From an uncultured Candidatus Poseidoniales archaeon (lineage in GTDB: Archaea; Thermoplasmatota; Poseidoniia; Poseidoniales; Poseidoniaceae), in the NCBI GenBank assembly GCA_905181785.1, contig CAJIZC010000026.1, positions 1 to 37,662 on the forward strand: a stretch of 37,662 nt of DNA, given 5' to 3'. The stretch's first letter is position 1. The number at the start of each line of letters is the position of its first letter. The position numbers and the translations under genes were made by a program. Below are positions 1 to 37,662 of this stretch, one piece after another. The notes under the pieces are model-generated. The model saw only the letters and a list, made by a program, of their open reading frames with translations, did not search any database and was not told the DNA's origin.

Positions 1-581
1 TCAATGGCTTCATCGATTTCATCTGGCGCAACTCCGTGCTCATTCATGCCTTTGAACATCTTATCCAATGTGGCACAAGGCTCTCCTTTGCCCATCTCAT
101 GTTCGACAACGACGAGTAACATTTGGCAAGCGACCGCCAACAAGGGGTCATCGCCCTCATCGTCGGGTAGCAGATTCAAAAACGAAGCGGCGGGATGAAG
201 CAGATCTTCGGCAGCATCGTCTTGGACGGATTTGTGTGGCTGTGCAGCTCTTGATCCCAACCCTTTGATAGCCGCATCAATTTCAAGATTGAAGCAATCA
301 AACAGGTTCTTTTGAAGCGGGTCACCTGCCTCGCCGATTGGTGGTTCAAGGCGCCGAGCGATGCTTTCGAGCCGATGGAGGCGTTGTTCAACCGCAAGGC
401 GCTCTCGCGTCAAATCTGCAGACACCAGATTCAGCGACATCCTTGCTTGCTCCACAAGCCACTCGTCTAGGTCCCATTTTGGGTCAACACTCTGCATCAC
501 CTCGGCCAGTCGCTGCACTTCTGCGGGCATAGCCTCAACACGAACATGACCTTCCGATACCCTGTTTTGCTTGTCGCTCAT
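1..581 (-). CDS. Hypothetical protein, C-terminus cut by window edge
   Basis: An open frame runs without a stop from the ATG at 581-579 to the left edge, 193 full codons, so the C-terminus lies outside the window. The start is preceded by a purine-rich GGAGAG motif about 8-13 nt upstream. The protein is acidic and looks helical: residues about 35-80 (region with DEWLVEQ and RERLAVEQRLHRLES) could form a short coiled coil, and the last 40 residues (CQMLLVVVEHEMGKGE onward) look like a compact helical bundle. No signal peptide, membrane segment or catalytic motif is visible, so it is probably cytoplasmic. It is divergent from the dehydrogenase gene at 805. I do not recognise the family. The unbroken frame and the codon pattern make it a real gene; the function is unknown. 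Confidence 0.75.
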   Translation of the reverse strand, partial: MSDKQNRVSEGHVRVEAMPAEVQRLAEVMQSVDPKWDLDEWLVEQARMSLNLVSADLTRERLAVEQRLHRLESIARRLEPPIGEAGDPLQKNLFDCFNLEIDAAIKGLGSRAAQPHKSVQDDAAEDLLHPAASFLNLLPDDEGDDPLLAVACQMLLVVVEHEMGKGEPCATLDKMFKGMNEHGVAPDEIDEAI

Positions 582-804
582 GTTCTTCTCTCTCCTTCTT
601 GACGGCCTATGAAGCCTTTCTCACTCCACCGACCATCGTTTCCATTCGATAACCGAAACACTGCGTTCAGACTGCTGGAAGGAATACTTTCCAATGGATG
701 CACACCTCGTGTTGAAGCCACGAGCAGTCACAATCGGTTTTCGCAAAGGCAAGGCCATGGGCAGAAAGGGTCGCGTTCATGTAGGGGTTGCCCGTGGCCG
801 ATGC

Positions 805-1989
805 ATGGGAAATTATCGGATTGGAGTTCTTCCCGGCGATGGAACAGGTCGAGAAGTTGCGCTTGAAGCACAACGGATTCTCAACGCAATCGAAGCCAAC
901 ACCAACCATGGTTTCGAACAAACTGTGATTCAATGCGGCGGCCAACATTACATGGAAACCGGAGAAGAATGGGCGGAAGGCTCATTCGAATTTTGCCGGG
1001 ACGAGGCAGACGCAATTTACCTCGGGGCCATCGGTTACCCCGGCGCACTTCTTCCAAACGGAGATCTTGCCGGCGGCTCTGTTATCCTCGGCATGCGCAG
1101 CGGTTTGGACTTGTACGCCAACCTCCGCCCAATCAAACTCTACGAAGGCGTACCTCACAAGGTCCACGGAAGGTTCACTCAAATTTGGGAACCTGGCATG
1201 GTTGACATGACGGTGCTGCGAGAAAACACAGAGGGGCTTTACCACTCGTTGCTCCGCCGCAGCGCAGATCGCGCTCAAGGCCGTGAACCCTATGAACCAC
1301 CTTCTATGGAATTCCCAGGCCTCCAAGGCGAGGTTGCCTACGACCCGCGCCCAATCTCCGAACATGGAAGCGAGCGTTTGATCAAAATGGGCTTCGACAT
1401 TGCCGAGACTCGAAACGGGGCACCACTTGATGGTGTCAAACGCGTTTCTTGCATTGACAAATCCAACGTGACCCGCGGCTGCCAACTGTTCCGTCGAACC
1501 TTCGACAAGGTCGCAGAGCGCTACCCTGGAACCGAGAAGGATTACGGTTACATCGACGCTTTCATGCAATGGTTAACCCGCTCACCAGAATCATACGACG
1601 TTGTTGTCACCTCAAACATGTTTGGCGACATTGCTACCGATCTAGGGGCAGTTCTTCAAGGCGGTATGGGCATGGCTGCATCGGGGAACATTGGTGATGA
1701 TCACGCCTTCTTTGAACCCGTTCACGGCTCAGCGCCAAAGTACGCTGGCATGAATAAAGTCAATCCAATTGCCACCATCAATTCGATTCAACTCATGATG
1801 GATTGGCTCGGGCGCAAAAACGGCGAAGAGGAATTGATCCGAATCGGGCGTCTTGTCGACGAGAGTGTTGCTGACCATTTGCGAGATGGCAAAGGGCTGA
1901 CCTACGACTTGGGTGGCAACGCCTCTTGCTCTGCAGTTGGCGAGAGCATCTCGAGCCGACTGGTTGCAAAACTCTCGGAAGAATTCTGA
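805..1989 (+). CDS. Isocitrate/isopropylmalate dehydrogenase family enzyme
   Basis: A 394-aa member of the beta-decarboxylating dehydrogenase family (LeuB, isocitrate, homoisocitrate and tartrate dehydrogenases), which oxidise a 2-hydroxy acid with NAD(P)+ and then decarboxylate it, using Mg2+ or Mn2+. Seen: N-terminal [12 protein letters not shown] (usual form GDGIGPEV), the Arg-rich substrate motif [13 protein letters not shown] (residues 97-109), [10 protein letters not shown] (137-146), the DKSNVTRG segment, the metal-binding [11 protein letters not shown] and the closing DLGGNASC. The RENTEGLY phi-loop is nearer to isocitrate/homoisocitrate/tartrate enzymes than to the typical LeuB loop. 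The frame is open from 694, but the [12 protein letters not shown] fold start fits the ATG at 805; 757 is an alternative. No leuC/leuD or aconitase-like gene lies beside it, so the substrate cannot be assigned. Confidence 0.9.
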
Positions 1990-2009
1990 GATTTACGCAC
2001 TCATCACAA

Positions 2010-2771
2010 TCAAGCTTCGTTGCTTGTTTGAGTGAACTTTGTTGCCACATGATGCAACGCTTCATCCAACACTGCTTCGTTGTCATATGAGTTTGAGGCC
2101 AAGTCTTCAATCGGGCTTGACATCATGGCCAACATGTTCTCCATGACTCGTGTGAGTTCATCGACGATGGTGATGCTCGCCATTTTTGCTGAGCGTGAAA
2201 GAGGGTTGAGGTCGACGACAATTACCGTTTTTCCCATGGCGACGAGGGCTTCACAACGGTCACCATCTTCCAGCGGCACGAAAATGACATCAGATTCAAG
2301 GATTCCCTCTTTCGTGCACTTTGCTCTTGGCCCCTCAAGCCCTGGAATGCGGGCGTTAGGGGCAGCACCGAGGATTGTAACATCAATGCCTTCATCCAAT
2401 TTGATTTTCCCAAGATGTTCAAGCAGCGCTTTCATCCGCTGAGGTGTGCGGTAAAAAATGTTGATTTCGACAGGACACTGGAGCATTTCAGCGAGCAAGA
2501 GGGTCTCTCTGCCCGCAAGGGCAGCGACGTTTCCGTTCAAACTCAGAACTGGGCGCTTGGCGCCTCGAAGCGCGGCTAATGCGTGATTGGTTGCGACTCG
2601 AGCGCTGTTGATGGTTTGCTCCCCGAGCAGGTAATCAAAAGCCTCACCGCGTCCATGGGCAATCATCGCACTTCCAGCGAGCATGCCTTGCTTTTCAGCT
2701 TGTTCAAGCCTGTGACGAAGGAGCAACGACTGATACCGTGGATGGCTTGGGTCTGCAGCAATATTCCCCAT
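2010..2771 (-). CDS. 4-phosphopantoate--beta-alanine ligase (archaeal phosphopantothenate synthetase)
   Basis: A 253-aa protein that matches the archaeal phosphopantothenate synthetase family (formerly DUF137). The enzyme joins 4-phosphopantoate to beta-alanine with ATP to give 4'-phosphopantothenate; with pantoate kinase it replaces bacterial PanC and PanK in CoA synthesis. Seen: N-terminal SHPRYQSLLLRHRLE, AHGRGEAFDYLLGE (residues about 39-52), the conserved PVLSLNGNVAAL (about 74-85), the EINIFYRT segment and the Asp/Asn-rich VVDLNPLSRSAK near the C-terminus. Its length is normal for the family. It starts 10 nt after the stop of nadC on the same strand, so the two are almost certainly co-transcribed, a pairing of CoA and NAD synthesis. 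Function is by family recognition; confidence is high. Confidence 0.92.
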   Translation of the reverse strand: MGNIAADPSHPRYQSLLLRHRLEQAEKQGMLAGSAMIAHGRGEAFDYLLGEQTINSARVATNHALAALRGAKRPVLSLNGNVAALAGRETLLLAEMLQCPVEINIFYRTPQRMKALLEHLGKIKLDEGIDVTILGAAPNARIPGLEGPRAKCTKEGILESDVIFVPLEDGDRCEALVAMGKTVIVVDLNPLSRSAKMASITIVDELTRVMENMLAMMSSPIEDLASNSYDNEAVLDEALHHVATKFTQTSNEA

Positions 2772-2781
2772 GAATCACACC

Positions 2782-3768
2782 TCAAGCGCCGGTGATCAAC
2801 ATGGACACATCAAGCGGGGCAACGCCCCTGTTGATGGCGCTTGTAGAGAGTACATCCAGACCACATTCGTGCCACTGGTCGAGGTGTTCGAATTCAATAC
2901 CGCCACTCGCTTCCAAAACAACGTGTTCTCTGAGGCCCATTTCTGTGAGTTCAGCGGCGACTTCCTTGCATCGCTCTGGGCCAAAATTGTCCAGCATAAT
3001 GACGAGTTTTTTCACGCCTTCTTCCCGGCGTTGCGCCCACATGGCTGCAGCAATGATGGCTTCCTTCCCTTCGCGGACTTCAACTTCCAAAAACGCTCCA
3101 CATGTTGAAACATCTACCTCCTGGAGGTACTGAGCGATTCGATTCGCATGCCCGTCAACGCCATCAAGCATTGATGCAAGATCGTTTTCTTTGACCATTT
3201 GAGCGTCAGCCCGATTCAATCGATGGGTGAGCCCTCCGCCGAGGTGCACGGCCCATTTATCCATCAATCCCCAAATTGTCTTGCGAGTGCAGGCAATTTG
3301 TCCTGGTGCAATCGCAGACCAGCGTTTTGCTTCCGTGGCGATTCCTGAGAGTTGACCAAGGATGTTGAGTATGCTTCGTTCCATCATGAGAACCGTTTCT
3401 CTGTCACCGTTGATGCTTGCGATTTCATCGCCTACGGATACCTTTTTGCCATCACTGGCCATCCAAGTGATCTTCAGCGAAGGGGCCCAAATTTGCAACA
3501 TATGGTCGATTGCTGCGGTTCCAACAACGATGCCATCGGCCTTGCTGATGATTGTTGCTTCAACGGCCTGAGCCCCGCCCATGAACGGCATATCAATGCC
3601 ATCATCGGCAAGAACAGACCCGACCCAACGATCAAAACTTGCTTGGAGCATACGCGTCGGCCCATCTTCAGCAGACCACAAGACATGCCCACGGTCGTGA
3701 GGGGGTCGCGATGCTCCGGTCACAGTTGCCCCTAACGGTTCATCAACTTGAAACCAATTGCTGAACAA
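2782..3768 (-). CDS. nadC: Nicotinate-nucleotide pyrophosphorylase (carboxylating), QPRTase
   Basis: Quinolinate phosphoribosyltransferase converts quinolinate and PRPP to nicotinate mononucleotide, CO2 and PPi in de novo NAD synthesis. Seen: ILNILGQLSGIATEAKRW (the conserved LSGIAT helix), TRKTIWGLMDKWAVHLGGG with the TRKT phosphate/substrate motif, and THRLNRADAQMVKEND with the conserved His-Arg and Lys. The C-terminal TIM-barrel strands follow (LEVEVREGKEAI, MLDNFGPE, LEASGGIEF). Unusual detail: the family normally reads IKDNH where this protein has VKEND. The 328 aa are longer than the usual 270-300; the extra residues are an N-terminal stretch of about 40, so an internal start at the Met at about residue 40 is possible. 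First gene of a minus-strand pair with the CoA gene that follows 10 nt downstream. Confidence 0.9.
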   Translation of the reverse strand: MFSNWFQVDEPLGATVTGASRPPHDRGHVLWSAEDGPTRMLQASFDRWVGSVLADDGIDMPFMGGAQAVEATIISKADGIVVGTAAIDHMLQIWAPSLKITWMASDGKKVSVGDEIASINGDRETVLMMERSILNILGQLSGIATEAKRWSAIAPGQIACTRKTIWGLMDKWAVHLGGGLTHRLNRADAQMVKENDLASMLDGVDGHANRIAQYLQEVDVSTCGAFLEVEVREGKEAIIAAAMWAQRREEGVKKLVIMLDNFGPERCKEVAAELTEMGLREHVVLEASGGIEFEHLDQWHECGLDVLSTSAINRGVAPLDVSMLITGA

Positions 3769-3823
3769 CGTTGCGCTAGCCGCTGTACAAGTTTTGATAA
3801 GTCATCGAACGAGGTTTTTCTTT

Positions 3824-4525
3824 ATGCACTTCGAAGGAACCTCCTCTTTGGAGCCTTCACAATTGAGCAAATGCGTGGTTGAAACTCAGTGCATTCATGT
3901 TTTTGGTGCTGGTCTAAACCCTGAGCGCCCTGCCCACCAAGCGGTTTTGGAACTTCGAGAGCGTGGCTGGGCATGCGCACCACTTCACCCAAGAGATGCA
4001 GGTGCAACGGTTGGTGGTTTCCCAATCCGCCCGCACGTCGATGAAGGACTGCAGCCTGATGTTGTTGTTCTTTTTTTGGCCCCTCAGCGAGCACGAAACG
4101 TGGTTCGGGACATGATCATCAGGCTCGATCATCAAACCTTTCCCCTCGTCTGGTTTCAACGGGGCGCAGAAGACCAACCCTCCATCGAGGCGCTGGAATC
4201 CATGGGGGCGTCTTATGTGGTCAACGATTGCATTGTAGAGCATGTCAACCGCAACGACCTGACCTGCGATTCCTCTCCGTTGCCTCAGAAGTTTTGCCTC
4301 CAGACCGCATCGGAAGACGGCGATGGGTGTTCAGTGTGGACCGTCCACTCGACCCAAGATGCTTCGCTGGCGAGACCAACCCATGCGCTTGAATGGGTTG
4401 GGACCTTGTCGGAACTCGAACACTCTTCGCACACCATCCCGCGCTACATTCGTTCCCTGCAATCCGATGAGGAAACGATTGAATCGCTGGCAAACCGCCT
4501 CAGTCGTTCGCACCCCTCTCCATGA
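3824..4525 (+). CDS. CoA-binding (YccU-like, CoA_binding_2) domain protein with C-terminal extension
   Basis: A 233-aa protein. Residues about 22-142 match the CoA_binding_2/YccU Rossmann-like domain: IHVFGAGLNPERPAHQAV at the first beta-alpha unit, PLHPRDAGATVGGFPIRPHV where the family has PVNP...G...Y, DVVVLFLAP, PLVWFQRGAEDQ (family WLQxG) and DCIVEH (family CIMxEH). About 90 residues follow that I do not recognise, ending in a helical, charged tail. The family is usually about 135-145 aa and its physiological role is poorly defined; nucleotide or CoA-ester binding is the usual inference. An in-frame ORF is open from 3758, but the ATG at 3824 is chosen because it leaves room for the divergent promoter with nadC (3768) and has a GAGG motif upstream. 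Confidence 0.8.
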   Translation: MHFEGTSSLEPSQLSKCVVETQCIHVFGAGLNPERPAHQAVLELRERGWACAPLHPRDAGATVGGFPIRPHVDEGLQPDVVVLFLAPQRARNVVRDMIIRLDHQTFPLVWFQRGAEDQPSIEALESMGASYVVNDCIVEHVNRNDLTCDSSPLPQKFCLQTASEDGDGCSVWTVHSTQDASLARPTHALEWVGTLSELEHSSHTIPRYIRSLQSDEETIESLANRLSRSHPSP

Positions 4526-4571
4526 CCGCCTCCATCCAACAAACAGAGCAGGGGTAGCATTATGACGGTCC

Positions 4572-4581
4572 GGAAAGGAGG
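4572..4581 (+). promoter_or_regulatory. Strong Shine-Dalgarno motif setting the protease start
   Basis: GGAAAGGAGG ends 7 nt before the ATG at 4589. It supports that codon rather than the in-frame ATG at 4562, because 4589 also places the signal peptide directly at the N-terminus. Confidence 0.75.
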
Positions 4582-4588
4582 AAAATCC

Positions 4589-7500
4589 ATGCGTGCCAAA
4601 TTCATGTGCCTCATGTTGCTTGGCGCCATGCTGGTGCCGATGGCTGGGGCATCGCTCGCATTCACCTCACCTTCTACCGCTGAAGGTGCCCCTCTCTCTT
4701 CCGCTCAAGACCACCCAATCATCGATGGCTATTCTTCATCGGTACGCGCCTCAATCGCGTTCCACAGCGATCTCTCCATCTACGAGGAATCAGACCTGTT
4801 AAGCGTAAACGAATGGGTTGTGTTCTCGTACCTTGAGATGGGGATTCCAACCGAACACCTCGAGGGGGCGTTCGTCGTCCAGTTGAATGCAGAAGAGGCA
4901 CTGAAGACCCTTGAGGCATGGCAACAGAAGGGGGTCATCGAAGCAGCCTACCCGCTTATCGAACGGACAATGGAACCGAGATGGACGCCAAACGATTCTA
5001 AATTCAACGAACAATGGCACCTCGTCAACACCGGGCAAACCGGCGGTACCAGCGGCGAAGACGTCAACATCACTGGTGCATGGAACACCTACAAAGGCGC
5101 AGGGGTGGTCATAGGGATTGTCGATGATGGCTTGGATTGGAACCACCCGGACATCTTTACAGATTATGATTCCAGCTTGGATTATGATTTCTGCAACAAC
5201 GACGATGACCCAACACCAACCTCGAACAACGCGCACGGAACAGCAGCCGGTGGTGTTGCTGCCGCAACTGGCAACAATGGCATCGGGGTAACTGGCGCTG
5301 CCCCGGAGGCAACCCTCGTCGGACTCCAACTCATTTCATGCAGCACAACCGACGTGCGAGAGGCAGACACGTTGAGCCACGAACGCCAAGCCATTGACAT
5401 TTATTCCAATTCTTGGGGCCCGAGTGACAACGGCGAAACCCTTGCTGGGCCAGGCCCATTGATGCTCGCTGCCCTTGAATCAGGGGCGCTTCAAGGGAGA
5501 AACGGTCTTGGAAGCATCATTACATGGGCGGCAGGAAACGGACTCGACGACGATGACAATTCGAACAATGACGGCTATGCGAACTTGCGATACACCATTG
5601 CGGTCACCGCAGTGGACCACAAGGGCCAACAATCATACTACGCTGAACCGGGAGCAAATGTGCTTGTTGCCTCGCCCTCAAATGGCGATGGGGAGAGCAT
5701 CACCACCACAGACATCGAAGGATCTGGCGGTTACAGCAGCACCGACTACACCAGCACATTTGGCGGCACCTCTTCTGCAACCCCGCTTGTTTCAGGTATT
5801 ATCGCCTTGATGCTTGAAGCAAATGCGAACCTCACGTGGCGAGATGTTCAACATATTCTCGTCGAAACCTCCAAACAAAACGATCCAAATGACAACTCTT
5901 GGGCCACCAATGGGGCAGGCTACCTCGTGAGCCACAAGTACGGCTACGGCGTGATTGACGCTGGAGCAGCGGTCGCCGCGGCGGCCAATTGGGAAACCGC
6001 AGATCAAGAACTTTCAGTTTCATCAGGGACCCTCCAAACCGACCTCGATATCCCTGACCGGGACGAGGGTTACATCGAGGTCAACACAACAGTGACCGAA
6101 GCGATTCAAATCGAAAACCTCGATGTCATCGTCGACATTCCGCATAACTTCCGTGGCGATATCGCGCTCACTTTGACAAGCCCATCGGGCCACCAAAGCA
6201 TTCTTTCTGAAAAACACGATGACGAAAACAACGACTACAACAATTGGCGCTTCGGCTCCGTTCAACACTGGGGCGAAGACAGCCGAGGCACGTGGACATT
6301 ATCGGTCGAAGATCAAGGCTACGGCGACACCGGGACCCTCGAGGAATGGGAACTCATCATTCATGGAACGCAGATAAACCTCGATTCAGACGGTGATAAC
6401 CTCAGCGATGCCAATGAAACAGACGTCTACGGCACCGACCCCAACGACATTGACACGGATGATGATGAACTAAATGACGGCCTGGAGGTGCTCGTTTATG
6501 GAACAGATCCGCTCTCCACTGACACGGACATGGACGGTCTTGACGACGGGCAAGAAGTGCTCGTAAATGGGACAGACCCGCTCGACAACGATACCGACGA
6601 CGATCTTTTGTCAGATGGCGATGAAGTGAACATCTACGGGACAAATCCACTTGTGTTCGATGCGGACGCGGACGCAGATGGGTTCTATTGGTTCCAAGAC
6701 TGCAACGATTCAAACCCGGATGTCTACCCTGATGCCCTCGAGGTGCTGAACGGCATCGATGACGACTGCAACGGCACCTGGGATGAAGGTTTCAACCTCA
6801 CAGATGTGGACGGCGACGGCCTGTACGACTTCGAAGAGTACCATGATTACGGCACCGATTGGCAAAACGATGACTCGGATGACGACGGACTCGAAGATGG
6901 GGCAGAAGTTTTGATTCACCTCACCAATCCTCTTGTCAAAGACAACGATTCAGACATGGACGGGTACTATTGGTTCCAAGACTGCGACGATACAAACGCC
7001 TCGTTCAACCCCGGTATGGCTGAAGCCTTGGATGGCCTCGACAACAACTGCAACGGGGAGATCGATGAAGATTTCATCGACACAGACGCTGACTTCGACG
7101 GCCTCTTGGATATGGAAGAGTACCTGGTTTACGGCACCGACCCGTTTGATCCCGATACCGACGGGGACGGTTTGCTTGATGGCATTGAACTCTTTTCCAC
7201 CAACACAGACCCACTCTATCCCGACCTTGACAACGATGGGGACAGTTACCGTTGGTTCAACGATTGCGACGACAATAACAGTCTCATTTCGCCTTCCGCC
7301 AATGAGCGTTGGAACGGCCTCGACGATGACTGCGATGGCTTGATTGATCAGGACATCGATCGTTCAGCCTACGTTTCCGCCTCGCCACAATTTCGAAGCC
7401 TGACCTTGAACGCAACAAATGATACACTTCAGCTGTCCCTCTCTGTCTCCCTTGACAATCAAAGCCTCGAGAGGCTCAACCCAACCGTTCAGTGGTACAG

Positions 7501-7969
7501 GAACAACACGGTGATTGCGACAGGATGGGTGTTTGAGGAACAAGCCTTCAATTGCTCGTCTCCGGCCTCTGAGTTTGGTCAATACCTTTGCGACACAAAC
7601 GGAACTGTTGGCCCAGAATCGATCACCGCGACAATAAGCGACGAGCGCGGTCAAATCAGTGTTCGATGGTCGATTACCTACCTCGTATGGAACCCGCCAC
7701 CACCGGTCCCGGTTGTTGATGATGAAACCAACGCCAGTGAAGCGACAGAGTTCCTAGCGACGTTGGAAAACAACGCTCTTCTTGTCGTCTCAGCGGTCGT
7801 CTTTGTCATCGCATTGTTGGCATTCCTTGTCACACGGCCTCGCCGTCCAAAGCAAGCCAAACAAAGCGCCTTCACTCAAGCACCTCAGGCCTATGCGCCA
7901 CCGCAGTTTGCAAGCGTGCCCTCTGCCCCTGATTTAGGAAGCCTGCCACCGTACGACCCTCGCCGGTAA
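4589..7969 (+). CDS. Secreted kexin/furin-like (S8B) serine protease with P domain and calcium-type repeats
   Basis: An 1126-aa exported subtilase anchored by one C-terminal helix. Order: signal peptide (about 1-24); propeptide-like region (25-135); S8 catalytic domain (about 140-470) with Asp179 in GIVDDGLDWNHPD, His216 in NAHGT, oxyanion Asn317 in AAGN and Ser395 in GGTSSATP; P domain (about 495-594, HNFRGDIALTLTSPSG and GTWTLSVEDQG); Asp-rich repeats (about 597-925); a Cys-containing Ig-like stretch; membrane helix (about 1063-1082); basic Pro/Gln-rich cytoplasmic tail of 44 residues. The catalytic core resembles eukaryotic furin rather than bacterial subtilisin: VDDGLDWNHPD, YSNSWGPSDNGET, LEANANLTWRDVQH and SHKYGYGVIDAG each have close counterparts in furin/kexin. 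Likely a cell-surface processing or degradative protease, possibly with specificity for basic residues (inference). It converges with the SAP-domain gene, stops 7 nt apart. Confidence 0.93.
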   Translation: MRAKFMCLMLLGAMLVPMAGASLAFTSPSTAEGAPLSSAQDHPIIDGYSSSVRASIAFHSDLSIYEESDLLSVNEWVVFSYLEMGIPTEHLEGAFVVQLNAEEALKTLEAWQQKGVIEAAYPLIERTMEPRWTPNDSKFNEQWHLVNTGQTGGTSGEDVNITGAWNTYKGAGVVIGIVDDGLDWNHPDIFTDYDSSLDYDFCNNDDDPTPTSNNAHGTAAGGVAAATGNNGIGVTGAAPEATLVGLQLISCSTTDVREADTLSHERQAIDIYSNSWGPSDNGETLAGPGPLMLAALESGALQGRNGLGSIITWAAGNGLDDDDNSNNDGYANLRYTIAVTAVDHKGQQSYYAEPGANVLVASPSNGDGESITTTDIEGSGGYSSTDYTSTFGGTSSATPLVSGIIALMLEANANLTWRDVQHILVETSKQNDPNDNSWATNGAGYLVSHKYGYGVIDAGAAVAAAANWETADQELSVSSGTLQTDLDIPDRDEGYIEVNTTVTEAIQIENLDVIVDIPHNFRGDIALTLTSPSGHQSILSEKHDDENNDYNNWRFGSVQHWGEDSRGTWTLSVEDQGYGDTGTLEEWELIIHGTQINLDSDGDNLSDANETDVYGTDPNDIDTDDDELNDGLEVLVYGTDPLSTDTDMDGLDDGQEVLVNGTDPLDNDTDDDLLSDGDEVNIYGTNPLVFDADADADGFYWFQDCNDSNPDVYPDALEVLNGIDDDCNGTWDEGFNLTDVDGDGLYDFEEYHDYGTDWQNDDSDDDGLEDGAEVLIHLTNPLVKDNDSDMDGYYWFQDCDDTNASFNPGMAEALDGLDNNCNGEIDEDFIDTDADFDGLLDMEEYLVYGTDPFDPDTDGDGLLDGIELFSTNTDPLYPDLDNDGDSYRWFNDCDDNNSLISPSANERWNGLDDDCDGLIDQDIDRSAYVSASPQFRSLTLNATNDTLQLSLSVSLDNQSLERLNPTVQWYRNNTVIATGWVFEEQAFNCSSPASEFGQYLCDTNGTVGPESITATISDERGQISVRWSITYLVWNPPPPVPVVDDETNASEATEFLATLENNALLVVSAVVFVIALLAFLVTRPRRPKQAKQSAFTQAPQAYAPPQFASVPSAPDLGSLPPYDPRR
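6377..7360 (+). repeat. Thrombospondin-3-like and MopE-like Asp-rich repeats inside the protease
   Basis: This coding stretch (residues about 597-925 of the protease) is built from units of the form DTDxDGLxDGxEVxxYGTDPL, in the style of thrombospondin type 3 calcium repeats. Three times they are interrupted by a longer MopE-like unit: WFQDCNDSNPDVYP...NGIDDDCNG, WFQDCDDTNASFNP...DGLDNNCNG and WFNDCDDNNSLISP...NGLDDDCDG. Each long unit keeps two Cys (QDC and DDC/NNC), whereas MopE-type motifs usually have a third Cys before the GxDxDC segment. The Asp spacing predicts several Ca2+ sites and a rigid stalk between P domain and membrane. Confidence 0.85.
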
Positions 7970-7976
7970 TGAGCGC

Positions 7977-10106
7977 TTATTGCGGCTGCTGAATCAGGCT
8001 CCATCCAAGCAAACGGCCTTCATTTGCATCGGCGAGGAGGTTCAGTTGATTCGCCCATCCGTCGTTGCCGTCCCATGTTCGCGACATATCGATTGAAACC
8101 GCACCGTCAGCATCGCTAGCGAGGTTTGAGAGCAGAGTGTTGAGATCGCCGCCGGGCACCACGACAAGATAGCCGACCTGAACATCTGTGGCAAAAGTGC
8201 CAGAGGAAGTAAAGAACTGGTCGGTTCCGCTAAGTTGCTCATACAACACCGCATCAGACAGGCGTTGTTCCATGGTGGAAATGTTGAGCGTTGCGGGGAT
8301 TGCATCCCTGTTGAACGCAACGCTGTCATCAAAGACTCCTTTTTCTGTGAACTCACAAGCGCTTTCGCTCGGCGTTCCCGTGAGATTGAACTTAATCCAT
8401 CCAGCGCTTTCATCTTGGGCCACCCATGACATGTTCCATTCACTGCCTTGAGCCGTGTCCTTTGTTGTTGCTCGCCAGATGTAGCCGCTGTCGTCGATGG
8501 CATTTGTTGCGCCACTCGCTTCGCCTTGGAAGTAATCAAAGCAGCCGATTGCCAGTTCAAAATCGTGCGAACGCATTGTGGTTTCATCGGGCATATGCGG
8601 CTCGTTTCCACCCCAACTGTTCAAATCCTTTTCATCGATTTGCAATTGATTAGCTTGAGGACGGGAAGAATACGATCTGCCCAAATCCAGTTGCTTTTGA
8701 CCGCGTTCAATGGACGTGCGTTCGAAGACATGGTGCAGTTCCAATTCACCTTCTGGCAACACCAGATCGTTGAGTATTTGCGAGGTTGTCGAACAGTCTT
8801 GTTGATTTGTCGAAGAACTTGAAATGACCACATCGACCTTTTGTTTCGCCGCCCAAGGGTTGCCTTCTTCAATCCACAGTTCCATCGTAGCGGAGCCTAG
8901 GCAGTATGTTTTGATGTCTTGGTGAGTGGCGATCACCTTCCACGCGGCGTTGTTGGAAAATTCATCAATGCCGATGACCCGCCAATCCCAGCCATTGCTG
9001 CTGCCGCTGGCACCGACATCAATCAAGCTGTTGCCGAGCAAATCCTCAACCTCAATTGGTTGCAACATCATTGCAAAACCAGGAGCTAATGATTCCAAGC
9101 CACCAAGCAATCCACCCACGCCATAACTTACCGTCGTGCCGCGGTATTGACCAATTGGATCTGGCAAATCAACCTCCCAATCTGCTTGAGTGGAAAGCAT
9201 GGCTTGCTCCCTCAGTTCAGTGTGTTGTTTGGTGGTAATTTCCGCACTCCCGTCAGCGCGAATGTAGGTCGAAGAACAGCCATTGAAGGCGTTGGTAAGG
9301 TGGCGTTGAACCGTGAACTTGTCGAGGGTGTTGCTGTTGATGCTCTCAACGGCCAACCACTGGCCACCCATGCCGCCTTTCGCCACAACCGCTCCAAGGC
9401 GGTCGGTCGATCCTTCTGCGTACAATTGATCGGTGCCACCTTCCGTAATCGCAAGCGTCCCATCGCCTTCAAACAGCAAGGAGAATTTACAAATTTCATC
9501 CTCGGTTTCAAGCTGTTCCAATGCCAATTCTACAAAGCCGTCTGTGGCGAGGAAGGTTCCGTCTTTTATGGTGTACCGCATCTCATCACCGTAGCGCAAT
9601 TGGTCTGCAGTAAACGGTTCAAGTTGGTTGTTGATGTAATAATAACCACCAGCGCCCAAGATGATCAGTGCCATTAATCCGGCAGCAACCTGAGGCCTCT
9701 TGATGATGTCCAGTAAGGTTGCGGGTTGTGCGCTACCAGCGCCTTTCTTGACCTTGACTGGTGCAGGCACGGGCGCCTCCTCCTCGACCAAATCGGCCTC
9801 GAGGATTTCAGCTTCCAAGACGTCGACCTTTTCCACCTTAGCCGGTTCCCTTTGTTCCTTTTCCGGCTCGACATCGGGGGTGAGGGTGTCTTCATCTTCC
9901 ATGGACATAACAAATTCGTCTTGTTCCGCCTCCACTTCGATTTCAGGTGCTGCTTGTTCGGGCAGGCCCACTTCCTTGTGAGTGAGATCAGCTTTCAGCA
10001 AACGAGCGACCAATTCACTCTTTTTTCCTGAGGTTGACAGGTCATTGAGAATGCATAGGGCCTTCAGTTTAGCAACCGTTAATGTCGATGCTACATCATC
10101 GCTCAT
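7977..10106 (-). CDS. Single-pass membrane protein with N-terminal SAP domain and large extracytoplasmic region
   Basis: A 709-aa protein without a signal peptide. Residues about 8-42 are a SAP-type motif: TVAKLKALCILNDLSTSGKKSELVARLL, with the LSTSGKK turn and the two amphipathic helices that normally bind A/T-rich DNA. A very acidic linker follows (45-112), then a short basic patch (VKVKK, KRP), one membrane helix (about 139-157, VAAGLMALIILGAGGYYYI) and about 550 extracytoplasmic residues rich in Ser, Thr, Asp and Gly with scattered Cys. The polarity (basic side N-terminal) places the SAP domain in the cytoplasm. The outer part shows internally similar segments (for example blocks around GTFLATDGFVELAL and GTFATDVQVGYLVV) but I recognise no family. 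Two minus-strand membrane-protein genes lie together here (next at 10205-11227). Confidence 0.85.
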   Translation of the reverse strand: MSDDVASTLTVAKLKALCILNDLSTSGKKSELVARLLKADLTHKEVGLPEQAAPEIEVEAEQDEFVMSMEDEDTLTPDVEPEKEQREPAKVEKVDVLEAEILEADLVEEEAPVPAPVKVKKGAGSAQPATLLDIIKRPQVAAGLMALIILGAGGYYYINNQLEPFTADQLRYGDEMRYTIKDGTFLATDGFVELALEQLETEDEICKFSLLFEGDGTLAITEGGTDQLYAEGSTDRLGAVVAKGGMGGQWLAVESINSNTLDKFTVQRHLTNAFNGCSSTYIRADGSAEITTKQHTELREQAMLSTQADWEVDLPDPIGQYRGTTVSYGVGGLLGGLESLAPGFAMMLQPIEVEDLLGNSLIDVGASGSSNGWDWRVIGIDEFSNNAAWKVIATHQDIKTYCLGSATMELWIEEGNPWAAKQKVDVVISSSSTNQQDCSTTSQILNDLVLPEGELELHHVFERTSIERGQKQLDLGRSYSSRPQANQLQIDEKDLNSWGGNEPHMPDETTMRSHDFELAIGCFDYFQGEASGATNAIDDSGYIWRATTKDTAQGSEWNMSWVAQDESAGWIKFNLTGTPSESACEFTEKGVFDDSVAFNRDAIPATLNISTMEQRLSDAVLYEQLSGTDQFFTSSGTFATDVQVGYLVVVPGGDLNTLLSNLASDADGAVSIDMSRTWDGNDGWANQLNLLADANEGRLLGWSLIQQPQ

Positions 10107-10204
10107 GCTTGAACCCCAATTGAGGCCTGTCGGCTATCCCTTTCAAGGATGGCGCTCCATGAGCACCCCCAAGCATGGGTTTTGGCTGAGGTGAAAACGA
10201 GCGG

Positions 10205-11227
10205 TCAAGCCTCATGTGGGCTGTAGGTTCCGTCTTCGTTTTGCACATAGACGGTTTGATCGTAAGATCCATCTGGCATCTTTCGGAAGAAGTATCCATT
10301 TTCAGCCGGCTCGTAGGTGTAGCTTTGTTCAGCCGCCTGATCGCCAATGGGTGCATCAGCGGGTGGTGATTCAGGGGTGGCGGGTTCCGCCTTTTGTGGC
10401 GGGCCGCTCGGCCCGCTTGCGTCGGGTGGGCCAGCAGGGCCATCGGCACCAGGAGGGCCAGCGGCAGGACCGGCAGCAATTCGCTCGCTTGAAATTGATG
10501 CAAGCACCTTGGTTTCAGTGGTTTCCAAATCCCCTTCAAGCAAGCTTCTGACCGATTCCCCATGACGTTGTGCACCAATAAAGGCAAACGCAGAGAGGCT
10601 CAAGCAAACGATGCCAAAAATACCCGCAATCACTTGATTTGGATACACAGCGCCGTCGATGGTCATGCTTGTTGACGCGTCACCGATGTTGCTTCCATCG
10701 CTGTTGACAAATTGCACAACCACACAGTAGTGTCCGGAATCGAGTTTGAAATCGAAGGTGTATTCTCCGCCTGCAACAGGCGGTTCTTCAAGCAAAATGT
10801 ACTGGTAATTGTGGTCTGTCCCTGTGCGAGCAAGTTCTGTCTGTGCCCCTAAATTTTGAGCGCAATCTTTCTCTTGCAAGGCATAAGCGGCAAGGTGGAC
10901 ATCAATTTCAGCCGGTGGATTTTGCACTGTGGCGTCGATCGTCAATGGTACATCCATGAAATCTTCACCTGGAAGCGAAGGCCCCCAAACCCAACCTATG
11001 TCTTTCTCAGCAGAGTTGGTGAAGCCGTCATAACTTTCGTCAAAGGACATTGGGAAAAGAGCGAAACCAAACATCAAGACCGCAATACCGAGCCACAAAA
11101 AAACGTTCCAGCGGGATTGTTTGAGAGCCTCTTGGCGTTGTTCAAGCGTCATGGCTTGAACTTCTTCATCCCGGTCAGCGTCTACAGTTGGTTCTGCCGC
11201 AGTGGTCTCGACCTGTTCTTCTGACAT
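10205..11227 (-). CDS. Two-helix membrane protein with collagen-like and C-terminal tyrosine-rich tail
   Basis: A 340-aa protein from the ATG at 11227; an upstream in-frame start (11377) would overlap the divergent rimK-like gene and is less likely. Order: acidic cytoplasmic N-terminus (1-40), membrane helix (about 44-62, NVFLWLGIAVLMFGFALFPM), an exported beta-rich domain of about 130 residues with two to three Cys, a second membrane helix (about 190-210, VIAGIFGIVCLSLSAFAFIGA), then a cytoplasmic tail with a Gly-Pro collagen-like run and a closing block NGYFFRKMPDGSYDQT. No enzyme motif is visible. It sits upstream of the SAP-domain membrane protein on the same strand (98 nt gap), so the two may be expressed together. 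Function unknown; presumably an envelope or surface-sensing protein. Confidence 0.8.
   Translation of the reverse strand: MSEEQVETTAAEPTVDADRDEEVQAMTLEQRQEALKQSRWNVFLWLGIAVLMFGFALFPMSFDESYDGFTNSAEKDIGWVWGPSLPGEDFMDVPLTIDATVQNPPAEIDVHLAAYALQEKDCAQNLGAQTELARTGTDHNYQYILLEEPPVAGGEYTFDFKLDSGHYCVVVQFVNSDGSNIGDASTSMTIDGAVYPNQVIAGIFGIVCLSLSAFAFIGAQRHGESVRSLLEGDLETTETKVLASISSERIAAGPAAGPPGADGPAGPPDASGPSGPPQKAEPATPESPPADAPIGDQAAEQSYTYEPAENGYFFRKMPDGSYDQTVYVQNEDGTYSPHEA
10397..10476 (-). repeat. Collagen-like Gly-Pro repeat in membrane protein tail
   Basis: The coding strand specifies a run of GPx/PGx triplets (AAGPAAGPPGADGPAGPP and on) of about 27 residues. Triplet phasing is imperfect, so a collagen triple helix is not certain. 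It may simply be an extended flexible linker in the cytoplasm. Confidence 0.6.
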
Positions 11228-11282
11228 GTTTGTTCCGATTCCAAGCGAGCACTTGAAAGGCGCGTTCCTTCGTCGAGGGGAT

Positions 11283-12524
11283 ATGAGCACAGAAGATGAG
11301 CAGCACCGCGTCAATGATGCGTCTCGCTCTGACCTTCGGTTGGCGATCCTCTCAAGAGGGCCGCGCTTGTACAGCACTCGACGCCTCGTTGAGGAAGCGA
11401 GAAAGAGAGGCCTCGACCCCTATGTTGCGGACCCGATGAAGTTTTCACTTTTTGTCGCTGACGGTAGGATCGACGTACTCCACAACGGCGAGCCCTTCAA
11501 TTTCGATGCGGTGATCCCTCGAATCGGACACTCGATCACCAAGCACGGCGTGGCCGTTTTGCGCCATTTGGAGCAACTGGGCATATGGACTGCAAACAGC
11601 GGGGGGGGCATCCTTCAGAGCCGTGATAAGTTGCATGCTTCGCAAATCCTCGCTCGGAACAGACTCCCCGTTCCTCGCACAACCTATGTCAGGGACATCA
11701 TCGATGTGGAAACGGCTGTGGACTTCGTTGGAGGGCTCCCTGTTGTCATCAAGGTCACACAGGGAACACAAGGCCAAGGTGTCTTTCTTCGGCACACCCT
11801 CCGTGAAGCAAACAACCTCGTACAAGGTTTGTTGCTGACAGGGCGGGCCGTTCTGGTGCAAGAATACATTGCCGAATCCCACGGGAAAGATGTGCGCGCT
11901 CTGGTGGTTGGCGACCGAGTGGTTGCGAGCATGCGACGGCGAGCGCGCGGGCGGGAATTTCGTTCCAACTATCACCTGAACGGGACGGTCGAAAAAGTCG
12001 ATTTGCCCCCGGATTTCGAAGAAGCAGCGTGTCGCGCTGCTCGAGTGCTTGGTCTGCATGTTGCTGGAGTGGATTTGCTTGAATCCGACGATGGCCCACT
12101 CGTGTTGGAAGTCAACTCCTCGCCCGGACTTGAAGGCATTGAGAAAGCAAGCGGCGTCAACGTCGCAGGAGCGATTATCGACTATGTCATGAGCGAAACA
12201 GAATTCTCTGAAGTCGATTTAGATCAGTTGCTTCGCACCGTCCCAGGGGCTGGCGTCCTCTCCCTTCAAATTCGAAACCACCCGAATGTGGTGGGCAAGC
12301 CGCTCGCAAGTTTATTCAAATCAGAAGCGGAAATTCCTGTTTTCGCACTTTCCCGGGACAACAGCCTAATTTGGAACCCTCCAAACGAAATTCAGCTGCG
12401 CTGGGATGACATTCTTGTTTGTTATGGGGAACTCACAAAATTGCGAGCGTCATTGAGGCAAGCCATTCTCGATGTTCCAAACGATGCCTTCGAAATTGAC
12501 GAGCGCGAAGAGACGAACGCTTAG
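11283..12524 (+). CDS. rimK: RimK-like ATP-grasp glutamate ligase with C-terminal RCK/TrkA-C-like domain
   Basis: A 413-aa protein. Residues about 15-315 follow E. coli RimK almost domain by domain: LAILSRGPRLYSTRRL at the N-terminus, FDAVIPRIGHSITKHG, the SRDKLHASQ hinge, ATP-grasp VIKVTQGTQGQGVFL, VQEYIAESHGKDVRALVVGD, REFRSNYHLNG, and the Mg-binding end VLEVNSSPGLEGIEKASG. RimK-type enzymes add L-glutamate to a carboxyl group (ribosomal protein S6 in bacteria, cofactors in methanogens). The last 90 residues (VLSLQIRNHPNVVGKPLASLF through WDDILVCYGELTKL) look like a TrkA-C/RCK_C ligand-binding domain. That fusion may be a nucleotide- or metabolite-sensing regulator. The start at 11283 avoids overlap with the divergent gene. 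The acceptor substrate is unknown. Confidence 0.88.
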   Translation: MSTEDEQHRVNDASRSDLRLAILSRGPRLYSTRRLVEEARKRGLDPYVADPMKFSLFVADGRIDVLHNGEPFNFDAVIPRIGHSITKHGVAVLRHLEQLGIWTANSGGGILQSRDKLHASQILARNRLPVPRTTYVRDIIDVETAVDFVGGLPVVIKVTQGTQGQGVFLRHTLREANNLVQGLLLTGRAVLVQEYIAESHGKDVRALVVGDRVVASMRRRARGREFRSNYHLNGTVEKVDLPPDFEEAACRAARVLGLHVAGVDLLESDDGPLVLEVNSSPGLEGIEKASGVNVAGAIIDYVMSETEFSEVDLDQLLRTVPGAGVLSLQIRNHPNVVGKPLASLFKSEAEIPVFALSRDNSLIWNPPNEIQLRWDDILVCYGELTKLRASLRQAILDVPNDAFEIDEREETNA

Positions 12525-12665
12525 GTCGGCGAAAACAAACTCCTGCTGAAGCGGTTTTGTCAACCGTGACATCGCGCGGTGGTTTGATATGGGACCATAC
12601 GGTACTGAAACTGCTCTTCGGAGCACGGGATGCACACTCGCTCAGGCGGGAGGCGGTGAACGCCA

Positions 12666-13760
12666 ATGGAAAAGCGGAGAACAAACGAGCGGCAACGCAA
12701 GGCGCTGAAACCAAGCCAACGAAGGCTTGACGCGTCGACAGTTGAACTTCCTCCTCGTCTTGTTCACATGGCCGATCTTCCATGGGTGACCAGTTATCGC
12801 CAAGCCTTGCGCTCCGAAAACAAATCCGAAAACACCCAGAAGTCCTATGCCAGCGGTTTGAGGGCTTTGGTGGAAACGACGTTGCCAGGAGAGTTGGTTC
12901 TCGATGAAAGCGCGTACCAATCCATGAGCATCGAAGAGCTAGCCGAACGGATGGAGCCACTCAACGGCCGTCTGGATCGTTGGACGCATTCCCTTTCGGA
13001 ACTCAGACCGACCACCTACAACGCACGGTTGGCTGCTGCAAGGCACCTGCTGAAGTGGCTTGGCCACCGCTGGCCTGATCATTTGGCCCGTGCGCGCACC
13101 GGGCGGCGCCTGCCGCGAACGCTTACCCGTCGAGAAATGTCGATGGTGCTCGAAGCGTCAGCCAACAGTGAAAATCCCGTTGCTTCAATTGTTGTGACCA
13201 TGATGCTTGACACGGGCTTGCGCGTCAGCGAGGTGTGCAACCTTGACATCAATGACATCGATCTTGAAGATGGCTCTGCGCGGGTCTTTGGAGGGAAAGG
13301 GGACAAGGATCGACTTGTGCTGTTCACTCGCCGAACGCTCGAACGCATACATGCTTGGATTCCGGTTCGAGAAGCGCGCAGAAAAGGCGAAGATTTTGCA
13401 TTCCTGTTGAATTCTGCTGGACGCCGACTTCAACCACGGGGCGTGCAGCGGCTGATGGACAGGCTTGCAGCCGAGGCTTCCTTGCCCAAAGGAAAGTTGA
13501 CACCGCACGTGCTACGGCATAATTTCGCAACCGGACTTTTGGAACGCGGTGCCGATTTGGTCACCATTCAGCGGCTCCTCGGCCATTCCAGCATCGCCAC
13601 AACTCGCGTCTACCTCGAAATATCAGATCAAACACTGCGTGAAGTATACCATCGAGCTCAAGCGACCAGAGAGACCATCGAGGCCGCTGCAGAAGCAACC
13701 GAAGGCATCCAAGCTGTGGAAGAAAACACGCCCTCTACAAGCGCATACGGCGTCGAGTGA
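12666..13760 (+). CDS. Tyrosine recombinase, XerA/XerC-D type
   Basis: A 364-aa site-specific recombinase. The SAM-like N-terminal core-binding domain spans about 38-145 (TSYRQALRSENKSENTQKSY) and the catalytic domain about 150-335. All catalytic residues are present: Arg186 in DTGLRVSEV, Lys211 in GGKGDKDR, His281 and Arg284 in HVLRH, His307 in LLGHSS and the nucleophile Tyr316 in TTRVYLEIS. Xer enzymes resolve chromosome dimers; mobile-element integrases share the fold. No repeats, att sites or phage genes flank it, so a housekeeping Xer role is the likelier one. A GGGAGGCGGTGA motif at 12648-12659 supports the ATG at 12666, which gives a basic N-terminal extension of about 35 residues. It ends immediately beside the stop of the convergent small gene at 13761. 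Confidence 0.92.
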   Translation: MEKRRTNERQRKALKPSQRRLDASTVELPPRLVHMADLPWVTSYRQALRSENKSENTQKSYASGLRALVETTLPGELVLDESAYQSMSIEELAERMEPLNGRLDRWTHSLSELRPTTYNARLAAARHLLKWLGHRWPDHLARARTGRRLPRTLTRREMSMVLEASANSENPVASIVVTMMLDTGLRVSEVCNLDINDIDLEDGSARVFGGKGDKDRLVLFTRRTLERIHAWIPVREARRKGEDFAFLLNSAGRRLQPRGVQRLMDRLAAEASLPKGKLTPHVLRHNFATGLLERGADLVTIQRLLGHSSIATTRVYLEISDQTLREVYHRAQATRETIEAAAEATEGIQAVEENTPSTSAYGVE

Positions 13761-13943
13761 TTATTTTCGCTTTGCTTTGCGCTTTGCAACAGCAGCAGGG
13801 CCAGCCCATGCACGCTTTGGAACCACATCTTGGCCCGAATGACCGTCAAGTGGACAGAATTTACCCGACCGGCACCGCGAACAATTTTCCTTCGAGGGAA
13901 GTTCAACCGCTTTCCGTAAACGGCCGTACTTCCTCCTTGGCAT
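13761..13943 (-). CDS. Small basic zinc-binding-type protein (60 aa)
   Basis: A 60-aa ORF whose stop directly abuts the stop of the convergent recombinase gene. It is strongly basic (N-terminal MPRRKYGRLRK, C-terminal AKRKAKRK) and has a compact metal-binding pattern, Cys22-x2-Cys25-x6-Cys32-x4-His37 (CSRCRSGKFCPLDGH). This is the look of a small nucleic-acid-binding zinc-knuckle protein, and the amino-acid pattern is not what random antisense reading gives. It lies 57 nt downstream of the H1-like gene on the same strand and may be read with it. No clear Shine-Dalgarno motif precedes the ATG, so it may be leaderless or translated from a longer transcript. I do not recognise a named family; RNA or DNA binding is inference. 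Confidence 0.6.
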   Translation of the reverse strand: MPRRKYGRLRKAVELPSKENCSRCRSGKFCPLDGHSGQDVVPKRAWAGPAAVAKRKAKRK

Positions 13944-14000
13944 GAATGATTGTGGTCAATGACGGTTTTCAATAATAGCGCTTAAACGCAATCATCGGCG

Positions 14001-14552
14001 TCACTTTTTCTTAAACCAAGGCATATCTTGAACGCTACGGGGAACGCTGAGCGTGGATCCTTTGCGGCCATCCTTGGATTTCTTTGCAGGAACAGTTTTG
14101 CTGACAGCGTCCTTTCCTTTGGCTGCTGCGGCTTTTGCCTTACTTTTGGCCTTTGAAGCAACCTTTTGTGTCGCAGACGAGGCCTTCGATGCCGCCGCTT
14201 TAGTCGATTTGCTGGCCTTTGCAGCAACTTTCTTGGAGGCGGATTTTGCTTTAGTAGCGGTTGTTTTGGTAGCGGATTTGGCCTTCGAAGCGGTTGCTTT
14301 GGTGGCTTTTTTGGCCTTGGAAGCCGTGGCTTTGGTTGCAGTTTTTGCCTTTTCAGCAGCCTTGGCAGCGGCGCTTACCTTTTTGGCAACAACAGCGCTT
14401 AGTCCAGCGTCTTGAAGTTTCTTTGAACCTGCACCAGCGATCTTCGAAACGCTGTCCATTTTTGCTTCGATGAGTTTCTTTGCGGTCGCAGCGCCAACAC
14501 CAGGCAATGCAGTTAATGCTTCAATCTTGGAGGAACCCTTCTTGGCAGTCAT
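14001..14552 (-). CDS. Histone-H1-like chromatin protein with helix-hairpin-helix head
   Basis: A 183-aa protein from the ATG at 14552 (an ORF start at 14657 would overlap the divergent gene). Residues about 9-60 form a helix-hairpin-helix-like domain: IEALTALPGVGAATAKKLIEA and a second unit IAGAGSKKLQDAGLSAVVAKKV, the type found in DNA-binding polymerases and repair proteins. About 100 residues of Ala/Lys/Ser/Thr repeats then follow (KATASKAKKATKATASKAK and similar), as in the C-terminal tail of eukaryotic H1 or bacterial Hc1/AlgP. A short conserved-looking end, SVPRSVQDMPWFKKK, closes it. The predicted role is nucleoid compaction with the tail neutralising DNA charge. It is divergent from the gene at 14656. 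The function is inferred from composition and the HhH motif. Confidence 0.85.
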   Translation of the reverse strand: MTAKKGSSKIEALTALPGVGAATAKKLIEAKMDSVSKIAGAGSKKLQDAGLSAVVAKKVSAAAKAAEKAKTATKATASKAKKATKATASKAKSATKTTATKAKSASKKVAAKASKSTKAAASKASSATQKVASKAKSKAKAAAAKGKDAVSKTVPAKKSKDGRKGSTLSVPRSVQDMPWFKKK

Positions 14553-14655
14553 TGTCTCACTTGCATCGCCATGCGAGGTGGCGCCCTTCAATACTTCCGC
14601 CTCTGAGAAATCATAAAGGGGTCGCATTGATGCATTGGAGCCACAACCGAGGGTC

Positions 14656-15537
14656 ATGGCAGGGGGGAGTTTGGCGCCGGGAGTGAGTCGGATTTTTGCC
14701 CAAGTTCATCGAGCCAATGCAAACCACAAGGTTGAGCTTGACAGCAACCTCTTGCGGCCAAAAGGCTTCACGTTACCGAGCAATTTGGTTTACCTTGGTG
14801 ACGTTGCAACCGCTCTCTTAGCGAACCTATCTCAACCTGACACCCCTCATTTTTCTCAGCCTCCTAAATTCAACGAGCAACGCTGGGTTTTCGAAACGCA
14901 AAGCGGCGTGCTTAGCGTTCGAATCGAATCCGATGCCTACTGGGGCTTCGGTTTGTTCAATTCGGGGTACCTCAATGCAATCGAAATCACCGGCCCATTC
15001 GAGCAACGCATGCGGCTGATGTTTGATTTGAAAGCATCAATTGGCAGAAACCCCTGGGAGTTTAGGCATCAAAAAGCCGCTGGTAAATGGCTTGCTAAGC
15101 ACCACTCCTCTGTAACCCTAAAGACCAATGAAGGTGTTTGGCGGGAAGGCATGGAGGCGGCTCAGGCCACGTTTGAAGCCTCAATCGAAGTGCTTGAGCA
15201 ACGATCAACCGAGGTTGAGAAGAGGATGAAAATGCAGGAGGAAGGCCCAGAGTGGATCCTAGAGAAAGCCCAAGTGTCTTTTGCAGCAGCCCAATTCGAT
15301 CTCGATATCGCCCGCAATGCTCTGGCCGACGAGAACGCACCGGGGTTGGAGCGAGCTCTTGCTCGCATCGAGGCGGCCTTGATTGAAGCAGATCCGGGAA
15401 CCGGATTGTTGAGTTCAGATTACGCCGCTGCAGCTCCTGATGGCATGCTTCTCAGAACCGAGTCATCTTCCCAATTTTCTGACCATGCCCACCTCGAAAT
15501 TGTGGATCTTACGTCCCTAGATGAAGAAGAAGAGTGA
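14656..15537 (+). CDS. Hypothetical cytoplasmic protein with central coiled coil
   Basis: A 293-aa protein without signal peptide or membrane segment. The N-terminal 150 residues look alpha/beta (QRWVFETQSGVLSVRI, DAYWGFGLFNSGYLNAIEI). Residues about 165-240 are strongly helical and charged (ATFEASIEVLEQRSTEVEKRMKM), probably a coiled coil. The C-terminus is acidic and ends LDEEEE. The ATG at 14656 has GAGGG just upstream; a TTG at 14635 is an alternative start. It is divergent from the H1-like gene with 103 nt between the starts, so the two probably share a regulatory region. I do not recognise the family. Confidence 0.75.
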   Translation: MAGGSLAPGVSRIFAQVHRANANHKVELDSNLLRPKGFTLPSNLVYLGDVATALLANLSQPDTPHFSQPPKFNEQRWVFETQSGVLSVRIESDAYWGFGLFNSGYLNAIEITGPFEQRMRLMFDLKASIGRNPWEFRHQKAAGKWLAKHHSSVTLKTNEGVWREGMEAAQATFEASIEVLEQRSTEVEKRMKMQEEGPEWILEKAQVSFAAAQFDLDIARNALADENAPGLERALARIEAALIEADPGTGLLSSDYAAAAPDGMLLRTESSSQFSDHAHLEIVDLTSLDEEEE

Positions 15538-15566
15538 TTTTGGGCGCTTGCCTTGGCCGCGTCGCG

Positions 15567-15576
15567 TTGATAAAGG
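15567..15576 (+). promoter_or_regulatory. Candidate TATA box for the Sec61-beta gene
   Basis: TTGATAAAGG lies about 28-37 nt upstream of the Sec61-beta ATG, the distance expected for a short-leader archaeal promoter. The match is by eye only. Confidence 0.3.
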
Positions 15577-15603
15577 GGAGGCATCTCGCAGAGATTGATT
15601 CAC

Positions 15604-15795
15604 ATGGCTTCTAAGAAGAAATCCGATGGCAGCGGAATTCAGCAGGCTGCAGGTCTTATTCGCTACTTCGATGAGGAGTCTGAAGACGCTTGGAAGATTA
15701 CCCCCGGCCAAGTCTACTTCGCATGCATCGCACTTGGTGCGTTTTTCTACCTCGTTAACCAGGGCGTTGTCGGCGCTATCTTGGACCTCTTCTGA
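15604..15795 (+). CDS. Preprotein translocase subunit Sec61-beta (SecG-like)
   Basis: A 63-aa tail-anchored protein. The archaeal Sec61-beta pattern is clear: a short basic and Gly/Ser N-terminus (MASKKKSDGSG), the conserved GLIRYFDEE motif at about residues 19-27, a short linker (WKITPGQ) and one C-terminal membrane helix (about 37-60, VYFACIALGAFFYLVNQGVV). It is a non-essential accessory of the SecY/Sec61 channel and sits with its N-terminus in the cytoplasm. The length is normal for the family. The ATG at 15604 is used; an upstream ATT/TTG-type start would add only three residues. Gene context does not include secY or secE. Confidence 0.9.
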   Translation: MASKKKSDGSGIQQAAGLIRYFDEESEDAWKITPGQVYFACIALGAFFYLVNQGVVGAILDLF

Positions 15796-15813
15796 GGCCA
15801 TATACGGGCAAAA

Positions 15814-15844
15814 CACAGCATACCGCCCTTCAAGGCGTGCTGTG
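15814..15844 (+). terminator. Stem-loop just after Sec61-beta
   Basis: The arms CACAGCA and TGCTGTG pair perfectly over 7 bp. Inside them CGCC and GGCG pair around a CTTCAA loop, with a three-base bulge (TAC) on one side. It begins 18 nt after the Sec61-beta stop and is followed by an A/T-rich stretch (TTTAGTTTGATTTTTA) at about 15870-15885. It could be a 3' end or processing signal. The rest of the gap to 16075 holds nothing else I can support. Confidence 0.5.
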
Positions 15845-16075
15845 GATGAAAATCGGTTCAACTGAAAGATTTAGTTTGATTTTTACGGTGAACTCAGGCA
15901 GTTGCCCACCATTGCCTCTGGTGGTCCAGAAACCCTTTGATCTGATTTTAAAATCATCCCGTAGCGTTTGTGCTTCCGATGAATCACCAAGGGCACTGGG
16001 TTCTTGTCTCGAACCCCATTCCTGGGCTTTGTTTCAATGCAGCGTGCGGGTATCACACAGAGCGCAATTTCACAT

Positions 16076-16315
16076 TCAGTTTTGGGTTGATGTGGCCGTG
16101 ACTCCAACTGCGATTGCTGTTTGCACGTTGTTTGGTTGCGATCGGTAGAGGAGCAAACCGAAAACCGCGCAAACGACCGGTGCAAAGAGCAACGGTAAGA
16201 TTGCGGCGATTGATGATGTTCCTACTATGGTGAAAAGCCCCAGTAAGCCGAGTGTGTACCCTGCGATGTTTGTGGCTGTAATTCCCTTCTTCGTTTCTGA
16301 CAGTGTTCCGTCCAT
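16076..16315 (-). CDS. Small two-helix membrane protein
   Basis: A 79-aa ORF starting MDGTLSETKKG. It has two hydrophobic segments (about 15-36 NIAGYTLGLLGLFTIVG and 38-56 AILPLLFAPVVCAVFGLLLY) and a short polar C-terminus. The arrangement recalls small DUF4190-like two-helix proteins, but that is not a firm match. The frame is open to 16366, and a longer start would add an 18-residue hydrophobic stretch. No Shine-Dalgarno motif is obvious. It is the last of three minus-strand genes (18216 to 16076) that may form a unit. Real gene probable, function unknown. Confidence 0.5.
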   Translation of the reverse strand: MDGTLSETKKGITATNIAGYTLGLLGLFTIVGTSSIAAILPLLFAPVVCAVFGLLLYRSQPNNVQTAIAVGVTATSTQN

Positions 16316-16388
16316 GAGAATAAGAAGGAAAAGGGGGTATATGACGCTGTGTTTTTGGAACACCAAGAAATCGTGTGGCCTAAAAGGG

Positions 16389-16757
16389 TCACAGCGGTTG
16401 AATCATAATGATTCGTTGTTCCTTGATGGCCATGCACTTGGCAACCTTCATTGCTGTTTCCATATCGGTTGTAGCACCAATGATTTTCTCACCTTCTTCT
16501 TCGTGCAATATGAGTTTGTGTGTGAGGTTGTAGAGCACGCCTTCTTCGATGCGCTCGAAAACCCAATGTTCGTTTTCAATTCGAACCATAGCCGGTATTT
16601 CGACCAGTGGACCCATCGCTTCACCGATGCGCTCGGTTCTTGTCTTCAGTCCGCGCAAGTCCCTCAAAGGGCTCCAACTGCGCCGTCGGACGTTCGTTTT
16701 AATTCGCTTGTTCTGCTCTACGCCTTCTCTAAATGCTCGTGCCATGTAGGGTCCCAT
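16389..16757 (-). CDS. Hypothetical small cytoplasmic protein
   Basis: A 122-aa protein from the ATG at 16757 (MGPYMARAFREGVEQ). The frame is open upstream into the end of the preceding gene, but those residues are a frame-shifted reading of it. It is rich in charged residues. The C-terminal half has regular beta/alpha alternation (PAMVRIENEHWVFERIEEG, LYNLTHKLILHEEEGEKI, TTDMETAMKVAKCMAIKEQRI), so a small folded domain is likely. It has no membrane segment or recognisable motif. It starts 73 nt after the stop of the upstream membrane-protein gene on the same strand. Function unknown. Confidence 0.65.
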   Translation of the reverse strand: MGPYMARAFREGVEQNKRIKTNVRRRSWSPLRDLRGLKTRTERIGEAMGPLVEIPAMVRIENEHWVFERIEEGVLYNLTHKLILHEEEGEKIIGATTDMETAMKVAKCMAIKEQRIIMIQPL

Positions 16758-16830
16758 CCCATGAAATCCGGAGATTCCAGTTGCGAGGCTTCCTGAATTG
16801 GCTATAAGAAGCGCGACGATGATGGCCCTC

Positions 16831-18216
16831 TCAAGGCCGGTTTTCGGAGGGGTTTGGTGTGGCTGATGGTTTGTGCACCAACATACCCAACACAGCGACC
16901 AGCAACGCGGGAAGGCTGGCCAACAAACCGGCAAGGAAGGCATGACTGGCAAGCATTGGTAGCGCTAGGGCGGCGCATGTCGCCGCGACCAACGGAAGCA
17001 CCACGAAGCCCATTGACGGCGATTGGACATCCGACTCGATCATCCAAGGCACAACGATGCTCCATGCCAAAGCAAGCCAAACTGCCGGAATAAGATAAAC
17101 CCCTAGAGGCGTTATGGCCATCACAATCATCGGGACGACGAGCCCCATTGCTCGAAGCCACCATGTTTCTGGCCTGGGCGCTGCATCAAATCCAAGCGTC
17201 GGCATGAATTGAACCAACAGCATTGCACCAAGCACCGCCGTGCACAGCCACAGCGCATAGAGGGTCGCGCCCCCTCCAGCGCTAAACGTCGACTCTTTTC
17301 GCAACAACAAAGCGGTGGACAGCAGCATGAGAACAGCGATTACGCCTACATTCACTAAGAGCGCAACGCTTCTCGCTTCGCCATGAACCAGACGCGTTTC
17401 AATGCGCCTCGATGGCTGCAATACAGCGGCTAAAACGACGGTGGCATGAACCATCATGAGCAACGCTACGAGGTGGGTTGGCGTTGCGGGATCGCTCTTC
17501 CAATCAGACCAAATCAGTGGTTCAGTTGACAGCCAAGCAAGGCAAAGACAGGTCAGCACCACGCACTTGACGGTTGCTTTTTTGGCCAAAATAGAAAAAT
17601 CTGCATCGATGTTATAGACGCTTGAGGCAGCAAATAATTCTCCACCAAACATCACCATCAGGGCAAAGAGCACCGGCAAGAGGGCGGCTGAGAGAGGGGG
17701 GATCTTCCCGACGATGTCCATCGGCAAAGGATTCGATGCAGTGTAGGCTTGTTCCGGGAAAAAAACGCCTGCGCTGAGCAGCAAACACAGCGCGCAATAC
17801 ATCATCATTCGCTGGCGCACAGCCGTTGCAGCTTGCGCTCCCATGGCGATCACGCTCGGGAGCCGATGGGAACATACCGCAAACACGGCAGCGCTCAAGG
17901 CTGCGAATTCAAGTCCGCCTTGTCCGGCAAATAACAGGGTCATCCGATTGGCCACAGATGCCCCGTCTGGTAGAAATTGGAGCACCTCCATGTGCGAGGA
18001 ATCTGAGGTCATAATCGCAATAAAGCGGTGAAGAAACAACCACGCGAACATCACCGGGGGGATCCAATGGACAAGCAACGGTAGGAAGCCTGAACCTGCG
18101 TCAGCATCGCCAGGGTTTTTCTTTTCAATCGATCCGATCATCAACCACAGGCACAACACGAGGGCTAACACAGGGAAAAACCACGGCAAGGTGTCCCCCA
18201 ACATGATTTCGACCAC
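16831..18216 (-). CDS. Polytopic membrane protein, about 12 helices, unknown
   Basis: A 461-aa very hydrophobic protein with about 12 predicted helices and short loops. The first helix is WFFPVLALVLCLWLMI; loops carry HRFIAIMTSDSSH, RQRMMMY and LVHGEARS. I see no transporter signature, catalytic motif or Cys pair that would name a family. The GTG at 18216 has GGGGTGAG about 6-13 nt upstream; an ATG at 18204 would remove four residues. It is divergent from the NSUN-like methyltransferase gene (60 nt between starts) and heads the minus-strand set that continues to 16076. Confidence 0.8.
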   Translation of the reverse strand: MVEIMLGDTLPWFFPVLALVLCLWLMIGSIEKKNPGDADAGSGFLPLLVHWIPPVMFAWLFLHRFIAIMTSDSSHMEVLQFLPDGASVANRMTLLFAGQGGLEFAALSAAVFAVCSHRLPSVIAMGAQAATAVRQRMMMYCALCLLLSAGVFFPEQAYTASNPLPMDIVGKIPPLSAALLPVLFALMVMFGGELFAASSVYNIDADFSILAKKATVKCVVLTCLCLAWLSTEPLIWSDWKSDPATPTHLVALLMMVHATVVLAAVLQPSRRIETRLVHGEARSVALLVNVGVIAVLMLLSTALLLRKESTFSAGGGATLYALWLCTAVLGAMLLVQFMPTLGFDAAPRPETWWLRAMGLVVPMIVMAITPLGVYLIPAVWLALAWSIVVPWMIESDVQSPSMGFVVLPLVAATCAALALPMLASHAFLAGLLASLPALLVAVLGMLVHKPSATPNPSENRP

Positions 18217-18275
18217 AAGGACTCACCCCTTGAGCATGGCGGAAGCAAAATAGCGAGGCGGCCGAACCGAGAGGC

Positions 18276-20060
18276 ATGGGGGGGGGCGAATGGCAAGACC
18301 AAGACCTGCTCGCCGTGGCAAGGGACACGCCATTGGCCAAACTCGCCGCGAACCTTGGGCTGAACCTTGACGCATGGTTGTCTTCAGCGACCGAATCGCT
18401 TCCGGAAACCTTCCGAATCACCCCGAACAGGTATGACCGTGAATGGACGGAATCGATCTTGTCCTCCATCGGCGGCAAACCATTGGCTTGGGCCCAAGAT
18501 GGCTTTGCTTGGCAGATGCCCTTCGCTCGAGGTCAGGCCCCTGATGCACGGGCCAAACACATCATGGCCTTGATGCACGAATCTGGGCGCATCACCCGTC
18601 AAGAAGCAGCGAGCATGCTGCCAGTTGTTGTGCTCCAACCCACCTCTGGTGAACTGATCCTTGACATGTGCGCCGCACCGGGTTCAAAAGCCACTCAAAT
18701 CGCAGAAGCCATTCACCCGGAAGGAGTTGTTGTGGCGAACGAGCCGGCATCCGGCAGGGTCAACATGTTGGTTTCAAACCGCGGCCGATTGGCCATCTCA
18801 AACATGCTGATCAACCAACAAGACGGCAGGCATCTTGGAAGAATCCCCCCTCCTGGATACGATGGTATCGTTGCTGATGTTCCCTGCACGGGTTCGGCAA
18901 CATCAAGGAAAAACCGCAACGTCTGGTGGAAATGGACGCCCAGAGCCGGTCGAGGTTTGTTCAGATTGCAGGTAGAGATTGCATGGCGAGGCGCCAACTT
19001 GTTGCGGCCAGGTCACGACCTAATTTACTCGACATGCAGCATGGACCCTTGTGAGAACGAAGCCGTTGTAGCGGAATTGTTGAGGCGTTCCCCTTGGCTC
19101 GAGCTCGTTCCAATCGATCGTTCGAACCTCCAAGGTTTGAAGTTGCATGAAGGGCTTCGTTCATGGGATATTTTGGATGAAGAGGGTGAACCTTATGTCG
19201 GCCAAGCAGCACTTAAAGCCCCGTCCATCCATGCCTCTCACTTCTCCCCCGACCAACGCAAAGCAATGGCAGAGGCACTCGAAGTTGAAGTCGATGAACC
19301 GCTCGAATCCACGATTGAAGCAAGCCTTTCGCATTGTGTTCGCTTGTACCACCATGACAACGACACAGGTGGATTTTTCGTCGCCCGACTGCGCCATAAG
19401 CCAGAAGCGACCCCTGAGAATTTCGCACGAACGTTCGTTCCAAAGCGCTACCAGAATCCAGAATCTGGTTGGGTGCCGATGGTGCTTGACCTGCCCGGTC
19501 CGAACCGGCATTCCATTTTCCCAGCCCCTCAACCCATCATCGACGAGGTTCAACAGCGCTACGGCATCACGGAAAGCGACTGGTCGTGGTGGCACCGTGG
19601 AAAGCGGCTCAACATCGCACCGAAGCTGGTTGAAGAACGAATTTTCAGTCAACAATGCCCCAATAAAAAAGGGAACCTCTGGCCTGCTGGAACCTTCCAC
19701 CCACTCAAATTAATTCATGTCGGTCTGCCGGCATTCACACAGAAACGGAAAATTTGGCGGTCCCGTCAGGAATCGGTGCCCGCCCTGCGTCCATTGATTG
19801 CCCCACCGAGGCACAGCCTTGCGCCCGAAACGCTCCGACGCATGCTGCGCGGATGGTCTCCACTGATGGACGACTATGTGGAACGGTTTGGGCCGCTTGA
19901 GGAAGAGGGCCCAATTTTGATGTCCTGCGACTTGCCATGTGGGCCTGCGCTGGTGTCAGGATGGGTCGGTGCGCGTTTGACGTTGATGATCGATCGAGTC
20001 GGCCGAGATGTGCTGCGGATGAAACTCGATATGCCAACCGAGGCCGATGAGGAAGAATGA
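18276..20060 (+). CDS. NSUN2/Trm4-like RNA (cytosine-5-)-methyltransferase
   Basis: A 594-aa SAM-dependent RNA m5C methyltransferase of the RsmB/NOP2/Sun superfamily. Seen: an N-terminal RNA-binding-type domain (about 40-120), the SAM motif LILDMCAAPGSKATQ (127-141), Asp/Asn-rich VVVANEPASGRVNML, the DVPCTGSATSRKN segment with release Cys204, and YSTCSMDPCENEAVV with nucleophile Cys254. DMCAAPGSK, the RKNxxVWxKW motif and the TCSMDPCENEAVV form resemble eukaryotic NSUN2/Trm4 more than bacterial RsmB. A long C-terminal region (about 380-594), including a segment near WVPMVLDLPGPN, also has a counterpart in NSUN2-like enzymes. The probable substrate is tRNA, perhaps also other RNA (inference). 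The next gene begins 10 nt downstream. Confidence 0.92.
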   Translation: MGGGEWQDQDLLAVARDTPLAKLAANLGLNLDAWLSSATESLPETFRITPNRYDREWTESILSSIGGKPLAWAQDGFAWQMPFARGQAPDARAKHIMALMHESGRITRQEAASMLPVVVLQPTSGELILDMCAAPGSKATQIAEAIHPEGVVVANEPASGRVNMLVSNRGRLAISNMLINQQDGRHLGRIPPPGYDGIVADVPCTGSATSRKNRNVWWKWTPRAGRGLFRLQVEIAWRGANLLRPGHDLIYSTCSMDPCENEAVVAELLRRSPWLELVPIDRSNLQGLKLHEGLRSWDILDEEGEPYVGQAALKAPSIHASHFSPDQRKAMAEALEVEVDEPLESTIEASLSHCVRLYHHDNDTGGFFVARLRHKPEATPENFARTFVPKRYQNPESGWVPMVLDLPGPNRHSIFPAPQPIIDEVQQRYGITESDWSWWHRGKRLNIAPKLVEERIFSQQCPNKKGNLWPAGTFHPLKLIHVGLPAFTQKRKIWRSRQESVPALRPLIAPPRHSLAPETLRRMLRGWSPLMDDYVERFGPLEEEGPILMSCDLPCGPALVSGWVGARLTLMIDRVGRDVLRMKLDMPTEADEEE

Positions 20061-20069
20061 GGGTTTGAT

Positions 20070-21263
20070 ATGCAGCGCTTGATTTTGTTCCCAACGTTGT
20101 TGTTGCTTTTCTGCACCTGTCTGGCTCCATTCGCCCTTGCTGAAGATCATCAAGTGGACACCGTTTCCAAGGCAATACCTGCGCCGGAACACCCTTCTCA
20201 AATGCTGATTGAATCGTTCATCGATCGCACCGGCGAAGCCCCTCATGCATCTGGTGACGGTGTGCATTTGTCGTGGTGGCCATGGAGCGATGAAACAGGT
20301 TCCAATTGGCCCGATGACGACGCGAAAGCCCGGATTGGACAACTCGGTTTGCCGAATGAATCCGTTACGGTTTACGACGGTCAGCCAACGCGTTCAGGGG
20401 CGGCTGACCAGCAATACGATGATTTTGTAATCGACCTTGAAGGCGAGATACACCTTGTTCGGGACGACACGGGGGGCGTAGCATTGTCCATGCCTGTGAC
20501 CTTCACACCCAGGTTCAACCTTGACAACTCCACGGTGCTTTCCATTTTTATCAGTGAAGACAGGGCGGTTGACCACCATGGTCGCGTCGCACAAAATTTG
20601 GTGCGCGACATGATGCCTGAAGTAGGATTCTTCAACGATGCAAACAACACCACTGAAACCACATGGCTCATCCCCTCGAGCCACTTGCTGGCTGCCGGAA
20701 TCGATTTTGACGCACAACCTCACGGGTGGCACATCACGCTGGCTTTCTTTGGCAGCCTCGAAGGCGACGAAGGCAACCGTTTGCTCGGGCTGTATCACAC
20801 TTCAGCCCCGACCAGTTGGGACGGCGTTTCAGCCGGTAATTTCTTCCTTCCCGGTTTCATTCTTCTTCTGTGCGCGGTGGTTGCATCGGGTGCTGTGCTT
20901 GGTTCCTTTAAGCGAGAAAAAGGCATGCCGAAAATCGATGCGCAGTGGTCCACCGCCGACCCGCCCGTGTTGCAATTCCGTCTGCTTGCTGGCACCCAGC
21001 CCTTGTCCCTCAACGGGTGCGCCTGCTTCGAGCCATGGGTGATACGCGGTGGTTTCAAGCGGATCAAAATCGATGCCGGGCGGCATCATGAATTCTCGGT
21101 CCGGTTCAAGAACCTCGAAGAACGAGACTGCCATGTTTCGCTCAATGTTGAAGTCGAAGAACTTGGTTCTTGGACTCAATACCTCCGGCTTCCATCACCG
21201 AAAGAGGCTCTCCGAAGCGTTGAAGGTGATGGCGATAAAGCAACAGTTGGTGATGACGCATGA
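20070..21263 (+). CDS. Exported single-anchor membrane protein, unknown
   Basis: A 397-aa protein with a signal peptide (about 1-24, LILFPTLLLLFCTCLAPFALA), an exported beta-rich domain of about 230 residues with many acidic residues and aromatic pairs (HLSWWPWSDE), one membrane helix (about 261-283, FFLPGFILLLCAVVASGAVLGSF) and a cytoplasmic domain of about 110 residues. The cytoplasmic part (PPVLQFRLLAGTQPLSLNG, HHEFSVRFKNLEERDCHVSL) looks like a beta-sandwich. No family is recognised. It lies between the NSUN gene and an Lrp regulator whose ATG overlaps its stop by 4 nt (ATGA), so it is probably translationally coupled to the regulator. Confidence 0.8.
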   Translation: MQRLILFPTLLLLFCTCLAPFALAEDHQVDTVSKAIPAPEHPSQMLIESFIDRTGEAPHASGDGVHLSWWPWSDETGSNWPDDDAKARIGQLGLPNESVTVYDGQPTRSGAADQQYDDFVIDLEGEIHLVRDDTGGVALSMPVTFTPRFNLDNSTVLSIFISEDRAVDHHGRVAQNLVRDMMPEVGFFNDANNTTETTWLIPSSHLLAAGIDFDAQPHGWHITLAFFGSLEGDEGNRLLGLYHTSAPTSWDGVSAGNFFLPGFILLLCAVVASGAVLGSFKREKGMPKIDAQWSTADPPVLQFRLLAGTQPLSLNGCACFEPWVIRGGFKRIKIDAGRHHEFSVRFKNLEERDCHVSLNVEVEELGSWTQYLRLPSPKEALRSVEGDGDKATVGDDA

Positions 21264-21721
21264 ACCTCGATGACACCGACCGAGCCATCCTCGAAGTCTT
21301 GCTCGAAGACGCTCGCATCAGTCAAAGAGCGTTGGCCAAGAAGGTCGGTATCGCTCAAGGGACCGCTCTTAACCGCTTGCGGCGCCTCGAAGAAAAGGGT
21401 GTCATCAAAGGGTACAGCGTCATGCTTGATCCAAGTGCAGTCGGCTGGTCGATGACCATCATGGCTGGTTTGCGAATCATGAAGGGGCGGATGATCGACG
21501 TTCAAACTCAGATTGCGGCAGACCCTCGTGTTTTCGCCGTGTACGATGTCACTGGAGATTGGGATTCAATGGTGCTGGCACGGGTAAAGGACAGAGCGGA
21601 TCTTGACGATTTGACAAAAACGGTGTTTACTCTTGAGGGGGTTGCCCGCTCTTACACCCACGTGGTCCTCAATACGGTCAAGGAAGAAGGGCGTCCCCGT
21701 CTGGTTGCCGATGATTCTTGA
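21260..21721 (+). CDS. Lrp/AsnC-family transcriptional regulator
   Basis: A 153-aa regulator. Residues about 1-50 form the winged helix-turn-helix: LDDTDRAILEVLLEDARISQRALAKKVGIAQGTALNRLRRLEEKGVIKGY, the standard Lrp head. The RAM ligand-binding domain follows (about 65-140, MAGLRIMKG, VYDVTGDWDSMVLARV with the conserved G-D-x-D). Such proteins form octamers and respond to amino acids or other small effectors. The ATGA overlap with the upstream membrane-protein gene suggests joint translation. Its target genes cannot be seen from sequence. It converges on the minus-strand Toprim gene, with 3 nt between the stops. Confidence 0.9.
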   Translation: MNLDDTDRAILEVLLEDARISQRALAKKVGIAQGTALNRLRRLEEKGVIKGYSVMLDPSAVGWSMTIMAGLRIMKGRMIDVQTQIAADPRVFAVYDVTGDWDSMVLARVKDRADLDDLTKTVFTLEGVARSYTHVVLNTVKEEGRPRLVADDS

Positions 21722-21724
21722 GGT

Positions 21725-22213
21725 TCAATCTTCGAGATCAGCGTCGTATTCATCGATGAAGGGGCCGAGTTCATGAGCCATGCTTCTCAAGGATTCGACG
21801 ACCCTCGTTTCGGGCTTCAGCGCCTTCATCAGCACCGTTCGTAACGCTTCAGAGATTTTTACATCCATGCCCTCTAGGCGTCGCCGTAATTCATTTTGCA
21901 GCCGCCCCCCCGTGCGATCCCAATCCATCAACACGCAAATCGAAGGGCCCCCGTCCGGACTTCTTGGTCCGTAGGTTTCGTAGAGGTACGCAACCAATCG
22001 CTCCAAGGGCCAGCCCCGATTGAGCACTTCAATCGGCCCCGCAAAGCCAAGAACAGACAGCGCAAGTTTGTCTCGTTTGCCCTCAACCAACACCGGCCAA
22101 TTCGCGATTCGATTGAGCCTTCTTGCTTCGGCTAACGCTTCACCGGCCGAACGAAAACGCAGTGCTGCATCGCCTGAACCAAGGGGCGAGCGATGCTTTG
22201 TATCTCGAGTCAT
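21725..22213 (-). CDS. Toprim-domain protein
   Basis: A 162-aa small Toprim protein. Residues about 38-125 carry the fold: WPVLVEGKRDKLAL with the catalytic Glu of motif I, and CVLMDWDRTGGRLQ with the metal-binding Asp-x-Asp motif. The arrangement (VEGKxD, then LxDWDxxG) resembles the archaeal small-Toprim family and RNase M5-like nucleases rather than DnaG or topoisomerase. The probable role is RNA or DNA cleavage or ligation (inference). It overlaps the end of the DUF167 gene by 4 nt (22210-22213), a tight operon. Starts at the ATG at 22213. Confidence 0.85.
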   Translation of the reverse strand: MTRDTKHRSPLGSGDAALRFRSAGEALAEARRLNRIANWPVLVEGKRDKLALSVLGFAGPIEVLNRGWPLERLVAYLYETYGPRSPDGGPSICVLMDWDRTGGRLQNELRRRLEGMDVKISEALRTVLMKALKPETRVVESLRSMAHELGPFIDEYDADLED

Positions 22214-22530
22214 TGTTCCTCCAACATGCGGGTGAGTGTGCCCAGAAGTTCTGCGTGTTCGATGTTCTCAAAACGAACGGTCTTGCTTCTTGAAGTGTGG
22301 CCGTTCACAATGCTGCAGCTTGAATTTGGTTGGGAGAGAACTTCGCACAGGTAGCTGATTACGGCTTGATTGGCTTGTCCTTTTTGCGCTTGCGCCTGAA
22401 CGGCAACGCCCAGTCTTGAACGCCACTGGTTGACGCCGAGCAATCGGTCGCGATGTGCGCCGGGTTGGACTTCAATCATCATCAGGACTCCCCCGTCCAG
22501 CGTTGGCTGGAGGCACGAGCCGGTGGTCAT
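22210..22530 (-). CDS. DUF167/YggU-family protein
   Basis: A 106-aa protein. The family pattern is present: IEVQPGAHRDRLLGVNQ, LGVAVQAQAQKGQANQAVISYLCEVL (family APPxxGKANxAL) and a later GHTSRSKTVRF (family GxxSRxK). Members are small alpha/beta proteins of uncertain function. The start at 22530 fits an ATGA overlap with the stop of the small upstream ORF (22527-22530). An internal Met at about 22482 is an alternative start. The gene is followed directly by the Toprim gene, so both are probably made from one message. Confidence 0.85.
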   Translation of the reverse strand: MTTGSCLQPTLDGGVLMMIEVQPGAHRDRLLGVNQWRSRLGVAVQAQAQKGQANQAVISYLCEVLSQPNSSCSIVNGHTSRSKTVRFENIEHAELLGTLTRMLEEQ

Positions 22531-22658
22531 GATGTTGCATTATCGCCCTCATTTATCAACTTGATACGAATAATTTCGCTGCCTAAAACGACCGCGATAA
22601 AGGCACTGAAACCAAGCAAGCCAAACGCGAGACTCAAGCGATGAAAGCCATTCGTCAC
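22527..22658 (-). CDS. Small single-pass membrane protein (43 aa), GTG start
   Basis: An ORF shorter than usual annotation limits. Read from the GTG at 22658-22656 it gives 43 residues with one hydrophobic helix (about 8-28, SLAFGLLGFSAFIAVVLGSEI) and a charged end (RIKLINEGDN). Its TGA overlaps the ATG of the DUF167 gene as ATGA, the same coupling used by the DUF167-Toprim pair, so it would be the first gene of a three-gene operon. The frame is closed by a TAA eight codons upstream. The evidence is the hydrophobic composition and the exact ATGA overlap, not homology, so this is a candidate only. Confidence 0.5.
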   Translation of the reverse strand: MTNGFHRLSLAFGLLGFSAFIAVVLGSEIIRIKLINEGDNATS

Positions 22659-22676
22659 GAAGGCGCGCTCGACAAG

Positions 22677-22686
22677 GGTTTAAGAC
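22677..22686 (+). promoter_or_regulatory. Candidate TATA box for the oxidase operon
   Basis: GGTTTAAGAC lies about 34-43 nt before the ATG of subunit II. A transcription start about 26 nt downstream would give a leader of roughly 10-15 nt. The intergenic space to the divergent small ORF is only 61 nt, so a shared promoter region is plausible. Match by eye only. Confidence 0.3.
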
Positions 22687-22719
22687 CGGTCCCTACGGCC
22701 ATGAACATGAGGGTTATCT

Positions 22720-23688
22720 ATGCCTGCTGAAGACACTGTTTTCAACGTCCTTTATGACAAGTTCATGTTTTGGAGTATCATTGTGGGGATTTTCACCTTC
22801 GGGTGGATGTTCATCGCTATGGTGCGCTACCGCGACGGCGTTGAGCCCGTTGAGAACATGGATAAGTACCACATCGAAGTTGGGTCTTTTCCCGTTGATT
22901 CTCACAATACCAAACTCGAAGTGTTGTTTTACGTGCTGCCGACCATCATTGTCGTCTGGCTCACAATGATGGCGCTCGCATCCAACACAGCCGTTTGGAC
23001 GCTTGATGAACGCGAAGAAACCTTTGACATCCAAATCGTCGGAAAGCAATGGTTCTGGGAATTCCACTACACCGAGGCCCTCACCTGGGAAGATCCAGGC
23101 ACGGACATCGACGTGGAATGGGCAGGCAACATGCTGATGGTCCACGCTCTCAACACAACGGCAACCAACATCACCATCGCGATCGATGGCGTGGAAACCG
23201 ATTATGCACTCAACGCTTCAGTCGGCATGTTGACGTTGATGAACACCATGTTCGATGCGGAACTCCACTCAAAAATTACCGTCTTTGACAGCGAAGATCA
23301 TTTGCTTCACACATGGGAGCATCTCCCGGTCGGCACCATTCTTTCCACCGCCGGCGGCGAACACCTCATCCTGCCTTGCGACAAGGTGAGCATCATGAAC
23401 CTCCATTCTCGACCATCCGATGCATCGAACCCAAATTACGTCGGTGTCCAACACTCCTTCTGGCTCCCTGAATGGGGCGTCAAAGAAGACTTGGTCCCCG
23501 GACTCGAGGCTGGAACAGTGATGTACGCTCAACCCGATGACATGGGTACCTTCCCTATTCGTTGCGCAGAGTACTGCGGCCTTGACCACTCAAAGATGCA
23601 AGGCCAAGTCACCATCGTTGCGACAGAAGGCGATACCTGTGAAAGGGACAGCGGCGTTCTAAAGTCAAATGATGGAGGCGGCTACTGA
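22720..23688 (+). CDS. coxB: Cytochrome c oxidase subunit II (CuA)
   Basis: A 322-aa subunit that carries the CuA electron entry site of a haem-copper oxidase. Two membrane helices are present (about 14-36 and 65-89), then the outer cupredoxin domain with GKQWFWEFHY (108-117). All CuA ligands are present: His245 in VQHSFWLPEWGV, then Cys282, Glu284, Cys286, His290 and Met293 in CAEYCGLDHSKM. The region from residue 118 to about 217 is longer than in standard enzymes. The spacing before the CuA His is also expanded (NLHSRPSDASNPNYVGVQHSFW). No haem-c CxxCH motif is fused at the C-terminus. The stop overlaps the ATG of subunit I by 1 nt. First gene of the oxidase operon. Confidence 0.95.
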   Translation: MPAEDTVFNVLYDKFMFWSIIVGIFTFGWMFIAMVRYRDGVEPVENMDKYHIEVGSFPVDSHNTKLEVLFYVLPTIIVVWLTMMALASNTAVWTLDEREETFDIQIVGKQWFWEFHYTEALTWEDPGTDIDVEWAGNMLMVHALNTTATNITIAIDGVETDYALNASVGMLTLMNTMFDAELHSKITVFDSEDHLLHTWEHLPVGTILSTAGGEHLILPCDKVSIMNLHSRPSDASNPNYVGVQHSFWLPEWGVKEDLVPGLEAGTVMYAQPDDMGTFPIRCAEYCGLDHSKMQGQVTIVATEGDTCERDSGVLKSNDGGGY

Positions 23689-26018
23689 TGCGAACCCGTG
23701 CACTCACCCTCGTTGCGCTCATGCTCCTCATGCTCGCAGCAACCCCTCAATTTGAGGCCATGCCTACAGGTATTGGTGCTGCAGGTGATAACGGATGTAC
23801 CTGCCACGGTGGGGCTTCTGGCGACACCTCCGTGATCGTCGAAGGGCTCCCCGAACGCTTCAACGCAAGCGAAACATACCCCTTCACCGTCACCGTTGTC
23901 AACGATGCAATGGAACTCCACAACGGAGGCAGCACGGAGGGCGCTGACCCATGGAACGGCCACGCAGGCGGATTCCGAATCCTCACCTCCTCAGGCATGG
24001 TTTCAACCGTCAATGAGTCCCTTGGCCACGACATGGACGGCGGTTTGACACACACGGCAGAAGCCAACGGTGTTCGAACTTGGGACTTTGAATGGGTCGC
24101 TCCGGGCGACGACGGCAAAGTTGTCGATATCACCGTGTACGGTAACGCTGTCAACGGCGGCGCTGGCTCTGGTGGCGATTACTGGAACCAAGCAGACTTC
24201 ATGATTCCTGGCGCTAACGCTGGCGAAGTTGCCCCAAGCGCTCGTGCTCTTGTCGTGCTCATTACCGCCATTGGACTCGCTCTCGGCCTTGTGTTGCTCG
24301 GCGTGCTCTACGTGTTCTATGCCCGCAACCCTTCGACCTTCACCATCGAGCACTTCTGGTCTTACCTCAAGCCTTGGCTCACCACCACCGATCACAAAGA
24401 AGTCGGTATCCTCTACTTCCTTTATGGATTCACCTTCTTCCTCGTTGGTGGCGTGCTTGCGCTGCTGTTCCGTATTCAACTGGCCTTGCCTGAAAACACC
24501 TTCCTCACCGAAACGGAATACAACTCTTTCTTCACCCTTCACGGGACAACTATGATTTTCTTGGCCGCCATGCCAATGATTGCAGGTTTCATGAACTACG
24601 TGCTTCCGCTCCAGATTGGAGCAAAGGACCTGGCATTCCCTCGAATCAACGCTATGGGTCTGTGGCTCCTTGTGTTCTCGAGCCCGCTGATCTACGCTGG
24701 TATTTGGTCCGGTGAAGGCGCTGACATTACGTGGGTCATGTACCCACCTTACTCTTCATTGACTGAAGCCAACCTCGGGGCAGAACTCGCTCAGTACGGT
24801 TCGAACCCGGGAACGACAGCGTTCATCTCAGGTATTCTGATGCTTGGCGCATCTTCGACGCTTGGTGGTGTGAACTTCATCACCACGGTGTTCACCATGC
24901 GCGCACCCGGTGTCGGTTTCATGAAGATGCCATTGTTCGCTTGGTCGGTCTTCGTCAGCGTGTTCATGCTCTACATGTCGCTTCCAGCCTTTATCATCGG
25001 CGTGGCGTTCCTCTTGTTCGACCACACCCTCGGCACGGTCTTCTTTACTGCGGGTGGCGACAGTTTGCTGTTCCAGCACCTGTTCTGGTTCTTCGGGCAT
25101 CCCGAAGTTTACGTCGTCGTTGTGCCAGCGTTTGGTATCGTCTCTGAAGTGCTTGCTACAAGCGCTCGACGCTCGATTTTCGGATACAAGTCAATGGTCT
25201 TTGCAATGGCTGGTATCGGCGTTGTTGGTTTCATCGTTTGGGGCCACCACATGCTCACCTCCGGAATGGATCCGTTCTGGCGCGCTGCGTTCATGATCAC
25301 CACCATGGCGGTAGCAATCCCAACGGGCGCTAAGGTGTTCAACTGGCTTGCAACCATTTGGGGCGGCAGCCTCATCATGAAAACACACACGTTGTGGTCG
25401 CTTGGATTCCTTGTCACCTTCACGCTTGGTGGTATCTCTGGTATGTTCTTCCCAGTGGCTGGACTGGACGTCCACTTCCACGACTCGTACTTCGTTGTCG
25501 CTCACTTCCATTACGTGTTCATTGGCGGTACTGTCTTCGCATTGTTCTCCGGTGTTTACTACTGGTACCCCAAGGCAACGGGCCGCAAGCTCAACGAAAC
25601 ATTGGGTCTTTGGCACTTCTTGATTGGATTTGCTTCCTACAACGCAACCTTCTGGCCCATGCACGCACTTGGTATCATGGGCATGCCTCGCCGAACGCAC
25701 AGTTACACAACTGAAAGCGGCTTTGCTGAGTACAACATGGCTGTCAGTACCTTCTCCTTCATCTTCGGATTGAGTCAGTTGTTGCTCGTTTGGAACATCA
25801 TCCGTTCCAACCGACACGGCGAGCCAGCAGGAAATGATCCGTGGGGCGGATGGTCGCTCGAGTGGATGACCACCTCGCCACCACCTACACCTTCCTTCCA
25901 TGACATCCCAACACAGGGTGACATGAACGAACTCTACGGCCATCACGGCACGGGTCAGAAGAAGGAAAATCCGCTCAAGAAATTGGCTACACCACTCGCA
26001 AAGGGGGTCGAAGAATGA
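23688..26018 (+). CDS. coxA: Haem-copper oxidase subunit I with exported N-terminal domain
   Basis: A 776-aa protein, about 200 residues longer than usual. Residues 1-24 form a signal peptide. Residues 25-180 are an exported beta-rich domain with Cys37-Thr-Cys39-His40 (NGCTCHGG) and a Gly/Asn/Thr-rich sandwich, resembling Reeler or choice-of-anchor V domains (inference). A linking helix (about 186-212) leads to the oxidase core from about 230 (TTTDHKEVG). Core ligands: haem a His285 (LHGTT) and His608, CuB His471, His520 and His521, haem a3 His606, and cross-link Tyr475 in HPEVY. D-channel Asp314 and Asn321 and K-channel Thr546 and Lys549 (IPTGAKVFNW) are present, so this is an A1-type enzyme reducing O2 to water and pumping protons. 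It overlaps subunit III by 4 nt. Confidence 0.95.
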   Translation: MRTRALTLVALMLLMLAATPQFEAMPTGIGAAGDNGCTCHGGASGDTSVIVEGLPERFNASETYPFTVTVVNDAMELHNGGSTEGADPWNGHAGGFRILTSSGMVSTVNESLGHDMDGGLTHTAEANGVRTWDFEWVAPGDDGKVVDITVYGNAVNGGAGSGGDYWNQADFMIPGANAGEVAPSARALVVLITAIGLALGLVLLGVLYVFYARNPSTFTIEHFWSYLKPWLTTTDHKEVGILYFLYGFTFFLVGGVLALLFRIQLALPENTFLTETEYNSFFTLHGTTMIFLAAMPMIAGFMNYVLPLQIGAKDLAFPRINAMGLWLLVFSSPLIYAGIWSGEGADITWVMYPPYSSLTEANLGAELAQYGSNPGTTAFISGILMLGASSTLGGVNFITTVFTMRAPGVGFMKMPLFAWSVFVSVFMLYMSLPAFIIGVAFLLFDHTLGTVFFTAGGDSLLFQHLFWFFGHPEVYVVVVPAFGIVSEVLATSARRSIFGYKSMVFAMAGIGVVGFIVWGHHMLTSGMDPFWRAAFMITTMAVAIPTGAKVFNWLATIWGGSLIMKTHTLWSLGFLVTFTLGGISGMFFPVAGLDVHFHDSYFVVAHFHYVFIGGTVFALFSGVYYWYPKATGRKLNETLGLWHFLIGFASYNATFWPMHALGIMGMPRRTHSYTTESGFAEYNMAVSTFSFIFGLSQLLLVWNIIRSNRHGEPAGNDPWGGWSLEWMTTSPPPTPSFHDIPTQGDMNELYGHHGTGQKKENPLKKLATPLAKGVEE

Positions 26019-27397
26019 GCGGACATGGAAACGACGTCGCAAACAGCACCTGGTTGCGTGCCATTATGATGGCTGGCTTGATCCTCACGATTGGTGTCGC
26101 TGGATTCGCCGTGCTTGGTGTTGGCATCGCTGACCAAAAGCACCACACATGGGAAGACGAACATCATCACTACGACGACGCCAAGAAAGAATGGCAAGAC
26201 GCCGTCGCTGCTGGAACCATTTCAGGGGAAGATCACGACACAGAGTTGTACATCGCTAAGGAAGAAGCCCACAACGACGAAGTTGCGGCTCACCTCTCCT
26301 ACCTCACCTACCGTGTAGCTGGCATGACCATGCTGTTCCTCACGGCTGGCTATGCCGCATTCATCGGACTTGGTGGTTTCTTGAACGCAAGTAAGCCAAA
26401 GGCAGACGACCACGGTGATGATCATGGCCATGGCGACGGGTATGGTGACGATCACCACGGCTCCGCCTCCCCGATCATCTTCGCCTTCGGTATCATGGTG
26501 TTCTTGATGGGCTTGCCCGATTTCATCGTCGCTTGCAAAGCACTGCTCGATGACACGGTCGTTGCCGAACTCGGCATGCTTGGCGTCAGCGTTTCAGGAT
26601 TGTTAATCATCGTCATCGCCGTCTCGAACTGGTGGTTCGAAGATTTGCCCTTCATCGGTCACGGTGAGCAAATTGCAACCTCGTATCCGTTCGAAGGCGA
26701 CCACATTCGAAAGGTCGGTCTTTGGGTGTTTATCATGTCTGAAATCATGGTGTTCGCCACCTTCTTTTCCTCGTACCTACGAATGCGTACTGAATGGTGC
26801 ACAAAGTGGGCCTTTGAGAACAGCGACGGTGGATTTGAGGGCTGTCAATCATCTGATGATTGGGTCCTCACAGCATCCGATTACCTCCGACCTGGCGGCG
26901 CTAAGATCGACGGGCTAGGAAACTCAGTTGGTGACTTCTGGACCCTATTACCTGGTGGAATCAACACCTTTGCTCTGATCATCTCCTCCTACACAATCGT
27001 TCTCGCACTCAAGACCGCCAAGAACGCAAACTGGGAAGCGCCAAAGGGCATCATGGGCAAACTCATGCCAACCCGAAAGGCAGCAGTCCGAAACTACCTC
27101 ATCGCTACACTGATGCTTGGTTCCCTGTTTATTGTGCTCAAACTCGTCGAGTGGAGCCACTTGGTGGCTGAAGGGTTCACCATCGGTACCGTTCAAGGTT
27201 CAATCTTCTACATCGCCACCGGCGCACACGGCCTTCACGTGTTCATTGGTCTGGTGATTATGCTGTACTTGGTGTTCAAGGCGGACACCATCGGCTTTGA
27301 CGAGGACAACGCACAGGGCATCGAATACTTCGGTTTGTACTGGCACTTTGTCGACCTGGCTTGGGTGGTTATCTTCCCAGCATTCTACTTGTATTGA
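26015..27397 (+). CDS. coxC: Cytochrome c oxidase subunit III with four-helix N-terminal extension
   Basis: A 460-aa protein, while subunit III alone is about 200-270. The canonical part begins at about 227 (EGDHIRKVGLWVFIMSEIMVF, with conserved Glu243) and continues through GGINTFALIISSYT and ATGAHGLHVFIGL to the end, WHFVDLAWVVIFPAFYLY. The first 225 residues hold four more hydrophobic helices (about 13-37, 98-122, 152-173, 186-204). A first outer loop of about 60 residues is rich in Asp, Glu and His. A second loop at 131-148 is almost only Asp, His and Gly (DDHGDDHGHGDGYGDDHH) and could bind metal. The overlap with coxA is ATGA. Subunit III supports the stability and proton uptake of the oxidase; the extension is unexplained. 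Confidence 0.93.
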   Translation: MSGHGNDVANSTWLRAIMMAGLILTIGVAGFAVLGVGIADQKHHTWEDEHHHYDDAKKEWQDAVAAGTISGEDHDTELYIAKEEAHNDEVAAHLSYLTYRVAGMTMLFLTAGYAAFIGLGGFLNASKPKADDHGDDHGHGDGYGDDHHGSASPIIFAFGIMVFLMGLPDFIVACKALLDDTVVAELGMLGVSVSGLLIIVIAVSNWWFEDLPFIGHGEQIATSYPFEGDHIRKVGLWVFIMSEIMVFATFFSSYLRMRTEWCTKWAFENSDGGFEGCQSSDDWVLTASDYLRPGGAKIDGLGNSVGDFWTLLPGGINTFALIISSYTIVLALKTAKNANWEAPKGIMGKLMPTRKAAVRNYLIATLMLGSLFIVLKLVEWSHLVAEGFTIGTVQGSIFYIATGAHGLHVFIGLVIMLYLVFKADTIGFDEDNAQGIEYFGLYWHFVDLAWVVIFPAFYLY

Positions 27398-27406
27398 GGT
27401 GAGATC

Positions 27407-27772
27407 ATGGGAGAGCACGCAAATTTATACATGGGCAAAGACATCTACTTTTGGAACTTTATCGTTTTGATGGTTTTCACGCTGTTTGAACTTGGAGCGG
27501 TCTTCTTTGAGACTGTCCCAGGCACCGACATTGACATCAGCCGCTCGGCGGTATGGGCTATTCTCATCGGCGTTGGCATTGTCAAGGGATACGGTATCGC
27601 TGCGTTCTTCATGCACTTGCGAGACGAACACAAGTGGTTCAACATCACGTTCATGTTCCCTTGGATCTTTGTTGCCCTCATGCTTTGGGGCATTGGCCTG
27701 TCCAACCCCGAAGGGGTCACAGGACTCCCAAGCTGGTGCACACCAGATTGGAGTTACGCAACCGAACGCTGA
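27407..27772 (+). CDS. coxD: Cytochrome c oxidase subunit IV (prokaryotic type)
   Basis: A 121-aa small membrane subunit with three helices (about 12-35, 48-66, 78-98). The family motif is visible in the second helix and following loop (GIVKGYGIAAFFMHLRDEHKW; the family reads K...AxxFMHL). It begins 9 nt after coxC, with GAGGTGAG upstream, so it belongs to the same operon. A short outer C-terminus contains one Cys (PSWCTPDW). Its role is accessory, in assembly and stability. Confidence 0.88.
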   Translation: MGEHANLYMGKDIYFWNFIVLMVFTLFELGAVFFETVPGTDIDISRSAVWAILIGVGIVKGYGIAAFFMHLRDEHKWFNITFMFPWIFVALMLWGIGLSNPEGVTGLPSWCTPDWSYATER

Positions 27773-27819
27773 ACCGGGTTGGCATAACCTTCAAACCTCT
27801 GCGCTGAGGGGAGAACACC

Positions 27820-29343
27820 ATGAAGGCCCAACGCTTGCTAACCTTGTGCATTTGCTTCGCGCTTCTCGTGGCTGCAACCCCGAATGCAACGGCCTACAAA
27901 GGCCATCAATTGTCAAGGAACGATATCGTTGATTTTACCCTCGTTGATCAGAACGCAGAGAACTTCACATTCTCCACCCTTGACAAGGACGTGACCGTCG
28001 TCGCGTTTATTTTCACAGCGTGCCCTGACGTGTGCCCCGTGATCACTCAATCGCTCCGGCTCGTCCAAGAAGGGCTCTCTGAATCGGATGCAGAACGCGT
28101 TGGTTTTGTTTCAATCTCAGTTGACCCTGATCGAGACACACCCGAAGCACTGACCGAATTTACAGAACGCCATGGAGTTTCGTGGCCTCATCTAACCGGC
28201 GACAAGGACACTCTTTCCGAAGTGTACCGCAATTTTGGCGTCCTTGTTGATCAACAGGTCATCGATGCTCACATCGAAGTGAACGAAGATCCAACAGTGA
28301 CTTATGTCGATCCTTCGGGAAACGCTTCGGAATTTATGTTCATGCCATCTGGATGGGAGTTCCATCAAATCATGGCTCATGAGGCCAATTGGAGCATCAA
28401 CGCTACGGACAGTGAATACGGTCATTATGTCACAGCGATAGAAGGGGTTGAAGCCCCTTCGGATTCTTCTTGGTGGTGGAGCCTGTTGATTCACAATGAA
28501 ACCTCAGGAGCGTGGGAAGCATCTGATGTAGGCATTGATTCAATCGACGCTCTGGAACACGACCAACTGGTTTGGGCTGCTTCGAACGCCAACACCTCCA
28601 ATCTCGCAGCCCCCCACCCAGACCACCCAACAATGCAAGTGCTGTTTCCAGACAACACAACGGCCAACCATACCCTTCAGGAAATGAACGCATGGCACCT
28701 TTCCATGGGTGCATTTGCCGGAGCAGGCCTCAACACCTCGATGCCATCCAGTGAATGGGGCCACTACATGGAATCGATAGATGATGTTGTAGCACCTTCG
28801 AATTATTCGTGGTGGTGGAGCCTCTCCACTTGGAATGCCACCTCCCAAGCATGGGACGCTTCCAGCCTCGGCATGGACAGCCTGATCGAACCAACCTACA
28901 TCGCATGGTCGCCCAATTCCACCAACCTCTCCGAGATTCCACCACCAGGTGCAACCTTGAGAGACGAAGTGCAACCCGGAGTCTGCAACAACCACGGATG
29001 GGAAATGGGAACTGGCGAGGGCAAGCATTGCATGTGCGATGAAGGCTATGAGTGGGCTGAAGACAGCCGAACTTCCTGCGTTTCGAGCGATATAACAGCG
29101 ATTGATTACGCCGTTGGGCACTCCACGATCACCTACATCCTCGATGGCATGACGCCAACGGTCGCATGGACCGGGGATTCGTGGCGAGCAGAAGATTTCC
29201 AAATCGATGTTGAAGCGGCACTCGGAGGGCAATCTGACCCGGGCCAAAACAGCGGTATGCCCGGCCTTACCTTTGGCATCGCTATGGCTGGCCTTGGCTT
29301 GGCAGCGGCTGCAATCACCCCCCGTCGAGAACCAGATCAGTGA
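27820..29343 (+). CDS. SCO1/SenC-type copper chaperone fused to two DUF4430-like modules, EGF-like module and C-terminal anchor
   Basis: A 507-aa exported protein. Signal peptide about 1-25. The SCO thioredoxin-like domain covers about 30-190, with Cys68 and Cys72 in FTACPDVCP and the SVDPDRDTPEAL segment. These proteins insert copper into CuA of subunit II, which fits the operon. The usual copper-binding His, which sits 5 residues before the Tyr of the VTYLIDP strand, is not at that place here (Asp157); the nearest is His151. Two similar modules follow, about 196-256 and 273-366 (GHYVTAIEGVEAPSDSSWWWSL, GHYMESIDDVVAPSNYSWWWSL), of DUF4430/transcobalamin-like type. Then a four-Cys EGF-like stretch (389-420). 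The end, PGLTFGIAMAGLGLAAAAITPRRE, resembles a PGF-type archaeosortase signal. Confidence 0.9.
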   Translation: MKAQRLLTLCICFALLVAATPNATAYKGHQLSRNDIVDFTLVDQNAENFTFSTLDKDVTVVAFIFTACPDVCPVITQSLRLVQEGLSESDAERVGFVSISVDPDRDTPEALTEFTERHGVSWPHLTGDKDTLSEVYRNFGVLVDQQVIDAHIEVNEDPTVTYVDPSGNASEFMFMPSGWEFHQIMAHEANWSINATDSEYGHYVTAIEGVEAPSDSSWWWSLLIHNETSGAWEASDVGIDSIDALEHDQLVWAASNANTSNLAAPHPDHPTMQVLFPDNTTANHTLQEMNAWHLSMGAFAGAGLNTSMPSSEWGHYMESIDDVVAPSNYSWWWSLSTWNATSQAWDASSLGMDSLIEPTYIAWSPNSTNLSEIPPPGATLRDEVQPGVCNNHGWEMGTGEGKHCMCDEGYEWAEDSRTSCVSSDITAIDYAVGHSTITYILDGMTPTVAWTGDSWRAEDFQIDVEAALGGQSDPGQNSGMPGLTFGIAMAGLGLAAAAITPRREPDQ

Positions 29344-29404
29344 GATTGTCCAAGACATTCGAGCCGAAAACGGTATCATGGGGTGGTGCCCCGCTTGGTT
29401 TGTT

Positions 29405-29487
29405 GCAGAGATCGCATAGCCCGGTATTGCGGTGGACTTGAAATCCACTGTCTCCTAGACACGGGGGTTCGAATCCCTCTCTCTGCG
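29405..29487 (+). tRNA. tRNA-Ser (UGA)
   Basis: The acceptor stem GCAGAGA/TCTCTGC pairs over 7 bp with discriminator G. The anticodon stem GTGGA/TCCAC holds loop CTTGAAA, anticodon TGA (serine). A long variable arm (TGTC/GACA) confirms class II, and the T arm is GGGGG-TTCGAAT-CCCTC. The 3' CCA is not encoded. No intron. Confidence 0.93.
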
Positions 29488-29566
29488 CTTCATCACCCAG
29501 ATGGGACCCTTTGGTTCACCCAAATCGGGGGAAGAGTTCTCAAACTAAAGCGGCCCTAGGCTAACT

Positions 29567-31060
29567 ATGCGCCGAGGTGCCTTCGCCGTTGCCCTGTTGG
29601 GACTTATGCTGCTCGCTGGGTGCTTTGGACCCTCTACAGCCTCGTGGGGCACGGGCAGCGATTCAGTCGAAGTTGATTTCGACCGCGCTTCAACCTCCTT
29701 CACAAGCACCCTCGGGCTCGAGCCATCAAGCATGGATGACCTGCAAGCTGTCGGTTGTTCACCGGGCGAAGAAGATCTTGGCACAAACAAAACGCAGGCC
29801 ATCAAATTCACCGGTTACCTCGCTGCAAGCCAGATCTATGAAGCCCACACCGACCAAGTGAACGGCATCGGTTTGGCTGTAACAACCAGCGTAGCAATCC
29901 ACGCCATGCCGTTTAAGCAAGCGGCTGAAACCATCGAAGGCGAAGGGTCTCGTGTTGATCTTAAAGATTGGAACGACCCAATGAACCCTCAAACGGGTGC
30001 AGGCTCGGTTGATTTAGATGAAATCGATGCAGATGAAGATTCCCGCTGGTACATTCTGGGCTTGATTCCAACAACTGAGAACATCCAAGACGGCATGCTT
30101 TCACTCGGCGAATGGCACCAAGCCGTCACCGTCAGGGGCTACCTCGTTTCGAGCAATGCAAGCAACGCTTACGGCTATCACTCAATACAAACGGTGAGCG
30201 ACGATTGCACTCTGGACGTCGGCAATCAAAACCGAGAACAACTGTATGTGATGGTCACAGGAATCGAACTCGATGGTTCGAGCGTCACTGCAAATGGGGA
30301 AGCAGACGATGAATGGGTCCATGGCGATGTGCCAATTCTCGGCCGGACCGGTTTCATTCTCATGTTCTTCATTGTTGGCGTCGGTGGCGCAGTAGGTGCT
30401 TTCATCCTCTCGAAGATGTTTGTTCTGAAGGGCGCTCGGGACACAATGAAAGTTCTTCTCGGCCAAGTTGGTATGGACAACATCAAGAAGGTCAAGCAAG
30501 ATGTCAAGAAAGCAAAATCCACAGGTCTGGCGTCTCCTGCAACCCGTCAAGCAGAACAACGCTCAAAGGCTCAAAAAGAACTTCCAAAGTCCGCTAAAAA
30601 ACCTCAAGAAAGCGCTCTAGCAGGCTTCGACCTCGACAGTATTCTCTCCAACGATGACTCAGATGCATCTCCTGTCATCTCTTCGAGCCGAGGATCATCA
30701 GTTGTGGTCACCGAAGCAGCCCAGGAAATGGAAAGCAGCGTTTCCAACCAAGCCTCAAGCGTTTCCTCACCCACACCTTCTCCATCACCCGTTTGGGACG
30801 CTCCAAAACGTTCCAGCAGTGCGCCAACCAGCGTCGTTTCAACCCAGCCCGAACCAGAACCTCGCGGTCATTTCAGCAGCGTAGCACCAACCCGTTCAGC
30901 TGATCCAGAACCTAAGCCACCGCAAAAGAAGAAGACGGTGCGCAAGCGAAAGGCTGCAGCCAAGCCAGTGGAAGAAGAACCAGAACCTTACAAAGCACCT
31001 GCTGCGCAAGAGAAAGAAACATTCCAAGACGAGGATGATTTCTCAGACTTCTCATTCTGA
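29567..31060 (+). CDS. Lipoprotein-like membrane protein with long low-complexity cytoplasmic tail
   Basis: A 497-aa protein. The N-terminus is a lipoprotein-style signal with lipobox LLAGC (Cys19). An exported domain of about 240 residues follows, acidic and with two or three Cys. One membrane helix (about 263-285, ILMFFIVGVGGAVGAFILSKMF) leads to about 210 cytoplasmic residues. The first part of these is helical (RDTMKVLLGQVGMDNIKKVKQDVKKAK); the rest is Ser/Pro/Lys/Glu-rich low complexity ending in an acidic DEDDFSDFSF. A combined lipid anchor and transmembrane helix would be redundant, so the Cys may instead be a normal signal-peptide residue. The stop overlaps the stop of the convergent kinase gene by 9 nt. 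No family is recognised. Confidence 0.8.
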   Translation: MRRGAFAVALLGLMLLAGCFGPSTASWGTGSDSVEVDFDRASTSFTSTLGLEPSSMDDLQAVGCSPGEEDLGTNKTQAIKFTGYLAASQIYEAHTDQVNGIGLAVTTSVAIHAMPFKQAAETIEGEGSRVDLKDWNDPMNPQTGAGSVDLDEIDADEDSRWYILGLIPTTENIQDGMLSLGEWHQAVTVRGYLVSSNASNAYGYHSIQTVSDDCTLDVGNQNREQLYVMVTGIELDGSSVTANGEADDEWVHGDVPILGRTGFILMFFIVGVGGAVGAFILSKMFVLKGARDTMKVLLGQVGMDNIKKVKQDVKKAKSTGLASPATRQAEQRSKAQKELPKSAKKPQESALAGFDLDSILSNDDSDASPVISSSRGSSVVVTEAAQEMESSVSNQASSVSSPTPSPSPVWDAPKRSSSAPTSVVSTQPEPEPRGHFSSVAPTRSADPEPKPPQKKKTVRKRKAAAKPVEEEPEPYKAPAAQEKETFQDEDDFSDFSF

Positions 31061-32116
31061 ACCCGGGACACACACTCGGATTGCTCCGGGCATGACCTTC
31101 ATCGAAAGGGGCGTTGACCCAATGTTTTCTCCATCGATGTTGATTGCTGTTGGTTCAGGGGTTTCAATCGATAACGTCGTGAACCGGTGGTAATCCACTT
31201 GCGGATGGAACACATGGCGACCTTCGGCCTTTAGCATGCCAAACGCTTTGAACACTTCTCGGCGAGTCATCTTCTTGAGGATTCCAATATCCATGATGCC
31301 ATCATCAAGCGATGCCCCGGGCGCTAATGGCAGCATGGAGCCGCCAGTCTGGCTGTTTTGAATCAAGAAGAGCGTGTAGTCGTTTTTCATTTCCACGCCA
31401 TCGACGGTGAGGGTGGCTTGCCTTCGGTTGTTGGCCATGATCGCCATTACAATTCCAACATCATATCGAATCGGTCCCATCCAACGCATTTTTTCTGCCT
31501 TGATGGTGGAGTCAACACCGAGGCCCCACGTCACGAGGTTGTGGCTGTAGCGGGTTGTGGTGCCGTCCACCGCTCCGGGCAGGCCGTTGGCGAGCTCGAC
31601 TTTTGCGAGATCAAACGCCTGATTGCGCCCCTTCACGATGTGGTTTACGGCCTCTTCTGTGGTGCCAATGGCCAAATCATGAGCCACGGAGTTTCCGGTG
31701 CCAGCGGGAACCAATCCAAACAATTCATTTTTTTCCGAAGTCGCTTGCATGCGGCCTGTGACCACTTCTGACAGGCTTCCATCGCCACCAACAACGACGA
31801 ACACATCGCTGGCTTTGGCCTTGATTTCGGATGCGATTTTGATCAAATGCCCGCTGTAGGCTGAAAAATGAATGTCCACTTCGACGCCTTGAGCCTCAAA
31901 CATGGATTTGGCCAATTCCGCTGTCGCTCGCCCCTTCCTCTTTCCAGAGTAAGGATTCACAAGCATGTGGACTCGTTTTGTGGCTTTGCCTTTCTTTGCC
32001 TTTTGAGTGAAAACAGGCGCATATTGAGGCTTGCGTGCCCCTTTCTTCATTTTGGACGAAGAATCTGGCAGGAAGTCGAGAGGTGCGGGATACGCTGCGC
32101 GTTCATCGGAGGCCAT
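31052..32116 (-). CDS. Diacylglycerol/lipid kinase family protein (YegS/DagK-like)
   Basis: A 354-aa soluble lipid kinase. The catalytic domain from about 48 has VNPYSGKRKG, the ATP-binding VVVGGDGSLSEVV (family GGDGTxxEV), LFGLVPAGTGNSVAHDL (family P.GTGNDFA), and the C-terminal LDDGIMDIGIL (family DDGxLDv). It would phosphorylate a lipid hydroxyl, possibly diacylglycerol, a sphingoid base or archaeal ether-lipid precursors; the substrate cannot be read from the sequence. About 45 N-terminal residues rich in Lys and Pro precede the domain. The ATG at 32116 is used. The gene overlaps the 3' end of the convergent upstream gene by 9 nt. Confidence 0.88.
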   Translation of the reverse strand: MASDERAAYPAPLDFLPDSSSKMKKGARKPQYAPVFTQKAKKGKATKRVHMLVNPYSGKRKGRATAELAKSMFEAQGVEVDIHFSAYSGHLIKIASEIKAKASDVFVVVGGDGSLSEVVTGRMQATSEKNELFGLVPAGTGNSVAHDLAIGTTEEAVNHIVKGRNQAFDLAKVELANGLPGAVDGTTTRYSHNLVTWGLGVDSTIKAEKMRWMGPIRYDVGIVMAIMANNRRQATLTVDGVEMKNDYTLFLIQNSQTGGSMLPLAPGASLDDGIMDIGILKKMTRREVFKAFGMLKAEGRHVFHPQVDYHRFTTLSIETPEPTAINIDGENIGSTPLSMKVMPGAIRVCVPGSE

Positions 32117-32217
32117 GCTGGCAACAAAACGAACAAGCGTTTGAAACCTTCTCCGGTGATTGCCTTTTGCGCCCCAACTTAAAGTGGGTCATCTTTCAGT
32201 CATTGTGCATAATTCGG

Positions 32218-32227
32218 AATTATAAAC
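32218..32227 (+). promoter_or_regulatory. Candidate TATA box upstream of ribD
   Basis: AATTATAAAC lies about 88-97 nt before the ribD ATG. A start site about 26 nt downstream would leave a leader of about 65 nt. The stretch is the only clear A/T-rich block in this 198-nt gap. I do not see a clear FMN-riboswitch fold in the leader. Confidence 0.35.
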
Positions 32228-32314
32228 CCTGGTGTTGGCGCAGTGGCCTTTTTACAGATGTGGAGGCGTTGCCAGTATGCAAGATGTCTTGAACCCCAGC
32301 CCTGTGGACAGGGC

Positions 32315-33334
32315 ATGGCCACGGTGTGGAGCGACCAAGAACACGGGTTCATGCAACGAGCCCTGAAGGTCGCCGAACGGGGCAGGGGGCGAGTGAGCCC
32401 GAATCCGCTTGTTGGATGTGTTCTTGTCAAAGATGGAAACATCATTGCCGAAGGCTGGCATGATCACCTTGGTGGTCTTCATGCTGAGCAAATGGCCATC
32501 CACGATGCGGAAAAGAACGGGTTTTCCTCCAACGGAGCCACAGCCTACGTCACGCTCGAACCCTGCAACCACTTTGGCAGAACACCTCCCTGCACTGAGG
32601 CGTTGATGTGGGCGGGAATCAAGGAGGTCATCGTGGCCCATTTGGACCCAAATCCGACCGTTCGCGGTGCTGGTATTGAAGTGCTTGTTCAAGCGGGGAT
32701 CACGGTTCGTCAAGGGCTGCTCGAAGCGCAAGCTGGTGCCCAAATGCGCGCTTTCATGCATTGGTGTGAACATCGTCGCCCAATGGTGACGGTCAAGATT
32801 GCAGTTGATCGCAACGGTTCTGTCGATGATCGTTCAGGTGCTCCCATGCGGTTCACTTCCGAGGGGTGCCTCGACGCAGTTCATCAACTGCGCCAGGACT
32901 GCGATGCGGTTCTCGTCGGCGCTGAGACGGTATCAAGGGACGACCCTTCGCTTACGGTTCGCCGCGTTGAGGCACAACGCCAACCGCTTCGCATCGTCAT
33001 CGACCCGAACGGCAGAATCCCCTCGGATGCAGTCCTGCTCAACGATGGGCATGAAACGCTGCACATGGCTGAAACCTTCAGAGGCCTCAAGCCGCTGTTG
33101 AATCAACTTGGGGATCGTGATGTTCAGCGGGTTCTTGTTGAAGGTGGACCTTCGACCGTTCATGCCTTTCTCAAACAAGGTCTTGTCGACGAATTTTTCC
33201 TTGTTCAAAGTGAAGTGGAACACGTGGTGCCGGTTGCGGCAAACCTCGCCGACAACACGTTGAGCGCCGCTGGCCTTTCACGACGAGAAGATCAACAATG
33301 GGGCCAAGAAACGGTTCAACACTGGTCCCGTTGA
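32315..33334 (+). CDS. ribD: Bifunctional riboflavin biosynthesis deaminase/reductase
   Basis: A 339-aa protein with the E. coli RibD layout. Residues about 10-150 form the deaminase: SPNPLVGCVLVKDG, the zinc site HAEQMA and TLEPCNHFGRTPPC, and HLDPNPTVRGAG. The remainder is the reductase: VTVKIAVDRNGSVDD, LVGAETVSRDDPSLTVR, RIVIDPNGR, VLVEGGPSTVHAF. It deaminates the pyrimidinone intermediate and reduces the ribosyl side chain in riboflavin synthesis. Archaea often carry separate enzymes (ArfC-type reductase), so a bifunctional bacterial-type RibD here is notable. An ORF is open from 32243 but the ATG at 32315 gives the family-typical N-terminus (GFMQRALKVAERG). No other rib gene is adjacent. 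Confidence 0.93.
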   Translation: MATVWSDQEHGFMQRALKVAERGRGRVSPNPLVGCVLVKDGNIIAEGWHDHLGGLHAEQMAIHDAEKNGFSSNGATAYVTLEPCNHFGRTPPCTEALMWAGIKEVIVAHLDPNPTVRGAGIEVLVQAGITVRQGLLEAQAGAQMRAFMHWCEHRRPMVTVKIAVDRNGSVDDRSGAPMRFTSEGCLDAVHQLRQDCDAVLVGAETVSRDDPSLTVRRVEAQRQPLRIVIDPNGRIPSDAVLLNDGHETLHMAETFRGLKPLLNQLGDRDVQRVLVEGGPSTVHAFLKQGLVDEFFLVQSEVEHVVPVAANLADNTLSAAGLSRREDQQWGQETVQHWSR

Positions 33335-33366
33335 ATGTGCGCACGGCACAAGCAAGCCGTGGGTGC

Positions 33367-33443
33367 TGGTGGGCGATGCAGGATTCGAACCCGCGTCGTC
33401 GGGTTCGAAGCCCGACAGGATATCCAGGCTACCCTAATCGCCC
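33367..33443 (-). tRNA. tRNA-Arg (UCG), encoded CCA
   Basis: Read on the minus strand: acceptor GGGCGAT/ATCGCCC pairs over 7 bp with discriminator A. The anticodon stem TCGGG/CCCGA holds loop CTTCGAA, anticodon TCG (arginine). The T arm is GCGGG-TTCGAAT-CCTGC. CCA follows directly in the DNA (33369-33367). No intron. It lies just downstream of ribD in opposite orientation. Confidence 0.93.
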
Positions 33444-33499
33444 TTATTCCACCCGAGTTGGCCACCCTTCTTGAATAAGGCGGGTCGTTTCCAACGGAC

Positions 33500-33904
33500 A
33501 TGGGCCGCTCACTTCCATGCATACCGACGGGTTGTTCGGCGTGCTGTAGAGAGACCACAATGCCCTTGACAAAAGCAGAGGCTTCCCTGCTTTCAAGAAG
33601 AACTGGTATCGATGTTGATGCCTTCACTTGGAAAAACAACGGGGTGTTGACGCTGCTGAACGACGAGACAACTCGGGCTTGTGTCTTTTTGTTAACCGCT
33701 TCTTCCGATGCCAATGCAGAAGGCATGTGTTCGGTCTACGAAGTGCGCCCTCGAGGGTGCCGGACCTACCCCAACGTGTTGAATGAAGAGGATGAAGCAA
33801 TCTTAGACGAAGGCTGCCCTCACCGTTCACAATTCCCAGAACCGACCGAAGAAGACGCCATCACCCTGCTCAATCTTGAGGAGCAACTGTTGCGTGAAGT
33901 ATGA
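33500..33904 (+). CDS. YkgJ-type Cys-cluster (zinc/iron-chelating) protein
   Basis: A 134-aa protein. The N-terminus has the CxxCxxCC-type cluster: Cys7-x4-Cys12-x2-Cys15-Cys16 (CIPTGCSACC). Further Cys follow in TRACVFLL, GMCSVYEVRPRGCRTYP and EGCPHRS, the complete YkgJ/UPF0153 pattern (CxxYxxRPxxCRxYP). Family members bind zinc or iron-sulfur clusters; the function of most is not known. A preceding ATG at 33500 is used. The 3' end overlaps the convergent methyltransferase gene by 35 nt, the largest convergent overlap in the window. Confidence 0.87.
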   Translation: MGRSLPCIPTGCSACCRETTMPLTKAEASLLSRRTGIDVDAFTWKNNGVLTLLNDETTRACVFLLTASSDANAEGMCSVYEVRPRGCRTYPNVLNEEDEAILDEGCPHRSQFPEPTEEDAITLLNLEEQLLREV

Positions 33905-35027
33905 GTCGACTGAGGCTTGCATGCACGTGTTCAGCCCAACGGCCTTGAATGGACCATTGTGATGTTTGGAGGGCCCGTTGGACGTCCTTCCATTCGCCGT
34001 GCAACAAATTTACTTCCACTCCATCTTGCAGTTCTTCATTGGGGTGCTCACCCATCGGGTGCATGGGGAGAATCAACACCAGGCCTGCTTGTTGATGGGC
34101 AACACTGCTGGCACTCAACAGCACCTGTTCAAGCAGAGCCAGCGGTTCGAGGGACCCTTGTGAGTTCCTTCCATAAGGCGGATCAAGCACGAACCCAACC
34201 ACTCGATGTGCTTCGATAGCGGGGATTTCACCAAGCGAAGTTGCATCGGCTTTCAGCACCAATGCCTTGTGCTCATCTTGATGTTCAGCGGCTAAGGCCC
34301 ATTCGAGGTTTTGGTTGGTGCCATCGACCATCACCTGGTCGAGGTCAATGCCAATGGCTGACCGATTCGAAAGGGCCGCTTCAATCAAGAAGCCACCTGT
34401 GCCGCACATCAGATCGATCGTTGTCCCGGTCTTTACTGGCCCAGAGGCGAGGTTCACAGCCAATCGAGCCAAACGCGGATCAAGGCTTACCGGTTTGAAA
34501 AAAGGGCGCTCTGCAGCTTTCCGTACGGCCAAGCCATCCGATTGTTCACCGTACCCAAGCATCCACCCGCACACAATGGTGTTTGAACTTGCATCGATGA
34601 CCACCCCAAAGCGGTGTTCTGGGGTCTCCAAGTCAATGCTGTACCCTTGGTCGTGCAGTCGCCCACCAATCCGTTGAGCCAGTTGGCTCGGACTGACGCC
34701 CTTGATTCGACCTTCATGCCGCCAAGCGCGAACCGCAACAGTTCCAGTTCGGGCATGGTCTCCAAGATGATCCACAATGGAATCAATCAAAGCGTCAAGG
34801 GATTGGTTTTGTTGGTGATCCCACACGATTGCGTGGCAGAGGATCGCTTGACATCCACTGGAAACTTCAACAGCAGCGGCGAGGTCATCCATGGACGCAT
34901 CGCCCGTTAAACCAACCAAACGCCGCCCGTTCAGCCGCTCTGTTTCGAGCATGGGCAACAATGCGGCGATCTCAGCACGACCAAGCGCAGGATGCCATCC
35001 GCGTAAACACGCTACATGCCTCGCCAT
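33870..35027 (-). CDS. THUMP-type tRNA guanosine-N2 methyltransferase (Trm-G10/Trm11-like)
   Basis: A 385-aa protein from the ATG at 35027 (an in-frame start at 35078 would overlap the FEN1 promoter region). The N-terminal half is a THUMP-like RNA-binding region (about 5-165, HVACLRGWHPALGRAEI through RFGVVIDA). The Rossmann methyltransferase domain follows: TTIDLMCGTGGFLIEA as SAM motif I, AIGIDLDQ, and the catalytic motif FVLDPPYGRNS (DPPY), typical of N2-guanosine and Trm-G10/UPF0020 enzymes. Trm-G10 makes m2G/m2,2G at tRNA position 10, and Trm11 m2G10. The gene is divergent from FEN1 (75 nt between starts). The precise site is inferred from the family. Confidence 0.87.
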   Translation of the reverse strand: MARHVACLRGWHPALGRAEIAALLPMLETERLNGRRLVGLTGDASMDDLAAAVEVSSGCQAILCHAIVWDHQQNQSLDALIDSIVDHLGDHARTGTVAVRAWRHEGRIKGVSPSQLAQRIGGRLHDQGYSIDLETPEHRFGVVIDASSNTIVCGWMLGYGEQSDGLAVRKAAERPFFKPVSLDPRLARLAVNLASGPVKTGTTIDLMCGTGGFLIEAALSNRSAIGIDLDQVMVDGTNQNLEWALAAEHQDEHKALVLKADATSLGEIPAIEAHRVVGFVLDPPYGRNSQGSLEPLALLEQVLLSASSVAHQQAGLVLILPMHPMGEHPNEELQDGVEVNLLHGEWKDVQRALQTSQWSIQGRWAEHVHASLSRLILHATVAPQD

Positions 35028-35102
35028 GTCAAGCGCTTGCGCCCCGACTTCTTGACGGGTTCGCATGGGAACAACCACATACCCGAAGCGAATGTGAACT
35101 TC

Positions 35103-36131
35103 ATGGGCTGCAACCTTCGAGACCTCACGTCACCTGAGACCATCGATCTCAACAGTCTTGCGGGAAAACGAGTCGGTGTTGATGCTTTTCTTACCGCCTT
35201 TCAATTCCTCACCACGATGCGGGACCGATCGCCACAAGGCGATGGGGGGCCGCTACGAGCCGAGAACGGCAAGGTCGTCTCGCACTTGATGGGATTTCTC
35301 AACCGCACAACGACTCTTTTGGCAGCCGGAATTAAGCCCGTCTATGTCTTTGACGGCACAGCACCGGAACTCAAAGCGGATGAAATCGCCTCTCGCAAAG
35401 CCCGTCGCCTTGAAGCAGAGCGCGTGCACAAGGAAGCCTTGGCAGCAGGGGATTTCCCATTGGCGCAAAAAATGGCCTCGCGCATCATGCACTATTCTCC
35501 TGAGATGGTCGCTGAAACCAAACAACTGCTCGATTTGCTCGGTGTGCCTTGGGTTGACGCCAAAGCAGAGGGCGAAGGTCAAGCAGCGGTCATGGCGGCA
35601 AAAGGCCAACTGGATGTGGTCGCCACTCAAGATTGGGACGCCTTACTCTACGGAACTCCGCTGCTTGTTCGCAACTTGATGAGCCACGGATCAAAGCAAC
35701 ACGGTCGCGTGGTGAAGGCGCAAAAAATCATCTTGGATGAAGTGCTTGACGAGAACGGCCTGTCCCGAGAACAACTGATTGACTTGGCCATTATGATTGG
35801 AACTGATTTCCATCCTGGCATCAAGGGCATAGGTCCCAAAACGGGCATGAAGTTGATCAAGGCTCACGGGACCATCGAAGCGATCTGTGAAGTCAAAGAA
35901 AAAGAAGTCCCTGAGCGGCTCGATGAAATCCGGTCCATCTTCCATGACCATCCCGCTCACGAAGTCGCAGACGCCGACCTTGAACCGGGGCAGGTGGACA
36001 CGAAGGGCCTGATACAGTTCCTTCAAGTCGAACGCCAATTCAGTCAACGACGTATGGACAACGCCTTCGAGAAGTTGCGCGAAGTCGGGTTGATTCGAGA
36101 AGGCGGGCAAACGTCCTTGTTCTCGTTTTAA
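35103..36131 (+). CDS. fen: Flap endonuclease FEN1
   Basis: A 342-aa structure-specific 5' flap nuclease for Okazaki fragment maturation and base-excision repair. Seen: N-terminal MGCNLRDL (family MGVxLxDL), Asp27 (VGVDAF), Asp84 (YVFDGTAP), the acidic pair Glu156/Glu158 (AEGEGQAAV), Asp177/Asp179 (TQDWDALLYG), Asp235 (GTDFHPGIKGIGPKTG) with the helix-two-turn-helix. The C-terminus ends with a PCNA-binding PIP box (QTSLFSF). The start at 35103 is used because MGCN is the family N-terminus and the first Gly is functional; the frame is open to 35016. The stop overlaps the convergent CoA-transferase stop by 4 nt. Confidence 0.97.
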   Translation: MGCNLRDLTSPETIDLNSLAGKRVGVDAFLTAFQFLTTMRDRSPQGDGGPLRAENGKVVSHLMGFLNRTTTLLAAGIKPVYVFDGTAPELKADEIASRKARRLEAERVHKEALAAGDFPLAQKMASRIMHYSPEMVAETKQLLDLLGVPWVDAKAEGEGQAAVMAAKGQLDVVATQDWDALLYGTPLLVRNLMSHGSKQHGRVVKAQKIILDEVLDENGLSREQLIDLAIMIGTDFHPGIKGIGPKTGMKLIKAHGTIEAICEVKEKEVPERLDEIRSIFHDHPAHEVADADLEPGQVDTKGLIQFLQVERQFSQRRMDNAFEKLREVGLIREGGQTSLFSF

Positions 36132-37168
36132 TCGCTCATAAAGCGCAGAGGGCTTGCCAACACATCAACGCCCATATGCTGTGCAATCGCGCCGCGGGCG
36201 ACGCTCTGTGGGTCTGCTAACGCTTCCAACACGGTGTTGACAGGAGCGCAAGGCACGCCGGTAAGCACCTCTTCTAATTCTGAACGGTCGAGTCGAGCAA
36301 TCGCCGTTGCGACGCACGTTTCGACGGCCTTCCTGTCGATGACGCGCCCTTTGTTGGTTGCCCAGTCAGGGTTCTTTGCTGGTTCCGAAAGTTCAAGCCG
36401 CTCAACAACGGTTTCCCACTGTGCGTCAGAACCAACGCCAAGCACAAACCAACCGTCTGCTGCTTCAAAGGCCCGATAGGGCACGAGGTTTGGATGAGCT
36501 GACCCCATCGCAACCGGGTTCTCATTGCTGGCCATGGCGTTGTGCGCCTGATTGACAAGCGCAGCGATGGCACAATCCCACAGGGAGATGTCGATGTGAG
36601 TTGCTTTACCCGTTCTCTCTTTCTTGTACAGAGCAGCCAGAATAGCGTTGGCTGCATTGAGCCCCGTGATGACATCAATCCAAGCCACACCGACCTTGAC
36701 CGGTGCGCCCTGAGCCTCTCCGGTGATGCTCATGATCCCAGATCGTGCTTGCAACGCCACATCATACCCTGGTTCGTCGCGGCGAGGCCCCGTTGCACCG
36801 TAGGCCGATATTGAACACACAATCACGTGGTCGGGGATTGGTCCGAGCAGGCGTTCGAGGGTTCCGGGTTTGAAGTTCTCAACAACGACATCGGCCGTTT
36901 CAATCATGGCTTGAACGGATTCCGCATCCTGCTTGAGGTCGAAATTGACGATTGTTTTGTTGCGGTTGCAGGAAAGAAAGTACGCTGCGACCTGTTTGCC
37001 ATCGAACCCCTGGGTGAAAGGGGGGCCCCAACGGCGCGTGTCATCGCCCCATGGTGCTTCGATTTTGATCACATCCGCTCCCAAATCAGCCAGCATTTGC
37101 GTGGCGTATGGTCCAGCAAGAATCCTCGACACATCGACGACTTTGATACCCTGCAAAATTCCGCTCAT
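36128..37168 (-). CDS. Class III CoA-transferase (CaiB/BaiF family)
   Basis: A 346-aa protein from the ATG at 37168. Seen: LQGIKVVDVSRILAGPYATQMLADLGADVIKIEAP at the N-terminus (first 17-38 residues shown as the family signature), RNKTIVNFDLK, VVVENFKPGTL, SISAYGATGPRRDEPGYDVALQARSG with catalytic Asp136, and the C-terminal GVPCAPVNTVLEAL. Class III enzymes move CoA between carboxylic acids or racemise acyl-CoA. The substrate is not deducible here. An in-frame ORF extends to 37429, but the internal ATG gives the normal length. It is divergent from the truncated membrane gene with 52 nt between the starts. Confidence 0.9.
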   Translation of the reverse strand: MSGILQGIKVVDVSRILAGPYATQMLADLGADVIKIEAPWGDDTRRWGPPFTQGFDGKQVAAYFLSCNRNKTIVNFDLKQDAESVQAMIETADVVVENFKPGTLERLLGPIPDHVIVCSISAYGATGPRRDEPGYDVALQARSGIMSITGEAQGAPVKVGVAWIDVITGLNAANAILAALYKKERTGKATHIDISLWDCAIAALVNQAHNAMASNENPVAMGSAHPNLVPYRAFEAADGWFVLGVGSDAQWETVVERLELSEPAKNPDWATNKGRVIDRKAVETCVATAIARLDRSELEEVLTGVPCAPVNTVLEALADPQSVARGAIAQHMGVDVLASPLRFMSD

Positions 37169-37220
37169 GGTGGGGCGAAGTGTCCGAAAGGGTTGAACCC
37201 CACCCCCGTAACCACCGCTC

Positions 37221-37662
37221 ATGGTGCTGTTTGATTTGGAACATGAACGCACCTGGAAAGGTTTGCTCGTTCTCGGGCTTCTTCTGAACCTTCTTGTTTG
37301 CTTTACAAGCGATTTAGGGCTTGACACCCATGTCAAAATGGCCGTTGATGATTCGGGAGCCCTGCCGTGGGGTGATTTGCGCCCTGAGGAATCCGGTTTT
37401 AGCGATCCAAACGACGGCGGTGAACGCACAGTGCTGCCAATCTATTCCGGTTCTGAAGCCGCAATCAAGGGGCTAGCACTCGTGGTTTTCTTCGGACTTG
37501 TCGCCTTTGTCTTCTCGACCGTTGGACTTCGTTCCGCAACCGTTCTTTCGCTTTCACCTGCGTTGATTTTTTCAATCGGGCGTGGCTATGAAGAGGTCTA
37601 CTTCGCTGCATTGTTTGCCCTATCCTTTGGCCTATTCACTGGCCTGTGGTCTGAAAAAAACC
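37221..37662 (+). CDS. Polytopic membrane protein, cut by window edge
   Basis: An open frame runs from the ATG at 37221 to the right edge (147 codons, no stop). The first helix (GLLVLGLLLNLLVCF, about 14-28) is followed by an outer loop of about 50 residues with the acidic segment DLGLDTHVKMAVDD. Further hydrophobic segments lie at about 84-102 and 120-142, and GRGYEEVYFA lies in the second loop. The layout (first helix, acidic loop, many helices) recalls GT-C glycosyltransferases of archaeal envelopes, but that is a guess from topology alone. The C-terminus lies outside the window. Confidence 0.7.
   Translation, partial: MVLFDLEHERTWKGLLVLGLLLNLLVCFTSDLGLDTHVKMAVDDSGALPWGDLRPEESGFSDPNDGGERTVLPIYSGSEAAIKGLALVVFFGLVAFVFSTVGLRSATVLSLSPALIFSIGRGYEEVYFAALFALSFGLFTGLWSEKN

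Follow-up and report, generated by a model that had tools for sequence, protein, structure and literature searches.

In caa3 oxidases a cytochrome c is fused to subunit II, and the CoxA protein described here resembles them in joining an electron-donor-like exported domain to a CuA oxidase, with the differences that the fusion is on the N-terminus of subunit I and that the domain is a beta-sandwich, not a class I cytochrome c. Cytochrome f of the b6f complex offers another comparison, combining an N-terminal C..CH site with a beta-sandwich and a C-terminal membrane helix beside cytochrome b and the Rieske protein, as our domain can; the domain has CxCH, not CxxCH, cytochrome f is not among the 50 Foldseek matches listed, and the likeness is likely to be convergent. 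The actinobacterial III2-IV2 supercomplex, with its dihaem cytochrome QcrC, needs no soluble cytochrome c, and the CoxA core ranks nearest to the solved structures of that assembly; its c-haems belong to complex III only, unlike in the reading we propose for MGII. The modelled fold of the exported domain is like that of Reeler (Reelin-N) in F-spondin (2zot/2zou/3coo), with no Pfam Reeler match on CoxA at E <= 1, and we know of neither a CxCH motif nor a haem in animal Reeler domains.

Subunit I and the oxidase operon

The window, i.e. the whole analysed stretch of 37,662 nucleotides from an uncultured Candidatus Poseidoniales archaeon, holds an oxidase operon with the following features.

22720..23688, + strand: coxB (PF00116, E 1.8e-9; CuA motif CAEYCGLDHSKM), its stop overlapping the coxA ATG in the window sequence
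23688..26018, + strand: coxA, a single ORF of 776 aa for a choice-of-anchor V domain, an extra TM helix and an aa3-type oxidase subunit I
23688..23759, + strand: signal peptide predicted from the sequence, residues 1-24 (helix 2-21 in the full-length model)
23751..24197, + strand: exported choice-of-anchor V domain, a Reeler-like beta-sandwich, residues 22-170 (NF041895, AF2, Foldseek)
23796..23807, + strand: C-x-C-H site (CTCH in GCTCHGG), residues 37-40, a proposed haem-c-like attachment site
24051..24053, + strand: His122, invariant, candidate second axial ligand
24246..24326, + strand: extra N-terminal TM helix, residues 187-213 (full-length model and PDB alignments)
24375..25913, + strand: canonical subunit I core, residues 230-742 (PF00115, TIGR02891)
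26015..27397, + strand: coxC (subunit III), 460 aa with a long N-terminal extension (PF00510, E 2.4e-18)
27407..27772, + strand: prokaryotic cytochrome oxidase subunit IV (PF03626, E 6.6e-13)
27820..29343, + strand: SCO1/SenC-type protein with a C-terminal extension (PF02630, E 8.6e-27), probably acting in CuA assembly

CoxA is a haem-copper oxidase subunit I both by profile, with PF00115 (COX1) matching residues 239-691 at 466.8 bits (cut-off 34.8, E 9e-140), and by its metal-ligand residues H285, H471, Y475, H520, H521, H606 and H608, which we take to be the haem and CuB ligands. It is a divergent member relative to the CtaD/CoxA equivalog TIGR02891, scoring 627.7 bits against a cut-off of 670.75. 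For each of the 41 distinct PDB sequences similar to CoxA (E <= 1e-20), the best-aligned stretch begins at residue 189 or later, and the alignment of bo3 oxidase subunit I likewise begins at residue 189. The ORF, profile and model data (the full-length AF2 model being of moderate confidence only, pLDDT 70) thus bear out the anatomy given by the first-pass annotation, namely a signal peptide, an exported domain, a linking helix and a core from about residue 230 with its ligands complete; its outward placing of the exported domain also agrees with the evidence gathered.

Family, fold and conservation of the exported domain

The exported part had been presented as something that standard subunit I lacks. 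It is indeed real and extra to the core, but it already belongs to a family, the NCBIfam choice-of-anchor V domain NF041895, which scores 72.5 bits on CoxA (curated cut-off 42) and aligns residues 22-170 with positions 12-148 of its 150. The family names a domain with varying anchors and has no described function; our literature search found no paper with the phrase "choice-of-anchor V", and the portions of the literature available to us make no mention of its fusion to CoxA. The AF2 model of the domain is confident (pLDDT 92), and Foldseek places Reeler of F-spondin at ranks 1-5 (E 2.1e-5 to 7.1e-5; TM 0.41-0.43 by query and 0.52-0.56 by target; 11-14% identity), with other beta-sandwich proteins close behind, one of them (4lba_A) having a higher TM by target (0.66), and with no cytochrome among the 50 matches listed. 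The modelled domain thus resembles the Reeler fold, as a similarity and not as proof of descent. A profile search against PDB sequences also put Reeler first, weakly (E 0.071), and, searched on its own, the exported part matched PDB sequences weakly at best, the top match being a pseudopilin (E 0.023). Pfam returned no cytochrome f match on the CoxA domain at E <= 1.

A search of 193 Poseidoniales genomes with CoxA bears on the suspicion that the fusion could be absent from close relatives or arise from an assembly join. Among the 150 best-scoring matches listed, from 149 genomes, 145 begin at query residue 9 or earlier, which excludes such a join for coxA; the other five begin at residues 20 (G150), 31 (G134), 77 (G152), 101 (G120, at a contig start) and 279 (G081). 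The fusion is conserved in MGII and MGIII, over the genomes seen, and occurs also in one groundwater Thermoplasmata genome. In the tree, the 27 fused cores form one branch of fused proteins only (support 100/96); L110 and L114 are fused proteins labelled plain by the start-position rule, and the three changes printed for the tree stem from those two.

The C-x-C-H motif is invariant across 65 aligned fused proteins, and this invariance, together with the NF041895 score, argues that the domain is not a chance match. Alignment A1 comprised the window, 45 fused loci and 30 stand-alone sequences, and A2 comprised 40 of the 65 fused proteins, leaving out L067 with its frame of 1242 aa. Across 167 distinct domain sequences (loci mostly chosen for holding the domain, a large share of them MGII CoxA, and matches below 15 bits excluded), CH occupies the same two columns in every one, and a Cys lies one to six residues ahead of it in 166, the first Cys being lost in one. 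The spacings are 151 CxCH, 10 CxxCH, one CX3CH, three CX4CH and one CX6CH. Three more paralogues in ccm loci, below the family cut-off, have CX3CH (two) or CX4CH (one). A His at the position of His122 is found in 148 of the 151 CxCH domains and in three of the 10 CxxCH domains. Bacterial members of the family may carry CxxCH, a point on which our reading does not draw; our scan of genome contigs used one archaeal peptide pattern and yielded 24 loci, all archaeal, and a plasmid search for the domain gave no match.

The site was earlier set apart from a normal haem-c CxxCH, rightly, since CoxA has CTCH, and the accompanying guess of a metal or modified-haem site is compatible with the data. The haem-c motifs named in the literature, so far as the excerpts at hand extend, are CXXCH, CXXCK and CX15CH, and CxCH is no established one. 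A 698 kb survey, mostly of MGII DNA chosen mainly around choice-of-anchor V and no census of CxxCH proteins, also contained four exported CX3CH proteins (L132, L137, L164 and L165), which may or may not be relatives; L132 has no family match.

Other copies of the domain and the Ccm genes

According to the consulted part of PMC6336850, cytochrome b and Rieske proteins occur in most MGII but canonical bc1 is missing. The choice-of-anchor V domain heads the cytochrome b/Rieske operon in 12/12 MGII loci examined, in the order domain-DUF7318-Rieske, with cytochrome b labelled in 11; this test covered 11 MGII regions, one of which, G036, was known beforehand to carry a Rieske-type motif next to the domain. 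The complex III copy has no Pfam match at E <= 10, cytochrome f included. In one MGIII genome (G195) a stand-alone domain gene immediately follows an unfused CoxA. Two genomes of one genus show the arrangement domain-NapH-like-CcmF, three (G377, G404, G440) have domain genes amid multihaem cytochromes and ccm genes, and in G224 the domain gene precedes a molybdopterin oxidoreductase; several of the ccm-locus copies are at or below the family cut-off of 42 (39.7, 35.5, 33.7 and 26.9 bits). Nine regions outside Poseidoniales gave a respiratory partner in two (L216, L219) and none in seven with the small query set used, and in two of those seven (L221, L224) the domain ORF itself was not retained. 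Several copies per genome occur on different anchors, heading, among others, a large surface-type protein with calcium-type (thrombospondin-3-like) repeats and one protein with a weak PKD match, for both of which electron transfer is less obvious.

The Ccm family PF01578 is present in 96/96 sampled Poseidoniales genomes (95 over cut-off), as CcmF-like and CcmC-like proteins with an adjoining CcmA-like ABC ATPase, all three scoring under the equivalog cut-offs of NCBIfam; the CcmF-like protein contains what we take to be a WWD-type motif. In the window's own genome (80% complete) the CcmC-like gene alone was seen, G106 had no PF01578 match, and CcmE was not found among the few scanned neighbours of MGII ccm genes. 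The class I cytochrome c family PF13442 had no match in any of the 193 Poseidoniales genomes, against a control match in 6/14 named genomes, and PF00034 and PF01322 are absent from the Thermoplasmatota genomes studied, going by the section of PMC9287336 that was available.

In a co-occurrence sample of 389 genomes, outside the host's class, PF01578 is found in 15/15 genomes with an over-cut-off domain and in 28/240 others, i.e. 28 genomes with PF01578 lack an over-cut-off domain (Fisher p 2e-13, uncorrected for relatedness, the 15 genomes spanning 12 families). Ten further genomes there have weak, below-cut-off domain matches and no PF01578, and in families f27 and f6, where many genomes have COX1, both PF01578 and the over-cut-off domain are absent. 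This association could reflect a shared lifestyle, and Ccm could instead serve CxxCH proteins outside PF13442.

A cytochrome-c-like role and its alternatives

We read the exported CoxA domain, with a probability of roughly 0.55, as a cytochrome-c-like module that transfers electrons in complexes III and IV and is built as a Reeler-like beta-sandwich. The C-x-CH close to the N-terminus of the mature protein would hold a cofactor, for which a covalently bound haem is the likeliest candidate; the stand-alone, membrane-anchored copy of the cytochrome b/Rieske operon would replace cytochrome c1/f, and the CoxA-fused copy would lie on the outer face, on the CuA side. Electrons would pass from quinol through Rieske to the complex III copy, then directly or via halocyanin to the CoxA copy, CuA and oxygen. 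We infer the haem binding, its ligands, this path and the docking. Judged by its gene contexts, the domain would carry electrons in both complexes, a wider role than the docking idea raised at first. Counting against this reading are the unestablished CxCH spacing, the members that lack a His at the position of His122, the copies on the surface-type and PKD-matching proteins, and the ccm-locus copies that score at or below the family cut-off. The general proposition is more tentative, and we hold it at slightly less than even odds: that the choice-of-anchor V family constitutes a class of cytochrome c so far overlooked, with a Reeler fold, a haem that Ccm attaches at C-x(1-4)-CH, and CxCH as a new spacing, and that MGII and MGIII use it instead of cytochrome c1/f in complex III and also instead of a donor cytochrome for complex IV, where it now lies within subunit I.

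The strongest competitor, though an unlikely one, is a cofactor-free structural or docking domain, whose CxC would form a tight disulfide and whose beta-sandwich would receive a docking blue-copper donor or complex III. That the nearest folds are Reeler and other beta-sandwiches, with cytochromes missing from the 50 Foldseek matches listed, speaks for it, as do the copy on a large repeat protein and the halocyanin gene that is among the most transcribed in Ca. Thalassarchaeaceae (PMC9723583, seen in part). Such a domain leaves unexplained the invariant His after the second Cys, the interchange of CxxCH, CX3CH and CX4CH, and the co-occurrence and operons with Ccm.

Rather improbable in our estimate is a copper site, or a copper chaperone in cis, whose CxC and His would bind Cu(I) and load CuB or CuA in place of Cox11. 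Cox11 has an Ig-like fold and a CxC motif for copper, it (PF04442) is found in 0/96 Poseidoniales genomes (control match in 1/14 named genomes), and the oxidase operon has an SCO1-type gene, all of which count in favour of this idea; yet the same site stands beside cytochrome b/Rieske, CcmF and a molybdoenzyme, where copper loading is unexpected, and we ranked Cox11-like loading below the cytochrome-c-like module. We give least credence to a general cell-surface module for adhesion or envelope contact, fused to CoxA by accident and with no respiratory role: several copies per genome on different anchors would suit it, but the fusion persists across the MGII and MGIII genomes seen, and the domain is linked independently to complex III and to an unfused CoxA.

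MGII rank with the most abundant archaea in surface-ocean plankton (PMC6461757). What is new here is the invariant CxCH with CxxCH, CX3CH and CX4CH relatives at the same place; the co-occurrence of the domain with Ccm, and Ccm-type genes in Poseidoniales without a PF13442 cytochrome c; and the domain at the head of the cytochrome b/Rieske operon and, in one MGIII genome, beside an unfused CoxA. If the domain binds haem, one more haem-c spacing and fold would have to be considered in counting cytochromes c in genomes, and the module reading would supply the choice-of-anchor V family with a function. A domain common to both complexes offers a direct, testable answer to the question of how electrons leave MGII complex III.

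The exported domain of CoxA

Subunit I of the terminal oxidase is encoded in the following context (positions in the window):
22720-29343, aa3-type oxidase operon: coxB (with the CuA motif), coxA, coxC, subunit IV and an SCO1-type gene
23688-26018, coxA, 776 amino acids

The CoxA protein comprises, in this order, a signal peptide, about 150 exported residues with the motif GCTCHGG, an extra membrane helix (residues 187-213) and the canonical subunit I core; the signal peptide, exported NGCTCHGG region and linking helix claimed by the first-pass annotation are all seen in it. The core matches PF00115 with 466.8 bits and TIGR02891 with 627.7 bits, the latter under the model cut-off of 670.75. 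Other members of the operon also carry additional stretches: CoxC (subunit III, 26015-27397, 460 amino acids) has a long extension, His/Asp-rich by eye, before its Pfam-matched part, and the SCO1-type protein (27820-29343) has a DUF4430-like stretch (20.5 bits, under the cut-off of 23.8), repeated by eye, and a Cys-rich stretch with a helix at its C-terminal end.

When searched and modelled separately, as the first-pass annotation had suggested, the exported region (residues 22-170) gave no match in Pfam and proved to be a choice-of-anchor V domain (NCBIfam NF041895; 72.5 bits, cut-off 42), a name under which we found no paper in the open-licence literature. The AF2 model, built from 76 sequences, is confident (mean pLDDT 92) and consists of a beta-sandwich followed by a helix. 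The F-spondin Reeler domain (2zot, 3coo, 2zou) occupies ranks 1-5 of the Foldseek search (best E 2.1e-5) and 8 of the 15 best matches; other beta-sandwich proteins appear from E 1.6e-4, and one of them, 4lba_A, has a higher TM-score by target (0.66) than Reeler. When the domain profile was run against PDB sequences, the top match was Spondin-1, a weak one (E 0.071), with a cytochrome c-553 next (E 0.076), which matches by its CxxCH. Given the top Foldseek ranks and the first place of Spondin-1, the predicted fold is Reeler-like, which is a likeness of fold and not proof of descent.

The fusion is no assembly join peculiar to this contig, as among the matches listed from 193 Poseidoniales (MGII) genomes 145 of 150 begin in query residues 1-9. 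COX1 was detected by profile search in 192 of 389 Thermoplasmatota genomes, from which 30 loci were fetched. Fused CoxA occurs in 15 of them (eight from MGII, six from MGIII, and one from G216, a groundwater Thermoplasmata genome outside both groups), and 13 are without such a domain (one, L087, judged from a 523-aa frame only). The other two, L090 and L094 from family f6, bear an exported N-terminal extension of another kind, unmatched by the domain profile. G216 encodes two fused CoxA proteins, in frames of 784 and 809 aa, besides four or more other proteins with the domain. A single branch (support 100/96) separates all 27 fused cores from the rest in a tree of 42 COX1 cores, a pattern that fits the fusion having arisen once among the cores sampled. 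The CoxA fusion is thus real and old. One MGII locus (L077) has a second, ordinary COX1 frame of 573 aa on a long branch, possibly from a contaminating contig.

The CxCH site and Ccm-type genes

C37, C39, H40, H122, W132, W136, N153, G157 and D164 are invariant in 65 aligned fused proteins. Among 167 distinct domain sequences gathered, CH occupies the same two alignment columns in all, and the spacer before it varies: CxCH in 151 (148 with His at the H122 place), CxxCH in ten (three with this His), CX3CH in one, CX4CH in three and CX6CH in one, and one lacks the first Cys. A domain protein with GATCH (L174, in G256), its first Cys lost, resembles single-Cys haem sites. CX3CH or CX4CH also occurs in three more paralogues, which score under the family cut-off and are located in ccm loci. 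Exported CX3CH proteins are also encoded at L132:17583-18653, L137:49-1206, L164 and L165; the L132 and L137 genes adjoin a domain gene of about 900 aa, and the L132 protein has no Pfam or NCBIfam match.

A constant C...CH with a varying spacer, canonical CxxCH included, is a pattern that a haem-c site could show, and such variation is less expected if the site were a structural disulfide, a zinc site or a copper site. However, several observations count against a cytochrome c-like reading. CxCH is not among the established spacings for haem c: the motifs named in the accessible part of one source are CXXCH, CXXCK and CX15CH (PMC10663686), and a search found no open-licence paper that joins CXCH with cytochrome c maturation and haem. 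His122 is lost in most CxxCH members, no CcmE was found among the scanned neighbours of MGII ccm genes, and in the genome that holds the window another copy of the domain forms the start of a large protein with calcium-type repeats.

The domain is present in 168 of the 389 genomes (149 over the cut-off) and PF01578, the Ccm-type family, in 176. Within the MGII/MGIII class the figures are 134/134 and 133/134 (G106 has none). Among the 255 genomes outside it, PF01578 accompanies the over-cut-off domain in 15/15 genomes, from 12 families and including G216, and is found in 28 of the remaining 240 (Fisher p 2e-13, genomes counted regardless of relatedness). At a looser E <= 0.001, 24 of 34 outside-class domain genomes have PF01578; all ten without it give weak matches (E >= 4e-7). 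COX1 accompanies the domain less closely, being present in 8 of the 15 over-cut-off genomes; in families f27 and f6 it occurs in many genomes, PF01578 and the over-cut-off domain in none, and two f27 genomes have weak domain matches.

PF01578 was found in 96/96 sampled Poseidoniales genomes, 95 over the cut-off. The Poseidoniales CcmF-like protein matches TIGR00353 (E 4e-39) within residues 57-307 only and contains WGGYWAWDPVETGSLLPW, a WWD-type motif. A CcmC-like protein (TIGR01191, E 1e-19 in the genome that holds the window) adjoins an ABC ATPase with a hydrophobic C-terminal part, perhaps a CcmA-CcmB fusion. Of the Ccm-type genes, that 80%-complete genome shows the CcmC-like one only. All CcmF-like, CcmC-like and ABC ATPase proteins inspected fall under the NCBIfam cut-offs. 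Profile search found class I cytochrome c (PF13442) in 0/193 Poseidoniales genomes, in agreement with PMC9287336, where PF00034 and PF01322 are reported missing from the Thermoplasmatota studied. In contrast to such absence, multihaem CxxCH proteins are present in other Thermoplasmatota (G377, G404, G440), and cytochrome c is reported in two Thermoplasmatales single-cell genomes (PMC4429474). The accessible parts of two papers on archaeal Ccm (PMC4429474, PMC9084895) do not mention the marine group.

Redox neighbours and a possible role of the domain

A second operon of the genome that holds the window begins with a 365-aa domain protein:
L125:758-6871 (contig C17), cytochrome b/Rieske operon

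There follow a DUF7318-like protein (20.8 bits, under the cut-off; its G216 counterpart reaches 42.5, over it), a Rieske protein named by its boxes CTHLCC and CICHSS (Pfam without a match at E <= 0.01), a 291-aa cytochrome b matching PF00033 at E 4.7e-42, and an iron-sulfur protein of 942 aa. With these proteins as phmmer queries we labelled 11 more MGII regions, chosen by a domain frame of 271-294 aa (one, in G036, known beforehand). The order domain-DUF7318-Rieske recurs in 11/11 and a labelled cytochrome b in 10/11, L207 having an unlabelled 312-aa ORF there instead. The iron-sulfur protein (about 900-940 aa, CCG/Fer4, heterodisulfide-reductase-like by domains) and the DUF7318-like protein are labelled in 12/12 MGII loci examined. 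The G216 locus holds two domain proteins, DUF7318 and Rieske. Most MGII are reported to have cytochrome b and Rieske, with canonical bc1 missing (Tully 2019, PMC6336850).

Elsewhere, a 204-aa domain protein with CICH lies directly 3' of an unfused 503-aa CoxA (PF00115) in the second oxidase operon of the MGIII genome G195, together with CoxB (PF00116) and, upstream, a 240-aa subunit-III-like gene named by eye. A CSCH domain protein that scores at the cut-off (39.7-42.2 bits) precedes a NapH-like membrane ferredoxin and CcmF in two genomes from a single f37 genus (L199:4599-8771, L200; one PF01578 match each). Domain genes, some under the cut-off, lie among ccm genes and multihaem cytochromes in G377, G404 and G440, and one precedes a molybdopterin oxidoreductase in G224 (PF00384, E 3.9e-36). 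The complex III, unfused CoxA, CcmF, multihaem and molybdoenzyme neighbours are redox contexts in separate lineages. The window's own genome also has a 320-aa domain protein with CSCH and without a His122 equivalent (L126:3193-5689, contig C11), directly 3' of a gene assigned by eye to a transhydrogenase-like membrane subunit.

No Marine Group II fusion of cytochrome c oxidase subunit I is described among the titles and abstract openings listed from the open-licence literature. Being exported and tethered by helix 187-213, the CoxA domain lies on CuA's side of the membrane. In the most likely scheme, a putative haem at CxCH, with putative ligands and distances, would make the domain a fixed carrier ahead of CuA, a role like that of the cytochrome c of caa3 oxidases, which is likewise a fixed carrier before CuA. 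The copy in the cytochrome b/Rieske operon would do the job of cytochrome c1 or f; cytochrome f has an N-terminal C..CH, a beta-sandwich and a C-terminal helix, and the domain is alike in all three, a likeness in working that is not evidence of common descent. Halocyanin, reported as strongly transcribed in Ca. Thalassarchaeaceae (PMC9723583), could shuttle electrons between the complex III copy and the CoxA copy.
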